A DNA stretch of 64,000 bases, taken from positions 2,124,501 to 2,188,500 of the forward strand of contig NC_010424.1 in the NCBI RefSeq assembly GCF_000018425.1, in the 5' to 3' direction. The first letter of the stretch is position 1. Every line of letters starts with the position of its first letter. Origin of the DNA: Candidatus Desulforudis audaxviator MP104C (GTDB taxonomy: Bacteria; Bacillota; Desulfotomaculia; Desulfotomaculales; Desulforudaceae). Made by a program: the position numbers and the translations under genes. The notes under the pieces were generated by a model. That model saw nothing but the letters and a program-made list of their open reading frames with translations. It searched no databases and had not been told where the DNA came from. Shown in pieces: positions 1-64,000 of this stretch.

Positions 1-567
1 CAGCTCCCGGGTTTCCATGTTTTTTTCCCGCAGCTGGAAGGCTCCCGCTCCGCCGGCCACGGCCGCCCGCACCACCTCCACCAGAGGCCGCCCCCCGGTG
101 TCCGCGCGCCCAGCCACCAGGTAGAGCCGGACCCGGTCAAAGGCGGCTTTACGCCCCCAAGCGGCGGAAGTGAGGGTCCACTCCCGCTCGGCCGCATAGA
201 GGGCGAACCGGAACTCCTTGAAGTGTCGGGCCGGTGCCGGGTCCGCTTCCCGGGACAGTTCCTCCAGCACCCGGGCGGCCTCCTGCGCCCGCTTCCAGCC
301 GGCCCCGGCGGCGGCAAAGATATTATCACGGGGACGGTTCTCCGGGGCCGGCGCCCCGACATCCCCCGAAATGTCCCGCGCCGCGAGCAGCGCCAGGCGG
401 CCGCCGGGAAAGGCTTCTTCCAGGACTGAGAGCCGATGCCGCAGTTCCTTGATTCTCGCGGTCAACCCGGGGTCCGCCAATACGAAACGGCAGGCTTCCT
501 CCACCACCCGGAGGCCCTCCCTGGCCCGGTTAAAGTTCACGTCGGCGATCCGGCAGATTTCCCGCAA
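1..567 (-). CDS. thiE: ThiD2-ThiE fusion, thiamine phosphate synthase (partial)
   Basis: The visible part begins with a ThiD2-type domain (conserved NFNRAREGLRVVEEACRFV near residues 10-28, then LRHRLS and ARDISGDVG) and runs into the start of a ThiE barrel (LYLVAG, then GGAGAFQLREK). By family knowledge ThiD2 phosphorylates HMP-P and ThiE joins HMP-PP to thiazole phosphate to make thiamine monophosphate. The start is read as a TTG at 567 with a GGGAG ribosome site 9 bases before it; the only nearby ATG is out of frame. The gene runs off the left edge, so most of ThiE is missing. A TPP riboswitch lies in its leader. Confidence 0.85.
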   Translation of the reverse strand, partial: MREICRIADVNFNRAREGLRVVEEACRFVLADPGLTARIKELRHRLSVLEEAFPGGRLALLAARDISGDVGAPAPENRPRDNIFAAAGAGWKRAQEAARVLEELSREADPAPARHFKEFRFALYAAEREWTLTSAAWGRKAAFDRVRLYLVAGRADTGGRPLVEVVRAAVAGGAGAFQLREKNMETREL

Positions 568-591
568 AGAACATCACTCCCTGAGAACATT

Positions 592-611
592 CAAACCCCC
601 GGGAGGGGGGT
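592..611 (-). terminator. GC hairpin between TPP riboswitch and thiE
   Basis: On the minus strand five or six C residues pair with five G residues (ACCCCC / GGGGGT) around a CTC turn, followed by TTTGAAT. It lies between the TPP aptamer and the ribosome site, where an expression platform belongs. The T-tract is weak, so it may act as a terminator or by hiding the ribosome site; this is inference. Confidence 0.4.
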
Positions 612-627
612 AAATCAAAAAAGCTAA

Positions 628-722
628 CCACCCATTCCCTCCGCTGGCATGACCCAGGTCAGGTTCCAAGGGTAAAGCGCGCGCACGCTTTTCTCAGCCC
701 GTTTCCGGGCACCCCCATGGGT
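628..722 (-). promoter_or_regulatory. TPP riboswitch (THI element)
   Basis: The minus strand carries the conserved THI blocks in order: GGGGTGCC, GGGCTGAGA, ACCCTTGGAACCTGA, CTGGGTCATGCCAGCG and GAGGGA. The outer stem CCCAT (717-721) pairs with ATGGG (631-635). It lies directly upstream of a thiamine synthesis gene in the same direction, so the ligand and the regulated gene agree. Confidence 0.97.
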
Positions 723-860
723 AACCGGTTTGGTCTTTATTCTCAGTCTAAGGCGTCAAATCCTGCACCGGCAAGATGAAGCGGCACCCTAAAAGTGCAT
801 CCCGGGATTTACCGCCGCCGTTCCCCGTTGGCCAACAGTTCCGCGCCCTTGTTTATGTCT

Positions 861-866
861 ATTATA
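861..866 (-). promoter_or_regulatory. Candidate -10 box for the thiamine leader
   Basis: A consensus TATAAT on the minus strand lies about 140 bases upstream of the TPP aptamer. No convincing -35 box is seen at 16-18 bases, so this is tentative. The rest of 723-977 shows nothing else recognisable. Confidence 0.4.
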
Positions 867-977
867 GCGCATTGCGTTATCCACGCCACTAAGAGCTGAG
901 ACGCCCGTCAGAGCGCTATCCAGGAAAGCGCGGAACGGCTGGGGGAAAAACCTGATGAAGGCCTGTCCAAAGAGTCT

Positions 978-2141
978 TTAGCGGTCGGCCGTATAGACGA
1001 GCCGGCCCTTGATGTACACCCTTTCCACCCGGCTGCGGACGTCGAAGAAGTCCCCGTCCATTATGACCACGTCCGCTTCTTTTCCGGGCTCCAGGGTCCC
1101 TAAACGGTCTGCGAGACCCAGTACGGCGGCGGCGTCCGCGGTCACCGCCCGCAGGGCGCGCTCCTCGCTGAGTCCGCCCCGGACGGTCAGGGCCGCCGAA
1201 AGCCCCAGGTACTGGACCGGCACTGCGGGGTGGTCGGTCATCACCGCGAACCGCACCCCGGCCTCGGCTAACCGGGCGGCTGTCTCTAGCGATTTGTGCC
1301 GCATTTCCACCTTCGGCCGGTTCACCAGGAGCGGCCCCAGGACCACGGGGATGTCTTCCTGCACCAGCATGTCGGCCACCCGGTCGGCCTCGGTGCCGTG
1401 CTCAATCACCAGGTCGAGGTTGAATTCACGCGCGATCCGCACGGCGGTCAGGATGTCGTCGGCCCGGTGGGCGTGGACCCGCAGGGGAATTTCCCGCCGC
1501 AGCACGCGGGCCAAGGCTTCCAACTTCAGGTCCCTGTCCGGCGGGTCGCCGTCGCCCCTTCCGGCCCGCTCCAACTTGCGGATGTACTCGGCGCCCTGCA
1601 CCAGGGCGGTGCGCAGAAGGGCCGCGCTGGCCATCCTGGTCACCGGTGCCTTCCGTTCCTTGCCGTAGGCCCGTTTGGGGTTTTCACCCAGGGCCGCTTT
1701 CAGGCCGGCCGGGAAGCGGACCAGCATCTGTTCCACCGTCTTTCCCGCCGTCTTCAGGATGACCATCTCGCCACCGATGACGTTCGCGCTGCCCGGCGTG
1801 GTGCAAAGGGTAGTGACTCCCCCGGCTAGAGCGTCGGTAAACCCGAGATCCTCCGGGTAAACACCGTCGATGGCCCGCAGCTGGGGCGTGACCGGGTCGG
1901 AGTACTCGTTCCCGTCGTTCCCTTCCTCGCGGAAGATTTCTTCCATAATCCCGACGTGGCAGTGCGGTTCAATCAACCCCGGGAGCACCAGCTTGCCCGC
2001 GGCCTCCAGCACCTCAGCCCCGTCCGGCACCCCTATTCCGGCGCCCACCGCCTTGATCAGCCCGCCCTCGATCAGCACCGTCCCCGACGGGATGTCCCTT
2101 CCGGCCATGGTGAGAATGCGCCCGTTTGTAATGGCCAACAT
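978..2141 (-). CDS. Amidohydrolase family protein
   Basis: A metal-dependent amidohydrolase of about 387 residues. The N-terminal part has the typical small beta-sandwich followed by LPGLIEPHCHVG, where HCH is the metal-binding HxH. Later come RVHAHRADDI and IEHGTEAD (further metal histidines) and MTDHP (the catalytic Asp), and the C-terminus closes with ADRLGTLEPGKEADVVIMDG. The substrate cannot be read from sequence; the family includes imidazolonepropionase-like and prolidase-like enzymes. The ATG at 2141 has AGGAGGCG about 8 bases before it. The upstream amidotransferase gene ends 14 bases before this start, so the two are probably cotranscribed and may act on linked substrates. Confidence 0.85.
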   Translation of the reverse strand: MLAITNGRILTMAGRDIPSGTVLIEGGLIKAVGAGIGVPDGAEVLEAAGKLVLPGLIEPHCHVGIMEEIFREEGNDGNEYSDPVTPQLRAIDGVYPEDLGFTDALAGGVTTLCTTPGSANVIGGEMVILKTAGKTVEQMLVRFPAGLKAALGENPKRAYGKERKAPVTRMASAALLRTALVQGAEYIRKLERAGRGDGDPPDRDLKLEALARVLRREIPLRVHAHRADDILTAVRIAREFNLDLVIEHGTEADRVADMLVQEDIPVVLGPLLVNRPKVEMRHKSLETAARLAEAGVRFAVMTDHPAVPVQYLGLSAALTVRGGLSEERALRAVTADAAAVLGLADRLGTLEPGKEADVVIMDGDFFDVRSRVERVYIKGRLVYTADR

Positions 2142-2154
2142 CTTGCATCGCCTC

Positions 2155-2907
2155 CTACGGGATAGTTTGCTTCCGGACGGCCGTTTCCTGCAGCGGTTTT
2201 TCACCCCAGGCGTGGTGGGCCGCCTCGACCAGCGCGGCGAAAAGGTTCAAGAACACCGGATGGCGTTCGTACATGCTTTCGGGGTGGAACTGCACTCCAA
2301 GCACAAAGGCCGGACCGGTCCCCTCCACAGCCTCAATAATCCCGTCCCCCGCCTGGGCCGAAACGGAGAAGCCGGGCGCCAGGCGCCGGACGGCCTGGTG
2401 GTGCAGGCTGTTCACCCGCAAGGCGCCCTCCCCCAGAATCCGGGCCAATAACGAGCCGGGCCGCACGTGCAGCCGGTGGGTCGGGTGCCACCGGGGCGCC
2501 TCCTGGTAGTGCTTGATCCGGGCCCCCGCCCGGGACACATCCTGGTGAATGTCGCCGCCGGCGGCGATGTTTAGCACCTGCATTCCCCGGCAGATGCCGA
2601 GAACGGGCCGGCCCGCGTGCAGAACCCGCCGGACCAGGGCGATTTCGAAGAGGTCCCGCTCCGGGGTGATTATGCCGGTGTCGGGGAGCGGTTCCTCACC
2701 GAAGAACACCGGGTCCACATCCCCGCCCCCGGCCAGAAGAATACCGTCCACCAGTTCGACCATACGCCCCACGCCGAGCCCTGGACTGAGCGGGGGCAGC
2801 AAAACCGGAACCCCCCCCGCCTGCTCCACGGCCCGAAAGTAAGACTCGGGCAAAAAAACCTGTCCGTGCTCGTGTTCCTGGAGACAGGTGATTCCAATCA
2901 CGGTCAA
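2155..2907 (-). CDS. Class I glutamine amidotransferase, gamma-Glu-GABA hydrolase-like (peptidase C26)
   Basis: A stand-alone triad amidotransferase of 250 residues. The nucleophile lies in LGICRGMQVLN and the His/Glu pair in GVQFHPESM, with LAGGGDVDP near the N-terminus as in the PuuD/C26 family. Known members hydrolyse gamma-glutamyl bonds such as gamma-glutamyl-GABA; the substrate here is not known. The start is TTG at 2907 with GGGGAGG 8 bases upstream. It is followed closely by an amidohydrolase gene. Lack of a synthetase partner argues for a hydrolase and not an ammonia-channelling subunit. Confidence 0.85.
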   Translation of the reverse strand: MTVIGITCLQEHEHGQVFLPESYFRAVEQAGGVPVLLPPLSPGLGVGRMVELVDGILLAGGGDVDPVFFGEEPLPDTGIITPERDLFEIALVRRVLHAGRPVLGICRGMQVLNIAAGGDIHQDVSRAGARIKHYQEAPRWHPTHRLHVRPGSLLARILGEGALRVNSLHHQAVRRLAPGFSVSAQAGDGIIEAVEGTGPAFVLGVQFHPESMYERHPVFLNLFAALVEAAHHAWGEKPLQETAVRKQTIP

Positions 2908-2967
2908 GGTTAAAACCTCCCCGGGGTCTTTCTTTTTTCATTTATGCCTGAACCGCCGGCAACATAA

Positions 2968-3288
2968 TCAAAAACTCAACCGCACCCGGACACCGGCAGG
3001 CTCTCCGACCGGACCATCGCCACCGACACGCTCATTGCCCACAAGTGCGGCGCCGTCAGCGCCATGCGGGGGGCTCTGGAGACGGCCGATCCCGACCTGC
3101 GGCAGTTCCTCACCCAAGCGGTCAGCGACAGCAACATGGCCTACGAAATCTTCCACTGGATGAACCGGAAGGGTTTCTATCAGGTACCGGTGATGGACCA
3201 AAACACGATGCAGCACATGCAGCACATGTACTCCCCCACCACCGCGCCGGGTGGGGGTATGGTCGGCCCCCAAGGGCCGTTCGTCTAG
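2968..3288 (+). pseudogene. CotF-family spore coat protein, 5' end lost
   Basis: The reading frame carries a CotF-like pattern (LSDRTIATDTLIAHK, then ALETADPDLRQFLTQ, and EIFHWMNRKGFYQ) with a Met/His/Gln-rich tail. A TAA at 2965-2967 lies in frame just before the conserved region and no ATG, GTG or TTG falls before the conserved motif; the first Met (3064) is inside the domain. Upstream an overlapping frame reads NIIKNSTAP, which resembles coat protein N-termini, so a frameshift near 2990-3000 is plausible. It is divergent from the amidotransferase gene. Confidence 0.6.
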
Positions 3289-3312
3289 AACCCCTTCAAA
3301 GAAAGAGGACTG

Positions 3313-3358
3313 AAAAATGGGGACTGTCCCCCTTTTCCCCGGGACTGTCCCCATTTTT
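3313..3358. repeat. Dispersed palindromic repeat, GGGGACTGTCCCC type
   Basis: Two copies of the palindrome core GGGACTGTCCCC stand side by side, flanked by A and T runs. The same core recurs at 18.7 kb and 32.5 kb, and related palindromes at several other sites in this window. The rest of 3289-3450 holds no gene. Confidence 0.8.
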
Positions 3359-3450
3359 GACCCATTCTTGAATATCAGTGAATCCGGAATTCAGAATAGA
3401 AAACAGCTGTTTTAAGCTATGGTAAGTTATGGTCCTGACCCTTAACTTGC

Positions 3451-4782
3451 TTAAAACTTGGTCAGGTACTCCTCCAGCTCCCACGGGTGGATCTGGCACC
3501 GGTACCGGTCCCACTCGATCCGCTTGGCCTCCAGGTACCGGTTGAACACGTGTTCCCCCAAGGCCCGGCGCATCAGCGCACTTCCCTGGAGTTCCCCCAG
3601 CGCCTCCCGTAAGTCCTCGGGCAAAACCCCGATGTTCAGTTCCCGCCGCTCCTCCTCGGTCATGACGTAGATGTTCTGGTCACAGGGCGGGGGCGGGGCC
3701 GTCCTTTTCTTGATGCCGTCCAGCCCGGCCTGGAGGCAGACGGCCAGCGCCAGGTAAGGGTTGCAGGCCGGATCGGGGCTGCGCAGCTCAATCCGGGTGG
3801 ACATGCCCCGTTTGGCCGGGATACGAATCAGAGGGCTGCGGTTGCGGTTGGACCAGGCGATGTACACCGGCGCTTCATATCCGGTAATCAGCCGCTTGTA
3901 GGAGTTAACCGTCGGGTTCAATACGGCAGCCATCGCCCGGGCGTGTTCCAGGAGGCCCCCGATGTAGTACAGGCATTCCGTACTGAGCTGGGTTTCGGTC
4001 GCCGGATCGTAAAAGGCGTTCACCCCGTTCCGGACCAGCGACTGGTTCAGGTGCATCCCCGAACCGGCCACGCCGAACAGGGGTTTGGGCATGAAAGTGG
4101 CGTGCAGCCCGTGGCGCTGGGCCACCACGCGGACCACAAACTTGAAGGTCAGGATCTTGTCGGCAACATCCAGGGCATCGTCATACTTGAAGTCAATCTC
4201 GTGCTGCCCGGGAGCAACTTCGTGGTGGGAGGCCTCGATTTCGAAGCCGAGTTTTTGCAGGGTCAAAACCATGTCCCGGCGTGCCTGCTCACCGTGGTCC
4301 ACCGGCGCCAGGTCGAAGTAACCCGCCCGGTCGTGAGTCTGGGTGGTCGGTGCGCCTTCTTTGTCGACGTGGAACAGGAAAAACTCCGCCTCCGGCCCGA
4401 CGTACATGGTATAGCCCAGCGCGGCCGCCTCGGCGACGGCGCGGCGCAGCACGTAACGCGGGTCGCCCTCGAAAGGGGTGCCGTCCGGGTTGTAGATGTC
4501 GCAAATCAGCCGGGCCACCGCCCCGTCCTGGGCCTGCCAGGGGAAAACGACGAAGGTGTTCGGGTCCGGACGGAGGTACATGTCGGATTCCTCAATGCGC
4601 ACAAAACCTTCGATGGAGGAGCCGTCAAACATCAACTCGTTGTTGAGTGCCTTGTCCAGTTGGTCAACGGTGATGGCCACGTTTTTCAGGACGCCGAAGA
4701 TGTCAGTGAATTGCAGACGGACGAACTCGACCTTGTGTTCCTTGGCTAACAGGCGTACATCCTCGGTTGAATAATGATTCAA
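3451..4782 (-). CDS. glnA: Glutamine synthetase, type I (copy 1)
   Basis: A 443-residue type I (alpha) glutamine synthetase, joining ammonia and glutamate at the cost of ATP. Active-site motifs are intact: [10 protein letters not shown], the metal site [30 protein letters not shown] with the metal His, ITGYEAPVY with the flap Glu, and [17 protein letters not shown]. No adenylylation-type tyrosine loop is obvious, as usual for Firmicutes. The start is read as TTG at 4782 because GGAGGAGAGGG lies 7 bases upstream; a longer frame would start at 4884 without a ribosome site. It is the last of three glutamine synthetase genes in this region. Confidence 0.95.
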
Positions 4783-4965
4783 GCGGCAACCCTCTCCTCC
4801 GTGTAATTCATCTGGGGAAACCGACCGGTTCGGCGGCTTCCCCGATAAATATACCACACCCGGCATGATTTTTACATATTTCAAGGGGCCACAATCCCCG
4901 GAAGGGACCTGAACACACGCACGGATAAGGAAGGCCCGTTGAGATCTCTTATTCCGTCGTCACCG

Positions 4966-4994
4966 AAAAAAATGACCGCGTTGCAACCGCGGTC
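4966..4994 (-). terminator. Intrinsic terminator after gltB3
   Basis: Minus strand: GACCGCGG-TTGCAA-CGCGGTC type stem followed by a run of seven T. It closes the transcription unit holding the glutamate synthase pieces before the separate glnA copy 1. Confidence 0.9.
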
Positions 4995-5024
4995 AAGTGG
5001 TTTGGGGGCAACTTGATTCTTACT

Positions 5025-5765
5025 CTAATGGGTGTACAGCCGCCCGTACGGGCGGTGTGACACCGGAATCAGCTTGTGGAATTCGGCGGCCCGGACTCCG
5101 GCGGGGTCCCGCCCGAAGTGCCGGCAGAACTCGTCCAGGAGCGGATCCAGAAACCGCCGATCCGCCTCGTCCAGTTCAAAGAGTTTTACTTCTTTGCCCA
5201 GGGTGTGCTCTTCCGGCCGGCCCCGGAGATAGATCACCCCGCCGTGCATGCCGGTCCCCAGGTAATCCCCGGCTAGGGGTTCGCCCTCAGCCCGGTCCAA
5301 TCCCAGGAGCACCAGGCGGCCGCCGGCCATGTATTCCCCGAAAAAGGCGCCCGCCGTGCCCCCAACCACGATCACGGGCACCAAGTCCTTGTATTCCTTC
5401 ATGTGGATGCCCACCCGGTAGCCCACGTTCCCGCGGATGAACAGTCTGCCCCCGCGCATCCCGTACCCAAGAACGTCCCCCGCGCTGCCGTGGACCACCA
5501 CCGTCCCCGAATTCATGGTGTTGCACACCCCGTCCTGCGCGTTGCCCCGGACCGTGATCGCCGGACCGTTCATAAAAGCGGCCAGGTCGTTTCCCGGCAC
5601 GCCGTTGATTACGATGCGCACGTCGGGGACTTCCAACCCGGTACCGATGTACCGCTGGCCGTTTACGTTTTCCAGCCGGAAGTCAGTTTCCCCGGCCCTG
5701 ATCGCCTCCCGGATCCACTGGTTGAGCTGCCGGTAATGCACACCGCGGGCGTCAATCTGCAGCAT
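5025..5765 (-). CDS. Glutamate synthase, GXGXG domain subunit
   Basis: This 246-residue protein is the C-terminal beta-helix (GXGXG) domain of glutamate synthase as a separate chain. Repeated Gly motifs are visible (GNAQDGVCNTMNSG, GSAGDVLGYGMRGG, GNVGYRVG, GGTAGAFFGEYMAGG). In fused bacterial GltB this domain is structural and helps the ammonia tunnel. Its gene follows the FMN-domain and amidotransferase-domain genes in the same direction, so the three chains probably form one enzyme, as in archaea and some Clostridia. The ATG at 5765 is the only reasonable start. Confidence 0.88.
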   Translation of the reverse strand: MLQIDARGVHYRQLNQWIREAIRAGETDFRLENVNGQRYIGTGLEVPDVRIVINGVPGNDLAAFMNGPAITVRGNAQDGVCNTMNSGTVVVHGSAGDVLGYGMRGGRLFIRGNVGYRVGIHMKEYKDLVPVIVVGGTAGAFFGEYMAGGRLVLLGLDRAEGEPLAGDYLGTGMHGGVIYLRGRPEEHTLGKEVKLFELDEADRRFLDPLLDEFCRHFGRDPAGVRAAEFHKLIPVSHRPYGRLYTH

Positions 5766-5863
5766 CGGCCACCTCCCCCTCTCTTCGGCGTTTTTGCTTC
5801 ACCTACCCGGCGGACTGCCGACGACCAACAAGCGCCGCCGGCCGCATTCAACCCACTCCTCCC

Positions 5864-5891
5864 GTCGACCGACGACCGACCACCGACGACC
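5864..5891. repeat. Short degenerate tandem repeat (CGACCGACGAC unit)
   Basis: The spacer between the GXGXG and FMN genes contains GTCGACCGACGACCGACC followed by ACCGACGACC: imperfect repetitions of a CGAC/CGACC unit. No gene, terminator or motif is recognised in the rest of 5766-5892. Confidence 0.55.
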
Positions 5892-5892
5892 A

Positions 5893-7485
5893 TTAATTGC
5901 CTGCGTTTTTGATCCCGAGGACCCGCAGATCGGCGTTCGAAAGGCCGACGCCGCGCAGCCGGAGGCGGCTGCCCCGCAGGCTTTCCACGGCGTTCAGACC
6001 GAGCGCGCCTAGGATCTCCTTCAGTTCCAGCGACCAGCCCCGGATCAGGTTGGTCAGGTTCTCGGCCGCCCGGTCCGGGTCGAGCCTCTGGGTCAAATGG
6101 GCTTTTTGGGTGGTGATGCCCCAGCTGCAGTTGCCGGTATAGCACTTCTGGCAGAGGCGGCAGCCCATTGCGATGAGGGCGGCCGTGCCGATCGCCACCG
6201 CGTCGGCCCCCAGGGCGATCGCCTTGGCCACGTCCCCGCTGTGGCGGATGCCGCCGGACACCACCAGCGAAACCTGGTTCCGGATGCCCTCCTGGCGCAG
6301 CCGGTCGTCGACCGCGGCCAGCGCCATTTCGATCGGAATCCCGACGTGGTCCCGGATGGCCAGTGGCGTGGCCCCAGTGCCGCCCCGGAACCCGTCGATG
6401 GTGATGATATCGGCCCCCGCTCGGGCGATGCCGGAGGCGATGGCCGCCACGTTGTGCACCGCCGCGATCTTCACCGAAACCGGCTTCGCGTACTCGGTGG
6501 CTTCCTTGAGAGCGTAGATCAACTGGGACAGATCCTCAATGGAGTAGATGTCATGGTGCGGCGCCGGGGATAAGGCGTCGCTGCCCACCGGAATCATTCG
6601 GGTCTTGGACACGCCCTCATCCACTTTCTCCCCGGGAAGGTGCCCGCCGATGCCCGGCTTGGCCCCCTGCCCGATCTTGATCTCCACCGCCGCGCTCCGC
6701 CGCAGGTAACCCGGATTGACCCCGAAGCGGCCCGAGGCCACCTGCACGATCATCCAGTCGGCGAAGGGGTAAAGGTCCTCGTGCATGCCACCCTCGCCGG
6801 TGTTCATCACGATACCGCAGGCCTTCGCGGCCCGGGCCAGCGCCTTCTGAGCGTTCAAACTGATCGCCCCGTAGGACATGGCCGGGAAAACCAGGGGAGT
6901 TTCCAGGCAGACTGCAGGCGCCAGCTTCGTTTTCAGCACCGGCCCCTCCGGCCCGGGCTCGAATTCAAGTCCGTCCGGCCGCGAACCCAGGTAGGTCCTG
7001 AGTTCCATCGGCTCCCGCAAGGGGTCGATGGACGGGTTGGTCACCTGGCAGGCATCGAGCACTATGTGGTCAAAATAGCTGAAATAGGCCTTATCGTTGC
7101 CCGCGCCGGTCAACACCATACCGCCGGTGTTCGACTGCAGCCAGATGTTCTTCAGGTACTCCGGCCGCCAGTGGTGGTTCCCCCGGTAGGCCAGCGGATT
7201 CGCCTGGACGCTGATCGCGCCCTCCGGGCAGTGGCTCACGCAGTAGTGACACTGGACACACTTGTGGTGGTCGGCGACCACCCGGTCGGGAACGTTTTCC
7301 TTGATCCTGGCGAACACCTGCTGCAGGTCCCCCTGACCGTGCTTGAAAACACCCATGGCTTCCTTCCAGGCGCCGTGCGCGAACTTGAGAGTCCCGAAGC
7401 CGCAGCCGCGGACGCATCCCCCGCAGCGCCGGCAACGGCTCTCGTCGATGTGCACCAGGTATTCGGGAGGTAGGTAGTTGCTCAT
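5893..7485 (-). CDS. Glutamate synthase, FMN-binding central domain with N-terminal ferredoxin module
   Basis: A 530-residue protein. Residues ~15-100 carry two 4Fe-4S motifs (CRRCGGCVRGC and CVQCHYCVSHC). The rest is the FMN-binding glutamate synthase barrel: GEGGMHED, IKIGQGAKPGIGGHLPG, DGFRGGTGATP, and a cysteine cluster CRLCQKCYTGNC for an iron-sulfur centre. It reduces 2-iminoglutarate to glutamate; the ferredoxin module suggests electrons come from ferredoxin or a partner flavoprotein. This is the archaeal-style split arrangement. Its ATG overlaps the stop of the amidotransferase gene (7482-7485), indicating translational coupling. Confidence 0.92.
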   Translation of the reverse strand: MSNYLPPEYLVHIDESRCRRCGGCVRGCGFGTLKFAHGAWKEAMGVFKHGQGDLQQVFARIKENVPDRVVADHHKCVQCHYCVSHCPEGAISVQANPLAYRGNHHWRPEYLKNIWLQSNTGGMVLTGAGNDKAYFSYFDHIVLDACQVTNPSIDPLREPMELRTYLGSRPDGLEFEPGPEGPVLKTKLAPAVCLETPLVFPAMSYGAISLNAQKALARAAKACGIVMNTGEGGMHEDLYPFADWMIVQVASGRFGVNPGYLRRSAAVEIKIGQGAKPGIGGHLPGEKVDEGVSKTRMIPVGSDALSPAPHHDIYSIEDLSQLIYALKEATEYAKPVSVKIAAVHNVAAIASGIARAGADIITIDGFRGGTGATPLAIRDHVGIPIEMALAAVDDRLRQEGIRNQVSLVVSGGIRHSGDVAKAIALGADAVAIGTAALIAMGCRLCQKCYTGNCSWGITTQKAHLTQRLDPDRAAENLTNLIRGWSLELKEILGALGLNAVESLRGSRLRLRGVGLSNADLRVLGIKNAGN

Positions 7486-8585
7486 ACGGTCACACCTTCT
7501 TCCAGCCGGGCGATAGCCATTTCTCCGGCCCGGATGCTCCCTACCTCGTCCAGGTCCTCGGCGATCACCCGGAGGGCGCTTTCCTCGCTCCCCATCAGGA
7601 TGAGGTCGCCTTTTTTGCCGATAACCATGGGCCGTAGTTTGATCCGGTCATTAAGACCGATCATGGCGCCTTGAAAAGCCACAATCACGCTGAACGGGCC
7701 GTTCAGCATCGCCGGGCCGTAGACCCGGCGCAGGGCGGTGTACAGTTCCCGCTCGCGATCATCCATCCGGTCGATGACTTTCCAGAAAGGCGGCGCCAGG
7801 GCCCGGCACACCAGGTCCAAGGGGATGCCGTGGCGCCGGTGCAAAAGGTCGAAAAGGTAGGCGATCACCTCGGTGTCGGTCTGCAGTTCCAGGCAGTAAC
7901 CGAACATCTCTAGATACCGCTTGTTGATGCCGTAAGAGGAGATTTCCCCGTTGTGGACCACTGACCAGTCGAGTACCCCCAGCGGGTGGGCGCCGCCCCA
8001 CCAGCCCGGAGTGTTAGTCGGGAAACGGCCGTGCGCCACCCATATGTAACCCTCGTACTCCTCCAGACGGTAGTAGCGGGCGATGTCCTCGGGGTATCCC
8101 ACGCCCTTGAAGACGCCCATGTTCTTACCGGAGGAGAATACGAAGGCGCCGGGGATCTCCCGGTTCACCGTCATCACGAAGGCGGTGACGTAGTCGTCGT
8201 CTTCCCGGAGCCCGTTCGCCCCGTCTTCCCGCACGGGCCGGACGAAATAACGCCACAACACGGGCGCCTCCCCGATCTGCGGCAGCGGCCGCGTCGGGAT
8301 CGGTTCGGACTGGGCCACGTTGAAGTGGCTGCGCAGGTTATCCTCGGTATCCACGCGCGCCTGCGGGGTTTCGTACATCAGGTGCAGGGCGTAAAGGTCC
8401 CGGTACTCCGGATAAATCCCGTAGGCGGCAAACCCGCCCCCCAAACCGTTTGAACGCTCATGCATGCAGGCGATAGATCTGGTAATGGCCTCGCCGTTGA
8501 AACGGATCCCCTTCGTGCTCATGATTCCGGAGATCGCGCATCCCGAAGGGATCCTCACCATTCCTTCCCGCACATCTTCACCCAC
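7482..8585 (-). CDS. Glutamate synthase, class II glutamine amidotransferase domain subunit
   Basis: A 367-residue stand-alone class II amidotransferase (GltB N-terminal domain) that hydrolyses glutamine and would feed ammonia to the FMN subunit. Motifs: SGCAISGIMS near residue 14-23 (Cys16 as probable N-terminal nucleophile after removal of a propeptide), HERSNGLGGGFAAYG, HGRFPTNTPGWWGGAHP, WSVVHNGEISSYG and TDTEVIAYLFD. The start is uncertain: GTG at 8585 is given, but GTG or ATG codons a few residues inside are also possible. The stop overlaps the next gene by four bases. Nothing is recognised in the 152-base gap to glnA copy 2. Confidence 0.9.
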   Translation of the reverse strand: MGEDVREGMVRIPSGCAISGIMSTKGIRFNGEAITRSIACMHERSNGLGGGFAAYGIYPEYRDLYALHLMYETPQARVDTEDNLRSHFNVAQSEPIPTRPLPQIGEAPVLWRYFVRPVREDGANGLREDDDYVTAFVMTVNREIPGAFVFSSGKNMGVFKGVGYPEDIARYYRLEEYEGYIWVAHGRFPTNTPGWWGGAHPLGVLDWSVVHNGEISSYGINKRYLEMFGYCLELQTDTEVIAYLFDLLHRRHGIPLDLVCRALAPPFWKVIDRMDDRERELYTALRRVYGPAMLNGPFSVIVAFQGAMIGLNDRIKLRPMVIGKKGDLILMGSEESALRVIAEDLDEVGSIRAGEMAIARLEEGVTV

Positions 8586-8737
8586 TTTCTTTTGTGCCAG
8601 GCTTTATAGCCACGTTGAGCCGGCGTGTTCCGGCCGCCATGCGGCCGGCAGACGCTCCGGCCACCGTTGCCCGGAGCTTGGTGATACCGGCGGCCGAAAG
8701 GGATGCGAAACCTTGCGGCCACCGGCCTCATCGTGGC

Positions 8738-10069
8738 CTAGTAGTTGACCAGGTAACGGTCGATCTCCCACGGAGTGATCCGGATACGGTACTCGTTCCA
8801 CTCGGCCGTCTTGGCTTCGATGAACTTGGTGTAAATGTGCTCGCCCAGGGCCTCACGCATCACCGGGTCGGCGCTCATTTCCTTGATCGCTTCCTCCAGG
8901 CTCGCCGGCAGGCTGGTGATGCCCCGCTCCATCCGGTCCGCGTCGGTGATGTGGTAGATGTTGATCGGGAACCGCGGCGGCGGGTCGATCTTTTCTCTGA
9001 TACCCTCCAGGCCGGCCGCCAGGTTCACCGTCAGGGCCAGGTACGGGTTGCAGGCCGGGTCGGGGTTGCGCAGTTCTACGCGGGTCGACAGGCCCCGCTT
9101 CTGTGGAATCCGGATGAGCGCGCTACGGTTCCCTTCGGCCCAGGCCACGTACACCGGCGCCTCGTAGCCCGGCACCAGCCGCTTGTAGGAGTTGACCGTC
9201 GAGTTGGTGATCGCCGCCATCGACCGGGCGTGTTTCAGAAGCCCGCCGATGTAATAGTAGGCCTCCGCACTCAGGCCGTCCGGCCTCGAGGCGTCGTGGA
9301 AAGCGTTCTCCTCGCCCCGGAACAGGGACTGGTTCATGTGCATTCCCGAACCGTTGATCCCGAACACCGGTTTGGGCATAAAGGTCGCGTGCAGCCCGTG
9401 ACGCTGCGCCAGCGTCCGCACCACGAACTTGAAGGTGACGATCTTATCGGCGATGTCCAGCGCGTCCGAGTGCTTGAAGTCGATCTCGTGCTGGCCGGGC
9501 GCCACTTCGTGGTGCGAGGTCTCGATCTCGAAACCCATCTCCTCCAACGCCATCACCATCTCCCGCCGGGCATTCTCGCCCTTGTCGATCGGGGACAGGT
9601 CAAAGTAACCGGCCTTGTCGTGGGTTTCCAGCAGTGGCTTCCCGTCGGCGTCGACATGAAACAGGAAGAACTCCATCTCCGGTCCGGCGTGCATGGTGTA
9701 ACCCATACTCTTGGCCCGGTCCAACATCCGGCGCAGGCAGTTCCGCGGGCAACCGGCGAACGGTGTGCCGTCGGGATTGTAGACGTCGCAGATCAGGCGC
9801 GCCACCGCCCCGTCCCGGGGACGCCACGGGAAGATCACAAAGGTGTTCGGGTCCGGGCGCAGGTACATGTCCGATTCCTCAATCCGGGCGAAACCATGGA
9901 TCGAAGACCCGTCGAACATCAGTTCGCCGTCGAGGGCCTTGTCCAGTTGTTCCACCGGGATGGCGACATTCTTCAAGACACCCAAAATATCGGTGAACTG
10001 CAGCCGGACGAACTTGACCCCCAGTCTCCTGGCCTTCTCCAGGATTTCCTGTTTGACCGCGGTTTCCAC
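8738..10069 (-). CDS. glnA: Glutamine synthetase, type I (copy 2)
   Basis: A 443-residue type I glutamine synthetase with all catalytic motifs: [52 protein letters not shown], and [17 protein letters not shown]. It is very similar in length and motifs to copy 1. The start is GTG at 10069 with GAAAGGG 10 bases before. It heads the cluster with the three glutamate synthase genes, giving a GS-GOGAT unit. Its leader (10070-10308) contains two hexaloop hairpins and a terminator, so expression is probably controlled by ANTAR antitermination. Confidence 0.95.
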
Positions 10070-10108
10070 TTCGAACCAACCCTTTCTTTAATATGTTTGG
10101 ACACAAAC

Positions 10109-10158
10109 AAAAAACGCCCAATCAAAGGGGTGGTTTCACACCTCCTTATGAAAGGGCG
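10109..10158 (-). terminator. Leader terminator upstream of glnA copy 2
   Basis: Minus strand: the outer stem CGCCC/GGGCG encloses AAGG-A-GGTG / CACC-CCTT with a TGAAAC loop, followed by six T. Its 5' arm overlaps the 3' arm of the upstream hexaloop hairpin, so the two structures are mutually exclusive, which is the layout of an antitermination switch. Confidence 0.85.
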
Positions 10159-10195
10159 CCATTGCCTCTTATAAAGCGGGTACCTCCGTGTACCC
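10146..10195 (-). promoter_or_regulatory. Tandem ANTAR-type hexaloop hairpins (leader A)
   Basis: First hairpin at 10178-10195: stem GGGTAC/GTACCC with loop ACGGAG. Second at 10146-10174: stem TTATAAGAGGC / GCCCTTTCATAA (one A.C mismatch, one bulge) with loop AATGGC. Both loops are six bases with A at position 1 and G at position 4, the signature described for ANTAR-domain RNA targets. The second hairpin overlaps the terminator. The ANTAR response regulator gene lies immediately upstream. Confidence 0.85.
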
Positions 10196-10308
10196 TTATG
10201 CGGTTTTCAAACCGGACGGCGATAAACCCCGATCCACTCTGCAAATCCCGGCCCCACAGCCGGGGCGGGCCTCTTCAAATCTTTGGCGCCGCCGAGCCCG
10301 AACCGGAA

Positions 10309-10887
10309 TCAGACGTTGTGCGCCAGGATGATGGCTTCGGCCACCGCCCGCATGGAGAGCCGCCGGTTCATGCTCTGCTTTTGAATACGACGGAAGGCCT
10401 CGGCCTCCGTGAGCCCCAACTGGGACATCAGGATGCCTTTGGCCCGTTCCACCACCTTCCTGGTGTCCAGTTCCTCCTTAAGCTTCATCACTTTCCGCTC
10501 CAGGTCCATCACCTCCGCATAGTGGGCCAGAGCCACCTCCACCACGGTGAGCAGGCTGACTTCATCAACCGGTTTGGGCAGGAAACCGGCCGCCCGCACC
10601 TCCCGGACGCGGGCCATCATCTCCCGGCCAAAGACGCCGGACATCAGGATGACCGGGGCCAGGCGGTCGTCGTGTACGATCCGGGCCAAATCCAGGCCGT
10701 TGACCCCGGGCAGGGAAGCTTCCGCCAACACCAGGTCGGGCTGCCGGTCACGGATCATCTTCAGGGCCGTGATGCCGTCCTCGGCTTCACCGATCACCAG
10801 ATACTCCGCCTGGCTGAGCATTCCCTTGATGTTGGTTCTGCCGCGCGCGTCCGGGTCCACCAGGATCACCCGCTCCTGCAGTGCCAA
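10309..10887 (-). CDS. ANTAR response regulator 1 (NitR/EutV-like), phosphoacceptor Asp replaced by Glu
   Basis: 192 residues: receiver domain (~1-120), coiled linker (~122-140), and a C-terminal ANTAR RNA-binding domain (RKVVERAKGILMSQLGLTEAEAFRRI pattern, residues ~142-190). ANTAR proteins bind paired hexaloop hairpins and stop transcription termination. In the receiver the acidic pocket (VDPD) and conserved Lys105 (FLPKPV) are present, but the phosphorylated Asp is replaced by Glu56 (PDLVLAEASLP). It may be constitutively active or use another signal. Its own leader has a similar switch, and glnA copy 2 follows. ANTAR regulators next to glnA/glt genes are known from Clostridium (NitR). Confidence 0.9.
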   Translation of the reverse strand: MALQERVILVDPDARGRTNIKGMLSQAEYLVIGEAEDGITALKMIRDRQPDLVLAEASLPGVNGLDLARIVHDDRLAPVILMSGVFGREMMARVREVRAAGFLPKPVDEVSLLTVVEVALAHYAEVMDLERKVMKLKEELDTRKVVERAKGILMSQLGLTEAEAFRRIQKQSMNRRLSMRAVAEAIILAHNV

Positions 10888-10943
10888 ACCCTTTACCCCC
10901 TAAGAATTAGGAACGCGTTTCCCTTAACAAAGCTCAAATACAA

Positions 10944-10981
10944 ATGCCCCGCCAGACCGGACCACGGTCTGGCAAGGGCAT
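10944..10981 (-). terminator. Leader terminator upstream of ANTAR regulator 1
   Basis: Minus strand: a long stem ATGCCC-TT-GCCAGACCG / CGGTCTGGC-G-GGGCAT with a short TGGTC turn, followed by TTTGTATTTG. It overlaps the 3' arm of the second hexaloop hairpin (10974-10991), so the leader can switch between two folds. Confidence 0.75.
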
Positions 10982-11013
10982 CATCGCCTTTACCGGATAC
11001 TTCATCGTACCCG
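10974..11013 (-). promoter_or_regulatory. Tandem hexaloop hairpins (leader B), ANTAR-like
   Basis: Hairpin 1 at 10994-11013: stem CGGGTAC/GTATCCG, loop GATGAA. Hairpin 2 at 10974-10991: stem AAAGGC/GCCCTT (one A.C mismatch), loop GATGAT. Spacing and terminator overlap match leader A. Both loops have G at position 4 but G instead of the usual A at position 1, so the match to the ANTAR consensus is partial. Confidence 0.6.
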
Positions 11014-11035
11014 AACTGTTTGATTGTCTAGCGGT

Positions 11036-11064
11036 ATTATAAACCCGTTTTCCGGTGTGATCAA
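11036..11064 (-). promoter_or_regulatory. SigA-type promoter for ANTAR regulator 1
   Basis: -35 TTGATC (11059-11064), 17-base spacer, -10 TATAAT (11036-11041), on the minus strand. The expected start near 11029 puts both leader hairpins and the terminator at the 5' end of the transcript. Confidence 0.85.
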
Positions 11065-11095
11065 GTCTTTCTAGCCCGTTCCCGGCAAGTATACA

Positions 11096-12673
11096 TTATC
11101 CCAGTATCCGGTCGACTTCCGCGGCGTCAGCGTCCATCAGGTAGGAAATGCCGGTGATCTCGGCTGCCTCTGGGGTGAGCGCCACCAGGTCGTCGCGGGT
11201 GATGTACTCCAGCGCGAACTTGCGGGCGCCGCACATAAACTGGCGTAGACCCTGGGCCAGCCGGGCGAAATAGGTATAGACGCCGATCGCCCCTACGGGC
11301 AGCCGCTCGTAATCGGCCCCGAGCTGAGCCTTCAACGTGGTGGCCATGATGAACACCCGTTCGATCCGGTTCCCGTAGGCCTGGTACTCGGGCAGTACTC
11401 GTCCCTGCTTGATCGACTCACCCACCGTTTTCGCGACCATGGCCGCGGCAAGCGGGGAGCGGGCCATCCCGATAGCCTTGACGTAGGGCGCGCTCAGGGC
11501 GAAGCCCTTGAACATGTGGTCCTCCAACGTCAACCCGCCGGCGATGCAGATGGGTGGAATGTAGGCCCCCTTCGCCGCCAGCCGGTCGCAATACCGGGTC
11601 AGCAGCGCCTGGAGATACAGGGTGGGCATCCCCCACTCGTTCATCATCCGCCACGGGCTCATTCCGGTGCCGCCGCCGGCACCGTCCACTGTTAAAAGGT
11701 CCAGCCGGGCGTCGGACGCGAACTTCACGGCCCGGGCCAGGTCGGCCGGCCGATAGGCGCCCGTCTTCAGGAAGACGTACTTGGCTCCCGCCCGGCGGAG
11801 TGCCTCAACCCGCTCGGCGAAGGACTCCCAATCCACCATCCCGATCCGGGAGTGGCGCTCGAATTCCCGCAGGGCACCCTCCCGGTAGGCCTCCTTGACC
11901 ACTTCGTCCTCCGGGTCGGGTAAGACGATGTAACCGCGCTTTTTCAGTTCCAGGGCCCGCTCGATGCTGTTGACCTTCACCTCGCCGCCGATGTCTTTGG
12001 CCCCCTGACCCCACTTGATTTCCACCACTTCAACGCCAAGCTTCTCGATACAGTATTCCTGCACGCCCAGCCGGGTGTCCTCGACGTTGGCCTGCACCCC
12101 GATGAAGCCGGCACCGTTGTACCAGTCCTGGAAGGCGCGCACCCGTCCTTCCATGTTCGGCGAGTATACCACGCGCCCGTTCCTGATCTCCGAATTCGGG
12201 TCCATGGCGCAAACGTTTTCCCCGATCAGGATCCCGGCCCCGGCCAGGGCCACGCCGGCGGCCAGGTGGTCCCAGTTGTTCGCGGCAACATCGGTGGAGC
12301 CCATGGCCGGAACGACAACCGGGAAATCCAAATGCAGGTCGCCGTTGGCACCCAGGCTGGTTTTAAGGTCCACGGCCGGAAAGATGGCTTTGTCCGGGTC
12401 CGGTTCAATACCAACCGCGCCTACGGCCGTACCCATGATATTCAAGTGTGAGTAGTCAACCGGGTACTTTTTCTGGCCGGCCGAGGTAGTCTTGCCGAAC
12501 GGTTTGGGGTAAAGCAATTCCTTCCCCCGCACGGCCGAGCGCGCGATTTCACAGAATCCGGGGCAGCCGTCCAGGCAGGTCACGCACATCCCGCTCTGGG
12601 GGCACTTGCTATCCCCGGTGCGCAGCCTGGTGGTGGTGGCTGCGGTGGCGTTGGTGCCACTACTCAGATGCAT
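11096..12673 (-). CDS. FMN-binding glutamate-synthase-like protein with N-terminal Cys cluster
   Basis: A 525-residue protein with the FMN-binding barrel of glutamate synthase (GENVCAMDP, IKWGQGAKDIGGEVKV, VDGAGGGTGMSPW, CIAGGLTLEDH) but without amidotransferase or GXGXG parts. The N-terminus has five cysteines in about 18 residues (C24, C30, C33, C37, C41), probably for an iron-sulfur centre different from the ferredoxin module of the other FMN protein here. The exact reaction is not known; relatives are annotated as glutamate synthase or FMN-dependent dehydrogenases. It is directly downstream of the third glutamine synthetase. The ATG at 12673 has GGAGAG 9 bases upstream. Confidence 0.85.
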   Translation of the reverse strand: MHLSSGTNATAATTTRLRTGDSKCPQSGMCVTCLDGCPGFCEIARSAVRGKELLYPKPFGKTTSAGQKKYPVDYSHLNIMGTAVGAVGIEPDPDKAIFPAVDLKTSLGANGDLHLDFPVVVPAMGSTDVAANNWDHLAAGVALAGAGILIGENVCAMDPNSEIRNGRVVYSPNMEGRVRAFQDWYNGAGFIGVQANVEDTRLGVQEYCIEKLGVEVVEIKWGQGAKDIGGEVKVNSIERALELKKRGYIVLPDPEDEVVKEAYREGALREFERHSRIGMVDWESFAERVEALRRAGAKYVFLKTGAYRPADLARAVKFASDARLDLLTVDGAGGGTGMSPWRMMNEWGMPTLYLQALLTRYCDRLAAKGAYIPPICIAGGLTLEDHMFKGFALSAPYVKAIGMARSPLAAAMVAKTVGESIKQGRVLPEYQAYGNRIERVFIMATTLKAQLGADYERLPVGAIGVYTYFARLAQGLRQFMCGARKFALEYITRDDLVALTPEAAEITGISYLMDADAAEVDRILG

Positions 12674-12746
12674 CTTGGTGGACTCTCCTCTCCCTTTTTT
12701 TCTTTAGAACCAACGGTTCATCCCGAACCGAGTCCTACCGAAAGAC

Positions 12747-14084
12747 TTAATACCGGGCCAGATAAGTGTCGATTTCCCAGGGGTGCACCGCAGTCAGGAA
12801 ACCCAGCCACTCTTGTTCCTTGAACTCGGCATACCGGCGGCAAAACTCATCCCCAAGCGCCCCGCGGAGCACGGTGTTGGTGCCAAAGGCCGAAAGCGCC
12901 GCTTCCAGGTGCCGGGGCAGGCCGTTGGTGCGCACCGCGTCCCGAAGCGTGTCCAGGTCCCCGTCCACCGTGCCGGGTACGGGCTCCGGTAGTTCGAGCC
13001 CGCTGTCCACCCCGTCCAGGCCGGCGGCGAGGATCCCCGCCAGCGCCAGATAGGAGTTGGCCGTCGGGTCCGGGCTGCGCAACAACAGGTGCGGCTCGTC
13101 TCCCGCCGGTGCCGGCATCCGGAGCATGGTGGCGCGGCTGTCGGTTGACCAGGCAGCCAGCACCGGGTGGAAACCGTCCGGAACCAGGCGCTTATAGGAA
13201 TTAACCAAGGGATTGGTCACGGCCGCCAGGGCGGGCGCGTGGGCGAGCAGCCCGGCGGCGAACCGGCGCGCGGTGGTGCTGAACCGGCCGGGATCCTCCC
13301 CGTCCGCGAACAGGTTTTCCTCTTCCCGCCAGAGGGTCAAGTGCAGTTTCACTCCCGAACCGCGGCGTCCGGCCAGCGGCCGCGGCATAAACGAAGCGTG
13401 CAGGCCGTGCCGCTGGGCCACGGTCCGGACCACAAACTTGAAGGTGGTGATCCGGTCTGCCATTTCCAGCGCCTCACCTTCACCGAGGCCGATCTCGTGC
13501 TGGCCCGGCGAAACCTCATGGTGCGACGACCGGACCTTGATCCCCATTTCCTGCAGGGTGAGGACCATGTCCCGCCGGGCGTTTTCTCCCAGGTCCACCG
13601 GAGTAAGATCGCAGTATCCGGCCTGGTCATGGGTCACCGTGGTGGGCAGGCCCTGTTCCCCGACGTGGAAGAGAAAAAACTCGATTTCGGCGCCGATCCG
13701 GAACCACCAGCCGCGCTCCCGCAAGGCATCCAAGTTCTTGCGAAGTATGGTCCGGGAACAAGTGGGATAAGGATTCCCGTCCAGATCGGCCGCCTGGCAG
13801 ATCAGGCGAGCCACAGCCCCGTCCCGGGGCCGCCAGGGAAAGATCACAAAGGTTTCCGGGTCGGGGATAAGCAGAATCTCTCTTTCCCGACTGCCGCTAA
13901 AACCCTCGATGATGGCGCTGTCAAAAGTGAGCCGGCCTTCCAAGGCCCGGTTCAGTTCCTCTATGGTAATGGCCAGGTTCTTAAGGGAACCGGTGAAGTC
14001 GGTGACCTGCAGCCGGACGAATTTCACGCCGGTTTCCGCGGCCAAGGCCAGGACTTCACCGGCCGCCTGGCGGTTGATTTCCAC
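12747..14084 (-). CDS. Glutamine-synthetase-like protein (copy 3), active site degraded
   Basis: 445 residues with the full type I glutamine synthetase fold, but three catalytic positions are changed relative to the other two copies. The metal His of GSGMH is Lys246 (GSGVKLHLTL), the flap Glu of GYEAPV is Phe305 (PDGFHPV), and the metal Glu of IELR is Leu334 (HLLLR). The motif DGSSI is DSAII. The first metal site (E133, E135, E190, E197) is kept. It probably does not make glutamine; a regulatory or glutamate/ligand-sensing role is inference. Start is GTG at 14084 with AAAGGAGGAA upstream. It is preceded by an ANTAR regulator and a switch-like leader. Confidence 0.9.
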   Translation of the reverse strand: MEINRQAAGEVLALAAETGVKFVRLQVTDFTGSLKNLAITIEELNRALEGRLTFDSAIIEGFSGSREREILLIPDPETFVIFPWRPRDGAVARLICQAADLDGNPYPTCSRTILRKNLDALRERGWWFRIGAEIEFFLFHVGEQGLPTTVTHDQAGYCDLTPVDLGENARRDMVLTLQEMGIKVRSSHHEVSPGQHEIGLGEGEALEMADRITTFKFVVRTVAQRHGLHASFMPRPLAGRRGSGVKLHLTLWREEENLFADGEDPGRFSTTARRFAAGLLAHAPALAAVTNPLVNSYKRLVPDGFHPVLAAWSTDSRATMLRMPAPAGDEPHLLLRSPDPTANSYLALAGILAAGLDGVDSGLELPEPVPGTVDGDLDTLRDAVRTNGLPRHLEAALSAFGTNTVLRGALGDEFCRRYAEFKEQEWLGFLTAVHPWEIDTYLARY

Positions 14085-14107
14085 GTAAGCTTCCTCCTTT
14101 TCAACTC

Positions 14108-14155
14108 AAAAAGAACGCCCCAAGCAGACTCCGCACGGGAATCTACCTGGGACGC
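14108..14155 (-). terminator. Leader terminator upstream of glutamine-synthetase-like gene 3
   Basis: Minus strand: GCGTCCCAGGTAGATTCC and GGAGTCTGCTTGGGGCG pair around a CGTGC loop and are followed by TTCTTTTT. Its 5' arm shares GTCCC with the upstream AACGGC hairpin, so the two cannot form together. Confidence 0.8.
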
Positions 14156-14192
14156 CGTTGCCCCGAATTACGTTATGAGGCCTAACCGATTC
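14149..14192 (-). promoter_or_regulatory. ANTAR-type hexaloop hairpin (leader C)
   Basis: Hairpin at 14149-14164: stem GGGGC/GTCCC, loop AACGGC with A1 and G4 as required for ANTAR targets. A second stem just upstream (14165-14192: GAAT..GTTA / TAAC..ATTC) has a seven-base loop GGCCTCA, so the first hairpin of the usual pair is atypical. Confidence 0.65.
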
Positions 14193-14194
14193 TT

Positions 14195-14224
14195 ATTATA
14201 TTGCGAGAAGCCGACAAAAAGCAA
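14195..14224 (-). promoter_or_regulatory. SigA-type promoter for glutamine-synthetase-like gene 3
   Basis: -35 TTGCTT (14219-14224), 18-base spacer, -10 TATAAT (14195-14200), placed right after the stop codon of ANTAR regulator 2. Transcripts from here would begin with leader C. Confidence 0.8.
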
Positions 14225-14228
14225 GTCT

Positions 14229-14825
14229 TTATTTTGGGGCCTTCTTCTCCGGCTCAACGGAGAACTCTTCAATTACCGCCCGAGCCATTGCGGCCAGCGG
14301 CCGGCAGGTGTCCATGCTGAGTTTCTGCAGATACCGGTAAGCCTCCGGCTCGGTGAATCCTTTTTTTTCCATGAGCAGACCCTTGGCCCGCTCAACGAGT
14401 TTTCTGGACTCCAGGGTCTTTTTCAGCCGCAGGTTTTCCTGCTCCAGGGCCAGAAGACGCTTGAAATTGGACCAGGCCGCCTCCACCGCCAGGTACAGAT
14501 CATCATCGCTGTATGGAACCAGCAGATAGCTGAAGAGCCACCCCGTACCCGCCAGTTGCGACAGCCTGGTGCAGTCCGCGGTAACGAATACAATCGGGGC
14601 CAACCGGTGATCGTCGATAACCTGGGCCACTCCCAGTCCTCCATAGTCGGGGATGGCTGGATCCAGCAAAACCAAGTCGGGCTGGGTCTCAAAGGCCAGG
14701 CGTAACACGTCCTTAGCCTCCCACACCCGGCCGATCACCAGGTGCCCGGCCTGCAGGAGTTTGGCCGAAAGCTTCTTGGCCTCGGCCTCGTCCTTGACCG
14801 CGATCAGGACGCGCAGTTGCGGCAT
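14229..14825 (-). CDS. ANTAR response regulator 2, conserved receiver Lys missing
   Basis: 198 residues: receiver domain (~1-115), coiled-coil linker, and C-terminal ANTAR domain (RKLVERAKGLLMEKKGFTEPEAYRYL pattern). The phosphoacceptor Asp55 is present (PDLVLLDPAIPD) but the conserved Lys of the YxxKP motif is replaced (SYLLVPYSD). This is the reverse of regulator 1, which keeps Lys and lacks Asp. The ATG at 14825 has GGGGAGG just before it. It sits directly upstream of the degraded glutamine synthetase gene and its hexaloop leader, which is the likely target. Confidence 0.9.
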   Translation of the reverse strand: MPQLRVLIAVKDEAEAKKLSAKLLQAGHLVIGRVWEAKDVLRLAFETQPDLVLLDPAIPDYGGLGVAQVIDDHRLAPIVFVTADCTRLSQLAGTGWLFSYLLVPYSDDDLYLAVEAAWSNFKRLLALEQENLRLKKTLESRKLVERAKGLLMEKKGFTEPEAYRYLQKLSMDTCRPLAAMARAVIEEFSVEPEKKAPK

Positions 14826-14886
14826 TGACCCTCCCCTTCTCCGGCACTGCCAGTATTGTAACACGCTCCGGCCCGGGGTGACATAG

Positions 14887-15740
14887 TCAGCATTCCCGAA
14901 TCAACAGCGCCCGGTAAGCCTGCTGGAGTAAAACGGTGCGGGGGCCGGGAACACTCCCACCGATCGGAACCCCGTCGAGGGCCGCCAAGGGTACCAGCCC
15001 CACCACAGTATTGGTCAGGAAGACCTCTTCGCCGGACAGCAATTCTTGCGCCCGCACCGACGCTTCACGGAACTCCAGACCCAATCCCCCGGCCAATTCC
15101 CCAATCACTTCCCGGGTCAGGCCCGGCAGCAGTCCGTCTGATACCGGAGGCGTCTGCAATACACGCCCCCGAACCACGAAAAGGTTGGTCACCGTACCCT
15201 CAGTGTAAACACCTCGTTCGTTGATCAGGAGTGCCTCGTCGTACCCCGCGGCCCTTGCCTCCCGCCGGGCCAGGGTGTGGCCGGCCCGAGAGATAGTCTT
15301 GACCGACAGGAGCCGGTCCCCCGAGAAAACAGGCCGGGGACAGGTACTGGCGGTCCAGGACACCGGGTGTTCCGTCTCCGGGGACAGAGGAAAGGCCGCT
15401 ACCACCACGGTCGGTTCACCGGGGGCCGATCCGGTACCCGGGGCGGTTTCCTTCCCGGCGGTCACCGTCAGACGCACCCGCGCCGCGGTAAGGCCGTTCG
15501 CTTGCAGGGTGAGTGCAACCGCCCGGCTCAGTTCCGCGCGTTCCGGGACGCCGTTGATGCCCAGCCGCCGGCAGCCCTCGGACAGGCGGTCCAGGTGGGC
15601 CTCCAGCCGGAACACTCTCCCCCGGAAGGACCGCATGGTTTCAAACACCCCGTAACCCAGCAAGAAACCGGTATCAAACGCGGAAACCGTAGCTTCGCCC
15701 GCCGGGACCAAACGGCCGTTAACCCAAACCCGCACCGGCC

Positions 15741-15744
<4 letters not shown>
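14887..15744 (-). CDS. pabC: Aminodeoxychorismate lyase / class IV aminotransferase
   Basis: A 285-residue PLP enzyme of fold type IV. The PLP lysine is in LLSVKTISR (around residue 148); other family motifs are FDTGFLLGYGVFET near the N-terminus, DEALLINERGVYTEGTVTNLF and FLTNTVVGLVPL. It follows pabB with an ATGA overlap (15741-15744), which supports 4-amino-4-deoxychorismate lyase (p-aminobenzoate synthesis for folate). A branched-chain or D-amino-acid aminotransferase role cannot be excluded by sequence alone. Confidence 0.88.
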
Positions 15745-17270
<1,526 letters not shown>

Positions 17271-17459
17271 CTTAACAAAGGGCCCCCTTGAAAAAAACAG
17301 AAAGTTTACGGAAGACTCTCTATTGCTATCAAACAAGTCATCTTGACCACCGCATCAAAACCGTGGTGAGTAACGGGGGTCGAACTACTTTTTTAGAACT
17401 CAGAATTAAACAAGTATTTAGAGGGATTTAGTCAAAATCCTCTACGGTCGGCGCTTGTC

Positions 17460-18620
17460 CTAACGGATTTGGGAAACGGGGCCCCGGTCCAGGGTGGCGA
17501 TCAGGACCGCGAATATCAGCAGCAGCGCGCCGGCGGTGGAAAAAGCGAACCCGAAACCCAGCAGGGCGACCACACTCCCAAACGCAAAAGAGCCCGCGGT
17601 AATCCCCACGTCGATCCCGTTTTCAAAAAGACCCAGGGAAGCCGCGCGCAGCTTACGGCCGGCCGCATCCACCACCCAGGCGACCAGCAGGGTGAGTGAG
17701 GCCGAGTAGCCGATACCGGCCACCACGGCGCTGACCATCATTACCGCTCCCGGCGCCGGGAGGCCGAGATACAGAATGCCCATGCCGAAAAGGGCCAGCG
17801 ACGGCACCAGCACTTTGCGGCGGCCGAAGGCGTCGGACAGGCGCCCGGCAACCACCCCCGAAACAAGGCCGCTGAAAGCAAACACAGTGAAATAGAGGCC
17901 GAAATTGTCGATTCCCACGCGCACCGCGTACAAAGGGAGAAAGGTGAGCAGTACACCGTAGGCCAGGCCGCAGGCGGCCGTCGACGAGATCAACACGCGC
18001 AGCGGACGGGAGGCAAGAACGAACTGAAACCCGTTCAGAACCGGAGTCCCGGTTCCGGCGCGCACCGGTTCGCGAATGGCCAGGAGCGGCGCCATCCCGG
18101 CGAGCCCCAGAATGGTAAGCAACCAAAACAGGGTCTGGAATCCGTACTGCTCGACAATCAGGACCGCCACGGGCGGCCCAGTGATGAGGGCGGTGATAAT
18201 GATCAACCGCTGCAGGCCCAGGACGGTCCCACGCCGCGCCACCGGACTTAGGTCGGCGATCAGGGTGTTCGCGGCCAGCGGGTAGAGCGCCAGGCCCAGG
18301 GCCTGGAACACACGAATGAACGACAAATAGGCCGGCGAACCGGCCAGCAGAATAAACAGCGGCGCGGTCACCAGGGCCGATCCGCTCACCAGCAGGGAAA
18401 ACTTGCGCCCGAACCGGTCCACCCAGGAAGCGAAAAGAAACCGGAACAGCACCGCCGCTCCGGCCAGAAGGGTATTGTACCAGGCCGCCGTCCAGTCGCC
18501 GCCCCCCAGTTCGAGCACATACAGGGGCATTATGATGAACGCCAGGTGCAGGTTCACAAAAACCATGAAGGACCCGGTGAATAACAGAATCAGGCCCTGG
18601 TCCAGCCAAGTCGACCGCAA
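17460..18620 (-). CDS. Major facilitator superfamily transporter
   Basis: 386 residues with about 12 hydrophobic segments and the MFS loop motif SWVDRFGRKFSL between segments 2 and 3, repeated as GRLSDAFGRRKV in the second half. Substrate is unknown; drug or metabolite efflux is common for this group. Start is TTG at 18620 with GGGGGCG 8 bases upstream. A hairpin at about 17422-17447 downstream could end the transcript but has a weak T-tract. No linked gene suggests its substrate. Confidence 0.85.
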   Translation of the reverse strand: MRSTWLDQGLILLFTGSFMVFVNLHLAFIIMPLYVLELGGGDWTAAWYNTLLAGAAVLFRFLFASWVDRFGRKFSLLVSGSALVTAPLFILLAGSPAYLSFIRVFQALGLALYPLAANTLIADLSPVARRGTVLGLQRLIIITALITGPPVAVLIVEQYGFQTLFWLLTILGLAGMAPLLAIREPVRAGTGTPVLNGFQFVLASRPLRVLISSTAACGLAYGVLLTFLPLYAVRVGIDNFGLYFTVFAFSGLVSGVVAGRLSDAFGRRKVLVPSLALFGMGILYLGLPAPGAVMMVSAVVAGIGYSASLTLLVAWVVDAAGRKLRAASLGLFENGIDVGITAGSFAFGSVVALLGFGFAFSTAGALLLIFAVLIATLDRGPVSQIR

Positions 18621-18695
18621 GATGGACGCGCCCCCGCTTTTCTTATCATTATGATCCTTCCGTGGATTTAAATTCGGACCCCGGCCTGAATCGGC

Positions 18696-18730
18696 GGGGA
18701 CTGTCCCAAAAAGGCGTCAGACACCTTTTT
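18696..18730. repeat. Dispersed palindromic repeats (GGGGACTGTCCC and AAGGCGTCAGACACCTTTTT types)
   Basis: Two repeat types found elsewhere in the window stand together in the spacer between the transporter gene and mnmA. The rest of 18621-18859 shows no gene. Confidence 0.75.
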
Positions 18731-18859
18731 CTTTTGCGTTGTATGACTACCAGAAGATCTTCTGGTCTGCTATTCTACAATTGCCGGCAAATTCCTGGAG
18801 CGGCCCGGTTCTCACCCGGCCTTGAACGTGGAATACTCTGAAATGAGGAGTGTGTGCAC

Positions 18860-19891
18860 TTGGCCACCGTGGCGGTTGCGCTGAGCGGGGGCGTTGACAG
18901 TTCAACCACCGCCCTTTTGATGAAAGAGGCCGGCCACCGGGTCTTCACCCTGACCATGGCCACGAACGACCGGGTGGCGGCGGAGGCGGCGCGGGTATCC
19001 GCTTTCCTGGGCCTACCCCACCACGTGCTGGACATAAGCGGGCTTTTTGAACAACGGGTGATCGGACCGTTCTGCGCCGCCTACCTAGAGGGGCGCACCC
19101 CCAACCCGTGCATCGCCTGCAACCGGGACTTGAAATACGGGACGCTTTTCCGTCAAGCGGTCGAATGGGGCGCCGATTATTTTGCGACCGGCCACTACGC
19201 CCGGGTGCGTTTTGAACCCGAACCGGGCCGGTATGTCCTGCTGCGCGCGCGCGACCCCCGTAAGGACCAGAGCTACGTCCTGTTTTACCTGGACCAGGAA
19301 CGGTTGGCCCGCCTGCTCCTGCCCCTGGGGGACTTGACGAAGGAAACGGTGCGCGAAAAGGCGCGGGCGGCCGGCATCCCCTTCACGGCGGCCGAAAGCC
19401 AGGAAATCTGTTTCGTAGCGGGGGACGACTACCGGACGTTCATCCGCCGGCGGTGCGGACAGGCGGTCGCGGAGGGGCCTTTCGTGGACCGGCAGGGAAA
19501 CGTCCTCGGACGGCACCGGGGCATACCATTCTACACGATCGGCCAGCGCCGGGGGCTGGGGCTGGCTCTGGGCCGGCCGGTGTTCGTGCTCGGTTTCAAC
19601 CGGGAGCGGAACGCGGTGATTGTCGGTCCGGAAGAAGAACTGTGGCATACCGCATTCCTGGCGGTAGATGTGCACTACATCCTGCCGCAGCCCGCCGGAG
19701 GCACCCTCATCGAAGCCCAGATCCGCTACCGGGCCAAGGCCGCCCCCGCCCGCCTGTATCCTCAGCCTCCCGACGCGGCCCGAGTCGTTTTCGAGAAGCC
19801 CCAGCGGGCAATCACCCCGGGACAAGCCGCCGTTTTCTACCAGGGAGAGCGGGTGGTCGGCGGAGGCATCATCAGTTGCGCCGTAAGGTGA
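18860..19891 (+). CDS. mnmA: tRNA-specific 2-thiouridylase
   Basis: About 343 residues; thiolates U34 of Lys, Glu and Gln tRNAs using ATP and sulfur relayed from a cysteine desulfurase. Motifs: the PP-loop ALSGGVDSSTTA at the N-terminus, NPCIACNRDLKYG with the first catalytic Cys, TGHYAR, SQEICFV with the second catalytic Cys, and GQRRGLG. Start is read as TTG at 18860 since GAGGAG is 9 bases upstream; a GTG at 18854 is only 3 bases from it. The last 20 bases overlap the end of the convergent coiled-coil gene. Confidence 0.95.
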   Translation: MATVAVALSGGVDSSTTALLMKEAGHRVFTLTMATNDRVAAEAARVSAFLGLPHHVLDISGLFEQRVIGPFCAAYLEGRTPNPCIACNRDLKYGTLFRQAVEWGADYFATGHYARVRFEPEPGRYVLLRARDPRKDQSYVLFYLDQERLARLLLPLGDLTKETVREKARAAGIPFTAAESQEICFVAGDDYRTFIRRRCGQAVAEGPFVDRQGNVLGRHRGIPFYTIGQRRGLGLALGRPVFVLGFNRERNAVIVGPEEELWHTAFLAVDVHYILPQPAGGTLIEAQIRYRAKAAPARLYPQPPDAARVVFEKPQRAITPGQAAVFYQGERVVGGGIISCAVR

Positions 19892-20987
19892 ACCGCATCC
19901 TATCCTTTTCGTACGTGATGTCCGTCAGAGTCATGAACCGGAACCGGTCACCCATCGTAAACGCCCCCTGATCTCCAGCCATGAAAGCCAGCGCTGAGGC
20001 GTCAATCTCCAGGTCGTCGATTCGCACGGTTTCCGCGCGGAACACCACCGCCTCCCCACCGGAAATGGGAACCAGGCGCCCGAAGACCCGGAAACCGGGC
20101 CGCCCCTGGGGATCCAGGCTAGTGGCCGTGATGCCGTCGCGGTCGATGTCGATCCGGAGGCCGGCCCCCGTACCCTCGGCCGCATTGGCCAGGGCCCGGT
20201 TGACGGTCCGGGAACTGACCTCGATCAACATGTTCCGCCCTTGAAAGTAGATCCGGTCCGGCTGCACGTCTCGGGCCAGGATGATGTTCAACTGTCCCAG
20301 CAGACTGCTCAACGGGGCGAGCGACTCCTGCCACTGCCGTTCCAGACCCGACAGCCGGTCCGCCAGTTCGTTTGAACGGCCGCGGATACCGGCCAGCAGC
20401 GTCGATCTGCGGTTCTGCACCCGCTGCAATTCGATCAGGCGGTCCGAGATTCTGCTCCGGGCGGTTTTTGTTTCGGTCTCCAGAAACGCCAGTTGGTGCA
20501 GACGTTCCTCGATGGCGGCGCTCTGGGTGCGTACTTCGTTCACCAGCACGCCCTCCCGTTCAATCAGCAGACTGATAAACTCCAGGCGCCACAGAAAATC
20601 CGCCGTGCTTTCGGCCTGCAGCAGCAAGGCGAACATCGGCAGGCGGCCTTCCTCGTACAGGTGACGCAACCACTGTCCCAGACGCCCCTGTGCCTCCGTC
20701 AGGCGGGCTCTGGCCGCGGCCAGGTTATGCTCTTCCACCGCCCGGGATTCGGCCAGCTCCGCCAGCCGGTCTTCGGCTCGGGCCCGATCCTCCTGCAGCC
20801 CCATCATCTGCAAATTGAGAGCGAGCAACTCGGCGGCGAGTTCACGTTCAAGTGCCTGGAGTTCGGTCGGGCTGAGCCGCTCCAGGCCCGGAACCGCGGC
20901 CGCTGGCAAGCCGCCGCGCAAAGCGCCGGACAGCAGAAAGGCCGTCAAGCTGAGGACGATGAGCAACACTTTAAAACAATAGTTCAT
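19872..20987 (-). CDS. Secreted coiled-coil protein (PcsB/CwlO N-terminal-like), no hydrolase domain
   Basis: About 371 residues. An N-terminal signal segment (FKVLLIVLSLTAFLLSGAL) precedes a long coiled coil (~40-200) rich in Leu, Glu and Arg, containing LRHLYEEGRLPMFALLLQAESTADFLWRLEF, a pattern typical of the PcsB/CwlO coiled-coil region. No NlpC/P60, CHAP or LytM domain follows; the C-terminal ~130 residues look like a beta-rich domain of unknown type. It may regulate or scaffold cell-wall hydrolysis (inference). ATG at 20987 is chosen over an upstream GTG. A structured leader with its own terminator precedes it. Confidence 0.7.
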   Translation of the reverse strand: MNYCFKVLLIVLSLTAFLLSGALRGGLPAAAVPGLERLSPTELQALERELAAELLALNLQMMGLQEDRARAEDRLAELAESRAVEEHNLAAARARLTEAQGRLGQWLRHLYEEGRLPMFALLLQAESTADFLWRLEFISLLIEREGVLVNEVRTQSAAIEERLHQLAFLETETKTARSRISDRLIELQRVQNRRSTLLAGIRGRSNELADRLSGLERQWQESLAPLSSLLGQLNIILARDVQPDRIYFQGRNMLIEVSSRTVNRALANAAEGTGAGLRIDIDRDGITATSLDPQGRPGFRVFGRLVPISGGEAVVFRAETVRIDDLEIDASALAFMAGDQGAFTMGDRFRFMTLTDITYEKDRMRFTLRRN

Positions 20988-21126
20988 AGGCAACCGCACT
21001 CCCGGTCAAGAAAAACCGGTCTCTTTAGAACCCGGTCTTATTAGTTTTATTATTATTGGCGATCTGTTAAAAAAACCCTTTGCACGCCCCTAAATGCCCC
21101 GGAACCAGTTAAAATGAAATGACAAC

Positions 21127-21159
21127 AAAAAAGCCAGAGAGTCCTAACACGCCCCTGGC
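21127..21159 (-). terminator. Terminator inside the leader of the coiled-coil gene
   Basis: Minus strand: GCCAG and CTGGC pair around a 17-base loop that itself contains partial pairing, followed by six T. It lies between a structured region and the coding start at 20987, as for a riboswitch-like leader, or it may end the sigI-rsgI transcript. Confidence 0.6.
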
Positions 21160-21336
21160 CGTTTGTTGCCAAACTAAGGTTCAGTCCCGTTTCGCCGGGC
21201 GAGTCTTTTCCCCAATCGCCAATTTGGGCAGGTGGCTAACGCCGACTCCGAGTCGTCACTGTAAAGCGAAGCTTGTGACAGTCAGCGTAGCCGCCGAAGT
21301 GATAAATCCCGTGGACTCACTTGGCCGCCGCCCAAG
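21160..21336 (-). ncRNA. Structured leader candidate, class not identified
   Basis: The 177 bases contain several stable stems on the minus strand, such as GTCACAAGC-TTC-GCTTTACAGTGAC, GACTCGGAGTC, GGCGATTGGGGAAAAGACTCGCC and CCCGGCGAAACGGG. Density of stems is high and no protein is recognised. The downstream gene is wall-related, so a c-di-AMP riboswitch was considered, but its conserved blocks are not seen. Both strands fold; the minus strand is favoured because the terminator is on that strand. Confidence 0.45.
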
Positions 21337-22485
21337 TTACTGCAGCTGTATGGGGGACATCGGCAGATCCTGGCTACCGTTGTCTCCGCGCTTGTCGTGT
21401 GCATCATCTCTGCCGGACGGCCGTTTCCCCTCCGGCCCGGTCGAAGGCTTTGTAGTGTCGGCCTTTTTTTCAACCGCCGCAGGCTCAGGCTCATCATCCT
21501 GAAATCCACCGGGACCCGCCGGTGCCACCGGTACACCATGTTTCCCGCCCGGTTCTACAGGCGGCTTGCCGGGAAACCCGTTCATATCCTCGACGCGGCG
21601 GACGTAACCCGGAGGAGGACTTTTCGGCTCCTGCAAACCGGAGTCAACTTGTGTCTCTTCCCCGCCCCGGCCTACCCGGGCCTGCATAGTGGCCACGGCG
21701 GCCACGGCCATCCCGTAGTCCCGGCCTTTCAGGGCCAGGGCCTCGCGCAGCCTGCCGTGCCGGACGGCCTCCGTGTCCAGCACAATCCCTTCTTCCAGGA
21801 CTTTTTGCCAGACAACATAGTGCGCCGGAGAGAGGCCTGCTTGCCGGGCCCGTTCCCGGGACGCAAGGGAACAGTCGAGTATGTACACTCTGGTTGGACC
21901 GCCGGTTTCCTCCAATTCGTCCTGAATGACCGCCAGCAGTTCGGACTGTAAAGCCGCCCCGCCTTCCTCAGCAGTGAAGGTGGTAGTCACCATTAAATGC
22001 CTGACCTCCGCTCCCCGCCCCAGGTAACCCTGTTCCCGGCAGGCCCGGACTACGACCGCCACCGCCTCGACCGCTGGCAGCCCGACAAGGTCAAGCCCCT
22101 GCAACAGTCCGGCACCGTCAGCGTTCAATGCCTCTGTGCCGACCACCGTCAGGGAATGGTCGAGAGCCAGTTCGATTCCCGGATTGACCTCCATGCCGAC
22201 GTACGCGTAAACCACCGGTCCGGAGGTGAAACGGGGCAGGGCCATAAACGCCGCCAGAAGCAAGGCCACCAAGGACGCGGCGAAGAGCAGCAGCCGGGTC
22301 GGCCGGCGGTATTCCACCAGGTCTTCCACGGTGAACCGGACCTCCTGCCCGGTTTGAATCCCGGGCCGTTTCCTGATTTCCACAAACTCAAAGTCTGCGG
22401 TCAAAATTACTGCCGAGCGGGATTTCACCCGGCAGACCACTCCCCTACCGGCCACTTTCAGCACCACCTTCCGCGCCTCGGACAT
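21337..22485 (-). CDS. rsgI: RsgI-like anti-sigma factor
   Basis: About 382 residues. Residues ~1-60 form the RsgI N-terminal anti-sigma domain (KVAGRGVVCRVKSRSAVILTADFEFVEIRK), residues ~65-85 one membrane segment (LLLFAASLVALLLAAFMAL), then VYAYVGMEVNPGIELALD, the conserved start of the extracytoplasmic RsgI region, and a Pro/Gly/charged low-complexity tail. It is expected to hold SigI at the membrane. The gene overlaps the end of sigI, the usual pairing. ATG at 22485 is chosen because homology begins there. Confidence 0.88.
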   Translation of the reverse strand: MSEARKVVLKVAGRGVVCRVKSRSAVILTADFEFVEIRKRPGIQTGQEVRFTVEDLVEYRRPTRLLLFAASLVALLLAAFMALPRFTSGPVVYAYVGMEVNPGIELALDHSLTVVGTEALNADGAGLLQGLDLVGLPAVEAVAVVVRACREQGYLGRGAEVRHLMVTTTFTAEEGGAALQSELLAVIQDELEETGGPTRVYILDCSLASRERARQAGLSPAHYVVWQKVLEEGIVLDTEAVRHGRLREALALKGRDYGMAVAAVATMQARVGRGGEETQVDSGLQEPKSPPPGYVRRVEDMNGFPGKPPVEPGGKHGVPVAPAGPGGFQDDEPEPAAVEKKADTTKPSTGPEGKRPSGRDDAHDKRGDNGSQDLPMSPIQLQ

Positions 22486-23155
22486 ACTCCCGCAGGAGGG
22501 GAAAGTCCCCACCCAAGACCACGTACACTCCTATAATGTATCTTCGGTGCCGCTGGATCGTTTTGGGGTTAAGGACCAGCTGCCGGAGCAGAAGAGTGAA
22601 GGGCAGTTTTTTCTTCCGCTCGAGGCCGGCCCGCAGCTCTGGATCTTCCAGGACGCGGCGGGCGATGCCGATCGCCATCCGCCGTGAATCCCGGTGCCTG
22701 GGCGTCTCCCGGACCAGGTCCTCCAGCGTGATCCCGAACTCACCCAGTCGCGTGGCGAATCGCTCAATCTCCTCGCGGACGTCGTCCTCCGGAAGGGTGA
22801 AATCAGATTCCACCGTCTCTTCGGGTGGCTCCGCCTGGGGTAACTCGGGGGAGAAACGGCGGGAAGCCCGGTAGTGATCGACCAGGCGCCGGTTGATCAC
22901 CTGCCGGGCAAAACCGTGAAAAGAGGCGCCCCTGCCGGCGTCATACCCGTCAACCGCTTCGTTGAACGCCAGGAGCGCTATGCTGTACTCGTCCATATCC
23001 CTGATCCCGCCCCGGCGCGGGACGACTTTGGCCACACAACCGGCAATGAAGGACTGGTGGGCGGCAATCAAGTCCTCACGTGCAATCCGGTCACCTTTCT
23101 GCGCTTTTTCCAGCAGGACCAGGATATCCTTTTCAGCTTCCACCCCGCCAGGCAT
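22445..23155 (-). CDS. sigI: RNA polymerase sigma factor SigI
   Basis: About 236 residues. Region 2 is visible (LIAAHQSFIAGCVAKV, then DEYSIALLAFNEAVDGYDAGRGASFHGFARQVINRRLVDHYR), and the C-terminal region has the SigI-type RKKKLPFTLLLRQLVLNPKTIQRHRRYI. SigI factors respond to heat or cell-wall/polysaccharide signals through RsgI. Start is ATG at 23155 with GGGGAGGGGG 8 bases upstream. The rsgI gene overlaps its end. Confidence 0.93.
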   Translation of the reverse strand: MPGGVEAEKDILVLLEKAQKGDRIAREDLIAAHQSFIAGCVAKVVPRRGGIRDMDEYSIALLAFNEAVDGYDAGRGASFHGFARQVINRRLVDHYRASRRFSPELPQAEPPEETVESDFTLPEDDVREEIERFATRLGEFGITLEDLVRETPRHRDSRRMAIGIARRVLEDPELRAGLERKKKLPFTLLLRQLVLNPKTIQRHRRYIIGVYVVLGGDFPLLREYVRGAEGGAESGR

Positions 23156-23215
23156 CCACCAGCCCCCCTCCCCGAAAGAAAACCGCAATGCAAAACAATA
23201 ATGTTCTCTGAAGAT

Positions 23216-23244
23216 ATTATCGGTGCATTTTCCACGACTATCAA
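23216..23244 (-). promoter_or_regulatory. SigA-type promoter for sigI
   Basis: -35 TTGATA (23239-23244), 17-base spacer, -10 GATAAT (23216-23221) on the minus strand, in the divergent spacer with the Crp/Fnr gene. Confidence 0.65.
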
Positions 23245-23291
23245 GTTTTTGGATGACTGGGAGGTTAGAATAGAAACGGAGAGTGATTGAC

Positions 23292-23972
23292 GTGAACCAG
23301 ACAGTGGAGCAACTGCGCCTGGTGCCCCTGTTTGCCCGGCTGGAGCCCGGGGACCTGGAGAAGATCGGGACCCTGATGTACGAACGGCGTTACGGCAAGG
23401 GGCAGATCATCTTCATGGAAGGGGAACCGGGTGAAGCTCTTTTCCTGCTCAAAGAAGGTAGAATCAAGCTCACCCGGCAGACTGAGGACGGCCGGGAACA
23501 CATCCTGCACCTGGTGAACGCGGGCGAGGTGTTCGCCGAAGTAGTGCTTTTCGACGGGGGCGGCTACCCGGCCACGGCCGAAACGATGGAGGACTGTCGG
23601 GTCGGGATCATCAGGAATCAGGACCTGGAACAGGTCATCGCCGGCAGCCCGGGACTGGCCCTGGCGATGTTGAAGATTATGGCCGGACGGCTGCGGGCCG
23701 CCCAGGAAAAGGTGATGAGCCTGGCCCTGCACGACGCCGCCCGCCGGGTGGTAAGCACCCTGCTCCGTCTGGCCGAGGAACACGGAACGGCCGGACCGGA
23801 GGGTCAACGGATCAACCTGGCCCTGACCAACCAGGAGTTGGCCGAACTGGCCGCCACCTCCCGGGAGACGGTTAATCGTACTCTCAATGACCTGCGCCGC
23901 CGGAAGATCATTGACGTCTCGGGCCCGCAAATCATCATCCGCGATCGCCGCCGCCTGCTGGACACCCTTTAA
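23292..23972 (+). CDS. Crp/Fnr family transcription regulator
   Basis: About 226 residues: an N-terminal cyclic-nucleotide-like beta-roll (residues ~10-120, GKGQIIFMEGEPGEALFLLKEGRIKL), a dimerisation helix, and a C-terminal winged helix with LTNQELAELAATSRETVNRTLNDLRRR. No N-terminal FNR cysteines, so no iron-sulfur sensor is expected; the effector is unknown. GTG at 23292 is chosen since GGAGAG lies 8 bases upstream; GTG at 23283 touches it. Two CRP-like palindromes lie just after this gene, before the ferredoxin gene, pointing to a direct target. HcpR-type nitrosative regulators are a possible relation. Confidence 0.9.
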   Translation: MNQTVEQLRLVPLFARLEPGDLEKIGTLMYERRYGKGQIIFMEGEPGEALFLLKEGRIKLTRQTEDGREHILHLVNAGEVFAEVVLFDGGGYPATAETMEDCRVGIIRNQDLEQVIAGSPGLALAMLKIMAGRLRAAQEKVMSLALHDAARRVVSTLLRLAEEHGTAGPEGQRINLALTNQELAELAATSRETVNRTLNDLRRRKIIDVSGPQIIIRDRRRLLDTL

Positions 23973-23978
23973 ACGGGA

Positions 23979-24044
23979 TGTGACGAACGCCACACCGGGT
24001 CTGTGATCGGCGTCACAGCGGGCCATTCCTTTCCGGGGTATTAT
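23979..24044 (+). promoter_or_regulatory. Tandem Crp/Fnr operators with class II spaced promoter
   Basis: Operator 2 at 24002-24017 is a perfect TGTGA-N6-TCACA. Operator 1 at 23979-23994 is TGTGA-N6-CCACA, one mismatch. Centres are 23 bases apart. A -10 box TATTAT lies at 24039-24044, placing the perfect site about 41.5 bases before the likely start, the classic activator position. The regulator gene is immediately upstream. Confidence 0.85.
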
Positions 24045-24081
24045 TCTCATAAAGAAAGCACCCTGGAAAGGAGGGCCACCC

Positions 24082-24666
24082 GTGGAGCAGAGAATCAGAC
24101 GCAAGCTCATCACCATCGACGAAGAAAAGTGCACCGGTTGCGGCCTGTGTGTCCCCGACTGTCCCGAAGGGGCCCTGCAGATTATCGACGGAAAGGCTCG
24201 CCTAGTGAGCGAACCCCTTTGTGACGGCCTGGGTGCCTGTCTGGGCGCCTGCCCCGAGGGCGCCATCACCGTCGAGGAAAAAGATGCAGTGCCATATGAT
24301 GAAAAGAAGGTAATGGAAAATATCGTCCGCCACGGCGAAAACGTACTGCGGGCCCACCTCGAACACCTTCGGGACCACGGTCAAACGCACTACCTGGAAG
24401 AAGCGCTGGAATTTCTACGGCACAAGAATATCCCCGTTCCCCCGGGGTTTTTGGGACACCTGGCAGACCTCCGGGTGAATCACCCGCGACACGTTTGTTA
24501 CCTCGAAGACATTAGGCTCCGCCGGGCAAACCTCGGCACAGGTCCCACACGCTGTACAGGTCCCCTCGTCGACCACCGGATACAACCGCACACTGATTCC
24601 TCCCCGCTTTTTCTCCGGGTAGGCGAGAACTCCTTATTGGCCGATTCTATGTTGATGGCGGGTTGA
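24082..24666 (+). CDS. 4Fe-4S ferredoxin-type protein with aberrant C-terminus
   Basis: 194 residues. Residues ~10-65 carry two 4Fe-4S motifs, CTGCGLCVPDCPEG and CDGLGACLGACPEG. A helical region follows (DEKKVMENIVRHGENVLRAHLEHLRDHG), as in small redox proteins found beside hydroxylamine reductase genes. After about residue 120 (IPVP, 24442) the sequence no longer looks like a protein of this family: it is the antisense of a ferredoxin gene fragment on the other strand (24463-24591). The natural stop seems lost. Start GTG 24082 with GGAGGG upstream. Likely activated by the neighbouring Crp/Fnr protein. Confidence 0.8.
   Translation: MEQRIRRKLITIDEEKCTGCGLCVPDCPEGALQIIDGKARLVSEPLCDGLGACLGACPEGAITVEEKDAVPYDEKKVMENIVRHGENVLRAHLEHLRDHGQTHYLEEALEFLRHKNIPVPPGFLGHLADLRVNHPRHVCYLEDIRLRRANLGTGPTRCTGPLVDHRIQPHTDSSPLFLRVGENSLLADSMLMAG
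24415..24591 (-). pseudogene. Truncated ferredoxin gene fragment on the opposite strand
   Basis: A 58-codon frame starting at GTG 24591 with GGGGAGGA 6 bases upstream reads MRLYPVVDEGTCTACGTC, then AEVCPAEPNVFE and IHPEVC. That is the first half of a two-cluster ferredoxin; after the first Cys of the second cluster (24463) homology ends and a stop comes 15 codons later. The lost half coincides with the place where the plus-strand ferredoxin gene loses its own end. Confidence 0.75.
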
Positions 24667-25110
24667 TTGTCAAACGTGCCTCGAACGAGCCCAGCGTCCA
24701 CGGATGTTTTCCAGAAATACGCCCCGGAAAGTTAACCGAACATATCTGAGTTTCAAACCTAATAAGCTATATAAAAAGCCTGATGGGGGTCGATGGAGTG
24801 CTGCGCAAACGTTGGCTCCTACGCCGTTGCGCCCACTGCGGCGGCGGTTGCCTACGTACGTCCTGGGCAAGACGTTAAACTGCCCGCCATTTTTGCCCTT
24901 TTTGACCGGTCCGTTCACGGGTGGTACACTTAAGCTGACGGACTTGACGATGCAGTCACCGCGTTGTGCTATTGACGCCGGTGGCAAAATTCGGCCGGCG
25001 GATACCGGGTGTGCGAAGGCGACGTGCGAAGTGCGGCCTACGGCCTTCGGCTCCACCGGCACGGACACAGTGGCGGGAGACAGCGCCCCGGTCAAGTACA
25101 CATCATTCTG
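24667..25110. other. Gene-free spacer of unknown origin
   Basis: About 440 bases between the ferredoxin scar and rarA. Open frames exist on both strands (plus 24704-25111, minus through 24670) but neither resembles a known protein nor has a ribosome site, and neither is supported. The segment around 24700-24790 is AT-richer than its surroundings. It may be a degraded mobile element. Confidence 0.4.
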
Positions 25111-26418
25111 ATGAGAGAGTGGGCAACCCCCTTGGACGACCTCTTCTCCCCAGTGCTGGAAAACGGCCCGCACCGGCCACTGGCCGACCGGATGCGTCCC
25201 CGGGAACTGGACGAGTTTACCGGCCAGGAACATATCGTCGGTCCCGGCAAGCTCCTGCGACGAGCGATCGAGTCCGACCTGCTCGGGTCGATCATCCTGT
25301 ACGGTCCCCCGGGCAGCGGCAAGACCACCCTGGCCCACATCATTTCCCGGACCACCAAGTCCAATTTCCGCACGGTCAGCGCCGTGTCGTCCGGCGTCAA
25401 GGAACTGCGCCAGGTCATCGAAGCCGCGGCGGACAGCCTGAAGTTCCACGGCCGGAAAACGATCCTGTTTGTGGACGAGTGCCACGCCTTCAACAAATCG
25501 CAGCAGGACGTACTGCTGCCCGGGATCGAGAAGGGCATCGTCACCTTTATCGGAGGAACCACGGAAAACCCCTATTTTGAGATGCGGGGCGCCCTGTTAA
25601 GCCGCTCCCGGATCTTCCGGCTGGAGGAATTATCGACGGAAGACCTGGAGTCAATTCTGCGGCGGGCCCTTGCGGACCGGGAACGGGGACTCGGTGAATA
25701 CCCGGCGGAGGTGGAGCCGGAGGCGCTGGCCCACTTGGTGGGCGTAGCCGGCGGGGACGCCCGCAGCGCCCTGAACGCGCTGGAGCTGGCGGTGATGTCA
25801 ACACCGCCCGGCCCGGACGGGATCCGGCGGATCAATCTGGCGACGGCCCAGGACTCGATTCAGAAACGGGCGGTGCGTTACGACCAGGCGGGCGATCAGC
25901 ACTACGACGTGATCTCGGCCTTCATCAAGAGCATCCGCGGCTCCGACCCGGACGCCGCCCTGCACTGGTACGCCCGGATGACCTACGCGGGGGAGGACCA
26001 GCGGTTTATCATGCGCCGCCTGATTATCCTCGCTTCCGAGGATATCGGACTGGCCGACCCCCGGGCCATGCTCATCGCCCATGCGGCCTGGAACGCGCTG
26101 GAAACGGTCGGAATGCCCGAGGCACGGATTCCCGTCGCACAGTGCATCATCTACCTGGCCTTGGCCCCCAAGTCAAACAGTGCCTACCGGGCGATCGAGG
26201 CCGCTCTGGACGACGTGCGGGAAAAATCCCCGGGGCCGGTCCCTCCCCATCTCCGGGACACCCACTACCCCGGAGCCGCCAAGCTCGGCCACACCGGTTA
26301 CCTTTACCCGCATGACCACCCGGGCCACTACGTCGACCAACAGTACCTGCCCGATAAATTGAAAGGCCGAAAGTACTATCGCCCTTCCGGCCAGGGAATG
26401 GAAAGAAAGAAGACCTGA
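25111..26418 (+). CDS. rarA: Replication-associated recombination ATPase RarA
   Basis: A 435-residue AAA+ ATPase of the RarA/MgsA/WRNIP1 family that acts at stalled replication forks. Motifs: LADRMRPRELDEFTGQEHIVG, Walker A YGPPGSGKTTLA, Walker B TILFVDECHAF, sensor GGTTENPYFE, LLSRSRIF (Arg finger region), and the C-terminal tetramerisation part with YARMTYAGEDQRFIMRRL and SNSAYRAIEAAL. The ATG at 25111 starts the family homology (PLDDLFSP), but no ribosome site is visible upstream, suggesting that the upstream region was altered. It is flanked upstream by the unexplained 24667-25110 segment. Confidence 0.94.
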   Translation: MREWATPLDDLFSPVLENGPHRPLADRMRPRELDEFTGQEHIVGPGKLLRRAIESDLLGSIILYGPPGSGKTTLAHIISRTTKSNFRTVSAVSSGVKELRQVIEAAADSLKFHGRKTILFVDECHAFNKSQQDVLLPGIEKGIVTFIGGTTENPYFEMRGALLSRSRIFRLEELSTEDLESILRRALADRERGLGEYPAEVEPEALAHLVGVAGGDARSALNALELAVMSTPPGPDGIRRINLATAQDSIQKRAVRYDQAGDQHYDVISAFIKSIRGSDPDAALHWYARMTYAGEDQRFIMRRLIILASEDIGLADPRAMLIAHAAWNALETVGMPEARIPVAQCIIYLALAPKSNSAYRAIEAALDDVREKSPGPVPPHLRDTHYPGAAKLGHTGYLYPHDHPGHYVDQQYLPDKLKGRKYYRPSGQGMERKKT

Positions 26419-26437
26419 TCAGGCGCCGGCATGACTC

Positions 26438-27538
26438 CTACCCCCAAAGTTCCCAGAGAGTCACCTGCAGTTGCCGCACGGTGCCGCCGGCCTTGATCCG
26501 GACCGGGCGGGGAAGATCATTGCGGAATTTGAGGTCGGCGGTGCCGTAGGAAACGGTGGCGTCCCGGCCCATGGGCACGTACCCCACCGGCCTCGTGTGC
26601 GCGTGGCGTTCGATGACAGGCAGGCCGGCATTGAGCACGGCGCCGTACAGCACCGTGGAGGTGCGGCATACTCCCCCGCCCCGCGCCGGCACGTGCCGAT
26701 CCCCGCTGATGGCGTAACCGATCACGAAACCGCGCTCCGCCGTCCGCGGCCCGACCGTTTGGTTGTAAGAAAACACCTGCCCGGGCTGTACGGTGATTCC
26801 GTTCAGGTAGGCGGCGGCCTGCACCGCGTTCAACATGTTGTTGTAGTCGCCACCGCCCGGATTGAAATTCACCAGGCAAGATCCGATCCGGCGTTCGAGT
26901 GGCAGGGTGACCGAATCCAACTTCTGCGTTAGGGCGTCGCGCAGTATGCCGCTTGCGCCGGGCGCCAGAGTGAACCCGAGTGCACCTGAACTGAGTTCAG
27001 CCCCCATCAGCGAAACCAATCCTTCCAGGACCATATCTTCCCCCGTGCCGGGCAACACCCAGATCCGGGCGGGACCCGGCGCTTCGGGAATGATCGTGTC
27101 GGGTTCCTCTGGAACGAGGTCCGACGGTATTCGGAAGTCCTCCGGTTCGGCTTCCAGCGATTCACCCAACATCCCGACAAGCCAGAGCTGTTCCCCGATC
27201 CGCACCCTGGTAAACGCGTGAAAGCCAACAACCGGAGGCGGGGAGTCCAAGAAACCGGCAAGCAGGGTATCGGGCACGAAGGTCATCCCACCGAGCATCA
27301 CCGCCGGCACATCCAGCAATACCTCGTTACCGCCCATCTCAGCCGTGTCACGCCCGGGGACCACCCGCAGCAGCCGGCCGCAGCAGTAGCCGGTCGCCGC
27401 CTCACCGTCCCAGCTTATCGTGATCCCCCGGTTTTCGAGGACGGGACGGAGCGGCACCATGACCGCCGCCCCGGCCGGGCCGACTCCCGCCAGGAACAGG
27501 GTAATGAGCAACAGAAACATTAATGGAAACCACCTCAT
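26438..27538 (-). CDS. VanW family protein with copper-amine-oxidase-like N-terminal domain
   Basis: 366 residues. A signal peptide (LMFLLLITLFLAGVGPAGA) is followed by a short stalk domain like the copper-amine-oxidase N-terminal repeat (VPLRPVLENRGITISWDG, then MLGGMTFVP) and the C-terminal VanW domain (residues ~205-340: NFNPGGGDYNNMLNAVQAA, GQVFSYNQTVGPRT, GGVCRTSTVLYGAVLNAG). Exported and probably wall-associated; VanW function is not established although related proteins accompany vancomycin resistance genes. ATG at 27538 with GGGGGTGG upstream. Convergent with rarA. Confidence 0.85.
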   Translation of the reverse strand: MRWFPLMFLLLITLFLAGVGPAGAAVMVPLRPVLENRGITISWDGEAATGYCCGRLLRVVPGRDTAEMGGNEVLLDVPAVMLGGMTFVPDTLLAGFLDSPPPVVGFHAFTRVRIGEQLWLVGMLGESLEAEPEDFRIPSDLVPEEPDTIIPEAPGPARIWVLPGTGEDMVLEGLVSLMGAELSSGALGFTLAPGASGILRDALTQKLDSVTLPLERRIGSCLVNFNPGGGDYNNMLNAVQAAAYLNGITVQPGQVFSYNQTVGPRTAERGFVIGYAISGDRHVPARGGGVCRTSTVLYGAVLNAGLPVIERHAHTRPVGYVPMGRDATVSYGTADLKFRNDLPRPVRIKAGGTVRQLQVTLWELWG

Positions 27539-27811
27539 TTTTCTTAGACCACCCCCGCTTTGCTGATGTCCGGATGGATACGGTATCTTTTAAACCGCCT
27601 AAAATATATGAATATGCGGGCAGACTGTGGTTAGAACCAGTTTTACCATAAATTACCGTAGGGACTGGGGGAAGCCGGATGGCCAAGTCGGTCCGAAAAA
27701 ACAACCGCAGGCGGATTCAAAAGTGGTAGGTTTTTTGTCGGGGAGGGAAGACTATTCAAAGATTGGAGACCGACTGCGTTCCCTTAAAACTTGACTCCTG
27801 GAGGCCGAAAA
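27539..27811 (+). other. Upstream region of adhE
   Basis: The 270-base spacer shows no gene. A possible hairpin (AAAAAACAACC paired with GGTTTTTT over a 24-base loop, about 27698-27739) lies 70 bases before the adhE start and could be a leader terminator. No Rex operator or known riboswitch was recognised. Confidence 0.3.
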
Positions 27812-30388
27812 ATGACCGAAGATCAGGCGGCAGTGAAGAAAGACATCGACGATCTGGTGTCTCGGGCTCGGAACGCGCTGGAGCAGTTCCGCGGGCTGGG
27901 CCAGGAGCGGGTGGACGAGATCGTCCGGTCCGCCGCCCTGGCCGGGCTGGAGCGGCACATGGAACTCGCCCGGATGGCCGTTGAGGAAACCGGCCGTGGG
28001 GTGTACGAGGATAAGATTCTCAAGAATCTCTACGCCGTGGAGTACGTCTACAACAGTATCCGGGACCGGAAAACGGCCGGGGTGGTCTACGAGGACCCGG
28101 AAACCGGTTACCGGGAAATCGCCGAGCCGGCCGGGGTGATCGCGGCCCTGATTCCGCTGACCAACCCTACCTCGACCACCCTGTTCAAGGGCCTGATCGC
28201 CCTGAAAACCAGAAACCCGGTGGTGTTCAGTTTCCACCCCGGAGCCAGGCGCTCCAGTACCGCCGCCGCCGAGGCCCTGCTGGAAGGTGCCGTGGCCGCC
28301 GGCGCCCCGCCGGAATGCCTGCTCTGGATCGAGGACCCGACGGTAGAGGCGGCCCGGACGCTGATGCGCCACCCCGGGGTGAACCTGATTCTGGCCACCG
28401 GGGGGACCGCCATGGTGCGCGCCGCGTACAGCGCCGGCATCCCGGCACTGGGCGTCGGCCCCGGAAACGTGCCCTGCTACATTCACCGGACCGCCCACCT
28501 GGAGCGGGCGGTGACCGACCTGATCCTGAGCAAGACCTTCGATCACGGGATGATCTGTGCCTCGGAACAGGCGCTGATTGTGGACCGGGCTGTTTCCAAC
28601 CGGGTAAGGGAGTTGATGGAGGCCGCGGGCTGCCGGTTCCTGAACGCCGGGGAAACCCGGCTCCTGGAGCAGCTGGCCACCGCCGGCCGGACATGCTCCC
28701 TGAACCCGCAAATCGTGGGCAAAAGCCCGGTGGACATTGCCCGCATGGCCGGTTTCGAGGTACCCGAGGACACGAAAATCCTGGTGGCCGTGCAGGAAGG
28801 CGTCGGCCCCGACCACCCGCTCTCCCGGGAAAAACTCAGCCCGGTGCTGGCCTTCTACGTGGTTGGCGATACCGGCGCCGCCATCGAGCGGGCCGCGGAA
28901 GTGGTGAGGTACGAAGGTCTGGGCCATACAGCGGTGATCCACGCCGCCGACCGGGAGGTGATTGAAAGTTTTTCGCAGCGGGTGCCGGCCGGGCGGATCA
29001 TTTTGAACTCCCCGGCCAGCCAGGGTGCCCTGGGCGACCTGTACAACGTGCTCACCCCGTCGCTTACCCTGGGCTGCGGCTACATCGGTCACAACTCCAC
29101 CACCGACAACGTCAGCGCCGTCCACCTGGTGGACATCAAGCGGGTCGCGCCGCGCCGCGCCGAAACCCAGTGGTTCCGGGTGCCGCCGGAAATCTACTTT
29201 GAGCCCGGCTCCTTGAGCCTCTTAAGCCAGATGCCAGGCTTAGGGCGGGTGTTCCTGGTCACGGACGAAGTGCTCGCCGAACTGGGTTACGTGGACCGCG
29301 TGCGCCGGCACCTGGAGAGCCGGACCGAACCGGTCCGGCTCAAGGTGTTCTCCGGCGTGGAACCGAACCCCTCCTTAGAAACGGTGAGGCGGGGCACCAG
29401 GCGTCTGGGGGAATTCAACCCCGACACCATCATCGCCCTGGGCGGCGGTTCGGTCATCGACGCCGCCAAGGCAATGTGGCTTTTCCACGAGTATCCCGAG
29501 GTCCGCTTTGAGCACCTGAAGTTAAAATTCACGGATATCCGGAAGCGCACTTACCGCCTGCCCGCGCGGCCGCGGAAAACCCGGCTGGTGGCCGTGCCGA
29601 CCACCTCCGGGAGCGGCTCCGAGGTCACCGCCTTTGCGGTGATCACCGACCGGGACCGGGACATCAAGTACCCGTTGGCCGACTACGCCCTGACCCCCGA
29701 CGTGGCCATCGTCGATGTCGATTTGGCGATGGGTCAGCCCCCGGCGCTTACCGCCGACGCCGGCATGGACGTTCTGGGCCACGCCCTAGAAGCCTACGTT
29801 TCGGTGCGGGCGTCCGATTTCACCGACCCCCCGGCCATAAAGGCCATTGAAGCGGTCTTCCGGTACCTGCCCCGGGCCTATCGCAACCCCGGCGACCGCG
29901 AGGCCCGGGAGAAAATGCACACCGCCGCCACCCTGGCCGGAATGGCTTTCACCAACGCCTTTCTGGGCGTCAATCACAGCCTGGCGCACAAGCTCGGAAA
30001 CGAATTCAACCTTCCGCACGGGCGCGCCGTCGCCGTGCTCATGCCCCACGTGATTGAGTATAACGCGGAGGTACCGGCCAAGTACGCCTCCTATCCGAAC
30101 TACGGGTACTACCGGGCCGCGGAGCGTTACCAGGAAATCGCCCGGCACCTGGGGCTCCCAGCGTCAACCGCCGCAGAGGGGTCGGCCGGCCTGGCGGAAA
30201 CCGTGCGGCGCCTGATCGCGGAACTTGACCTGCCCCCGACCATCGCCGCCTGCGGCGTGCCGCGGGACCGGTTCGAGGCCCGGCTGGCCCTGCTGGCCGA
30301 AAAGGCTTATGAAGATCAGACGACGGTGACCAACCCCCGCCAGCCCCTGATCTCCGAACTGATTGCACTTTACCGCCGGGCCTATTGA
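27812..30388 (+). CDS. adhE: Bifunctional acetaldehyde-CoA/alcohol dehydrogenase
   Basis: About 858 residues with the two domains of AdhE. The N-terminal aldehyde dehydrogenase (~1-440) has the catalytic Cys in FDHGMICASEQ and GVGPGNVPCYIH for cofactor binding. The C-terminal iron alcohol dehydrogenase (~450-858) has GGGSVIDAAKAMW, PTTSGSGSEVTAFAVI, GHALEAYVS and HSLAHKLGNEFNLPHG, which bear metal histidines. It converts acetyl-CoA to ethanol (or the reverse) with NADH. ATG at 27812 has GGAGG 7 bases upstream; the frame extends further but without ribosome site. Confidence 0.96.
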   Translation: MTEDQAAVKKDIDDLVSRARNALEQFRGLGQERVDEIVRSAALAGLERHMELARMAVEETGRGVYEDKILKNLYAVEYVYNSIRDRKTAGVVYEDPETGYREIAEPAGVIAALIPLTNPTSTTLFKGLIALKTRNPVVFSFHPGARRSSTAAAEALLEGAVAAGAPPECLLWIEDPTVEAARTLMRHPGVNLILATGGTAMVRAAYSAGIPALGVGPGNVPCYIHRTAHLERAVTDLILSKTFDHGMICASEQALIVDRAVSNRVRELMEAAGCRFLNAGETRLLEQLATAGRTCSLNPQIVGKSPVDIARMAGFEVPEDTKILVAVQEGVGPDHPLSREKLSPVLAFYVVGDTGAAIERAAEVVRYEGLGHTAVIHAADREVIESFSQRVPAGRIILNSPASQGALGDLYNVLTPSLTLGCGYIGHNSTTDNVSAVHLVDIKRVAPRRAETQWFRVPPEIYFEPGSLSLLSQMPGLGRVFLVTDEVLAELGYVDRVRRHLESRTEPVRLKVFSGVEPNPSLETVRRGTRRLGEFNPDTIIALGGGSVIDAAKAMWLFHEYPEVRFEHLKLKFTDIRKRTYRLPARPRKTRLVAVPTTSGSGSEVTAFAVITDRDRDIKYPLADYALTPDVAIVDVDLAMGQPPALTADAGMDVLGHALEAYVSVRASDFTDPPAIKAIEAVFRYLPRAYRNPGDREAREKMHTAATLAGMAFTNAFLGVNHSLAHKLGNEFNLPHGRAVAVLMPHVIEYNAEVPAKYASYPNYGYYRAAERYQEIARHLGLPASTAAEGSAGLAETVRRLIAELDLPPTIAACGVPRDRFEARLALLAEKAYEDQTTVTNPRQPLISELIALYRRAY

Positions 30389-30424
30389 AAAACCCCACCC
30401 GCCGCCACCGGCGAGTGGGGTTTC
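30386..30424. terminator. Bidirectional terminator between adhE and a convergent gene
   Basis: AAACCCCACCCGCC pairs with GGCGAGTGGGGTTT, starting inside the adhE stop codon. On the minus strand it is followed by five T; on the plus strand by TTTCG. Confidence 0.8.
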
Positions 30425-30450
30425 GAGGAAGCCAGTCAGTGAACCGATCT

Positions 30451-30681
30451 CTACCGGATCTGTTCTTTCTCCAGGGAGTTCGCCCAGAGCTTCCACTGTT
30501 CCTCCACCCAGGCGTCGATAATCTCCGGGTCCAGATCACAGGACACACTGAAATTCTCGCACAAGGTCCGGTAGTGCTTCCGCACATGTTCCTTGATCTC
30601 ATTTCCCTGCATATCGTTGAGCGCCCGCCGCAGGCACTCCTTCAGCGCCCACATGTGGCCCCCGTCCACCCTGCTCCCCAT
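30451..30681 (-). CDS. Small hypothetical protein
   Basis: 76 residues, charged and predicted helical (ALKECLRRALNDMQGNEIKEHVRKHYRTLCENF), with a Trp-rich acidic C-terminus (DAWVEEQWKLWANSLEKEQ). The ATG at 30681 has GGGGGTGGG 6 bases upstream; an internal ATG at 30654 also has a G-rich site. It ends just before the shared terminator. No family was recognised; codon use looks natural. Confidence 0.6.
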   Translation of the reverse strand: MGSRVDGGHMWALKECLRRALNDMQGNEIKEHVRKHYRTLCENFSVSCDLDPEIIDAWVEEQWKLWANSLEKEQIR

Positions 30682-31140
30682 CTAAGGCCCACCCCCTTTG
30701 CCGGTGTGGAAGTGCTATGCTGACACGGGGTATACAAAATGGTAATTCGCCGGGTGCGCCCTTTTTCCTGCTTGAACCAAAAAAACGCAGCGCACCCGGC
30801 AACCAACCGCTTCTGAAACCGCTGGCGTGTCTTTTGGGAGGAGCAACAGTTCTCGCTGTAATGTGAAACCGCATCCCCGGCCGCTGCCGGGGCCGGACTG
30901 CACACGATTTACCCGGTAAGCCACCGGGCGGGGCTTCTCCCAGACCGCCGGCTCACAGAACCGGTCACAGGCCCAGCACATCGGTACGCTGCGCATACAA
31001 GCCATGTGGGAATTATTCGCCCCCTGGATGCTTAATCCTTCCAATACAGAACAATTTTAACAGTAAATAAATATGCAAAAACATACGAAATCTAAGCTGA
31101 AGCCACACCCGAGGGGGACTGCAATCTTACCTCCGGAAAG
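30682..31140. other. Spacer upstream of the small hypothetical gene
   Basis: About 460 bases with no recognised gene. A minus-strand frame of 109 codons (30715-31044) contains a Cys-rich stretch (MCWACDRFCEP), but no clear ribosome site or family supports it. AT-rich DNA near 31045-31090 could hold a promoter. Confidence 0.35.
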
Positions 31141-31165
31141 AAAAAGGGGCCAGGCCCCTTTTTTT
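31141..31165. repeat. Dispersed palindromic repeat, AAAAAGGGGCC type
   Basis: AAAAAGGGGCC-A-GGCCCCTTTTT, a near-perfect palindrome directly after the era stop codon, where it may serve as a terminator for era. Copies with one-base centre changes are at 37.4, 39.5 and 59.4 kb. Confidence 0.85.
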
Positions 31166-32092
31166 CTAGTCCGCATTTTTGAAGCCCAGGTAGTGCAGTT
31201 GCCGTTCGTCCTGGCGCCATTTCGGCTTGACTTTCACCCACAGTTCCAGGTAAACCCGCATGCCGAGCAGGCTCTCGATCTCCTCCCGGGCCAACCGCCC
31301 GATGCTTTTCAGCATCCGGCCGCCCTCCCCGATCAGGATGGCCTTTTGTGATTCCCGCTCCACAATTACGTCGGCCCGGATCACCGTCACCCCTTTTTGG
31401 CCCGGGAAAACCTCCTCGACCACCACGGCCACACTGTGCGGCACCTCCTGGGTGGTCAAATGGAGCACCTTCTCCCGCACCAGTTCGGCCAGGATCACTT
31501 CTTCGGCCTGGTCGGACACGGCGTCTTCCGGATAGTACCGGGGTCCCGGTGGCAGGCAGCCGATCACCAAATCGACCAAAAGACCAGTGTTCTCTCCCGT
31601 CCGGGCAGAAAGCGGGATGATTTCCCGAAACGCCATCTTCTTGCGCATCTCGTCGATGAGCGGCAGAAGCCTAGGCTTCGCGACCAGGTCGATTTTGTTG
31701 ATCACCAGGAAGACGGGCGTACGTATCCCGGCCAGGCGTTCCAGAATGAAGTCATCCCCTGGTCCGCTCTCCCGGTGCGCCTCGATCAGGAACAGGATCA
31801 GGTCAACGTCCTGCAGGGTTTTCAGGGCCGTGTCGACCATCATCCGCCCCAGCCGGTGCTTCGGCTTGTGGATTCCGGGGGTGTCCACGAACACCACTTG
31901 GGCGTCGTCCCTCGTCAGCACGGCCCGGATGCGGTGACGGGTGGTTTGGGGCTTGTCGGAAATGATCGCCACCTTGCGGCCGACCAGGCTGTTTAAGAGC
32001 GTGGACTTACCCACGTTGGGACGGCCGATGATGGTCACGAATCCGGACCGGTATTCCGGCGGTTGATCCACTGCGTTGTTCCGGCCTTTCAT
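31166..32092 (-). CDS. era: GTPase Era
   Basis: 308 residues. GTPase domain motifs: GRPNVGKSTLLNSL (G1), TTRHRIR (G2), VDTPGIHKPKHRLG (G3), NKIDLV (G4) and SARTGEN (G5). The C-terminal KH domain follows (GEGGRMLKSIGRLAREEIESLLG). Era binds 16S rRNA and assists small-subunit assembly. Its ATG overlaps the TGA of the ybeY-cdd gene, so translation is coupled. It ends the conserved phoH-to-era block. Confidence 0.97.
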   Translation of the reverse strand: MKGRNNAVDQPPEYRSGFVTIIGRPNVGKSTLLNSLVGRKVAIISDKPQTTRHRIRAVLTRDDAQVVFVDTPGIHKPKHRLGRMMVDTALKTLQDVDLILFLIEAHRESGPGDDFILERLAGIRTPVFLVINKIDLVAKPRLLPLIDEMRKKMAFREIIPLSARTGENTGLLVDLVIGCLPPGPRYYPEDAVSDQAEEVILAELVREKVLHLTTQEVPHSVAVVVEEVFPGQKGVTVIRADVIVERESQKAILIGEGGRMLKSIGRLAREEIESLLGMRVYLELWVKVKPKWRQDERQLHYLGFKNAD

Positions 32093-32994
32093 GATGTCGG
32101 CTGCGGGGTGTCACCCCGGCGGTGGAGTTGGAACGCTTTCGGCAGGAGTTCGGGGAGGGTCCGCACTGCGAACTCGCCGCGGGCGTTGGCCAGAAGCAGG
32201 CGGAGGTGCGGCGCGAACTCACTCAACACCTGGAGGCAGGCGCCGCAGGGAAGAGCGGGGTCTTCTCCGTCCCCGGCCACCGCCAGGGCCGTGAATTCCC
32301 GGGCCCCGGCGGCCACGGCCGAAACCACGGCCACCCGCTCGGCACAGACCGTGAGGCCGTACGAAGCGTTTTCCACGTTGCACCCGGTGAACACCCGGTC
32401 ACCCCGGACCTGGAGCGCCGCCCCCACCCGGAATCCGGAGTAGGGCGCATAGGCGTTTTGACGGGCCGCCAGGGCCCGTTCGACAAGTTCGGTATCGGCG
32501 GAAAAAGGAGGACTGTCCCCCTTTTCCCAGGGGACTGTTCCCCTTTTTCCCAGCACGGCGAGAACGGCGTCTTCGCGTTCCTGCATCCGGCTCGCGTCCT
32601 CATCCTGTTCATGGTCATAGCCCAGGAGGTGGAGGGTACCGTGCACGGCCAACCGGGCGACCTCCCGGTCCAGCCCGTGACCGTATTCGGCAGCCTGACG
32701 CGCCGCCGCCGGCAGGGAGATCACCACGTCGCCCAGGAGCAGCACACCCGGCTCATCTCCGGCACCGGGTTCCTCTTCGCCCATTGGGAAGGATAACACG
32801 TCGGTGGGGCGATCCTGCCCCCGGAACCGCCGGTTCAGGTCGTGAATGTATTCATCATCCACCAGGGCGACACTCACTTCGACCCGCCGCCTGTCCCCCC
32901 CGGCCAGTGCCGACTCCACGGCTCTGGTGATCAGGGCCATCAGGTGCTCGTCAACCGGAACTGTGTCCTGTAAGTTGTTTATTACGACGGTCAT
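32089..32994 (-). CDS. YbeY endoribonuclease fused to cytidine deaminase
   Basis: 301 residues. Residues 1-149 are YbeY (rRNA maturation), with the zinc triad HGTLHLLGYDH at 118-128. Residues ~168-301 are a complete cytidine deaminase, with CAE at 217-219 and PCGAC at 249-253 for zinc. They are joined by a linker KRGTVPWEKGDSPPFSADTE (150-169) that is encoded by a dispersed palindromic repeat (32502-32550). In relatives ybeY, dgkA and cdd are separate genes; here dgkA and the ybeY stop are gone. ATG at 32994 is chosen with GGGCGGG nearby; it overlaps the end of pgpH by 44 bases. Confidence 0.92.
   Translation of the reverse strand: MTVVINNLQDTVPVDEHLMALITRAVESALAGGDRRRVEVSVALVDDEYIHDLNRRFRGQDRPTDVLSFPMGEEEPGAGDEPGVLLLGDVVISLPAAARQAAEYGHGLDREVARLAVHGTLHLLGYDHEQDEDASRMQEREDAVLAVLGKRGTVPWEKGDSPPFSADTELVERALAARQNAYAPYSGFRVGAALQVRGDRVFTGCNVENASYGLTVCAERVAVVSAVAAGAREFTALAVAGDGEDPALPCGACLQVLSEFAPHLRLLLANARGEFAVRTLPELLPKAFQLHRRGDTPQPTS
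32502..32550. repeat. Dispersed palindromic repeat inside the ybeY-cdd gene
   Basis: Two GGACTGTCCCC / GGGGACTGTTCCCC palindromes in the same order and spacing as at 3313-3358. Here the repeat is translated as the linker between the two enzyme domains. Confidence 0.88.
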
Positions 32995-35128
32995 TTCCCG
33001 CCCGTCTCCTCTCGATCTCCTTACTGTCAGGATACTCAATCCGGTGATGATAAATACCGGTGAACACCCGGCCGAAGGCGGTCGCGATCAGTTCCAGGTC
33101 CCGGAAGTTCAGGTTGCACTGGTCCAACTGACCGTCGGCCAGCTTGTCCTTGATCACCTTGCGGATCAGACCCTCGATCTGGCCCGGCGTCGGGTTGGGA
33201 ACCGACCGTACCGCAGCCTCCACCGTGTCGGCCAGCATGATAATCGCCGCTTCCCTGGTCTGGGGTTTGGGACCCTCGTAGCGGAAGTCCTCTTCCCGCA
33301 CCAGGTTTTTTTCATCCTGTTGCAGCGCCTTGTGGTAGAAGAAAGTGATGAGGCTCGTCCCGTGATGCTGTTCAATGATGTCCACGATCTCCTGGGGCAG
33401 CTTGTATTCCCGGGCGAACTCCACACCGTCCTTGACGTGCGCGTTCAGGACCAGAGTGGACAACCCCGGTGTAATCTTATCGTGCGGGTTTTCCGTCGTC
33501 AGTTGGTTCTCGATAAAGAAATAGGGGCGCCTGATTTTGCCAATATCGTGGTAGTAGGCGCCCACCCTGACCAGGATCGTGTCCGCACCCACCGCTTCCG
33601 CCCCGGCCTCCGCCAGGTTTCCCACCAGGATGCTGTGGTGATAGGTCCCGGGAGCGTCCAGCAGGAGCCGCTTCAACAGGGGCTGGCTGGGGTTGGCCAA
33701 CTCCAGGAGTTTAACCGCGCTGGTGATCCGGAAGGAACTCTCCAGGAAGGGCAGCGCCCCGTTCGCCAACACCGAGGACATCAGGCCGTTGGCCGTGCCC
33801 AGGATCAGGCCGGACATCAACAAAAGGCCCCAGGACGTATCGGTCACCAGGCCGACCATCAAAATAGCCACGATGTTCGCCACCGCAACGTACACCCCGG
33901 CCCGGGCCAGATCGGTGCGCTGGCTGAGTTTGGACACGCTGAACACCCCGGCCATCCCGCCCAGGAGCCCGACTAGGGCGAAGCGTAGATCGTTCCCCGT
34001 CATGACCCCCACCAGGGCCGCCAGGACGGCCACCATGATCAGCGCCAGGCGGAAGTCCAGCAGGATCGCCACCAGCATACCCACGGCCGCCACCGGCACC
34101 CCGTAGCCCATCAGACTGCCGAACTCGGGCCACTGCGTGACCTGGGTGGCTACCAGCACCTTGCCGATCCCCATTACAGTCAGGACGATGATCCCCAACA
34201 TGTAAAGGTAACCGACATTCCCGTATATTTCCGGGTGCTCGCGCCGGATATAGAACAGCACGGCCCCCATCAGGAGCACCACCAGGAGCATCGTGCCCAG
34301 AATAGTTTTGAAGGGCACGGGGGGCTGCAGCACCCCGGCGGCCTGGAGTTTCACCAGGTGCTCGGAGGTGACGATCTCCCCTTCGCCGATAATTTTCTGG
34401 CCCTGCAGCAGGGTAAACTGGATGGGCACCACCTGGTCCATGGCCGCCTGCCGCAGTTGTTCGGTACGCAACGCGTTGTAGAAGGCGTTCGGCCGCAGCA
34501 GGGTATTGACCAGGTTTTGGGCCAGCAACTCGTACGACCGGCTCCAGCCGGCGTCGCGAATACCCTCGTTCAGCAACCGCTTGGTGTCCGCCAGGTTCTC
34601 CTCGGCCACTCCCTGGCCGCTTTCCATTGCTCGGGTGACCATAAGGGTCAGTTCCTTTTCCACCGCGGCGGTGGTCGCCGGGTCCCCCTCGGCCAGGGTG
34701 TTGAGTATATCGGCGGGCAGGGCGAACGGGATAACCTGTTTCAGCGCCTCGACCTTCTCCTGGGTGTTCTTGTTCTCGTCCTGCTGCGCGTGCCTGACTC
34801 CGGACATGACTTCCGTTATTTCCTCCCGCACGGCCACGGTGACCTGCGGGTCAAAATCATACTGCCGGGCCACCATCTGGGCCGCCCGCTGCCGGGCCTC
34901 CTCGGTTTTGACCCGGTCTTCGAAGGTAATGGTTTCCGGAGCCTTGATGGTGCTCGGGGAAGCCTGTCCCACCTGCAGGCGCACCCGCTGCGGGAAGAAA
35001 TCGACACAGACGATCAGAGTCAAAAACAACAGGAAAAACAGGGCCGCACCCGCCCGGCGGACCTTCTGACTGCGGAAAACGGACGGCAAGCCGCGCCCGG
35101 CATGTGCCACCAGGTCACGCAGACCCAC
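32951..35128 (-). CDS. pgpH: 7TM-HD family cyclic-di-AMP phosphodiesterase
   Basis: 725 residues in the PgpH/YqfF order: N-terminal membrane segment (AGAALFFLLFLTLIVCVDFF, ~25-45), a large extracellular domain (~50-265), about seven membrane segments (~270-480), and a cytoplasmic HD domain with LLDAPGTYHHSILVGNLAEAGAEA, YYHDIGKIRRP and IEQHHGTSLITFFYHKA. PgpH hydrolyses c-di-AMP, so this organism should use that second messenger. It follows phoH and precedes ybeY, the standard order. Confidence 0.94.
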   Translation of the reverse strand: MGLRDLVAHAGRGLPSVFRSQKVRRAGAALFFLLFLTLIVCVDFFPQRVRLQVGQASPSTIKAPETITFEDRVKTEEARQRAAQMVARQYDFDPQVTVAVREEITEVMSGVRHAQQDENKNTQEKVEALKQVIPFALPADILNTLAEGDPATTAAVEKELTLMVTRAMESGQGVAEENLADTKRLLNEGIRDAGWSRSYELLAQNLVNTLLRPNAFYNALRTEQLRQAAMDQVVPIQFTLLQGQKIIGEGEIVTSEHLVKLQAAGVLQPPVPFKTILGTMLLVVLLMGAVLFYIRREHPEIYGNVGYLYMLGIIVLTVMGIGKVLVATQVTQWPEFGSLMGYGVPVAAVGMLVAILLDFRLALIMVAVLAALVGVMTGNDLRFALVGLLGGMAGVFSVSKLSQRTDLARAGVYVAVANIVAILMVGLVTDTSWGLLLMSGLILGTANGLMSSVLANGALPFLESSFRITSAVKLLELANPSQPLLKRLLLDAPGTYHHSILVGNLAEAGAEAVGADTILVRVGAYYHDIGKIRRPYFFIENQLTTENPHDKITPGLSTLVLNAHVKDGVEFAREYKLPQEIVDIIEQHHGTSLITFFYHKALQQDEKNLVREEDFRYEGPKPQTREAAIIMLADTVEAAVRSVPNPTPGQIEGLIRKVIKDKLADGQLDQCNLNFRDLELIATAFGRVFTGIYHHRIEYPDSKEIERRRAGNDRRNKQLTGHSSG

Positions 35129-35136
35129 TTAAGAGG

Positions 35137-36108
35137 TCACTCCTCTTTCAGCCTCCCGGCCCGCTCATAGGCTTCCACGATCTTGATCACCAGCGCGTGA
35201 CGGACTGTGTCGGCCCCGGTCAGGTATACAAACTCGATCCCGGCGGTCCCCGAGAGCACCTCTTCGGCCTCGATCAGCCCGGAGGCTTGTCCCCTGGGCA
35301 AATCGATCTGGGTGATGTCACCGGTGATCACCGCCCGGGACCCGAAACCCATCCGGGTCAGGAACATCTTCATCTGCTCCGGGGTGGTGTTTTGCGCCTC
35401 ATCCAGGATAATGAAGGCGTCCTCGAGCGTCCGTCCCCGCATGTAGGCCAGGGGGGCGATTTCGATAATGTGCCGGTCCAGGTAACGCCGGGTGTTTTCC
35501 ACACCCAGCACATCAAACAGGCTGTCGTACAGGGGACGCAGATACGGGTCGACCTTCTCCTGAAGGTCTCCGGGCAAGAACCCCAGTTTCTCGCCGGCCT
35601 CCACGGCCGGCCGGGTCAGGATCAGACGGCCCACTTCCTTGTTGCGCAGCGCCCGCACCGCCATCACCACGGCCAGGTAGGTCTTCCCGGTCCCGGCCGG
35701 GCCGATGGAAAAAACCACGTCCTTTTCGGACATGGCCCGGACGTATCTCTGCTGTCCCAGCGTCTTGGGTCGCACCGGCTTGCCCCGGGGAGTGGTCAGG
35801 ATCACGTCGCGCGCCAGGCCCGCCAGGCCGGCCTGCTCCCCGACACGTACGCTATTGATGATATACTTGACGTCGGAAGGCGTCAAGTCGCGGCGCTCCA
35901 GGAAGAAGGCCTCCAATTGGCGGATGACCTCCTGTCCTTCAGCCACCTGCTCCGGGGTGCCGAAAAGAATCATTTCCCCGTTGCGCAGGACTACGCGCAC
36001 CCCCAGATCGTCCTCCAGAATCGCCAGGTGTTCATCGTAGTTCCCGATAATGGCGGCCGCCACCCGGGGATCCGGAACCGCAATTCTCTTTTCAACCTGT
36101 TCCGCCAA
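35137..36108 (-). CDS. phoH: PhoH-family ATPase
   Basis: About 323 residues: an N-terminal KH-like part and a PhoH domain with Walker A SIGPAGTGKTYLAV, RPAVEAGEKLGFLPGDL, Walker B DAFIILDEAQNTTPEQMK and ITGDITQIDLP. PhoH proteins are RNA-linked ATPases often next to ybeY. Start is TTG at 36108 since GAGGAGG lies 9 bases upstream; the frame is open to 36141. Neighbours yqfD and pgpH match the usual Firmicutes order. Confidence 0.94.
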   Translation of the reverse strand: MAEQVEKRIAVPDPRVAAAIIGNYDEHLAILEDDLGVRVVLRNGEMILFGTPEQVAEGQEVIRQLEAFFLERRDLTPSDVKYIINSVRVGEQAGLAGLARDVILTTPRGKPVRPKTLGQQRYVRAMSEKDVVFSIGPAGTGKTYLAVVMAVRALRNKEVGRLILTRPAVEAGEKLGFLPGDLQEKVDPYLRPLYDSLFDVLGVENTRRYLDRHIIEIAPLAYMRGRTLEDAFIILDEAQNTTPEQMKMFLTRMGFGSRAVITGDITQIDLPRGQASGLIEAEEVLSGTAGIEFVYLTGADTVRHALVIKIVEAYERAGRLKEE

Positions 36109-36142
36109 TAAAAAGTTCCTCCTCGGGAATTTTAAGTTCAAC

Positions 36143-37360
36143 CTACGAGCGCGGTTTTTCCACGCCGATGTCCTCCAGGGTTTCCACGATGATCCGGACC
36201 CTAATCAACTCCTCGGCGGTCCCGGTGTCCACCAGGTCGACCCGCTGTTGCAGCACCTCCGCCTCCGGCGGCACCCGTTCCTTCAGTATCTCGCGGGCCT
36301 GTTCGGTGGCCAGCCGCAGCGCTTCCTCCCGCCTGTGGCGCACCAGGTGGAGCCTCGTTTCCCGGAAAACCGTGGTGATTACTTCGACAGGCAGGGTGTA
36401 ATTCCTCCAGCCCGGCCCCGTCCATACCGTTTCCGACGCTTCAAAGCTCGGAAAAGGGTCTTTGCGGGGTCCGGAGACCACCACCTGCCGTCCCATGAGC
36501 CGTACGGCCACGCGCCGTTCTTCCCGGCCGGTGGGTCTTTGCGCATGCTCCACAAGGGCCGATTCCCCGTAGGCCTCGTACCAGACCCGGGCGTTGACGA
36601 TCCCCCGAGCCCTTACGAGGCGAGGCTCAACGTTAAGAATCGCCCCCTGGGGATCAAGCGCCTCCGGGGGCCAGATTTCCCCCGAGATCAGGAGCTGTCC
36701 GGGGAAAACCGTATCCCCCTCCCGGACGACCGCCTGGCCGCTTAAGACCAGTACATCCCGCACCAGGCCGGCCTTGGCCGCCAGGATATCGGAGGGCCCG
36801 TCGTGGTCGGGCGGCAGGAATTTCTTTTCGGCCACCGTGATCAGCGCCCGCGTACCCCTGATTTCCAGGCCGACCCAGGCCACCGCGGGGAGCCGCTCCT
36901 TGATCTTCTCTTCCACCGCGAACACCTCGAAACGCCACTTGGGTGCGCCGCGGTAAAAACCGGCTTCCCGGGCGGCTTGGAGAATTTCGTGCTCCCCGAC
37001 CTTAACATTCCCCTCAACCTCGACGAACCACACAAAAGAAGACAGAACATACAGCGCGGTCAGGAAAAAGACCACGCCCAGGGCCAGCGTCTTCCGGCGC
37101 CGGGCCCGGCCCAGGAAGAAGGGCAGACCGAACCGCCTCTCGATTCTGAACCGGCTGCCCGTGTCCCGGGCGATGTGACGCAGAGGTTTGACGCCGCTCA
37201 ACCGGGCCTTAATCAGGATCCGGTCCTCGTCCAGCCGCCGGATATCCCAGAAATAGATGCCCCTTCTGGTCGCCAGGTTGATAAACCGCTCCAAGGTCCG
37301 CCCGTTGACCACCATGGTTACGTAGCCGAACAGGTAAGCCAGAATCTTCAATACAAACAC
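36143..37360 (-). CDS. yqfD: Sporulation protein YqfD
   Basis: 405 residues: N-terminal soluble part (GYVTMVVNGRTLERFINLATRRGIYFWDIRR), one membrane segment (~93-112, LALGVVFFLTALYVLSSFVW) and a large extracytoplasmic part. YqfD is a conserved sporulation protein made in the mother cell or forespore together with YqfC; molecular function is not settled. GTG at 37360 has GAGGTG 5 bases upstream. It follows yqfC, separated by a dispersed repeat. Confidence 0.93.
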   Translation of the reverse strand: MFVLKILAYLFGYVTMVVNGRTLERFINLATRRGIYFWDIRRLDEDRILIKARLSGVKPLRHIARDTGSRFRIERRFGLPFFLGRARRRKTLALGVVFFLTALYVLSSFVWFVEVEGNVKVGEHEILQAAREAGFYRGAPKWRFEVFAVEEKIKERLPAVAWVGLEIRGTRALITVAEKKFLPPDHDGPSDILAAKAGLVRDVLVLSGQAVVREGDTVFPGQLLISGEIWPPEALDPQGAILNVEPRLVRARGIVNARVWYEAYGESALVEHAQRPTGREERRVAVRLMGRQVVVSGPRKDPFPSFEASETVWTGPGWRNYTLPVEVITTVFRETRLHLVRHRREEALRLATEQAREILKERVPPEAEVLQQRVDLVDTGTAEELIRVRIIVETLEDIGVEKPRS

Positions 37361-37418
37361 GCTGTCACCTCGGCGTTTACTCTGTTAAGTTCCACCCGTG
37401 ACCGGCAAGGCATACCCA

Positions 37419-37451
37419 CCCCCAAAAAGGGGCCTGGCCCCTTTTTGGGGG
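37419..37451. repeat. Dispersed palindromic repeat, AAAAAGGGGCC type
   Basis: CCCCCAAAAAGGGGCC-T-GGCCCCTTTTTGGGGG, a long perfect palindrome between yqfC and yqfD, beginning right at the yqfC stop codon. Confidence 0.9.
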
Positions 37452-37733
37452 TTAGGTGAAGCTTAAGCTCTCGATTTCTCCCTCGACGCACAGTTCGTCC
37501 GGCAGGATGTTGCGCAAAACCAGATTCCTTCCCCGCAAGCTGACTTCACCAGCCGGCACTATCACCCGCACCGACTCCGTGGTATACTCCACAATGCCGC
37601 GGTGATTCTCGATGATCACCTGGACATTGCCCACCAGGATGATCTTGGGCAGGTCCAGGGCGATTTCGCCGGGTATTTCCAGAATGTCGGCCACGGTCCG
37701 CCGCATCTTTTTTCGCACCTCGCGCCAACCCAT
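37452..37733 (-). CDS. yqfC: Sporulation protein YqfC
   Basis: 93 residues, single YabP/YqfC domain: ILEIPGEIALDLPKIILVGNVQVIIENHRGIVEYT followed by VRVIVPAGEVSLRGRNLVLRNI. Known as a SigE-dependent sporulation gene in Bacillus, always next to yqfD as here. ATG at 37733 is preceded by AAGGGGGGGG. Confidence 0.95.
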   Translation of the reverse strand: MGWREVRKKMRRTVADILEIPGEIALDLPKIILVGNVQVIIENHRGIVEYTTESVRVIVPAGEVSLRGRNLVLRNILPDELCVEGEIESLSFT

Positions 37734-37885
37734 AAAAAACCCCCCCCTTGAAATCTATGCGGGGGAGGAAGTCTGAAAACCTTATTTCTGACTGAGCCGG
37801 TGCCATAATAACGGAGAAGCCCGGTCGCTTGAACCGGGCCCTGCTATTCCTTCATGGCTCTATGGCCGTCCACACTCATACTGTA

Positions 37886-38065
37886 TTAAAATGAGCGCTT
37901 GCGCCTGCGCGCCGCTTCGGACTTTTTCTTCCGTTTTACACTGGGCTTCTCGTAGTGTTCGTGCTTTCTGGCTTCGGCAAAAACCCCGGCCCGCTGGCAC
38001 GTGCGTTTGAAACGCCGTAGAGCGCTGTCCAGAGTCTCGTTCTTTCCGACTCTGACTTCCGCCAC
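37886..38065 (-). CDS. rpsU: Ribosomal protein S21
   Basis: 59 residues, basic: it starts [20 protein letters not shown], continues [22 protein letters not shown] and ends in [14 protein letters not shown]. These are the conserved S21 features. Start is GTG at 38065 with GGAGGG 6 bases upstream. The longer open frame on this strand (37860-38108) is a different phase and is not the gene. It lies between the HIT gene and yqfC, the usual Firmicutes place. A GC hairpin about 37814-37840 may end the transcript. Confidence 0.95.
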
Positions 38066-38140
38066 CGGTATCCCTCCCTCCCGCCAGTCCGCGTCTGAAG
38101 CTAAGCATACTGTGAGCTTAACACCCCTCTGTTAATATTT

Positions 38141-38485
38141 TTAGCCGGGAGGCCAGTTCAATTCCCGTCCTGCAAGAAGATGGTAGTGAACATGGAAGAC
38201 GTATTGTCCCCCGTCTTCCTGGCAGTTGGTGACAAGTCTAAAGCCCCGCTCTTCGAGGCCCAAGTCACGGGCCACCTGTACGGCCGCCTTCTGGAGCAGC
38301 CCCAGCAACCGTTCGTCTCCGTCCTGAAGATCAAACAGGGTCGGGATGTGCCGCTTCGGAATAAAAAGCAGGTGTACAGGAGCCACCGGGTTTATGTCCT
38401 TAAAAGCCAGGAGGTGTTCATCCTCGTAAACCACATCCGCCGGAATTTCCCGGTTCACGATCCGGCAGAAGATACAGTCCTGCAA
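38141..38485 (-). CDS. HIT family nucleotide hydrolase
   Basis: About 114 residues. The zinc-type N-terminal motif CIFCRI and the histidine triad HVHYHLLAG near the C-terminus are present, along with FKDINPVAPVHLLFIPKRHI. HIT proteins hydrolyse AMP-linked substrates such as adenosine phosphoramidates. Start is read as TTG at 38485 because AGGAGGTGG lies about 6 bases upstream; GTG at 38518 would overlap the end of mtaB. Confidence 0.92.
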   Translation of the reverse strand: MQDCIFCRIVNREIPADVVYEDEHLLAFKDINPVAPVHLLFIPKRHIPTLFDLQDGDERLLGLLQKAAVQVARDLGLEERGFRLVTNCQEDGGQYVFHVHYHLLAGRELNWPPG

Positions 38486-38507
38486 GCTCACCACCTCCTC
38501 AGGTATT

Positions 38508-39860
38508 TTATTTGACACTCGCCTCTGAGAATCCTTCCTCGGTATGAATTATTCCCCTTAAATTCCCCTGTTCTGCACCGTCAGCATACACTTTTACGAT
38601 CCGCCCCGCAAGCTCGGGTCCGTTTTTGAAGAATACCCGCAAATAATTTGGGGTATAGCCGCTAGCGACGCCGCCGGAAACAGACTCCACCAGCACCTCC
38701 ACCGTCCGCCCCCGGTAGCGGGAAGCAAACCGGTCCCGCAACTCACGGCCCAGCGCCAGCATCTCCCGGCTGCGCTCCTTCTTGACGCGGTAGGGCACCG
38801 GGTCCGGGAAGGAGGCCGCGGGAGTCCCCCGGCGCGGGGAATAGACAAAAACGTGCAGTCCGGCAAAACCGATCCGGCGCACATATTCTAAGCTCTCCCG
38901 GTGTTCGGCGGCGGTTTCCCCCGGGAAACCGACCATGACGTCGGCGGTTACGGCCACCTCCGGCACCCTGGCACGAACCATGTCGACCAGGCCGGTAAAC
39001 TCCCCGGTTGAATAACGCCGCCCCATCCTGGAGAGGACCGAGTCACTCCCGCTCTGCAGCGGAATGTGGAAATGCGGGGCGCACACTGGGTTTTCCGCCA
39101 CCGCCTCGACCAGTTCCCGGGTGATCTCGTTCGGCTCCACCGAACTCAGCCGCAACCGGGCGAGTCCCGGAATCCGGACCAGGCGGCGCACCAGACCCGG
39201 CAGGTTCTCCGTGCCGAGGTCGCGGCCGTAGGCCCCGAGGTTGACCCCGGTGAGCACCAGTTCGGAGTACCCCCGGTCCACCAACCCGCGGGCCAGCTCA
39301 AGCACCCGCTCCGGAGGCCGGGAACGCAGGGGCCCGCGGGCGTAAGGCACGATGCAGTAGGTGCAGAAATCACGGCAGCCCTCCTGCACCTTGATGAAGG
39401 CCCGGGTCCGGCCCGGATCGGCTGTTCCCGGCAAATCTTCGAATTCCCGGGCCTGCTCAATATCCCCCACTGCCAAAAAGGGGCCAGGCCCCTTTTTTTC
39501 GGCGGGTACGGGGCACCGGGCGGCGGCCTGCTCCACCAGGTCCACGATCCGCTCCCGGCCGGACGTGCCGATGACCAGACTCACCCCGGGGATGGCGCCC
39601 GCCTCTTCCGGAGCAACCTGGGCGTAGCAGCCCGTGACCACGACCAGCGCCTCGGGATTAGCCCGTACCGCCCGGCGCACGACCTGCCGTGATTTGCGGT
39701 CCCCCTCGCGGGTCACCGTACAGGTGTTCACCACGTACACGTCCGCCGTTTCCTCGAAAGGGATGACCTTATAACCGCGGTCCCGGAAAAGGGCGGCCAG
39801 CCCCTGCGTCTCGGCCTGGTTAACTTTGCAGCCCAACGTGTAAAAAGCGACCTTCTTCAC
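38508..39860 (-). CDS. mtaB: tRNA t6A37 methylthiotransferase MtaB
   Basis: 450 residues. An N-terminal MTTase domain supplies cysteines C11 (TLGCKVNQAE), C47 (NTCTV) and C78 (VTGCYAQ) for the auxiliary cluster. The radical SAM motif CRDFCTYCIVPYARG is at about 163-177, and a C-terminal TRAM-like domain ends the protein. It makes ms2t6A37 in tRNA. Residues 121-131 (EKKGPGPFLAV) are encoded by a dispersed palindromic repeat inserted in-frame between the N-terminal and radical SAM domains; the protein appears otherwise intact. Confidence 0.94.
   Translation of the reverse strand: MKKVAFYTLGCKVNQAETQGLAALFRDRGYKVIPFEETADVYVVNTCTVTREGDRKSRQVVRRAVRANPEALVVVTGCYAQVAPEEAGAIPGVSLVIGTSGRERIVDLVEQAAARCPVPAEKKGPGPFLAVGDIEQAREFEDLPGTADPGRTRAFIKVQEGCRDFCTYCIVPYARGPLRSRPPERVLELARGLVDRGYSELVLTGVNLGAYGRDLGTENLPGLVRRLVRIPGLARLRLSSVEPNEITRELVEAVAENPVCAPHFHIPLQSGSDSVLSRMGRRYSTGEFTGLVDMVRARVPEVAVTADVMVGFPGETAAEHRESLEYVRRIGFAGLHVFVYSPRRGTPAASFPDPVPYRVKKERSREMLALGRELRDRFASRYRGRTVEVLVESVSGGVASGYTPNYLRVFFKNGPELAGRIVKVYADGAEQGNLRGIIHTEEGFSEASVK
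39474..39499. repeat. Dispersed palindromic repeat inside mtaB
   Basis: AAAAAGGGGCC-A-GGCCCCTTTTTTT, same as the copy after era. Here it is read in-frame and adds about 10 residues to a linker of MtaB. Confidence 0.9.
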
Positions 39861-39922
39861 CGCTTTGGCTCAATTCCTCAACTGTTTTTGCTATGGTGAT
39901 TATGCCCGGATCGGCTCCGGTG

Positions 39923-40672
39923 TTAACCGATGTCTCCCCACTCGTAGAGCACCAGCGCCACCGCCACCACGCCGGCCGTGTCCGTCCGCAAGAGGCGCGG
40001 GCCCAGAGAGACGGAAACCGCGCCGCGGGCGGTGGCCGCGGCCGCCTCTTCGGGGGTGAAGCCGCCCTCCGGGCCGGTGAACAAGAAGACCTCCCGGACC
40101 GGCGCCCTGGACCGCAGGGCCTGTTTCAATCCGGTACCGCGCTCCTCCTCCCAGAGGAAAAAGGCCGCGCCCCCGGCGGGCAACCGCTTCAGGGCATCCT
40201 CAAAACGGCACACCCCGTGCACGTCGGGCACCAGGGGCCGCCGGCACTGCTCGGCAGCCTCGGTGGCGATGCGGCGCCAGCGTTCCACGCGCCGACCGGC
40301 TTTCTCCGGCGTCAGGCGCACCACCGTCCGTTCGGAAATGACGGGGACAATCGCCGCCACCCCAACCTCGGTGGCCTTCTGCACCAAATCTTCCATTCGG
40401 TCGCCCTTGGCCAGGGACGGCACCAGGGTCACCCGTAGCCCGGGGTCGGCCGGCAGTTCCGCGGGGCCGGTGATCACGGCCCGCACCCCGTCCCGGTCCA
40501 CCTCCCGGATCTCGGCTGCATACGCCCGGCCCGACCCATCCAGCAGGAGCAACTCGGACCCGGCGGCCAGCCGCAGCACCCGGGTCAGGTGCCGGGCGTC
40601 GTCCCCCGTGATCCAGGCTTCCTCCCGGCCCCGCCAGCGGCCGGGAGGTACGAAAACCCGCGGGATTCTCAC
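39923..40672 (-). CDS. rsmE: 16S rRNA m3U1498 methyltransferase
   Basis: About 249 residues. SPOUT-fold methyltransferase with an N-terminal PUA-like part (RIPRVFVPP, HLTRVLRLAAG) and C-terminal knot motifs LFTGPEGGFTPEE and SLGPRLLRTDTAGVVAVALV. It methylates N3 of U1498 in 16S rRNA. GTG at 40672 overlaps the prmA stop codon (GTGA), the usual coupling in this cluster. Confidence 0.95.
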   Translation of the reverse strand: MRIPRVFVPPGRWRGREEAWITGDDARHLTRVLRLAAGSELLLLDGSGRAYAAEIREVDRDGVRAVITGPAELPADPGLRVTLVPSLAKGDRMEDLVQKATEVGVAAIVPVISERTVVRLTPEKAGRRVERWRRIATEAAEQCRRPLVPDVHGVCRFEDALKRLPAGGAAFFLWEEERGTGLKQALRSRAPVREVFLFTGPEGGFTPEEAAAATARGAVSVSLGPRLLRTDTAGVVAVALVLYEWGDIG

Positions 40673-41529
40673 TCTTTCACCCCCGCCAGGGCCACCCATT
40701 CCCCTTCAGCCAGGCGGGACTCGATCCGAAAATCATTGGCCGCCAGCGCCCGGCGGACTATGTCTTCCCGTTTGTCCAGAATACCGCTGACAATGAAAAA
40801 TCCTCCCGGCTCTAGCGCGGTGGCCGCGGCCGGACATAACTCGGTCAACACCTCGGCCACGATGTTCGCCACCACCAGATCGGCCGGTTCGGACAACTCG
40901 TCCAATAGGTTGCCGCTCCGGACGCGCACCCGGCCCGTCAGGTTGTGCCGGGCCACGTTTTCGCCGGCCGTGCGCACGGCCAGCGGGTCCTCATCCACCG
41001 CCCAAACCGTCGCGGCACCCAGAAGCGCCGCGGCAATGGCCAGGATTCCCGAACCGGTGCCCACGTCCAGGACAACCATCCCCGGTCGCACGTAGCGCTC
41101 CAGCAGCTTCAGGCACATAGCCGTGGTCGGGTGAGTACCGCAACCGAAGGCCAGGCCGGGGTCGATCTCGATCACCAGGTCTTCCGCACCCGGTTGGAAA
41201 TCTTCCCAGGTGGGCTTGATCACCAGGCGTTCCCCGACCCGGAAGGGTTTGAGGCCTTCCCGCCAAGCTATCGTCCAGTCCCGGTCGCTGGCCCGGCGGA
41301 CCTCCATCCGCACCGGCTGCCCGGTGATGTTTTCGACCCATCGGCGGATCACCAGCACTTTCTGTTCCGGCTGTTGGTCGTCCACCGGGAACCAGCCCCG
41401 GATCAAAGTCGCCCCAGAATGAATGGAAGCAGGTTCTTCCTGGACCCCGCTCCCCAGTTCAAAAAAAACGTTGCTGACCACATCCCGGTGCTCGTCTGCC
41501 ACCACTACGTCGATTTCAAGCCAGAACAA
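40669..41529 (-). CDS. prmA: Ribosomal protein L11 methyltransferase
   Basis: 286 residues. N-terminal substrate domain followed by a class I SAM methyltransferase domain: DPGLAFGCGTHPTTAMCL, VLDVGTGSGILAIAAALLGA, and the catalytic region VVANIVAEVLTEL. Start is TTG at 41529 with GGGGAGG 8 bases upstream. It follows dnaJ, separated by a spacer with repeats, and overlaps rsmE. Confidence 0.95.
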   Translation of the reverse strand: MFWLEIDVVVADEHRDVVSNVFFELGSGVQEEPASIHSGATLIRGWFPVDDQQPEQKVLVIRRWVENITGQPVRMEVRRASDRDWTIAWREGLKPFRVGERLVIKPTWEDFQPGAEDLVIEIDPGLAFGCGTHPTTAMCLKLLERYVRPGMVVLDVGTGSGILAIAAALLGAATVWAVDEDPLAVRTAGENVARHNLTGRVRVRSGNLLDELSEPADLVVANIVAEVLTELCPAAATALEPGGFFIVSGILDKREDIVRRALAANDFRIESRLAEGEWVALAGVKE

Positions 41530-41641
41530 ACTGTTTGCCTCCCCGGGAACAGAGAATACAGAATTCAGAAGTCAGGAGTCAGATACGGACCGGTTTTAAG
41601 AAAGGGACGCGGTTTGATCCCTAACTTAACCGTTTTATTAC

Positions 41642-41702
41642 AAAAGGGGGATTGTCCCCCTTTTGCCTTCCTTGACCTTCAAAAGGTGTCTGACACTTTT
41701 TT
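41642..41702. repeat. Two dispersed palindromic repeats after dnaJ
   Basis: AAAAGGGGGATTGTCCCCCTTTT (41642-41664) and AAAAGGTGTCTGACACTTTTTT (41680-41702). The second overlaps the dnaJ stop codon. Close by, 41556-41582 contains the other short motif GAATTCAGAAGTCAGGAGTC. Confidence 0.85.
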
Positions 41703-42825
41703 AGCCCATGAAGGCGTCTTTCAGTTTCTTGAAGAAACCTTTCTCTTCGGCATGCAGTCTGTTGCCCGCCTCCCGGCCGAACTCGCGCAGGATGTCCTTT
41801 TGCTTTTCGTTCAGCTTGGTCGGCGTGATCACCCGGACCCGGACCATCTGGTCCCCCCGGCCGCCCCCGTTCAGGTGGGGAACGCCACGGTTCCGAAGCC
41901 GGAAGGTGGTACCGGTTTGCGTGCCTTCCGGAATGCGGATCGTGGTCGGCCCGTCCAGGGTGGGCACTTCCACCTCGTCGCCCAGGGCGGCCTGCACAAA
42001 GGATATCGGCAGTTCGCAGTGTATCTGGTGACCCTCACGCTCGAAAAACCCGTCGGGTTCAACGCTGATGTACACATAGAGATCCCCCGGCGGGCCGCCG
42101 CGCACCCCGGCCTCGCCCTCCCCGACCAGGCGCAGGCGGAAATCATCGTCCACCCCGGCCGGCACTTTCACTTTCAGCGAGCGCATTTTCCGCACCTGGC
42201 CGGCACCCCGGCATTCCGGACAAGGGGTGGCGACGATCCGCCCCGCCCCCCGGCAGCGTTCACAGGGCCGGGTCTGCACGAAACGCCCGAACGGCGTCTG
42301 CTGGGTAATACTGACTTGGCCGCGCCCCCGGCACAGCGGGCAGGTTTCGGGGTGGGTGCCCGGAGCGGCCCCGGTACCGTCGCAACGCTCGCAGGTTTCG
42401 GTGCGGGGGATCTTGATCTCGCGCTCGATACCGAAAACCGCCTCCCGGAAAGTCAAACGCAGGTCGTAGCGTAAATCCTGTCCCCTTTGGGGACCGTATC
42501 GCGACTGCCCCCCGCCGAAGAACATCTCGAAAATGTCCCCGAACCCGCCGAAACCACCGAAGCCGCCGCGGAAAATATCCTCAAAGTTAAAGCCCTGCCC
42601 CTCGGGCCCGGCGTGACCGAAGCGGTCGTACTGGGCGCGCCGCTCGGGGTCGCCCAGTACCGCCGCCGCCTCGGCGATTTCCTTGAACTTGTCGGCCGCC
42701 TTCGGGTCGTCTTTGTTCGCGTCCGGATGGTACTTGCGCGCCAGTTTGCGGTAGGCTTTTTTTATGTCATCCTGGGAGGCGTCCCGCGCCACTCCCAGCA
42801 CCTCGTAGTAGTCGCGCTTGTTCAT
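41701..42825 (-). CDS. dnaJ: Chaperone protein DnaJ
   Basis: About 374 residues: J domain with HPD ([10 protein letters not shown]), a Gly/Phe-rich linker ([18 protein letters not shown]), four zinc-finger repeats ([32 protein letters not shown]) and the C-terminal substrate domain. Co-chaperone of DnaK. ATG at 42825 starts the J domain ([10 protein letters not shown]); the longer frame has no homology. Last gene of the heat-shock operon before prmA. Confidence 0.97.
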
Positions 42826-42877
42826 TCCCGACCTCACCACGCAAGAATCCCGGCAGGGGATTTTCCCCTGCTTCATT

Positions 42878-44701
42878 CTACTTTACTTCATAGTCGGCGT
42901 CCACCGTTTTGTCTTTGTCATCCTTGTCCTTTCCGGCATCCGGACCCGGGCCGGGCTGCTGCTGCTGCGCCTGCTTCTGGTACATGGCCGCGGTGAAGGC
43001 GTGCAGCGGACCCGTGAGGTTCTCGGTCTCCCGCTTGATGCGCTCGATGTCCCCACCCTCGAGGGCCTTCTTCAGCCGGTCGACGGCCTGCTCCAATTCG
43101 GAAACCTGGTTGGGATCGGCCTGGTCGCGGTGTTCTTTGAGGGTTTTCTCGGACTGGTAGACCAGGGCGTCGGCGTTGTTGCGGATCTCGACCTCTTCCC
43201 TGCGCTTCCGGTCCTCCTCGGCGTACTGTTCCGCTTCTTTGACCATGCGTTCGATCTCGGCATCTGAAAGCCCCGTGGACCCGGTGATGGTGATGCTCTG
43301 GGACTTGCCGGTGCCGAGATCCTTCGCCGAAACGTTGACGATCCCGTTTACGTCGATGTCAAAGGTGACCTCGATCTGGGGAATGCCCCGGGGCGCCGGG
43401 GGGATCCCCACCAGATTGAACCGGCCCAGGGTCTTGTTCCCGGCGGCCATCTGGCGTTCGCCCTGGAGGACGTGAATCTCAACCGACGGCTGGTTGTCGG
43501 CCGCCGTGGTAAAGATCTGGCTCCTCGCGGTCGGAATGGTTGTGTTGCGCTCGATGATTTTAGTGAACACGCCGCCCAGGGTCTCAATGCCCAGCGACAG
43601 CGGGGTCACGTCCAGGAGCACCACGTCCTTGACCTCCCCGGTAAGCACCCCCGCCTGGATAGCTGCACCGATGGCCACACACTCGTCCGGGTTGATGCCC
43701 TTGTGCGGCTCCTTACCGAAGAACCTCCTCACCGCCTCCTGCACGGACGGCATGCGCGTCGCGCCGCCCACCAGCAGGATTTTGTCGATTTGCTTGGGCT
43801 CGAGGCCGGCATCCTGCATGGCCTGCCGGGTGGGTCCCATGGTCATTTCGATCAGGTCGGCCGTGAGTTCTTCGAATTTGGCCCGGGAAAGATTCAGGTC
43901 CAGGTGCTTGGGCCCCTCGGCGTCCGCGGTGATGAACGGCAGGTTGATGTTGGTGTTCACCACGGACGACAGCTCCACCTTAGCCTTTTCAGCGGCTTCC
44001 CGCAGGCGCTGCATGGCCATCCTGTCCCGGCTCAGGTCGATGCCGCTCTCCTTTTTGAATTCGGCCACGATCCAGTCGATGATCCGCTGGTCGAAATCGT
44101 CACCGCCGAGGCGGTTGTTGCCGCTCGTGGCTTTAACCTCGAACACGCCGTCCCCCAGTTCCAGGATGGACACGTCGAACGTCCCGCCCCCCAGGTCGAA
44201 CACCAGGATGGTCTGGTCCTCCTCTTTGTCGAGGCCGTACGCGAGCGCCGCCGCCGTGGGTTCGTTGATGATGCGCTCCACCTTGAGCCCGGCGATGCGG
44301 CCGGCGTCCTTGGTAGCCTGCCGCTGGGCGTCGCTGAAATAAGCCGGGACAGTGATCACCGCCCGCTCGACTTTGCTCCCCAGGTAAGCCTCGGCGTCCG
44401 TCTTCATCTTTTGCAGGATCATCGCCGAAATCTCCTGCGGCGTGTACTCGTTGCCCTCGATCCGGACCTTGTGGTCCGTGCCCATGTACCGTTTGATGGA
44501 GGTCACGGTTCGTTCGGGGTTGCTGATTGCCTGGCGCTTGGCAACCTGACCGACCAGCCGTTCCCCGGTCTTGGAGAACCCGACCACCGACGGGGTGGTC
44601 CGCCCGCCCTCCGCGTTGGGCATCACAACGGCCTCTCCGCCCTCCATCACCGCCATGCAAGAGTTGGTAGTTCCTAAGTCGATTCCAATGATCTTACTCA
44701 T
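42878..44701 (-). CDS. dnaK: Chaperone protein DnaK
   Basis: 607 residues, Hsp70. ATPase motifs [52 protein letters not shown] and [13 protein letters not shown]; substrate domain [14 protein letters not shown]; flexible Gln/Pro/Asp C-terminus. Works with DnaJ and GrpE encoded on either side. Its start overlaps grpE by 8 bases. Confidence 0.98.
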
Positions 44702-45278
44702 CTTGTGCTACCTCCCCGTTAACTGCCCGTTTGGCCACTTTGACCATCGCCGGGCGCATAAGTTTACCTTTAAAGTAGTACCCCGGGCGCAATTCCTCCA
44801 GTACTGTGTTCTCCGGAACTTCCGTGGTTTCAACGCGGTCCACGGCTTCGTGCATTCGGGGGTCGAATTCCTCCCCGACCCCCGGTACCCTTTCCAGGCC
44901 CTGCTCGGCCAAGATCTCATCCAATTGACGGTAAATCATCCGCACCCCGGCCAGGAAATCGTCCAGGCGATCACCCGGGTGTTCCAGAGCACGTTCGAAG
45001 TTGTCCAGGACCGGCAGGATCGCGGAAACAACTTCTTCCGCCGCCTGGCGGTACCACCCTTCACGCTCCTGCCGGGTCCGCCGCCGGTAGTTCTCGAAGT
45101 CGGCCTGGAGCCGGAGCAGCCGCTCACGGCAGTCCGCGGCCTTCTCCGCTTCTTCAGCCAGTCGTGCTTCCAAGTCCCCGTTACCGTCTTCCGGGGACTC
45201 CGGTTCCTTTACTTCGGTTATGGCGGCAGTGCCGGTTTCCACCTGGTCGGCATGGCCGTTTTCGTTGCGGTCACTCAT
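44694..45278 (-). CDS. grpE: Nucleotide exchange factor GrpE
   Basis: 194 residues: acidic N-terminus, long coiled coil ([31 protein letters not shown]), and the conserved C-terminal beta domain ([31 protein letters not shown]). Exchanges ADP on DnaK. It overlaps dnaK at its 3' end and the chaperonin gene at its 5' end (45271-45278), giving a tightly coupled operon. Confidence 0.96.
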
Positions 45279-46842
45279 CCTTCCTACCTCCCGTACCGTC
45301 CTGGTGTTCCTCCCGCTTCATGATGATGGTGTCAATCCGCAGGATCGCCTCCGCGACCTCACCGGCCGCCCTCAAGGCGTATATCTTCACGGGCGCCGGG
45401 TCCAGCACGCCCGCCGCTTCCATGTCCGCAACCTCGCCGGTGTCGCAGTCGATGCCCAGACTGTTGCTACCCGACGCAACTTGCGCCGCGTTCACGTCGC
45501 CGACTTTTTCCAGGGGATTGAAACCGGCGTTGGCCACAATCTGGGCCAGCGGCCGCCGGAGTGCTTCCACCACGCATTCCACCCCGTACATTGCCATCCC
45601 CTTCACTCCGGCGCGCACCCCGTCGACCTCCCGGGCCGCCCACAGCTCCAGGGAACCTCCCCCGGGCACAACCCCGCCGCGGATCGCCGACTGCACCGCG
45701 CCAGCGGCGTCCTTGGCGATTCGTTCCCGTTCGCCAACCACCTCTTCGGTCGCCGCGCCCACCAGGACGGTGGCCATCGGTTTGCCCGAACCGCCCTGGA
45801 TCCGCACCCGTTCCAGTTTCTCGTCGTGGATTACCGCCTGAGCCCGGCCAAGTACCGCCTCCAGGTCGGAAACACTCTTTTTCAGGCCGGTCCGCTTGAT
45901 CATCCGGGCGCCGGTGTGCTCGGCCGCCCGGCGGAGTTCCTTGTTCAGCACCCGCTGCACCACCATTACTCCGGCGTCGGTCAGTATCTCCTCGGCCGCG
46001 GACGCCACCCCCCGGTCCACCAGGGCCAAACCTATTCCCAGGTCAACCAGCTTTTTCACGTTGGCCCGGAATTCATCTTGCAGTTGCAGGTAGCGTGCGA
46101 ATCCGGCCTCGGTGGCCAGAGCCTCATCCTCTATTTCCTCCGCTTCCAGGGCGTCGTCCAGGATCAGGATCCGGACCCCTCCGGACAAAGCGGCCGGCAT
46201 CTGACGGTTCAACGGTTCTTTGCTGATGAGCACCCCCATGAAAACCTCGTTGTCCGCGCCCTCCACCGCCGTCACCGTGTCGGCCAGCTTGAAGTTGGGC
46301 TCTTTGAGCTTGTCGGTCCCGACCAGCCCGGCCGCCCGGACGATCAGGTCGGCGATGTCCGCATGCTCCCGGCCGGCCACCAGCGCCACCTGGCGGATAC
46401 GCGGGTCATCCAGGTCCGCCACCGGTCGGGCCTCGGCCCGCACCACCTCGAGCGCCCGCCGGAGCCCCAGGCGCAACCCCTCGATCACTCGGGCCACCGG
46501 GACGCCCCGCGCCACCAGCTCGACCCCGGTGGCCACCATCTGGCCGGCCATCACGGTGGCCGTGGTGGTCCCGTCACCCACCTCTTCCTCCTGGGCCCGC
46601 GCCACGTTGATCAGCATCCGGGCCGCCGGGTGGTTGGCCTCCATGCGGCTCAAGATGGTCACCCCGTCGTTGGTGATCACCACCTCGCCGAATTTGTCCA
46701 CCAGCATCGTGTCCAGGCCCTTGGGGCCCAATGTGCCCTCCACGGCCGAGGTGACGGCTCGGATGGCGTTCGCGTTGGTCACCAAGGCTGCCAAGCGTTC
46801 GTTTACTTCCGAACCTTGCACGGCCTGCTTTTTGAGACTCAA
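45271..46842 (-). CDS. Group II (thermosome-like) chaperonin in a bacterial heat-shock operon
   Basis: 523 residues, related to archaeal thermosome/CCT and not GroEL. Motifs: GTLGPKGLDTMLVD (36-49), TNDGVTILSRME (57-68), the ATP site VGDGTTTATVMAG (88-100), RGGVVPGGGSLE near 390-402 and the C-terminal GSNSLGIDCDTGEVADMEAAGVLDP. Group II chaperonins have a built-in lid and need no GroES. Family knowledge: such archaeal-like chaperonins occur in a few Clostridia such as Carboxydothermus in the dnaK operon. Here it sits between hrcA and grpE. No groES-like gene is in the window. Confidence 0.95.
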   Translation of the reverse strand: MSLKKQAVQGSEVNERLAALVTNANAIRAVTSAVEGTLGPKGLDTMLVDKFGEVVITNDGVTILSRMEANHPAARMLINVARAQEEEVGDGTTTATVMAGQMVATGVELVARGVPVARVIEGLRLGLRRALEVVRAEARPVADLDDPRIRQVALVAGREHADIADLIVRAAGLVGTDKLKEPNFKLADTVTAVEGADNEVFMGVLISKEPLNRQMPAALSGGVRILILDDALEAEEIEDEALATEAGFARYLQLQDEFRANVKKLVDLGIGLALVDRGVASAAEEILTDAGVMVVQRVLNKELRRAAEHTGARMIKRTGLKKSVSDLEAVLGRAQAVIHDEKLERVRIQGGSGKPMATVLVGAATEEVVGERERIAKDAAGAVQSAIRGGVVPGGGSLELWAAREVDGVRAGVKGMAMYGVECVVEALRRPLAQIVANAGFNPLEKVGDVNAAQVASGSNSLGIDCDTGEVADMEAAGVLDPAPVKIYALRAAGEVAEAILRIDTIIMKREEHQDGTGGRKDE

Positions 46843-47080
46843 GAGACTACCTCCCCGGGGGAACAGGATTCAGAATCGGGAATGGGATAGAATTCAGAAG
46901 CCAGAATATGAGAACCAAAGAACACAATCACTTGGCGCTTTAGCGCCTTCGAGTCAGCTGCCACCCAGATTTCCCAATGCTGAGTTCCCGGTCGATTCTA
47001 GCACTCAACTTGGATTCTTGACTCAACCCTCCTGGTCGTTTCTGTTGGTCACCCTATTCTGAATTCTATATTCTATAATC
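46843..47080. other. Spacer between hrcA and the chaperonin gene
   Basis: The 238 bases contain repeated short motifs (GATTCAGAATC, GAATTCAGAAGCCAGAAT, ATTCTGAATTCTATATTCT) and a small hairpin GGCGC-TTTA-GCGCC near 46936. No second CIRCE copy or gene is seen. The repeat motif also occurs at 41.56 kb and 3.39 kb. Confidence 0.5.
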
Positions 47081-48115
47081 CTACCTATACAGTTTCTCCA
47101 AAACCCGGGAAAGGTTTCGAGTCAGGTATTCCACCAGCCCGGTCACCCGGGCGTAGTCCATGCGGCTTGGACCGAGCACCGCCAAGGCGCCCACGGCGCG
47201 CCCCTCCACCCCGTAGCGCGCGCTCACCAGGCTGCAGCCCTGGATAAGGTCGCACTTGAACTCATCGCCGATGAGGACGGTGATCCCCTCCTCTTGTCCG
47301 GCCTGCTCGGCCAGCAGGGACGACAGCAGCGCCTCCTGGTCAAGAAGGCTCAACAGCGTCTTCATTTTCTCCACGTTCCGGAACTCGGGCTGGTTCAGGA
47401 TGTTCAGGATCCCGCCCAGGTAAACCCGGTCTTCCGTGCTCTCGCCGCTGTCCTCAATGAGGTCCATGATGTATTCGACCACGGCCTTGTGGCGCAACAA
47501 CTCAAGGTATATCTCGCGGAGGATGGTGATCCTGATGTCGTTCAAGCTGTGGCCCCTGATCTTCGCGTTCATGACCCGGGAAACGGTCTCCAGGTCCTCC
47601 GCCGTGATGTTTTCCGGCAAGTCGATGACTCGGGTGTGCACTTTCTCGGGTTCGGTGACCACCAGCACCATGGCCTTGCCCCCACCCATGGCGATCAACT
47701 GCACGTGCTGGACGGTACTCCCGGTCACCCGGGGCGTCGACACCAGGGCGGCGTAGCTGGTCAGCTGGCTCATCAGTTGTCCGGTCCGTTCAATGACTTC
47801 GGAGATACTCTTCACTTTGGCCTGGTAGTTGGTTTTGATGATCAGCTTTTCTTCTTCGGCCGGCGTCTCGGGTTCCATGAGTTCGTCGACGTAGTACCGG
47901 TAGCCCCGCTGTGAGGGAATGCGGCCGGCGGAGGTGTGCGGCTGTTCGAGATAGCCCATCTCCTCCAGGTCGGCCATTTCGTTGCGGATGGTGGCCGGGC
48001 TGATTCCCAGCCCGTACTTGCGGGCGATGGTCCGGGAACCGACCGGCTCCGCGGTGGCGATGTAATCGAGGACTATGGCCCGGAGGATCTGTTTTTTCCG
48101 TTCGTCGATGCCCAC
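47081..48115 (-). CDS. hrcA: Heat-inducible transcription repressor HrcA
   Basis: 344 residues. N-terminal winged helix (RKQILRAIVLDYIATAEPVGSRTIARKYGLGISPATIRNEMADLEEMGYL) and the C-terminal GAF-like/dimer domain (VYLGGILNILNQPEF, ISVRYG-like VSARYGVEGRAVGALAVLGPSRMDY). Represses heat-shock genes by binding CIRCE, and a perfect CIRCE lies just upstream, so it is autoregulated. First gene of the operon hrcA-chaperonin-grpE-dnaK-dnaJ. Confidence 0.97.
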   Translation of the reverse strand: MGIDERKKQILRAIVLDYIATAEPVGSRTIARKYGLGISPATIRNEMADLEEMGYLEQPHTSAGRIPSQRGYRYYVDELMEPETPAEEEKLIIKTNYQAKVKSISEVIERTGQLMSQLTSYAALVSTPRVTGSTVQHVQLIAMGGGKAMVLVVTEPEKVHTRVIDLPENITAEDLETVSRVMNAKIRGHSLNDIRITILREIYLELLRHKAVVEYIMDLIEDSGESTEDRVYLGGILNILNQPEFRNVEKMKTLLSLLDQEALLSSLLAEQAGQEEGITVLIGDEFKCDLIQGCSLVSARYGVEGRAVGALAVLGPSRMDYARVTGLVEYLTRNLSRVLEKLYR

Positions 48116-48133
48116 GATTCCGCCCCCCTCTTG

Positions 48134-48160
48134 TTAGCACTCTCCTGCACTGAGTGCTAA
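48134..48160. promoter_or_regulatory. CIRCE operator
   Basis: A perfect inverted repeat TTAGCACTC-N9-GAGTGCTAA, identical to the CIRCE consensus, located between the promoter and the hrcA start. It is the HrcA binding site. Confidence 0.98.
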
Positions 48161-48172
48161 CCCCCAGGCAAT

Positions 48173-48201
48173 AAGATAGCACCATTCCCTGTATATGTCA
48201 A
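48173..48201 (-). promoter_or_regulatory. SigA-type promoter of the hrcA operon
   Basis: -35 TTGACA (48196-48201), exact 17-base spacer, -10 TATCTT (48173-48178) on the minus strand, followed directly by CIRCE. The -35 box is right at the hemW deletion joint. Confidence 0.88.
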
Positions 48202-48282
48202 GCACATAATGGTAGGACACAAAGTCACAGTAGGCGCATTTTCGCCGGCAGAAGGGCACGTGGACGTACAGCCCGGGCCGGG

Positions 48283-50091
48283 TCATTTCTGTCCGATGCT
48301 CAAGACCGACATAAAGGCCTCCTGGGGAATCTGAACGTGACCCACCTGTTTCATCCGCTTCTTGCCTTCTTTCTGTTTCTCCAGGAGCTTGCGCTTGCGG
48401 GTGACGTCGCCGCCGTAGCACTTTTCCAGCACCGCTTTGCGCAGCGCGCGGATGCTCTCCCGTGCGATCACCCGCTGCCCGATGGCCGCCTGGATCACGA
48501 TCTCGAACAGCTGGCGCGGGATGAGGTCCCGCAGCCGTTCCACGATGATCTTAGACCGGTGGTAGGCCCGGTCACGGTGGACGATAATGGAGAGGGCGTC
48601 CAGCCGTTCCCCGGCCACCAGGATATCGACGCGCACCAGCTTGGACTCCCGGTAGCCCAGGAGGTCGTAGTCCATGGAGGCGTAGCCGCGGGTCGCGGAT
48701 TTCAAGCGGTCAAAAAAGTCGTAGATGATTTCGGCCAGGGGCATCTCGTAGGTGATCAGCACCCGGTGGGTGCTGATGTACTCCATGTTCCGGAACACAC
48801 CCCGGCGGTCCTGGCACAGCTCCATCACCGGCCCGATGTAGTCCTGGGGCAAAAGGAGCGAGGTGAGCACAAAGGGCTCCTCCATCTTCTCGATTTCCCC
48901 AGCCGGGGGCATTTCGGACGGGTTCCGGATGTCCAAGACGGCGCCGTTCGTCCGGGTCACCCGGTACACCACGCTGGGTGCGGTGGTGATTAGGTCCAAC
49001 CCGTACTCCCGCTCCAGCCGCTCCTGGATGATTTCCATGTGCAAAAGCCCCAGAAAACCGCACCGGAAGCCGAAACCGAGCGCCGTCGAGGTTTCCGGCT
49101 CGTAGACCAGAGAGGCGTCGTTCAGGGAAAGCCGGTCCAGAGCGTCGCGCACCTTTTCAAACTCGGCCCCGTCCACGGGGAACAGACCGCAGTACACCAT
49201 CGGCTTCGCCTTCCGGTACCCGGGCAGCGGGCTTGAAGCCGGGCGGCGGGCGTCGGTGACCGTGTCGCCCACTCGGCAGTCCTTGACGTTCTTGATCCCG
49301 GCGGCCATGAAGCCGACTTCCCCGGCACGCAGTTCATTCACCGTCACCGGCGCGGGCGTAAACACGCCCAGCTCGCTGACCTCAAACTCCCGGCCGGTGG
49401 CCATCATCCGGACCGGCCCGCCCGGGAAAAGCCGTCCGTCCATCAGCCGGAGGTAAGTGACGACCCCTCTGTACGGATCGTAATGGGAGTCGAAAATCAG
49501 GGCCCGCAAAGGCGCCCCGGGATCGCCGCCGGGCGGGGGGACATCCCGGACGATCCGCTCCAGGATTTCCTCCACCCCATCCCCGCGCTTCGCGGAAGCC
49601 AGTACGGCGTCCGCGCCGTCCAGGCCAATGACGTCCTCCAGTTCCCGCCGCACCCGGTCGGGTTCGGCACTCGCCAGGTCGATCTTGTTGATGATCGGGA
49701 TGATGGTCAGGTTGTGATCCAGGGCCAGGTTCACGTTGGCCAGCGTCTGGGCCTCGATACCCTGGCTGGCGTCGACCACCAGAAGCGCCCCCTCGCAGGC
49801 CGCCAGGCTCCGGGAGACCTCGTAGGAAAAGTCAACGTGCCCGGGGGTGTCGATCAGGTTCAACTGGTAATCCCGGCCGTCACGGGCCCGGTAGGCCAGG
49901 CGCACCGCCTGCAGTTTGATGGTGATGCCCCGCTCCCGCTCCAGGTCCATCTGGTCGAGCACCTGTTCCTGCATCCGGCGCCCCACAAGCGCCCCGGTAT
50001 ACTCCAGCAGCCGGTCGGCCAGAGTCGACTTGCCGTGGTCGATATGGGCAATGATACAAAAATTGCGGATCCGGTCGCGCTCCACTGGCAT
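48283..50091 (-). CDS. lepA: Elongation factor 4 (LepA)
   Basis: 602 residues. GTPase motifs [15 protein letters not shown], the [10 protein letters not shown] switch, [16 protein letters not shown] and NKIDLASA; the family's C-terminal domain ends [26 protein letters not shown] and [11 protein letters not shown]. Ribosome-associated GTPase thought to act on stalled or early-assembled ribosomes. ATG at 50091 has GGAG 9 bases upstream. Nothing is recognised in 50092-50318. Confidence 0.98.
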
Positions 50092-50318
50092 GTGTTGGTA
50101 CTCCAGTCACTCAAGTCTCCGGCCGCCGGGCGCGCGCGCACCGGCCGCGGCACGCAAGCGGCAAAAAGGGCACGGGCCTGCCGGACAACCGGCCACTGAA
50201 TATTATAACAGCCAAGATGCTCAAAAATGAAGGCGCGGCATGCCGAAGCCGAAGCCGCTGGAGGAGGCGTCCCCAGCAGCGCCGGAAGTACTCCTCGCCC
50301 CGCAGACCGATGTTCCAT

Positions 50319-51185
50319 TCAGGCGCCTTCCCCGGCCTTATCGGGCCATTCGGTTTCGAAGACATTTGCATTTATTACATTATTATTGATGGTGGTGCTG
50401 AAAAGCTCATTGTCCCGGATAGAACCCAACAAAACCGGTCTCAAGAAGGGATTCCGGGTTTGGCTGCGGTATTCCTTGACGGCCGCCCTCTTCGCTTCTT
50501 TTCCCTCGGCCGTTAACCAAAAGCGCTGCCACCTTTCTTCGCTTTTTAGCACCGCGGACGGAGGCAGGAGGCTTGAAGGCCGGATTCTTTTGGGCTGCGG
50601 ATAGTAAGGGTGATGCACCAGGTAAAACAGTCCGGTGACGTTATGCCCCGCACCCGAAACTCCGAGCAACTCCTCTCCCACGACTCGTCCCAGGACGGCA
50701 TGGTCCGGATGGCGGTCGGCGGGATGCGCGGCGACAACCACCGTGGGCTCAAAGTTCTCCAGTTCGGCGCGCACCCGCTCCGGCAAAGACCCGCGGTGAG
50801 CGTAAAGAGCGCCGTCCGGGTATCCCCAGAAACGAAGTTCCGCCGGGGACACGCCCAGAATCTTTGCGGCGTTGCGAAACTCCCGGTAGCGGTGTTCTTT
50901 CAGCCCGTGCCTATTGCCATCGGTCACCAGCACCATCCGCACCGCCGCGCCTGCCCGGCGCGCCCCGTAGATATAGCCGCCCGCCGCGATGGTCTCATCG
51001 TCCGGGTGCGGTGCAAAAACGAGTATCCGGTCAGTTGACTGAGGAGCGGGAACGTCTTCCAACAGGCGTATTGCCCGGACCGAAAGCGTGTTGACGGAAC
51101 GGGAAAATATGCGGTAGCCCGAATAAAAAATCGCCCCCAGCACTAAAAGCGCCGGTTTACCCTGGTACCTCTTCCACCACTTCAT
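50319..51185 (-). CDS. PIG-L/LmbE family deacetylase
   Basis: 288 residues: one N-terminal membrane-like segment (ALLVLGAIFYSGYRIF), then the PIG-L domain with zinc motif FAPHPDDETIAAGG, DGNRHGLKEHR and AAHPADRHPDHAVLG. Family members remove acetyl groups from N-acetylglucosaminyl compounds. Its gene overlaps the end of a glycosyltransferase gene (51157-51185), so the pair may build and modify a glycolipid or thiol-like glycoside; that is inference. Confidence 0.88.
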   Translation of the reverse strand: MKWWKRYQGKPALLVLGAIFYSGYRIFSRSVNTLSVRAIRLLEDVPAPQSTDRILVFAPHPDDETIAAGGYIYGARRAGAAVRMVLVTDGNRHGLKEHRYREFRNAAKILGVSPAELRFWGYPDGALYAHRGSLPERVRAELENFEPTVVVAAHPADRHPDHAVLGRVVGEELLGVSGAGHNVTGLFYLVHHPYYPQPKRIRPSSLLPPSAVLKSEERWQRFWLTAEGKEAKRAAVKEYRSQTRNPFLRPVLLGSIRDNELFSTTINNNVINANVFETEWPDKAGEGA

Positions 51186-52335
51186 TATAGATCGCCTCGA
51201 TCTGGTTCAGACTTCGCTCCAGTTCGTGCCGCACCACGTTTTCCAAGCTGCGCCGGCCCATCTGCCGCCGCATCTCCTCGTCTTCAAGGAGCAGATTGAT
51301 TTTGGCCGCCAGATCCTGATCGTCTCCGAAGCGGAATAGAAGCCCGTTGTCACCATCGACTACCAGTTCCGGCAGGGCCGCGGCCCGTGCGGCGACAACC
51401 GGTAGTCCGGAAGCCATCGCCTCCAGGGTGACGATGCTCTGGGTTTCCATCCCTGATGGGATTACAAAACAGGTCGCCAACTGGTATATCCTGGGCAAGA
51501 GTTCACTGTGGTACTCCAAGGGCCCCATCAGGGTAACACTGTTCGTAAGCCCATTCTTTCTTAGCTGCTTCTTGAGCGCTTCCAACAGATTACCGCCCCC
51601 ACAGAGCACAAAATGGACTTTGTGCCGGGCCAACACGATGGGTATCGCCCTGATCAGCGTGTCCAGGCTTTTCTCCGGGTCTATCCGCCCCACGTAGAGC
51701 ACTATCGGCTGGTTGGGCAGCTGCAGCGCCGCACGAATACTGGACGGCGGTTCGTACGCAAAGAAGCGGTTGAGATCCACGCCGTTTGAAATGACCTTCG
51801 TCCGTGTTTTCAATCCCGCCAGTTCCAATTGGCACATCACCGTCTGACTGGGGGTAATTACGTACCGGCAGGAATTGTAGAACCTGATCATTCTGCTCGT
51901 GAGCCACCGGCGCAGGGGACCGTGAACCGGTTTCAAAAACCAAAGGTATGCCAAAACGTAATCAAGAGTGAAATGATGACTGATCACCACGGGAATACGC
52001 CTCTTTCCGGCTTCGCTCAACAGGGCGCAGCCGATGGACGCAGGATCCTGAAGGTGAATGATATCCGGAGTACACTGATCGAGGATCCGCCCCACCAGGG
52101 CACGCGGGAAAAAGGTGACCCGAAAGTCTCTACGAAAGGGGTTGGGAAAGGAACCGATCCGCTGGACTGTCAAACCGTCCGCCAACCGTTCCTGGTAGCT
52201 TTGACGACTGGGTGAAGGAACAATCACCGTCACTTCGTGCCCCTTACCCGCCAGGTGGGAAGCAAGATTCATCGTGGTAACAGCCACGCCCGAAACGTTC
52301 GGGTAGAAAGATTCTGATCCGATAACGACCTTCAT
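51157..52335 (-). CDS. Glycosyltransferase family 4
   Basis: About 392 residues, GT-B fold. N-terminal acceptor domain (ESFYPNVSGVAVTTMNLASHLAGKGHEVTV), donor domain with VISNGVDLNRF, VLYVGRIDPEKSLDTLIRA and the GT4 signature SGMETQSIVTLEAMASGLPVVAARAAALPELV. Similar enzymes add sugars to diacylglycerol or lipid acceptors. ATG at 52335 with AGGAAAGG 10 bases upstream. Coupled to the PIG-L gene. Confidence 0.92.
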   Translation of the reverse strand: MKVVIGSESFYPNVSGVAVTTMNLASHLAGKGHEVTVIVPSPSRQSYQERLADGLTVQRIGSFPNPFRRDFRVTFFPRALVGRILDQCTPDIIHLQDPASIGCALLSEAGKRRIPVVISHHFTLDYVLAYLWFLKPVHGPLRRWLTSRMIRFYNSCRYVITPSQTVMCQLELAGLKTRTKVISNGVDLNRFFAYEPPSSIRAALQLPNQPIVLYVGRIDPEKSLDTLIRAIPIVLARHKVHFVLCGGGNLLEALKKQLRKNGLTNSVTLMGPLEYHSELLPRIYQLATCFVIPSGMETQSIVTLEAMASGLPVVAARAAALPELVVDGDNGLLFRFGDDQDLAAKINLLLEDEEMRRQMGRRSLENVVRHELERSLNQIEAIYNEVVEEVPG

Positions 52336-52518
52336 TTTGCCGGAGCCTTTCCTGATCAGTAAAATTAGCGCGTCCGAATGAGAAAAGCCGAAAATCCTCA
52401 AACAAGCTCGAGATTATCCAGGTGGTATCGATATCAAACTACTATTTGCCGCCTTATGCTTAATTCCTGCCTCTTTAATAATATAGAAGCATGCTTATCC
52501 CTCACGTCAATATTCACG

Positions 52519-52776
52519 TCAATATCGTTGCCCGGGTGGCGGTTCGTCCGGCACCGACCACCAGGAATGATTGTGTGGCACGGCAAGCACAAGTTCCACC
52601 CCCAGCACCGTGCAGACCAGACGCTCGTCGTCCAGGCGTTGAAACTCGACCGCCTGGATCGGCCGGGGGGGGGCGAGAAAGCGGTTCAGGTGGTAAAGGC
52701 AGGTTCCGGTGCCCCAGACCAGAACGGTCACAGAAAGCACCAGCACCAGGAAAATCCGAGCTCTCGTGGTGTCCAC
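52519..52776 (-). CDS. Small membrane-anchored hypothetical protein
   Basis: 85 residues with one N-terminal membrane segment (IFLVLVLSVTVLVWGTGTCLYHL, ~8-30) and a short outer part. GTG at 52776 has GGAGGTGAGG close upstream. It lies just after spoIIP in the same direction; a sporulation link is possible but not shown. No family recognised. The gap 52336-52518 shows nothing else. Confidence 0.65.
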   Translation of the reverse strand: MDTTRARIFLVLVLSVTVLVWGTGTCLYHLNRFLAPPRPIQAVEFQRLDDERLVCTVLGVELVLAVPHNHSWWSVPDEPPPGQRY

Positions 52777-52866
52777 CGCCTCACCTCCATAGAAAAAGGA
52801 GCGCCTACCGACACCCCTGTTTGCTGCTTGCCATCCTTAAAAATTATGCCCATCTCCCCACGGAGC

Positions 52867-53838
52867 TTAGACTGGACCGGGACCGTCCTCGCCGGGATTG
52901 TCGGCGAGCACCGCCGCCAGGATATCGGCTAAGAATTCCGCGGTGCGCAAGGCTTCTTCCGTGCGGTTCACCACACTCCCGACCTCCACGAGCAGGGCTC
53001 CCGGATGGAGAAACTGGTTGTACCGCCCCTCCTTCACCCTTACCCCTATGCAGAGACCCGGATAAAGCTCCTGGGACTTGGCGGCGACCGCCCGGGCAAG
53101 TGCGTAGTTTTTTTCCCAATCGGGAAAAGGCTGGCGCGCGTCTGAACCGACGATCACGAGGATGGTGGCCACCTCCTGGCCCCCGATTTCGGTTACCGAG
53201 TGCGCCCGGTCTTTGAGACTGTCCCGGTGGAGGTCGATCAGCATTTTCAGCTCGGGGTGCTCCTCGATCATCCGGCGCGCGGTCTGCTCCGATTCAAGGT
53301 AAGAACGGCTGTAAGGCACGTCGTGCACCTTTTCTGAATGGACCACCCCGAGGCCGTGCCTTTCCTGGAGCGCCCTCTTCAGCACCCTACCGACTTCAAC
53401 CACGGCTCCGGGCCGGCCGTCGACCCGTTCCACCCCATCGGTCCGTTCGTAAGTTTCACCGGTGTGGGTGTGGTAAATACCGATCGTAACCGCCCCGGTC
53501 CGCCTGGGAACGTCCTGCACCCCCCTGGACGCCTCCACCGGAGGAGGGGACACCAGCGCGGACACGGGTTCAGGCATCCGGGTCCTGACGGACATTGACA
53601 ACTGGTAGGCAATCATCCGCCCGGGATCACCCAGGTCGGCCCGGGTTACCCGCCCCAGCACGTCGGCCGCTATTTCGCCGGGATCAACCGGAGAAACACC
53701 CATCCAGACCGGCAAAATCGTGTTTACAACTTTTTCCGGCTCACGGGTGCTCCATTCCAGGAACGCCCCGGTTCCGGCCCCGGCCAGGTTTATCGCTCCA
53801 GGTAGGAAAACCCAGCTGGAAACCAGCAAAAAACACAA
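52867..53838 (-). CDS. spoIIP: Stage II sporulation protein P
   Basis: At least 323 residues. Zinc amidase/endopeptidase SpoIIP motifs IGIYHTHTGETYERTDG, GVVHSEKVHDVPYSRSYLES, MLIDLHRDSLKDRAH and LVEVGSVVNRTEEAL. Degrades septal peptidoglycan during engulfment. The first in-frame TTG is 53838, inside the signal segment and without a ribosome site. Reading upstream gives a better signal peptide (LRRTISVILFL...), and GGAGAGGGGGG lies 6-7 bases before an in-frame CTG at 53868 (ATT at 53874). A rare start codon is likely. Confidence 0.92.
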   Translation of the reverse strand: MCFLLVSSWVFLPGAINLAGAGTGAFLEWSTREPEKVVNTILPVWMGVSPVDPGEIAADVLGRVTRADLGDPGRMIAYQLSMSVRTRMPEPVSALVSPPPVEASRGVQDVPRRTGAVTIGIYHTHTGETYERTDGVERVDGRPGAVVEVGRVLKRALQERHGLGVVHSEKVHDVPYSRSYLESEQTARRMIEEHPELKMLIDLHRDSLKDRAHSVTEIGGQEVATILVIVGSDARQPFPDWEKNYALARAVAAKSQELYPGLCIGVRVKEGRYNQFLHPGALLVEVGSVVNRTEEALRTAEFLADILAAVLADNPGEDGPGPV

Positions 53839-53918
53839 AAAAAGTATTACACTGATTGTTCGGCGCAGACAAATCCCCCCTCTCCGGATGTGTACGCCGC
53901 AAAAGGGGGGATTATGCT

Positions 53919-54278
53919 CTAGCGCAGGACGGTAGGCACAAAAGCGTCAATAATGCCGATGACGAAGGCCGCAATCAGGGCACCGATGATGTTCACCGTC
54001 AACAGGCCCGGAATGATGAACTGGGCCAGGTAGATCACCACGGCCGCCACGACGAAGCCGACCAGGCCCCGGCTCTGGGGTGAAATCCGGTCGCCCAGCA
54101 CCGTTTCAGCCAACCAGCCGAGAATGGCGATGACCGCGGCGGCAATCAACGCTCCGAGCAAACCGCCGGCGACAACAAAACCGGGAACCAGCCAACTCAA
54201 CAAGAGAAGCACGATTGCCGAAACCAGGAAACGAACTATAAGCCCGATCCACTGGGAACGAACATTGCTTTCAGCCAT
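53919..54278 (-). CDS. YvlD/phage holin family 4 membrane protein
   Basis: 119 residues with four hydrophobic segments (LIVRFLVSAIVLLLLSWLVPG, LLGALIAAAVIAILGWLAE, GLVGFVVAAVVIYLAQF, IIGALIAAFVIGIIDAF). Matches the phage_holin_4_2 type of membrane protein, of unknown function. ATG at 54278 with GGGAGGTG 7 bases upstream. The longer frame to 54671 is antisense to rpsT and rejected. It occupies the place where gpr is usual in related genomes. Confidence 0.85.
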   Translation of the reverse strand: MAESNVRSQWIGLIVRFLVSAIVLLLLSWLVPGFVVAGGLLGALIAAAVIAILGWLAETVLGDRISPQSRGLVGFVVAAVVIYLAQFIIPGLLTVNIIGALIAAFVIGIIDAFVPTVLR

Positions 54279-54365
54279 GTTTTTACACCTCCCTTCCTGA
54301 AAACTCTCTATAGCTTTAGCCAAAACCGGATTGGCTATACACGCACAAACCGGCCAATGTTTGGC

Positions 54366-54394
54366 TTGCATTTTGAAATTCGCCGTGGTACACT
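54366..54394 (+). promoter_or_regulatory. SigA-type promoter of rpsT
   Basis: -35 TTGCAT (54366-54371), 17-base spacer, -10 TACACT (54389-54394), about 20 bases before the rpsT start, leaving a very short leader. Confidence 0.75.
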
Positions 54395-54414
54395 GCACGT
54401 TGGGAGGTGAAACA

Positions 54415-54681
54415 GTGGCACACAGCCGTTCAGCCAAGAAACGGATTGAGACCATCCGCAAGCGCACCGAGCGGAACAAGAGCGCTAAGTCCGCGCTCAA
54501 AACGGCGATCAGGCGATTTGAAGAAGCGGTGCAAGGGGATGATAAGGAACAGGCCCGCGAGAAGCTGCAGAAGGCGCTTGTATCTATCGATAAAGGGGTT
54601 TCCAAAGGCATCCTGCACAAGAATACCGCTGCGCGCCGGAAGTCGCGCCTGACCAAGAAATTTAACATCATTACCGGCTAA
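54415..54681 (+). CDS. rpsT: Ribosomal protein S20
   Basis: 88 residues, lysine/arginine-rich helical bundle: MAHSRSAKKRIETIRKRTER, NKSAKSALKTAIRRFEEAV, ILHKNTAARRKSRLTKKFN. GTG at 54415 with GGGAGGTG 5 bases upstream. The frame extends upstream to 54331 but only into the promoter. Transcribed opposite to holA and the holin-like gene. Confidence 0.96.
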   Translation: MAHSRSAKKRIETIRKRTERNKSAKSALKTAIRRFEEAVQGDDKEQAREKLQKALVSIDKGVSKGILHKNTAARRKSRLTKKFNIITG

Positions 54682-54743
54682 CATCGTCGCATCGTTTTCC
54701 ACTCCGAACCCGGTTAATCCGGATGCTTTTCGCACGACAAGCC

Positions 54744-54771
54744 TCGGCGTTTCGGCCGGGGCCGATTTTAT
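54744..54771 (+). terminator. Possible terminator after rpsT
   Basis: TCGGC ... GCCGA stem with inner GC pairing (CGTTTCGGCCGGG) followed by TTTTAT, about 60 bases past the rpsT stop. Confidence 0.45.
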
Positions 54772-54814
54772 CCCAACCGCGTGAGTTCAACACGGCCCAA
54801 GTTCGTCTAATTCA

Positions 54815-55822
54815 TCACTTCTTGAAGCCCAGGATAAAAAAGTTCGCGAGCGCCGGAAAGAAGTCCTGGCGGCCGGTCTTGACGTCGGCGTCCACCTCCA
54901 AAAGGCCCGCCAACGCCGCGGCAAGCTGACCGGGATGGAAGTTCCTGGCCTGGGCCAGGGCTTTCTTGATCACAAAGGGTTTGGTCTGCAGGCGGGCGGC
55001 GATTTCGGGCACCGCGAGCCCTGACGCGGCCAGATCGGGCGCGCACAGCAGCAGGCGGAATTGGCGGGCGAGCATAGCCAGGATGCCCAGGGGTGATTCA
55101 CCGGCGGCGGTCAAAACCCGAATCCCGTCGATTGCGGCTTCAAAACGCCCCTCACCGACCGCGTCGACCACCTGAAAGATGGTTTCCTCGCGCCGCGGGG
55201 CCACCACCGCCGCCACGTCCTCCACGGTCACCCGTTCCTTTTCCCCCACGTAGGTCAGGACCTTCCCCAGTTCCACAGCCACACCCTGCAACCCCCCCGG
55301 AACCGAGGAAAGGAACCGGTCCATGGCTTCCCGGGTAAAGACGGCTCCGGACTTCTTGGCTTCCCGGCTTACCCAGCGGGCCACATCCCCCGCAGACAGA
55401 GGTGTGAAATCAATGGCCCGGCCACGGCGGGTCACCAGTTGGTACAGCTTTTTCCGCCGGTCCACGGGACCGGCTTTTTGCAGAACGAGACAGGTCGAGG
55501 GCGAGGGAGCGTCCAGATAGGCCTCCAGCAGCTCGCTCCCCAGCCCGGGTTTCTGGTCAAAGTAGGGTATGTTGCGCACCACCACCAGCCGGCAGACCGC
55601 CAGCACCGGCACCAGGCGGGCGGCCCGCACCACTTCTTCCGGCGCCGTCTCTTCCCCGTCGATTTCGGAAAGGTTGAAGGACTCGGCCCCCCCCGTCAGC
55701 AGGGCCGCCTTCAACCGGTTGATCGCCTGCCGGTGCAAGAACACCTCATCCCCGTAAAACAGGTAGACCGGGGGAATCCGCCCCTCTTGCACTTCCCGCA
55801 CAAACTCCAGGTAGTACTTCAT
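54815..55822 (-). CDS. holA: DNA polymerase III delta subunit
   Basis: About 335 residues, clamp-loader delta. Family pattern: PVYLFYGDEVFLHRQAINRLK at the N-terminus, LVVVRNIPYF, LVLQKAGPVDRRKKLYQLV, and the C-terminal collar NFHPGQLAAALAGLLEVDADVKTGR. ATG at 55822 with GGAAGG 4 bases upstream. It precedes (convergently) rpsT and follows comEC, as usual. Confidence 0.94.
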   Translation of the reverse strand: MKYYLEFVREVQEGRIPPVYLFYGDEVFLHRQAINRLKAALLTGGAESFNLSEIDGEETAPEEVVRAARLVPVLAVCRLVVVRNIPYFDQKPGLGSELLEAYLDAPSPSTCLVLQKAGPVDRRKKLYQLVTRRGRAIDFTPLSAGDVARWVSREAKKSGAVFTREAMDRFLSSVPGGLQGVAVELGKVLTYVGEKERVTVEDVAAVVAPRREETIFQVVDAVGEGRFEAAIDGIRVLTAAGESPLGILAMLARQFRLLLCAPDLAASGLAVPEIAARLQTKPFVIKKALAQARNFHPGQLAAALAGLLEVDADVKTGRQDFFPALANFFILGFKK

Positions 55823-55823
55823 C

Positions 55824-56129
55824 TTACCTTCCCAACTTCTCCTCGACCGCCCGGATCTTGCCCGCAATGGTCAACTCTTTGTCCCGGCGCTCGTCGATCT
55901 TGATGGTAGTCACCACCCGCACCGCACCCGCGGAGAACGGAACCGCGTGCATCCGCCGGGCCAGGGACAACAGCTCTTCCAGTTCCCCTTCCAGGATGGT
56001 GCCCATGGCCGTCAACTGGTAGGGGATGCCGGCGTCCTCCAGGACCTGCACGCATTGGGCCACGTAGTGACTCACACTGGCCGAACCCGTGCCGAGCGGC
56101 ACCACCGAGACCTCCATCACTACCGTCAT
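55824..56129 (-). CDS. MTH1187/YkoF-type thiamine-binding protein (UPF0045)
   Basis: 101 residues, ferredoxin-like fold: MTVVMEVSVVPLGTGSASVS, YQLTAMGTILEGELEELLSLARRMH and TTIKIDERRDK. Family members bind thiamine or HMP-like molecules; role in the cell is unclear. ATG at 56129 with GGGAGGTG 5 bases upstream. It lies between comEC and holA in the same direction, just one base from the holA start. Confidence 0.88.
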   Translation of the reverse strand: MTVVMEVSVVPLGTGSASVSHYVAQCVQVLEDAGIPYQLTAMGTILEGELEELLSLARRMHAVPFSAGAVRVVTTIKIDERRDKELTIAGKIRAVEEKLGR

Positions 56130-56146
56130 CGTCTCACCTCCCTTCA

Positions 56147-58603
56147 CTAGGCAGCGGGTTTCAAGTCTTCCCGCTCTCGACCGGTCTCGATCTTCAGGAA
56201 ATTCCCGTCCGTCCTGATGATCACCGCGCCATCAAGATCGGTGCGGTAAACCTCGGCACCCAACTCCCGGAGTGCTTCCAGGGTGCGAGGATGGGGATGG
56301 CCGAACGGGTTTGCCCGGCCGACCGTGATCACCGCAACGGACGGCTTCACGGCCTGGAAGAAATCCGGCACAAAAACCCCACTGCCGTGGTGCGGCACTT
56401 TCAGCACATCCGCCCTGACATCTTGTCCCAGCGTCAGGCGCGCTTGAGCCTCCTGCTCCACGTCCCCGGCAAACAGGAAACTTCTGGCTCCATGGTCTAA
56501 TCGGAGCACCACCGAGTTGTTGTTCAGATCGCTCCGGGTGCCGGAAAGCAGGGGAAAGGCCGGTGCGAGCACCTTCAAAACCGTCTGCCGATCCACCTGG
56601 AGGCGGTCTCCGGCCCAGACCTGGATTATTGGAATATCAGACTGTTTGAGCTCTTCAATCAACGTCCGGTAAGCCGGATTGGGCTCCTCGCGCCCGCCAT
56701 CGGGGGCCACCACAACGTTAAGCACTTTGAGCTTTTCGGCAACCGCCCGGACCCCGCCGGCGTGATCGTCATGGGGGTGAGTGATCACTAGGACATTAAT
56801 CTCGCGCACCCCGAGCCGCCGTAGGTAGGGCACCACCACTTTCTCCCCGGCCCCGGATTCACCGGCCAGTTCACCCCGCCAGCCGCCGGCGTCGATCAGT
56901 ACGGCGGCCCCGGTTCCGGTCCGAATCAGCGTGCAGTCACCCTGCCCCACATCTAGAAAGTGCACCTCGATGTGGTTCCGGCCGGTGGGTTCCGTGGGCC
57001 AGATCAGAAAGGCAAAGACAAGGAAAAAGCCTACCCCTAGCATTCCCAACGTGCGCCGCCCGGACCCGCCCACCAGCGCCGCCGCACCCGGCCACCTCTC
57101 CCGCCAGGGGGTGGGTCCGGCAAAGAAGCCGAGGCCCCAGCAGGCCAGGTACCAGGATCCAACCAGCAGCAAGGAAGGAGTGGGTACGTAATAATACGCG
57201 CCTTTAAGGCCCGCAAAGAATTTTACCAGGGCCAGGAAAAGATCGATCAGGACCCCGGTGGCCGGTCCGGTCAGCCAGGCCGCGGCCGGCAGGAAGGCGC
57301 CGAGCAGGGCGGTGATGAAACCGAGCACAAAGATCAGCCCGACCAGGGGGACCGTCACCACATTGGCCAGCAATGATACCGGGGAAATCAGATTGTAGTA
57401 ATACGCAATCAGGGGGAGGGTACCCAACTGGGCGGCCAGCGGAACAGCCAGGAACCAGCCGGCGGCGGGACTCCACCAGGAAAGGCGCCAACCCGCCGCC
57501 AGCTTGTCGAGACCGCGGACGATCACAGGTCCCAGGTACAGGATCCCCCACGTCGCGGTGAAGGAAAGCTGAAAACCGGGGTCGTAAAGGCTGAGGGGGT
57601 TTCCCAGGAGTATCACCATCGCGGCCAGTGCCAGGGCGGTGGGCCAGTCCCGCAGGCGTCCCATCTGGTGGGCGGCGAGCAACAGCAGGGCCATGACCGA
57701 GGCCCGGATAACGGACGGTTTGAACCCCACCATCACTGCGTAGAAGGCCAGCACCGCCAGAACCACAACCAGGGTCCACCTCGGGTTCAGGCGCCCGAGG
57801 CGGGTGAAAAACAGCACCAATCCAACCAGAAAACCGACGTGCAGTCCACTGACGCTCAGAATGTGCACCACACCCGTGACGGTGAAGGCCTCACGCGTCT
57901 CGGGCGCAATCCCGCCCCGCACACCCATCGTGATGCCCCGTACCAATGCGGCCGCATCCGGTTCCAGGGCCCGCTCAAGCCCCGCCGATAATCTCTCCTT
58001 GGCGGTCAAGGCCAGGTACACCGGGTAGTGCCCCCGGTCCACACCGATCCGCTCGATCGCACCCGGCCCGAAAACGTCCATCTTGAAGGCCACACCCTGG
58101 CGCTCCAGGTAGGCCCGGTAGTCGAACTCCCCGGGATTGCCGGGACTCACCGGAGTCCGGAGCACGCCCCGGACCCGCAACAGATCGCCGTAGCCGTAGA
58201 CCGCGTCCGTTTCGCGGTGGCTGACGACCACGCGCCCGTCCGGATGCATTACCTCATTGCCCTTCCGGACCTCGTGCACCGCGAGGATGTAAACCACCCG
58301 GTCCGGGCGGACATCGGCGTCCCGGACCACCATCCCTTCCAGGATTACAGCAGTATTCTCCCAAGCGCCCAAAGGTGCCTCGGTCCGGTCCACGGTCAAC
58401 CCGGTCACCGCAACCCCAAGAGCCGTAAACAGCGCCAGGATCAACACCGGCGCCGCCTTCCGGGCTGCAAAGTAGGCAATGGACGCCACGATCAATGCGG
58501 CCCCCGCAGACAAAAAAAGGTGGTCGCCATACAGGCGGAAATGGCTGGCCAGGAACACGCCCAACCCGTACAGGACCGTCATCAGTACCAATGGTCTGTT
58601 CAT
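56147..58603 (-). CDS. comEC: DNA internalisation competence protein ComEC/Rec2
   Basis: 818 residues: N-terminal OB-like domain after the first membrane segments, a central competence domain with many membrane helices (LSVSGLHVGFLVGLVLFF, FKPSVIRASVMALLLLAAHQ), and a C-terminal metallo-beta-lactamase domain with the metal motif THPHDDHAGG and VPHHGSG. It forms the channel for DNA entry; the beta-lactamase part may degrade one strand. Preceded by comEA. All parts look intact, so DNA uptake may be functional. Confidence 0.95.
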   Translation of the reverse strand: MNRPLVLMTVLYGLGVFLASHFRLYGDHLFLSAGAALIVASIAYFAARKAAPVLILALFTALGVAVTGLTVDRTEAPLGAWENTAVILEGMVVRDADVRPDRVVYILAVHEVRKGNEVMHPDGRVVVSHRETDAVYGYGDLLRVRGVLRTPVSPGNPGEFDYRAYLERQGVAFKMDVFGPGAIERIGVDRGHYPVYLALTAKERLSAGLERALEPDAAALVRGITMGVRGGIAPETREAFTVTGVVHILSVSGLHVGFLVGLVLFFTRLGRLNPRWTLVVVLAVLAFYAVMVGFKPSVIRASVMALLLLAAHQMGRLRDWPTALALAAMVILLGNPLSLYDPGFQLSFTATWGILYLGPVIVRGLDKLAAGWRLSWWSPAAGWFLAVPLAAQLGTLPLIAYYYNLISPVSLLANVVTVPLVGLIFVLGFITALLGAFLPAAAWLTGPATGVLIDLFLALVKFFAGLKGAYYYVPTPSLLLVGSWYLACWGLGFFAGPTPWRERWPGAAALVGGSGRRTLGMLGVGFFLVFAFLIWPTEPTGRNHIEVHFLDVGQGDCTLIRTGTGAAVLIDAGGWRGELAGESGAGEKVVVPYLRRLGVREINVLVITHPHDDHAGGVRAVAEKLKVLNVVVAPDGGREEPNPAYRTLIEELKQSDIPIIQVWAGDRLQVDRQTVLKVLAPAFPLLSGTRSDLNNNSVVLRLDHGARSFLFAGDVEQEAQARLTLGQDVRADVLKVPHHGSGVFVPDFFQAVKPSVAVITVGRANPFGHPHPRTLEALRELGAEVYRTDLDGAVIIRTDGNFLKIETGREREDLKPAA

Positions 58604-58633
58604 CCGCTTTCCCCATTCAGCAATTGGTGGCCG

Positions 58634-58668
58634 TAAAAAGGTGTAAAAAGGTGTCAGATACCTTTTTC
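58634..58668. repeat. Dispersed palindromic repeat, AAAAAGGTGTC type
   Basis: AAAAAGGTGT duplicated, then AAAAAGGTGTCAGATACCTTTTT, in the short spacer between comEA and comEC. Same type as at 18.7 and 41.7 kb. Confidence 0.8.
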
Positions 58669-58683
58669 AGACGTTTTTCCCGT

Positions 58684-59256
58684 TCAGTAAGTGGTGGCCA
58701 TGTCGCGCAGCCCCTCGAGCCGTTTTTCACCGATCCCGGACACGTTCTTCAGGTCGTCCACCGAACTGAAGGGGCCGTTTTGCTCCCGGTACCGGATAAT
58801 CCGCTCGGCTAGGCTCGGACCGATGCCGGGCAGTCTCTCGAGCTCGGCCCGGTCGGCGGTGTTGATGTTGATCCGGGAATCGACCGGTGCAGCAGGGGCG
58901 TTGCTTCCGGGGCCCACCCCTTCGGGATCCGGGGGCCGGACCCGGGGCACCAGCACCTTCTGGCCGTCCTGAAGCGGCGCGGCCAAGTTTAAGGCCTGCA
59001 GGTCGGCCGAAGGCAAGGGACGGGCCATTTCCACCGCGTTCACCACCCGGGCGCCCCTCTCGACCCGGTACACGCCGGGCGCGGCCACCTCGCCGGCCAC
59101 GTGGACCAGCACTTCCACCTGTTCGTTCTCCTGGGCCCGTTGGAGAACCGGAGGCTCGGGCAGCTTGGCCCTCGACTGGGCGTAAACATAGCCCAGACCG
59201 AAAACAATGGCGGCCGCCAGTACCAGAGCAGCCAACTGCTCCCGCCGTCCGAACAA
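58684..59256 (-). CDS. comEA: Competence protein ComEA
   Basis: 190 residues: one N-terminal membrane anchor (LAALVLAAAIVFGLGYVYA, ~8-26), a SLBB-like domain (VEVLVHVAGEVAAPGVYRV, DGQKVLVPRV), and a C-terminal helix-hairpin-helix DNA-binding domain (ININTADRAELERLPGIGPSLAERIIRYREQNGPF). Binds incoming DNA and passes it to ComEC. Start is TTG at 59256 with CAGGTGAAG upstream. Confidence 0.95.
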   Translation of the reverse strand: MFGRREQLAALVLAAAIVFGLGYVYAQSRAKLPEPPVLQRAQENEQVEVLVHVAGEVAAPGVYRVERGARVVNAVEMARPLPSADLQALNLAAPLQDGQKVLVPRVRPPDPEGVGPGSNAPAAPVDSRININTADRAELERLPGIGPSLAERIIRYREQNGPFSSVDDLKNVSGIGEKRLEGLRDMATTY

Positions 59257-59412
59257 AGTTCTTCACCTGCCAGAGATGGTTACCACTTCCTGTTCTCCTT
59301 TTTCCACCAAATTCCTGCCGACTTCGGAAACGGAATCACAATAAAGAGACTTCCTCCAAAAAGGCGAGCCGTTATTAAAACCAACGGAAAGGGGCTGGGG
59401 AAATACTCCCAA

Positions 59413-59488
59413 CCCCTGAAAGGGGTCACCCCTGAAAGGGGTCAGGCCCCTTTTTAACACGAAAAAAAAGGGGCCTGACCCCTTTTTC
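59413..59488. repeat. Cluster of dispersed palindromic repeats
   Basis: AACCCCTGAAAGGGGTCACC, then GAAAGGGGTCAGGCCCCTTTTT and AAAAAGGGGCCTGACCCCTTTTT: three related units together, the densest copy in the window. It ends one base before the stop codon of the next small gene. Confidence 0.88.
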
Positions 59489-59641
59489 TTAAACGGCGTC
59501 CACCGCCATGTCCAGAATGCAATCCAGGCACTCGCGCTCGCCGGGATTCAGAGGGCAGGCGCATTGCGGACAGAAACCCTCGGGTACCGTCCATTCCCCG
59601 GTTTCTTCAATAACCGGAAAGCCTCCGAGATCCAAAGCCAC
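59489..59641 (-). CDS. Small zinc-ribbon-like protein (possibly the end of a frameshifted gene)
   Basis: 50 codons: MALDLGGFPVIEETGEWTVP, then EGFCPQCACPLNPGERECLDC, an arrangement of paired cysteines that suggests a zinc ribbon, ending ILDMAVDAV. GTG at 59641 has GGGGAGG 8 bases upstream. The same frame continues upstream without a start (VLRQDFAPIRRIRQAVVDGEGC), and a second frame further up reads VQWIVMPSGDPAELKRKIGLF, so a longer gene broken by a frameshift near 59715 is possible. Last in the oxidoreductase operon direction. Function unknown. Confidence 0.6.
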   Translation of the reverse strand: MALDLGGFPVIEETGEWTVPEGFCPQCACPLNPGERECLDCILDMAVDAV

Positions 59642-59890
59642 GACGCAGCCCTCCCCGTCGACAACTGCCTGTCTGATTCGCCGTATCGGCGCAAAATCCT
59701 GCCGCAGAACCGAAAAAGGCCGATTTTACGCTTCAGTTCGGCGGGATCACCGGACGGCATCACAATCCATTGTACGGAGAGGGTCGCCGAATTGATACTG
59801 CCGTTGTTTATTCGGGGAGCTTTCCGGGACTAACGCTGCCCACCGGACAGGTGGTGGGGGCGAGACTGTCGAATGTTTTTGCCCGGCAGG

Positions 59891-60169
59891 TCAGGCGTCA
59901 GCGCGTTTTTTCCTGGTTACCATAATTGCGCAGTCGGGACAGGCCAGGGCACAGAGGCCGCAGTAGTTGCAGGCTTTATCGTCAACCGGCTCAATGGTCG
60001 GTGTGCCGTAGATACCCAGCCTTTTGGACCAGTCCAGGCAGCGCTTGGGACATTTCTCCAGGCAAAGGCCGCAGCCCTTGCAGAGTCCCGGGAAAATCAC
60101 GAAACTCCCCCCGGGAAGTTCCCGGGTTACGGGTTCAAAGCCTTCCACCTTACCGTTCGCCTCCTTCAA
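59891..60169 (-). CDS. korD: 2-oxoacid:ferredoxin oxidoreductase, delta (ferredoxin) subunit
   Basis: 92 residues with two 4Fe-4S motifs, CKGCGLCLEKCPK and CNYCGLCALACPD. Carries electrons from the thiamine-diphosphate site to ferredoxin. Overlaps the gamma subunit gene by 20 bases. The exact oxoacid (2-oxoglutarate, branched-chain or pyruvate) cannot be decided from sequence alone. Confidence 0.85.
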   Translation of the reverse strand: MKEANGKVEGFEPVTRELPGGSFVIFPGLCKGCGLCLEKCPKRCLDWSKRLGIYGTPTIEPVDDKACNYCGLCALACPDCAIMVTRKKRADA

Positions 60170-60746
60170 GGATCCGGCTCACCAGTTCCACACCGCGTTC
60201 CAGGGCCCGGTGGTTCAGTTCCCGCAGTTTCGGATCCTGTTCGAATTTGTAACCGAGTCTTTTCTCCAAGGCTTTTTTGGCCTTGTCCACCGGCACGACC
60301 CCCGTAGCCCCGATGACCGCGCCCATGATGACGATGTTAAACACCCGCGGGTGGAGTTCCGACTTGGCGGTGGCTATCGCCGGGATGCTTAAGACCCGGC
60401 TGGCCGATCGGGGCAGTTCCTCTTCCTTGATATCGGCCAGATCGTCGTAAATAAAGACCGTCTCCGGCCCGACGTACTGACGGGTTCTGTGGATCGCGCG
60501 CTCACTCAGGGCGACCACGATGTTCCCTTTCTCGAATTTGGGGGAGGCGATGGGCTGTTCGCTGATCTGTAGAAAAGCCAGGCTCACGCCACCCCGCTGC
60601 TCCACGCCGAAGGCCGGGATGTACAGGGCCTGGGCACCCTCCTCGTAGGCCGCCTCGGCCAGGATTTCGGCCACCGCCTGCACGCCTTGACCCCCTTCAC
60701 CGGCGACTACAATCTTAATGGGCCGCTTTCTTTCCATCTTCTTCAT
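60150..60746 (-). CDS. korC: 2-oxoacid:ferredoxin oxidoreductase, gamma subunit
   Basis: 198 residues with the gamma-domain motif KIVVAGEGGQGVQAVAEILAEAA and PAFGVEQRGGVSLAFLQIS. This domain contacts coenzyme A binding in the complex. Its start lies inside the end of the beta gene (60715-60746). The ATG at 60737 is an alternative. Confidence 0.88.
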   Translation of the reverse strand: MKKMERKRPIKIVVAGEGGQGVQAVAEILAEAAYEEGAQALYIPAFGVEQRGGVSLAFLQISEQPIASPKFEKGNIVVALSERAIHRTRQYVGPETVFIYDDLADIKEEELPRSASRVLSIPAIATAKSELHPRVFNIVIMGAVIGATGVVPVDKAKKALEKRLGYKFEQDPKLRELNHRALERGVELVSRILEGGER

Positions 60747-61493
60747 CTCTTCCGGCCGCCGCCGGCACCTTGAGTTCTCCGGTCCGGAAATGCGTCGGCA
60801 TTTTTTTCTCTAGAAACTCCCACGTGTCCCTGGCGTTGGTCCGCCAGTTGGTGGGGCAGGTGGACAGCACCTCCACAAAGGAGAAGCCCCGGCCGTCCAT
60901 CTGGTTTTGCAGGGCCCGCACCAGCATCTTCCGCAGCTGGGGAAGCTTGCTCACCGTGCCCCGGGCGACATAGGCGTCGTCGCCGGTGACGGCGGCCACC
61001 ATTTCCGGCCCTTTGACGGGACGGCCAGTAGCATCCGGGTCCCGGCCGTAGGGGGAGGTTTCCGTTTTTTGACCCGGGAGGGTGGTGGGGGCCATCTGCC
61101 CACCGGTCATCGCGTACTGCGTGTTGTTGGCGAGAATGACGGTGATCTTCTCGTTCCTCCCCGCCCGTTGACCAGGTGCTGCGCCCCGATGGCGTACCCC
61201 CCGCCGTCGCCCATGTAAGCGACGCAGATCAGTTCGGGGTTGGCCCGCTTGATCCCGGTGACAACTGGCGTGGTCCGCCCGTGGTGGGTCTGGACGGAAT
61301 CGACGTTGAAGAAATCCCAGGCCAGCAGGGAACAGCCGATGTCACACCCGAAAACGACCCGGTCCTGGATTCCGAGTTCGTCGATGGCCTGACCGAGGGC
61401 CCGTAGGGCTATCCCGTGCCCGCATCCCGGGCAAAACTTGTGGGGCTTGGTTTCCAGACGCCAACTTTCTGGCATCGCCGGTCTGACCGTCAT
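60715..61493 (-). pseudogene. korB: 2-oxoacid:ferredoxin oxidoreductase beta subunit, frameshifted
   Basis: The beta subunit is split over two frames. The first part (61493 to ~61165) has KFCPGCGHGIALRALGQAI, the TPP motif YMGDGGGYAIGAQHLVN. The second (from ~61160 to 60715) continues in another frame as RAGRNEKITVILANN then TQYAMTGGQMAPTTLPGQKT. Joined with one missing base near 61162-61170 they form one normal beta subunit of about 258 residues. ATG at 61493 has GGAGGGAGG upstream. It is either a true mutation or a sequencing/assembly error in a GC-rich run; the rest of the operon is intact. Confidence 0.88.
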
Positions 61494-61580
61494 AATCAAA
61501 TCCTCCCTCCAGGGTGCCTCCGGGGTCAGACCTCAAAAACTTCAAGACTCGCCTGCCTTGTCACCGCCCGGTGTAAAATG

Positions 61581-62723
61581 TCAACACACACTTCCGGACT
61601 CGTTTACTGAACTTCTAAAGGTTTGACCCCCGAGTTCCCGGGAGCGGGCCGCCACTTCTTCCGGGGTGATGCCCAGACCCGGCTTGTAGAGCGGGACCAT
61701 CTCCACGGTCAAACCGTACAGGGCGTCCCGCACCAACCGGCCGAACTGCCCGTAGGCCGATTCCGCGACCAGCAGGCGGCCGGCCCGCCCGGCCGCTTTC
61801 CGGAGCGCCTCCACGGGCAGCGGGCGCAGGGTGACTGGCCGGAAGCACCCCACTTTCAGTCCCTCCGTCCGTAAAAGCTCCACCGCCTGTTTCGCCGCCC
61901 GGGCCACCACACCGTGGGCGACCACCAGGAGCTCGGCGTCCCCCGTGCCGAACTCCTCGTGTTCAGCTATTTCCGGGGTCACCCGTTCGTATTCCGCGGC
62001 CTGTTCCAGGACCACCGCATAGAGTTCTTCTTCGGTGTTGAAGGTGTTCCGGTAGTGTCCCGGGGGCCGGTCCACGCCCGGCATGCCCGGCAGCCCCACG
62101 TATTTTTCCGGCGCCACCAGTTCAACTCCCCGCTTCTCCGGGTCATAAATGGTCAGCGGCTCACGCATCTTGGCCTGGTAGCCGTCCGCCAGCACGAACA
62201 CCGGAAAGCGGTGGCGCCACGCCGTGTTGAAGGCCTTGATGGTGTAATCGTAAAGCTCCTGGAGGCCGGCCGTGGAATAGACCACCCGGAAACCCTCACC
62301 GTTGCCGCCGAAGGTGGTCAGAGTGACCTCCTGCTGGGAGTAGATCACCGTAGCCGTGGAAGGGCCGCCGCGCTGCATCACCACCACCACGATGGGCAGC
62401 CGCATCATCTCGGCCATGGACACGGGTTCCTGCATCAGCACGTTGCCGGGGCCGGCCGTGGCTGTGAAACACTTTTTCCCCGCGAGCACCCCGCCGATGG
62501 TCGCAAAACCGGCGGAAAGCTCGTCCTCCGTCTGGAGAAAAGTCTTGCCGTGCTTGGGCGCCAACCGCGTCCAGTAGTGCATCACCTCGTTCTGCGGCGT
62601 GATCGGGTAACCGTACATTACGTCGGCGCGCGCGGCGATCGCCGCCCAGGCCACCACTTCGTTCCCGGTCATAAAAACCCGTTTCTCTTCCGTCACCGGA
62701 GCGCCGGACACCGTTTCCACCAC
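61581..62723 (-). CDS. korA: 2-oxoacid:ferredoxin oxidoreductase, alpha subunit
   Basis: 380 residues: pyrimidine-binding and transketolase-like domains. Motifs FMTGNEVVAWAAIAARADVMYGYPITPQNEVMHYW, QTEDELSAGFATIGGVLAGKKCFTATAGPGNVLMQEP and the C-terminal LLVVAHGVVARAAKQAVELLRTEGLKVGCFRP. Oxidatively decarboxylates a 2-oxoacid to an acyl-CoA with ferredoxin reduction, or the reverse. First of the alpha-beta-gamma-delta genes. Confidence 0.9.
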   Translation of the reverse strand: MVETVSGAPVTEEKRVFMTGNEVVAWAAIAARADVMYGYPITPQNEVMHYWTRLAPKHGKTFLQTEDELSAGFATIGGVLAGKKCFTATAGPGNVLMQEPVSMAEMMRLPIVVVVMQRGGPSTATVIYSQQEVTLTTFGGNGEGFRVVYSTAGLQELYDYTIKAFNTAWRHRFPVFVLADGYQAKMREPLTIYDPEKRGVELVAPEKYVGLPGMPGVDRPPGHYRNTFNTEEELYAVVLEQAAEYERVTPEIAEHEEFGTGDAELLVVAHGVVARAAKQAVELLRTEGLKVGCFRPVTLRPLPVEALRKAAGRAGRLLVAESAYGQFGRLVRDALYGLTVEMVPLYKPGLGITPEEVAARSRELGGQTFRSSVNESGSVC

Positions 62724-62743
62724 CCCCCGATTGTCTCCAACTG

Positions 62744-63412
62744 CTACCAGAAGGCGCGGGGCATGAACCGCCGCAGCGGGCGTACCGGATGGCCAGCCGC
62801 ATCGCGGGGGCCGATTTGGGCCGCCACCGCCGCCGGCGCCGTGGTGGCGGCCACCGGGATACCCAGAATACGCCCGGCCTCCGCCACCAAGGCCGCCCCC
62901 GCCTGAACCACCGCCGCCGTGGTTTCGGATCCGAGGTGCGTGTTGTTGATCAGCGCGTGTACCGAGCCAAGAGCCCGTACGTGGGCGGCGATGTCTTCCA
63001 CCGTCGCGGTCAGGGGCCGGCTGGCGTTAATTACGGCCAGAACGGTAAATGATGGTTCTTGTTCCGCCCCCTCCACCAGGTTCAGGATCCTGGCCCCCCC
63101 GACACCGTAACCGACATCGAAAATCACGTGCCCCGGACGGCGCAACACCCACCGGGCCTCGGCCTTGAGGGTGCCCCCGGCCTCCCCGAGGCCCAGCGTC
63201 CGGCGCGTTTCCCAGGCGACCACGTGAATTCCGGCGGCCGCAAGCTCCTCTTGAAGCGGACGGAGGGTGTAACAGGGTTCCACGGTGTCCAGGTCGACCA
63301 GGGTCACCGGTTCCCCTTCCCGAGCCAGTTCCAGGGCCCGGTTCACCGCCACCTCGCTCTTACCGCCGGCGTATTCGCCTACATAGGCCTCCACGATGCG
63401 GATGCGCCTCAC
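62744..63412 (-). CDS. P-loop ATPase (CobQ/MinD-like) next to the oxidoreductase genes
   Basis: About 222 residues. Walker A AYVGEYAGGKSEVAVNRAL near the N-terminus, then VTLVDLDTVEPCYTLRPLQ, HVIFDVGYGVGGARIL, and AVINASRPLTATVEDIAAHV with LINNTHLGSETT, a pattern of the SIMIBI class NTPases. Start is GTG at 63412 with GGGG 7 bases upstream. It lies between the transketolase half and korA in the same direction, so it probably serves the oxidoreductase (metal centre or assembly); this is inference. No exact family name can be given. Confidence 0.75.
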   Translation of the reverse strand: MRRIRIVEAYVGEYAGGKSEVAVNRALELAREGEPVTLVDLDTVEPCYTLRPLQEELAAAGIHVVAWETRRTLGLGEAGGTLKAEARWVLRRPGHVIFDVGYGVGGARILNLVEGAEQEPSFTVLAVINASRPLTATVEDIAAHVRALGSVHALINNTHLGSETTAAVVQAGAALVAEAGRILGIPVAATTAPAAVAAQIGPRDAAGHPVRPLRRFMPRAFW

Positions 63413-63527
63413 CTCAAAGCCCCAAAAAGCAGCCGGGGAAACAAGGCTCCCCGGCATAGAATCCCACGATATCTGCTTTCTCATCCGGTCTATGAGGCGG
63501 AGTCTTTCAACGGTCCACTGAGAACCG

Positions 63528-64000
63528 TTAGAACAGTTTTTGGACCGCGTTCACGATATCGTCCGGCGTCAGGCCGTATTTCCGCAGCAACTCCTCCGGC
63601 TTGCCTGATTCGCCGAAGACGTCCTGCAGGCCGACCCGGAGCATGGGCACCGGGTAGTGCTCGGCCAGAGTCTCGGCGACGGCGCTGCCGAGCCCGCCGA
63701 TGATGCTGTGCTCCTCGGCGGTGACGATAATCCCGGTGCGCTGCGCGGCGTCCACGATCGCCTGAACATCCAGCGGCTTGATGGTGTGGATGTTCAGCAC
63801 GCTTACCTCGATCCCCTCGGCGGCCAACAGATCGGCCGCCTCCAGCGCTTGGCCGACCATGTAACCGCAGGCAATGATGGTGGCGTCCAGCCCCTGGCGC
63901 AGTGTCACCGCCTGACCCGGTACAAACTTGAAATCGTCCCCGTGCAGGACCGGCACCCCGGCCCGGCCCAGGCGGATGTATACCGGACCATCGGTTTCCA
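63528..64000 (-). CDS. Transketolase, C-terminal subunit (partial)
   Basis: About 157 residues visible, cut by the right edge. Pattern of split transketolases: GPVYIRLGRAGVPVL, FKFVPGQAVTLRQGLDATIIACGYMVGQALEAADLL, VLNIHTIKPLD, TAEEHSIIGGLGSAVAE and LQDVFGESGKPEELLRKYGL. With a separate N-terminal subunit it would move two-carbon units between sugar phosphates. The rest of the gene, and probably the N-terminal subunit, lie beyond the window. Confidence 0.92.
   Translation of the reverse strand, partial: ETDGPVYIRLGRAGVPVLHGDDFKFVPGQAVTLRQGLDATIIACGYMVGQALEAADLLAAEGIEVSVLNIHTIKPLDVQAIVDAAQRTGIIVTAEEHSIIGGLGSAVAETLAEHYPVPMLRVGLQDVFGESGKPEELLRKYGLTPDDIVNAVQKLF

Follow-up and report, generated by a model that had tools for sequence, protein, structure and literature searches.

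A glutamine synthetase paralogue with a replaced ammonium site as a candidate regulatory partner of glutamate-forming enzymes under probable ANTAR-type control

The window, that is, the whole stretch of 64,000 nucleotides analysed here, contains exactly three glutamine synthetase (GS) genes, which are all those of the genome (2,349,476 bases, one contig). Two of them, GS1 and GS2, are intact and served as controls, and the third, GS', encodes a paralogue with several active-site residues replaced; it lies between the genes for an ANTAR-domain regulator and a glutamate-synthase-like protein. A three-gene glutamate synthase (amidotransferase, FMN/4Fe-4S, GXGXG) sits downstream of GS2. The features of the region are:

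3451-4884, minus strand: GS1, intact glutamine synthetase (control)
5025-8585, minus strand: split glutamate synthase (class II amidotransferase, 7482-8585; FMN/4Fe-4S, 5893-7485; GXGXG, 5025-5765)
8738-10069, minus strand: GS2, intact glutamine synthetase (control)
10154-10194, minus strand: ANTAR-type dual hexaloop RNA in the GS2 leader (26.9 bits)
10309-10887, minus strand: ANTAR1, second ANTAR regulator, with a degenerate receiver
10976-11011, minus strand: ANTAR-type dual hairpin in the ANTAR1 leader, followed by a terminator (12.7 bits)
11096-12673, minus strand: FMN_small, stand-alone FMN glutamate-synthase-like protein with an N-terminal Cys cluster and no amidotransferase domain
12747-14084, minus strand: GS', GS paralogue predicted to be catalytically defective, 445 aa, GTG start
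14108-14155, minus strand: intrinsic terminator, a 19-pair stem followed by a T-run
14149-14164, minus strand: antiterminator hairpin GGGGCAACGGCGTCCC with hexaloop AACGGC (A1, G4)
14195-14220, minus strand: promoter-like sequence for GS', between ANTAR2 and GS', with TATAAT at 14200-14195 (placed by eye and scoring under the consensus-scan threshold)
14229-14864, minus strand: ANTAR2, ANTAR-domain regulator whose receiver phosphorylation residues are not conserved in the family

The GS' reading frame (complement of 12747-14084) runs through 445 codons without interruption or stop, and the Pfam domains Gln-synt_C (PF00120, 345.7 bits) and Gln-synt_N (PF03951, 69.5 bits) span the full length of the protein, which aligns with GS2 without gaps at 49% identity (BLASTP). 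The AlphaFold model is a confident GS fold (pLDDT 86.8, pTM 0.91), and its closest structure in a Foldseek search was P. polymyxa GS (7tfa, TM 0.89); GS' thus carries both domains and the fold of the GS superfamily. It nevertheless misses the GlnA cut-off (NCBIfam TIGR00653, 429.15) at 385.5 bits, whereas GS2 passes at 575.2. In Salmonella numbering, His269 is replaced by K246, Glu327 by F305 and Glu357 by L334, exactly as the preliminary description had given them from comparison with the intact copies. Ser53 is also replaced (I58), as is the glutamine-feedback Arg (G64), and all five residues are retained in GS1 and GS2. D50 is the only member of the GlnA catalytic set (D50, E327, H269, E357 and Ser53) left in GS', the other four being replaced. 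The metal-1 ligands Glu131, Glu212 and Glu220 are kept along with Glu129, as are substrate arginines 321, 339, 344 and 359. With the Pfam domains at full length and the metal-1 ligands present, the earlier view that the fold and first metal site survive is borne out; the claim that the active site has been lost applies to the ammonium and metal-2 sites, but not to the metal-1 ligands and arginines, which are still there. The residue losses support the description of GS' as non-catalytic for GS chemistry, and we consider it highly probable that the protein is without this activity.

A quick, midpoint-rooted tree of 126 GS proteins, calculated with 18 active-site columns left out, separates 53 GS' rows from all active copies at a branch with SH-aLRT 100. 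Within this clade Ser53 is lost from every member, its position now being V, I or A; Glu357 is lost from 44 of the 53, and His269 from 28. Other positions are retained: Glu129 in 43/53, Glu131 in 51/53, Glu212 in 52/53, and both R321 and R339 in 53/53. Because Glu327 is lost in 52/53 clade members, mostly to Leu, and kept in 68/68 sampled active paralogues, its loss is beyond chance. Those 68 paralogues also all possess His269 and Glu357; the set was defined by Glu327 and Glu357, leaving His269 as the independent part of the result. The GS1 and GS2 sets, which were defined by gene order and not by residues, are also intact. Judged from these columns, the hallmark common to the GS' family is loss of the ammonium site (Ser53 and Glu327), and not of His269, which was rejected in this role as His is still present in 25/53. 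One subclade retains Glu357 and indeed all metal ligands, and the ammonium site was therefore probably lost first, ahead of the metal-2 ligand; members of this subclade could still be ligases. New residues have become fixed at several positions, including F to C at 158 and G to S at 56 (each in 51/53), which points to a pocket that was remodelled rather than drifting. The D50 loop and E flap, at the subunit interface, are among the most rewritten parts. The dN/dS of GS' against its relatives is 0.14-0.17, with slightly lower values for GS2 (0.08-0.13), and by these sequence statistics GS' is a functional protein under purifying selection.

Three species of genus g86 (L166, L168, L171) carry a 377-aa GS' homologue directly upstream of FMN_small; these shortened proteins are 87-93% identical among the three species, match active GS at only 39-40% of its conserved positions, and are missing most of the active site. 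In five Lachnospiraceae GSs (L119, L120, L122, L127, L146), encoded at loci with ANTAR-like genes, Glu327 was lost separately on the tree, and the evolution of GS pseudoenzymes near ANTAR genes therefore seems recurrent. Orthologues with the same substitutions beside ANTAR genes, which the preliminary description had proposed to look for, were found in part: loss of Glu327 and Glu357 is kept near ANTAR and FMN genes, but that of His269 in only about half.

Gene order in relatives (n = 60 sampled) is ANTAR2-GS'-FMN_small, usually followed by ANTAR1 and GS2, and it recurs in many families. A GS' profile search of 113 genomes of the order, with matches accepted at 700 bits or more (the next matches scored 688 or less), recovered 69 copies in 68 genomes. 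FMN_small follows directly on the same strand in 65 of the 69, at a distance of 26-1002 bases; the remaining four comprise three copies cut off at contig ends and a second copy (G030) that faces a glutamate dehydrogenase (GDH) gene. Co-occurrence of GS' and FMN_small across genomes is strong by a statistic that ignores phylogeny (Fisher p 2e-11), and one locus (L052, genome G006) has ANTAR1, GS2 and the split glutamate synthase but none of the trio ANTAR2, GS' and FMN_small. FMN_small occurs in 19 genomes of the order that lack GS' and in 107 of 398 genomes of the phylum, often with no GS gene within the surrounding 12 kb, and GS' is therefore dispensable for FMN_small there. Two further clade members (G036 and G037, below the 700-bit cut) occur in the order histidine kinase, OmpR-type regulator, GS', NADP-GDH, with no ANTAR gene; the GDH at loci of this type passes the NADP-GDH equivalog cut-off, and the scan for the kinase domain covered one of these two loci. 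The operon-like arrangement spans 5751-10836 in L044 and 12189-17118 in L040.

FMN_small belongs to a strongly conserved family and is glutamate-synthase-like by Pfam (46.9 bits), and Foldseek returned mainly FMN hydroxy-acid dehydrogenase barrels; a search by sequence found no relative in the PDB. Its Cys-rich N-terminus carries a conserved Cys motif, CPQSGMCVTCLDGCPGFCE in the window protein. At L054, near-identical palindromic pairs (aggggACAGTCcccct / aggggACTGTCcccct) at 7874 and 9541, before FMN_small and before ANTAR1, form a repeat element. What the contexts of GS' have in common is, on annotation, an enzyme for which glutamate formation from 2-oxoglutarate is established or expected. 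The placement of GS' with an ANTAR regulator and an FMN gene, as first described, thus holds in orthologues, where both adjoin it, but the constant neighbour is the glutamate-forming enzyme, given the GDH loci without ANTAR. Although linkage to FMN_small can reflect co-regulation and not physical interaction, we hold with moderate confidence that GS' partners or regulates the adjoining enzyme.

The leader of GS' contains a hairpin with arms GGGGC and GTCCC around the loop AACGGC, and the 5' strand of the terminator starts with the 3' arm of this hairpin; the two structures are therefore mutually exclusive. An A1/G4 hexaloop hairpin overlapping an intrinsic terminator is the arrangement of an ANTAR attenuator, and ANTAR regulons of this kind have been described in Desulfotomaculum (Ramesh et al. 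2012, PMC3369931). A search for perfect dual hexaloops found none before GS', the conserved single hairpin having emerged from alignment of the leaders; the dual-hairpin model scores 11.5 bits and spans two hairpins, the first of which has a 7-base loop and is not conserved. The hexaloop element is present with at most three substitutions in 48 of 71 GS' leaders inspected. Among 35 distinct rows, pairing reaches 98.9% of cells in the antiterminator and 92.7% in the terminator; the former shows 13 double changes, and the latter has double changes in 4/7 pairs. These percentages are inflated by selection of rows on the motif and on terminator pairing of at least 5/7. Pairing and covariation of both hairpins exceed those of shuffles and slid controls. 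An exact match to the 16-base element was found in 15 of 60 genomes; each has a single match, which lies in the GS' leader, against 2 matches for the reversed control, and this holds for the window's genome as well. Given this covariation, GS' itself is very likely a target of ANTAR-type attenuation, with its expression governed by terminator/antiterminator switching; ANTAR2, being adjacent, is probably the protein that reads the leader.

The motif upstream of GS2, GS1 and ANTAR1 genes in relatives is a different one, with two hexaloops, and the ANTAR1 leader of the window has hexaloops GAUGAA and GAUGAU, with G at the first base where A is expected; this may indicate a different regulator or a weakened autoregulatory site. 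Where GS' is missing, the hexaloop element directly precedes FMN_small (L187, with a variant in L191), and an attenuator of the same kind is found in the FMN_small leader of several genomes without GS'. An Rfam scan over 26 kb gave no match to an ANTAR family and returned only a TPP riboswitch (RF00059, window 619-726, minus strand, 77.1 bits).

The same leader could be read differently, with GS' acting on ANTAR2 itself: a ligand-responsive GS-fold sensor would sequester or activate the pseudo-receiver protein in the style of AmiC and AmiR, and would thereby control antitermination of its own operon. Several observations are in keeping with this, namely the position of ANTAR2 immediately upstream of GS' at almost every locus sampled, a receiver without conserved phosphorylation residues, as expected if a partner protein regulates it, a hexaloop leader specific to GS', and the precedents of AmiC/AmiR and of the Bacillus GS, which controls GlnR and TnrA by binding their C-tails. 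A degenerate receiver and an adjacent partner gene are thus both present, as in AmiC-AmiR-type systems. However, in a system of that type an ANTAR unit would not be expected without its sensor, whereas ANTAR2-leader-FMN_small units lacking GS' occur at L187 and L191; ANTAR2 can therefore work without GS' there, which weakens GS' as its obligate partner, and the GS' adjoining GDH has no ANTAR neighbour. Control of the ANTAR regulator, as the preliminary description had suggested, is possible from adjacency and the degenerate receiver but is made weaker by these units, and overall we regard this reading as rather unlikely.

The residues that bind effectors in other GSs provide an opportunity to consider which ligand GS' might sense. 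In the Firmicute enzyme (FBI-GS), glutamine is held by Glu304 of the E flap and by Arg62, which also shape the docking site for GlnR and TnrA (PMC9249791). Both contacts are absent from GS', which has F305 and G64, and across the family 1/53 members have Glu at the E-flap position and 9/53 have Arg at the other; glutamine as a ligand by the Bacillus mechanism is weakened by these losses. In M. mazei GlnA1, 2-oxoglutarate is bound between subunits by F24, R26, S38, R87, R172', R173' and S189', and R66 is required for glutamine feedback (PMC11957540). The GS' equivalents of F24, R26, R87, R172, R173 and S189 are F22, R24, R85, R170, R171 and S187; the alignments are ungapped over the R87 and R172/R173/S189 stretches, with a constant offset of -2 once tags are allowed for, tag lengths being our estimate and the F24/R26 equivalence relying on the same offset. 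All six residues are invariant in 53/53 GS' and present in the 377-aa homologues of g86 as well as in the five Lachnospiraceae GSs, all five of the latter being without the feedback Arg. The seventh, S38, is Asn in all three GS proteins of the window. Conservation in nearly all sampled active paralogues extends to five of the six, which may serve subunit packing, and the case for 2-oxoglutarate therefore rests on R85 and the retention pattern: the R85 position is Arg in only 51/68 active paralogues and Gln in GS1 of the window. Because the glutamine-sensing residues are lost and those of the 2-oxoglutarate site kept, 2-oxoglutarate is the likelier ligand of the two, although its assignment from residue retention is tentative.

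We propose that GS' is a GS-derived regulatory protein without GS activity that would work with the neighbouring glutamate-forming enzyme, here FMN_small (11096-12673) and in some relatives NADP-GDH. It would report the level of 2-oxoglutarate by way of the site between subunits at which archaeal GS is activated, and could pass the signal to its partner through its oligomeric state or shape, while the antitermination leader of ANTAR type, with the neighbouring ANTAR2 as its probable reader, would set the amount of GS'. Our confidence is moderate that GS' is such a non-catalytic, probably 2-oxoglutarate-responsive regulatory partner under ANTAR control. A broader and speculative proposition is that old and widespread bacterial GS pseudoenzymes are dedicated, PII-like 2-oxoglutarate sensor subunits of glutamate-forming enzymes (of the FMN_small type or NADP-GDH), and that the change was repeated independently in Lachnospiraceae.

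Co-assembly of GS' with active GS1 or GS2, tuning their activity or feedback sensitivity, would suit an enzyme whose active sites lie between neighbouring subunits, and both the 49% identity to GS2 and the full-length GS fold predicted for GS' (pTM 0.91, TM 0.89 to P. polymyxa GS) fit this idea. Yet GS' tracks FMN_small or GDH and not GS genes, the interface elements (D50 loop and E flap) are among its most rewritten parts, and the 377-aa shrunken forms could hardly fit a GS ring, all of which makes such mixing improbable. It is also improbable that GS' is an enzyme of another reaction, for example a gamma-glutamyl ligase for a non-ammonia amine with a hydrophobic pocket: the directed substitutions (V, I or A for Ser53, in most cases L for Glu327, and C for F at 158 in 51/53), the retained glutamate-binding arginines and metal-1 ligands, and the subclade with all metal ligands would suit this, but the metal-2 ligand Glu357 is gone in 44/53 and His269 in about half, the window GS' included, and the shrunken homologues are without nearly all catalytic residues. 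That GS' is a decaying duplicate carried along with its operon, as stepwise loss of catalytic residues within the clade might suggest, is hardly credible, and the pseudogene reading was rejected: where the preliminary description would have taken random decay among orthologues as the sign of a pseudogene, we found frames open throughout, dN/dS of 0.14-0.17, and one old clade (68/113 genomes of the order) with a clade-wide pattern in which the conserved positions differ from those of active GS.

Few enzymes of nitrogen metabolism have been studied as much as GS, for which a second role in sensing is known. Moonlighting of GS as a regulator is not new, nor is an inactive GS-like protein in vertebrates, lengsin of the lens, a GS homologue described as without activity. 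We found no relevant paper in the open-access literature on an inactive bacterial GS, alone or with ANTAR or 2-oxoglutarate, and in the same literature no precedent for a GS pseudoenzyme that spans a bacterial clade and is linked to glutamate-forming enzymes; no mention of an inactive GS paralogue was found in Ramesh et al. 2012 (PMC3369931). If the proposal is correct, sensing and catalysis have been separated within one fold, in a GS clade without ammonia chemistry but with the allosteric 2-oxoglutarate site. Anaerobic Firmicutes would then gain a carbon/nitrogen sensor outside the PII family, and GS' would offer a simple system for what the 2-oxoglutarate site of GS does alone. For annotation and flux models, GS' genes should not be counted as glutamine synthetases.

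Among known systems, lengsin belongs to an unrelated lineage and differs in role. AmiC-AmiR and NasS-NasT share with the GS' locus an ANTAR protein with a degenerate receiver, a leader attenuator and an adjacent candidate sensor, but here the candidate sensor is a GS-fold protein, whose gene is missing from some loci with the ANTAR gene. The Desulfotomaculum ANTAR target RNAs (PMC3369931) likewise have hexaloop hairpins that overlap terminators before nitrogen genes, whereas the GS' leader has one strong hexaloop hairpin, the first hairpin being non-canonical in most genomes. FBI-GS with GlnR/TnrA (PMC9249791) is also a GS-fold regulator, and GS' is altered at the same regulator-binding loops; however, FBI-GS is enzyme and sensor in one protein, whereas the GS' paralogue appears to be dedicated and non-catalytic, near ANTAR or GDH genes. 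With the 2-oxoglutarate-activated GlnA1 of M. mazei and the Methanothermococcus GS (PMC11957540), GS' shares the interface-site residues except S38 (Asn), but its catalytic residues are lost and the Phe relay from the 2-oxoglutarate site to ATP is broken (F202 being L/I). Finally, GS' resembles type I-alpha GS (B. subtilis and P. polymyxa GlnA) in fold, length, metal-1 ligands and substrate arginines, and differs in having Glu304 of the E flap, Arg62, the metal-2 Glu and the D50-loop Ser replaced; from these residues, neither glutamine synthesis nor a Bacillus-type response to glutamine would be expected of GS'.
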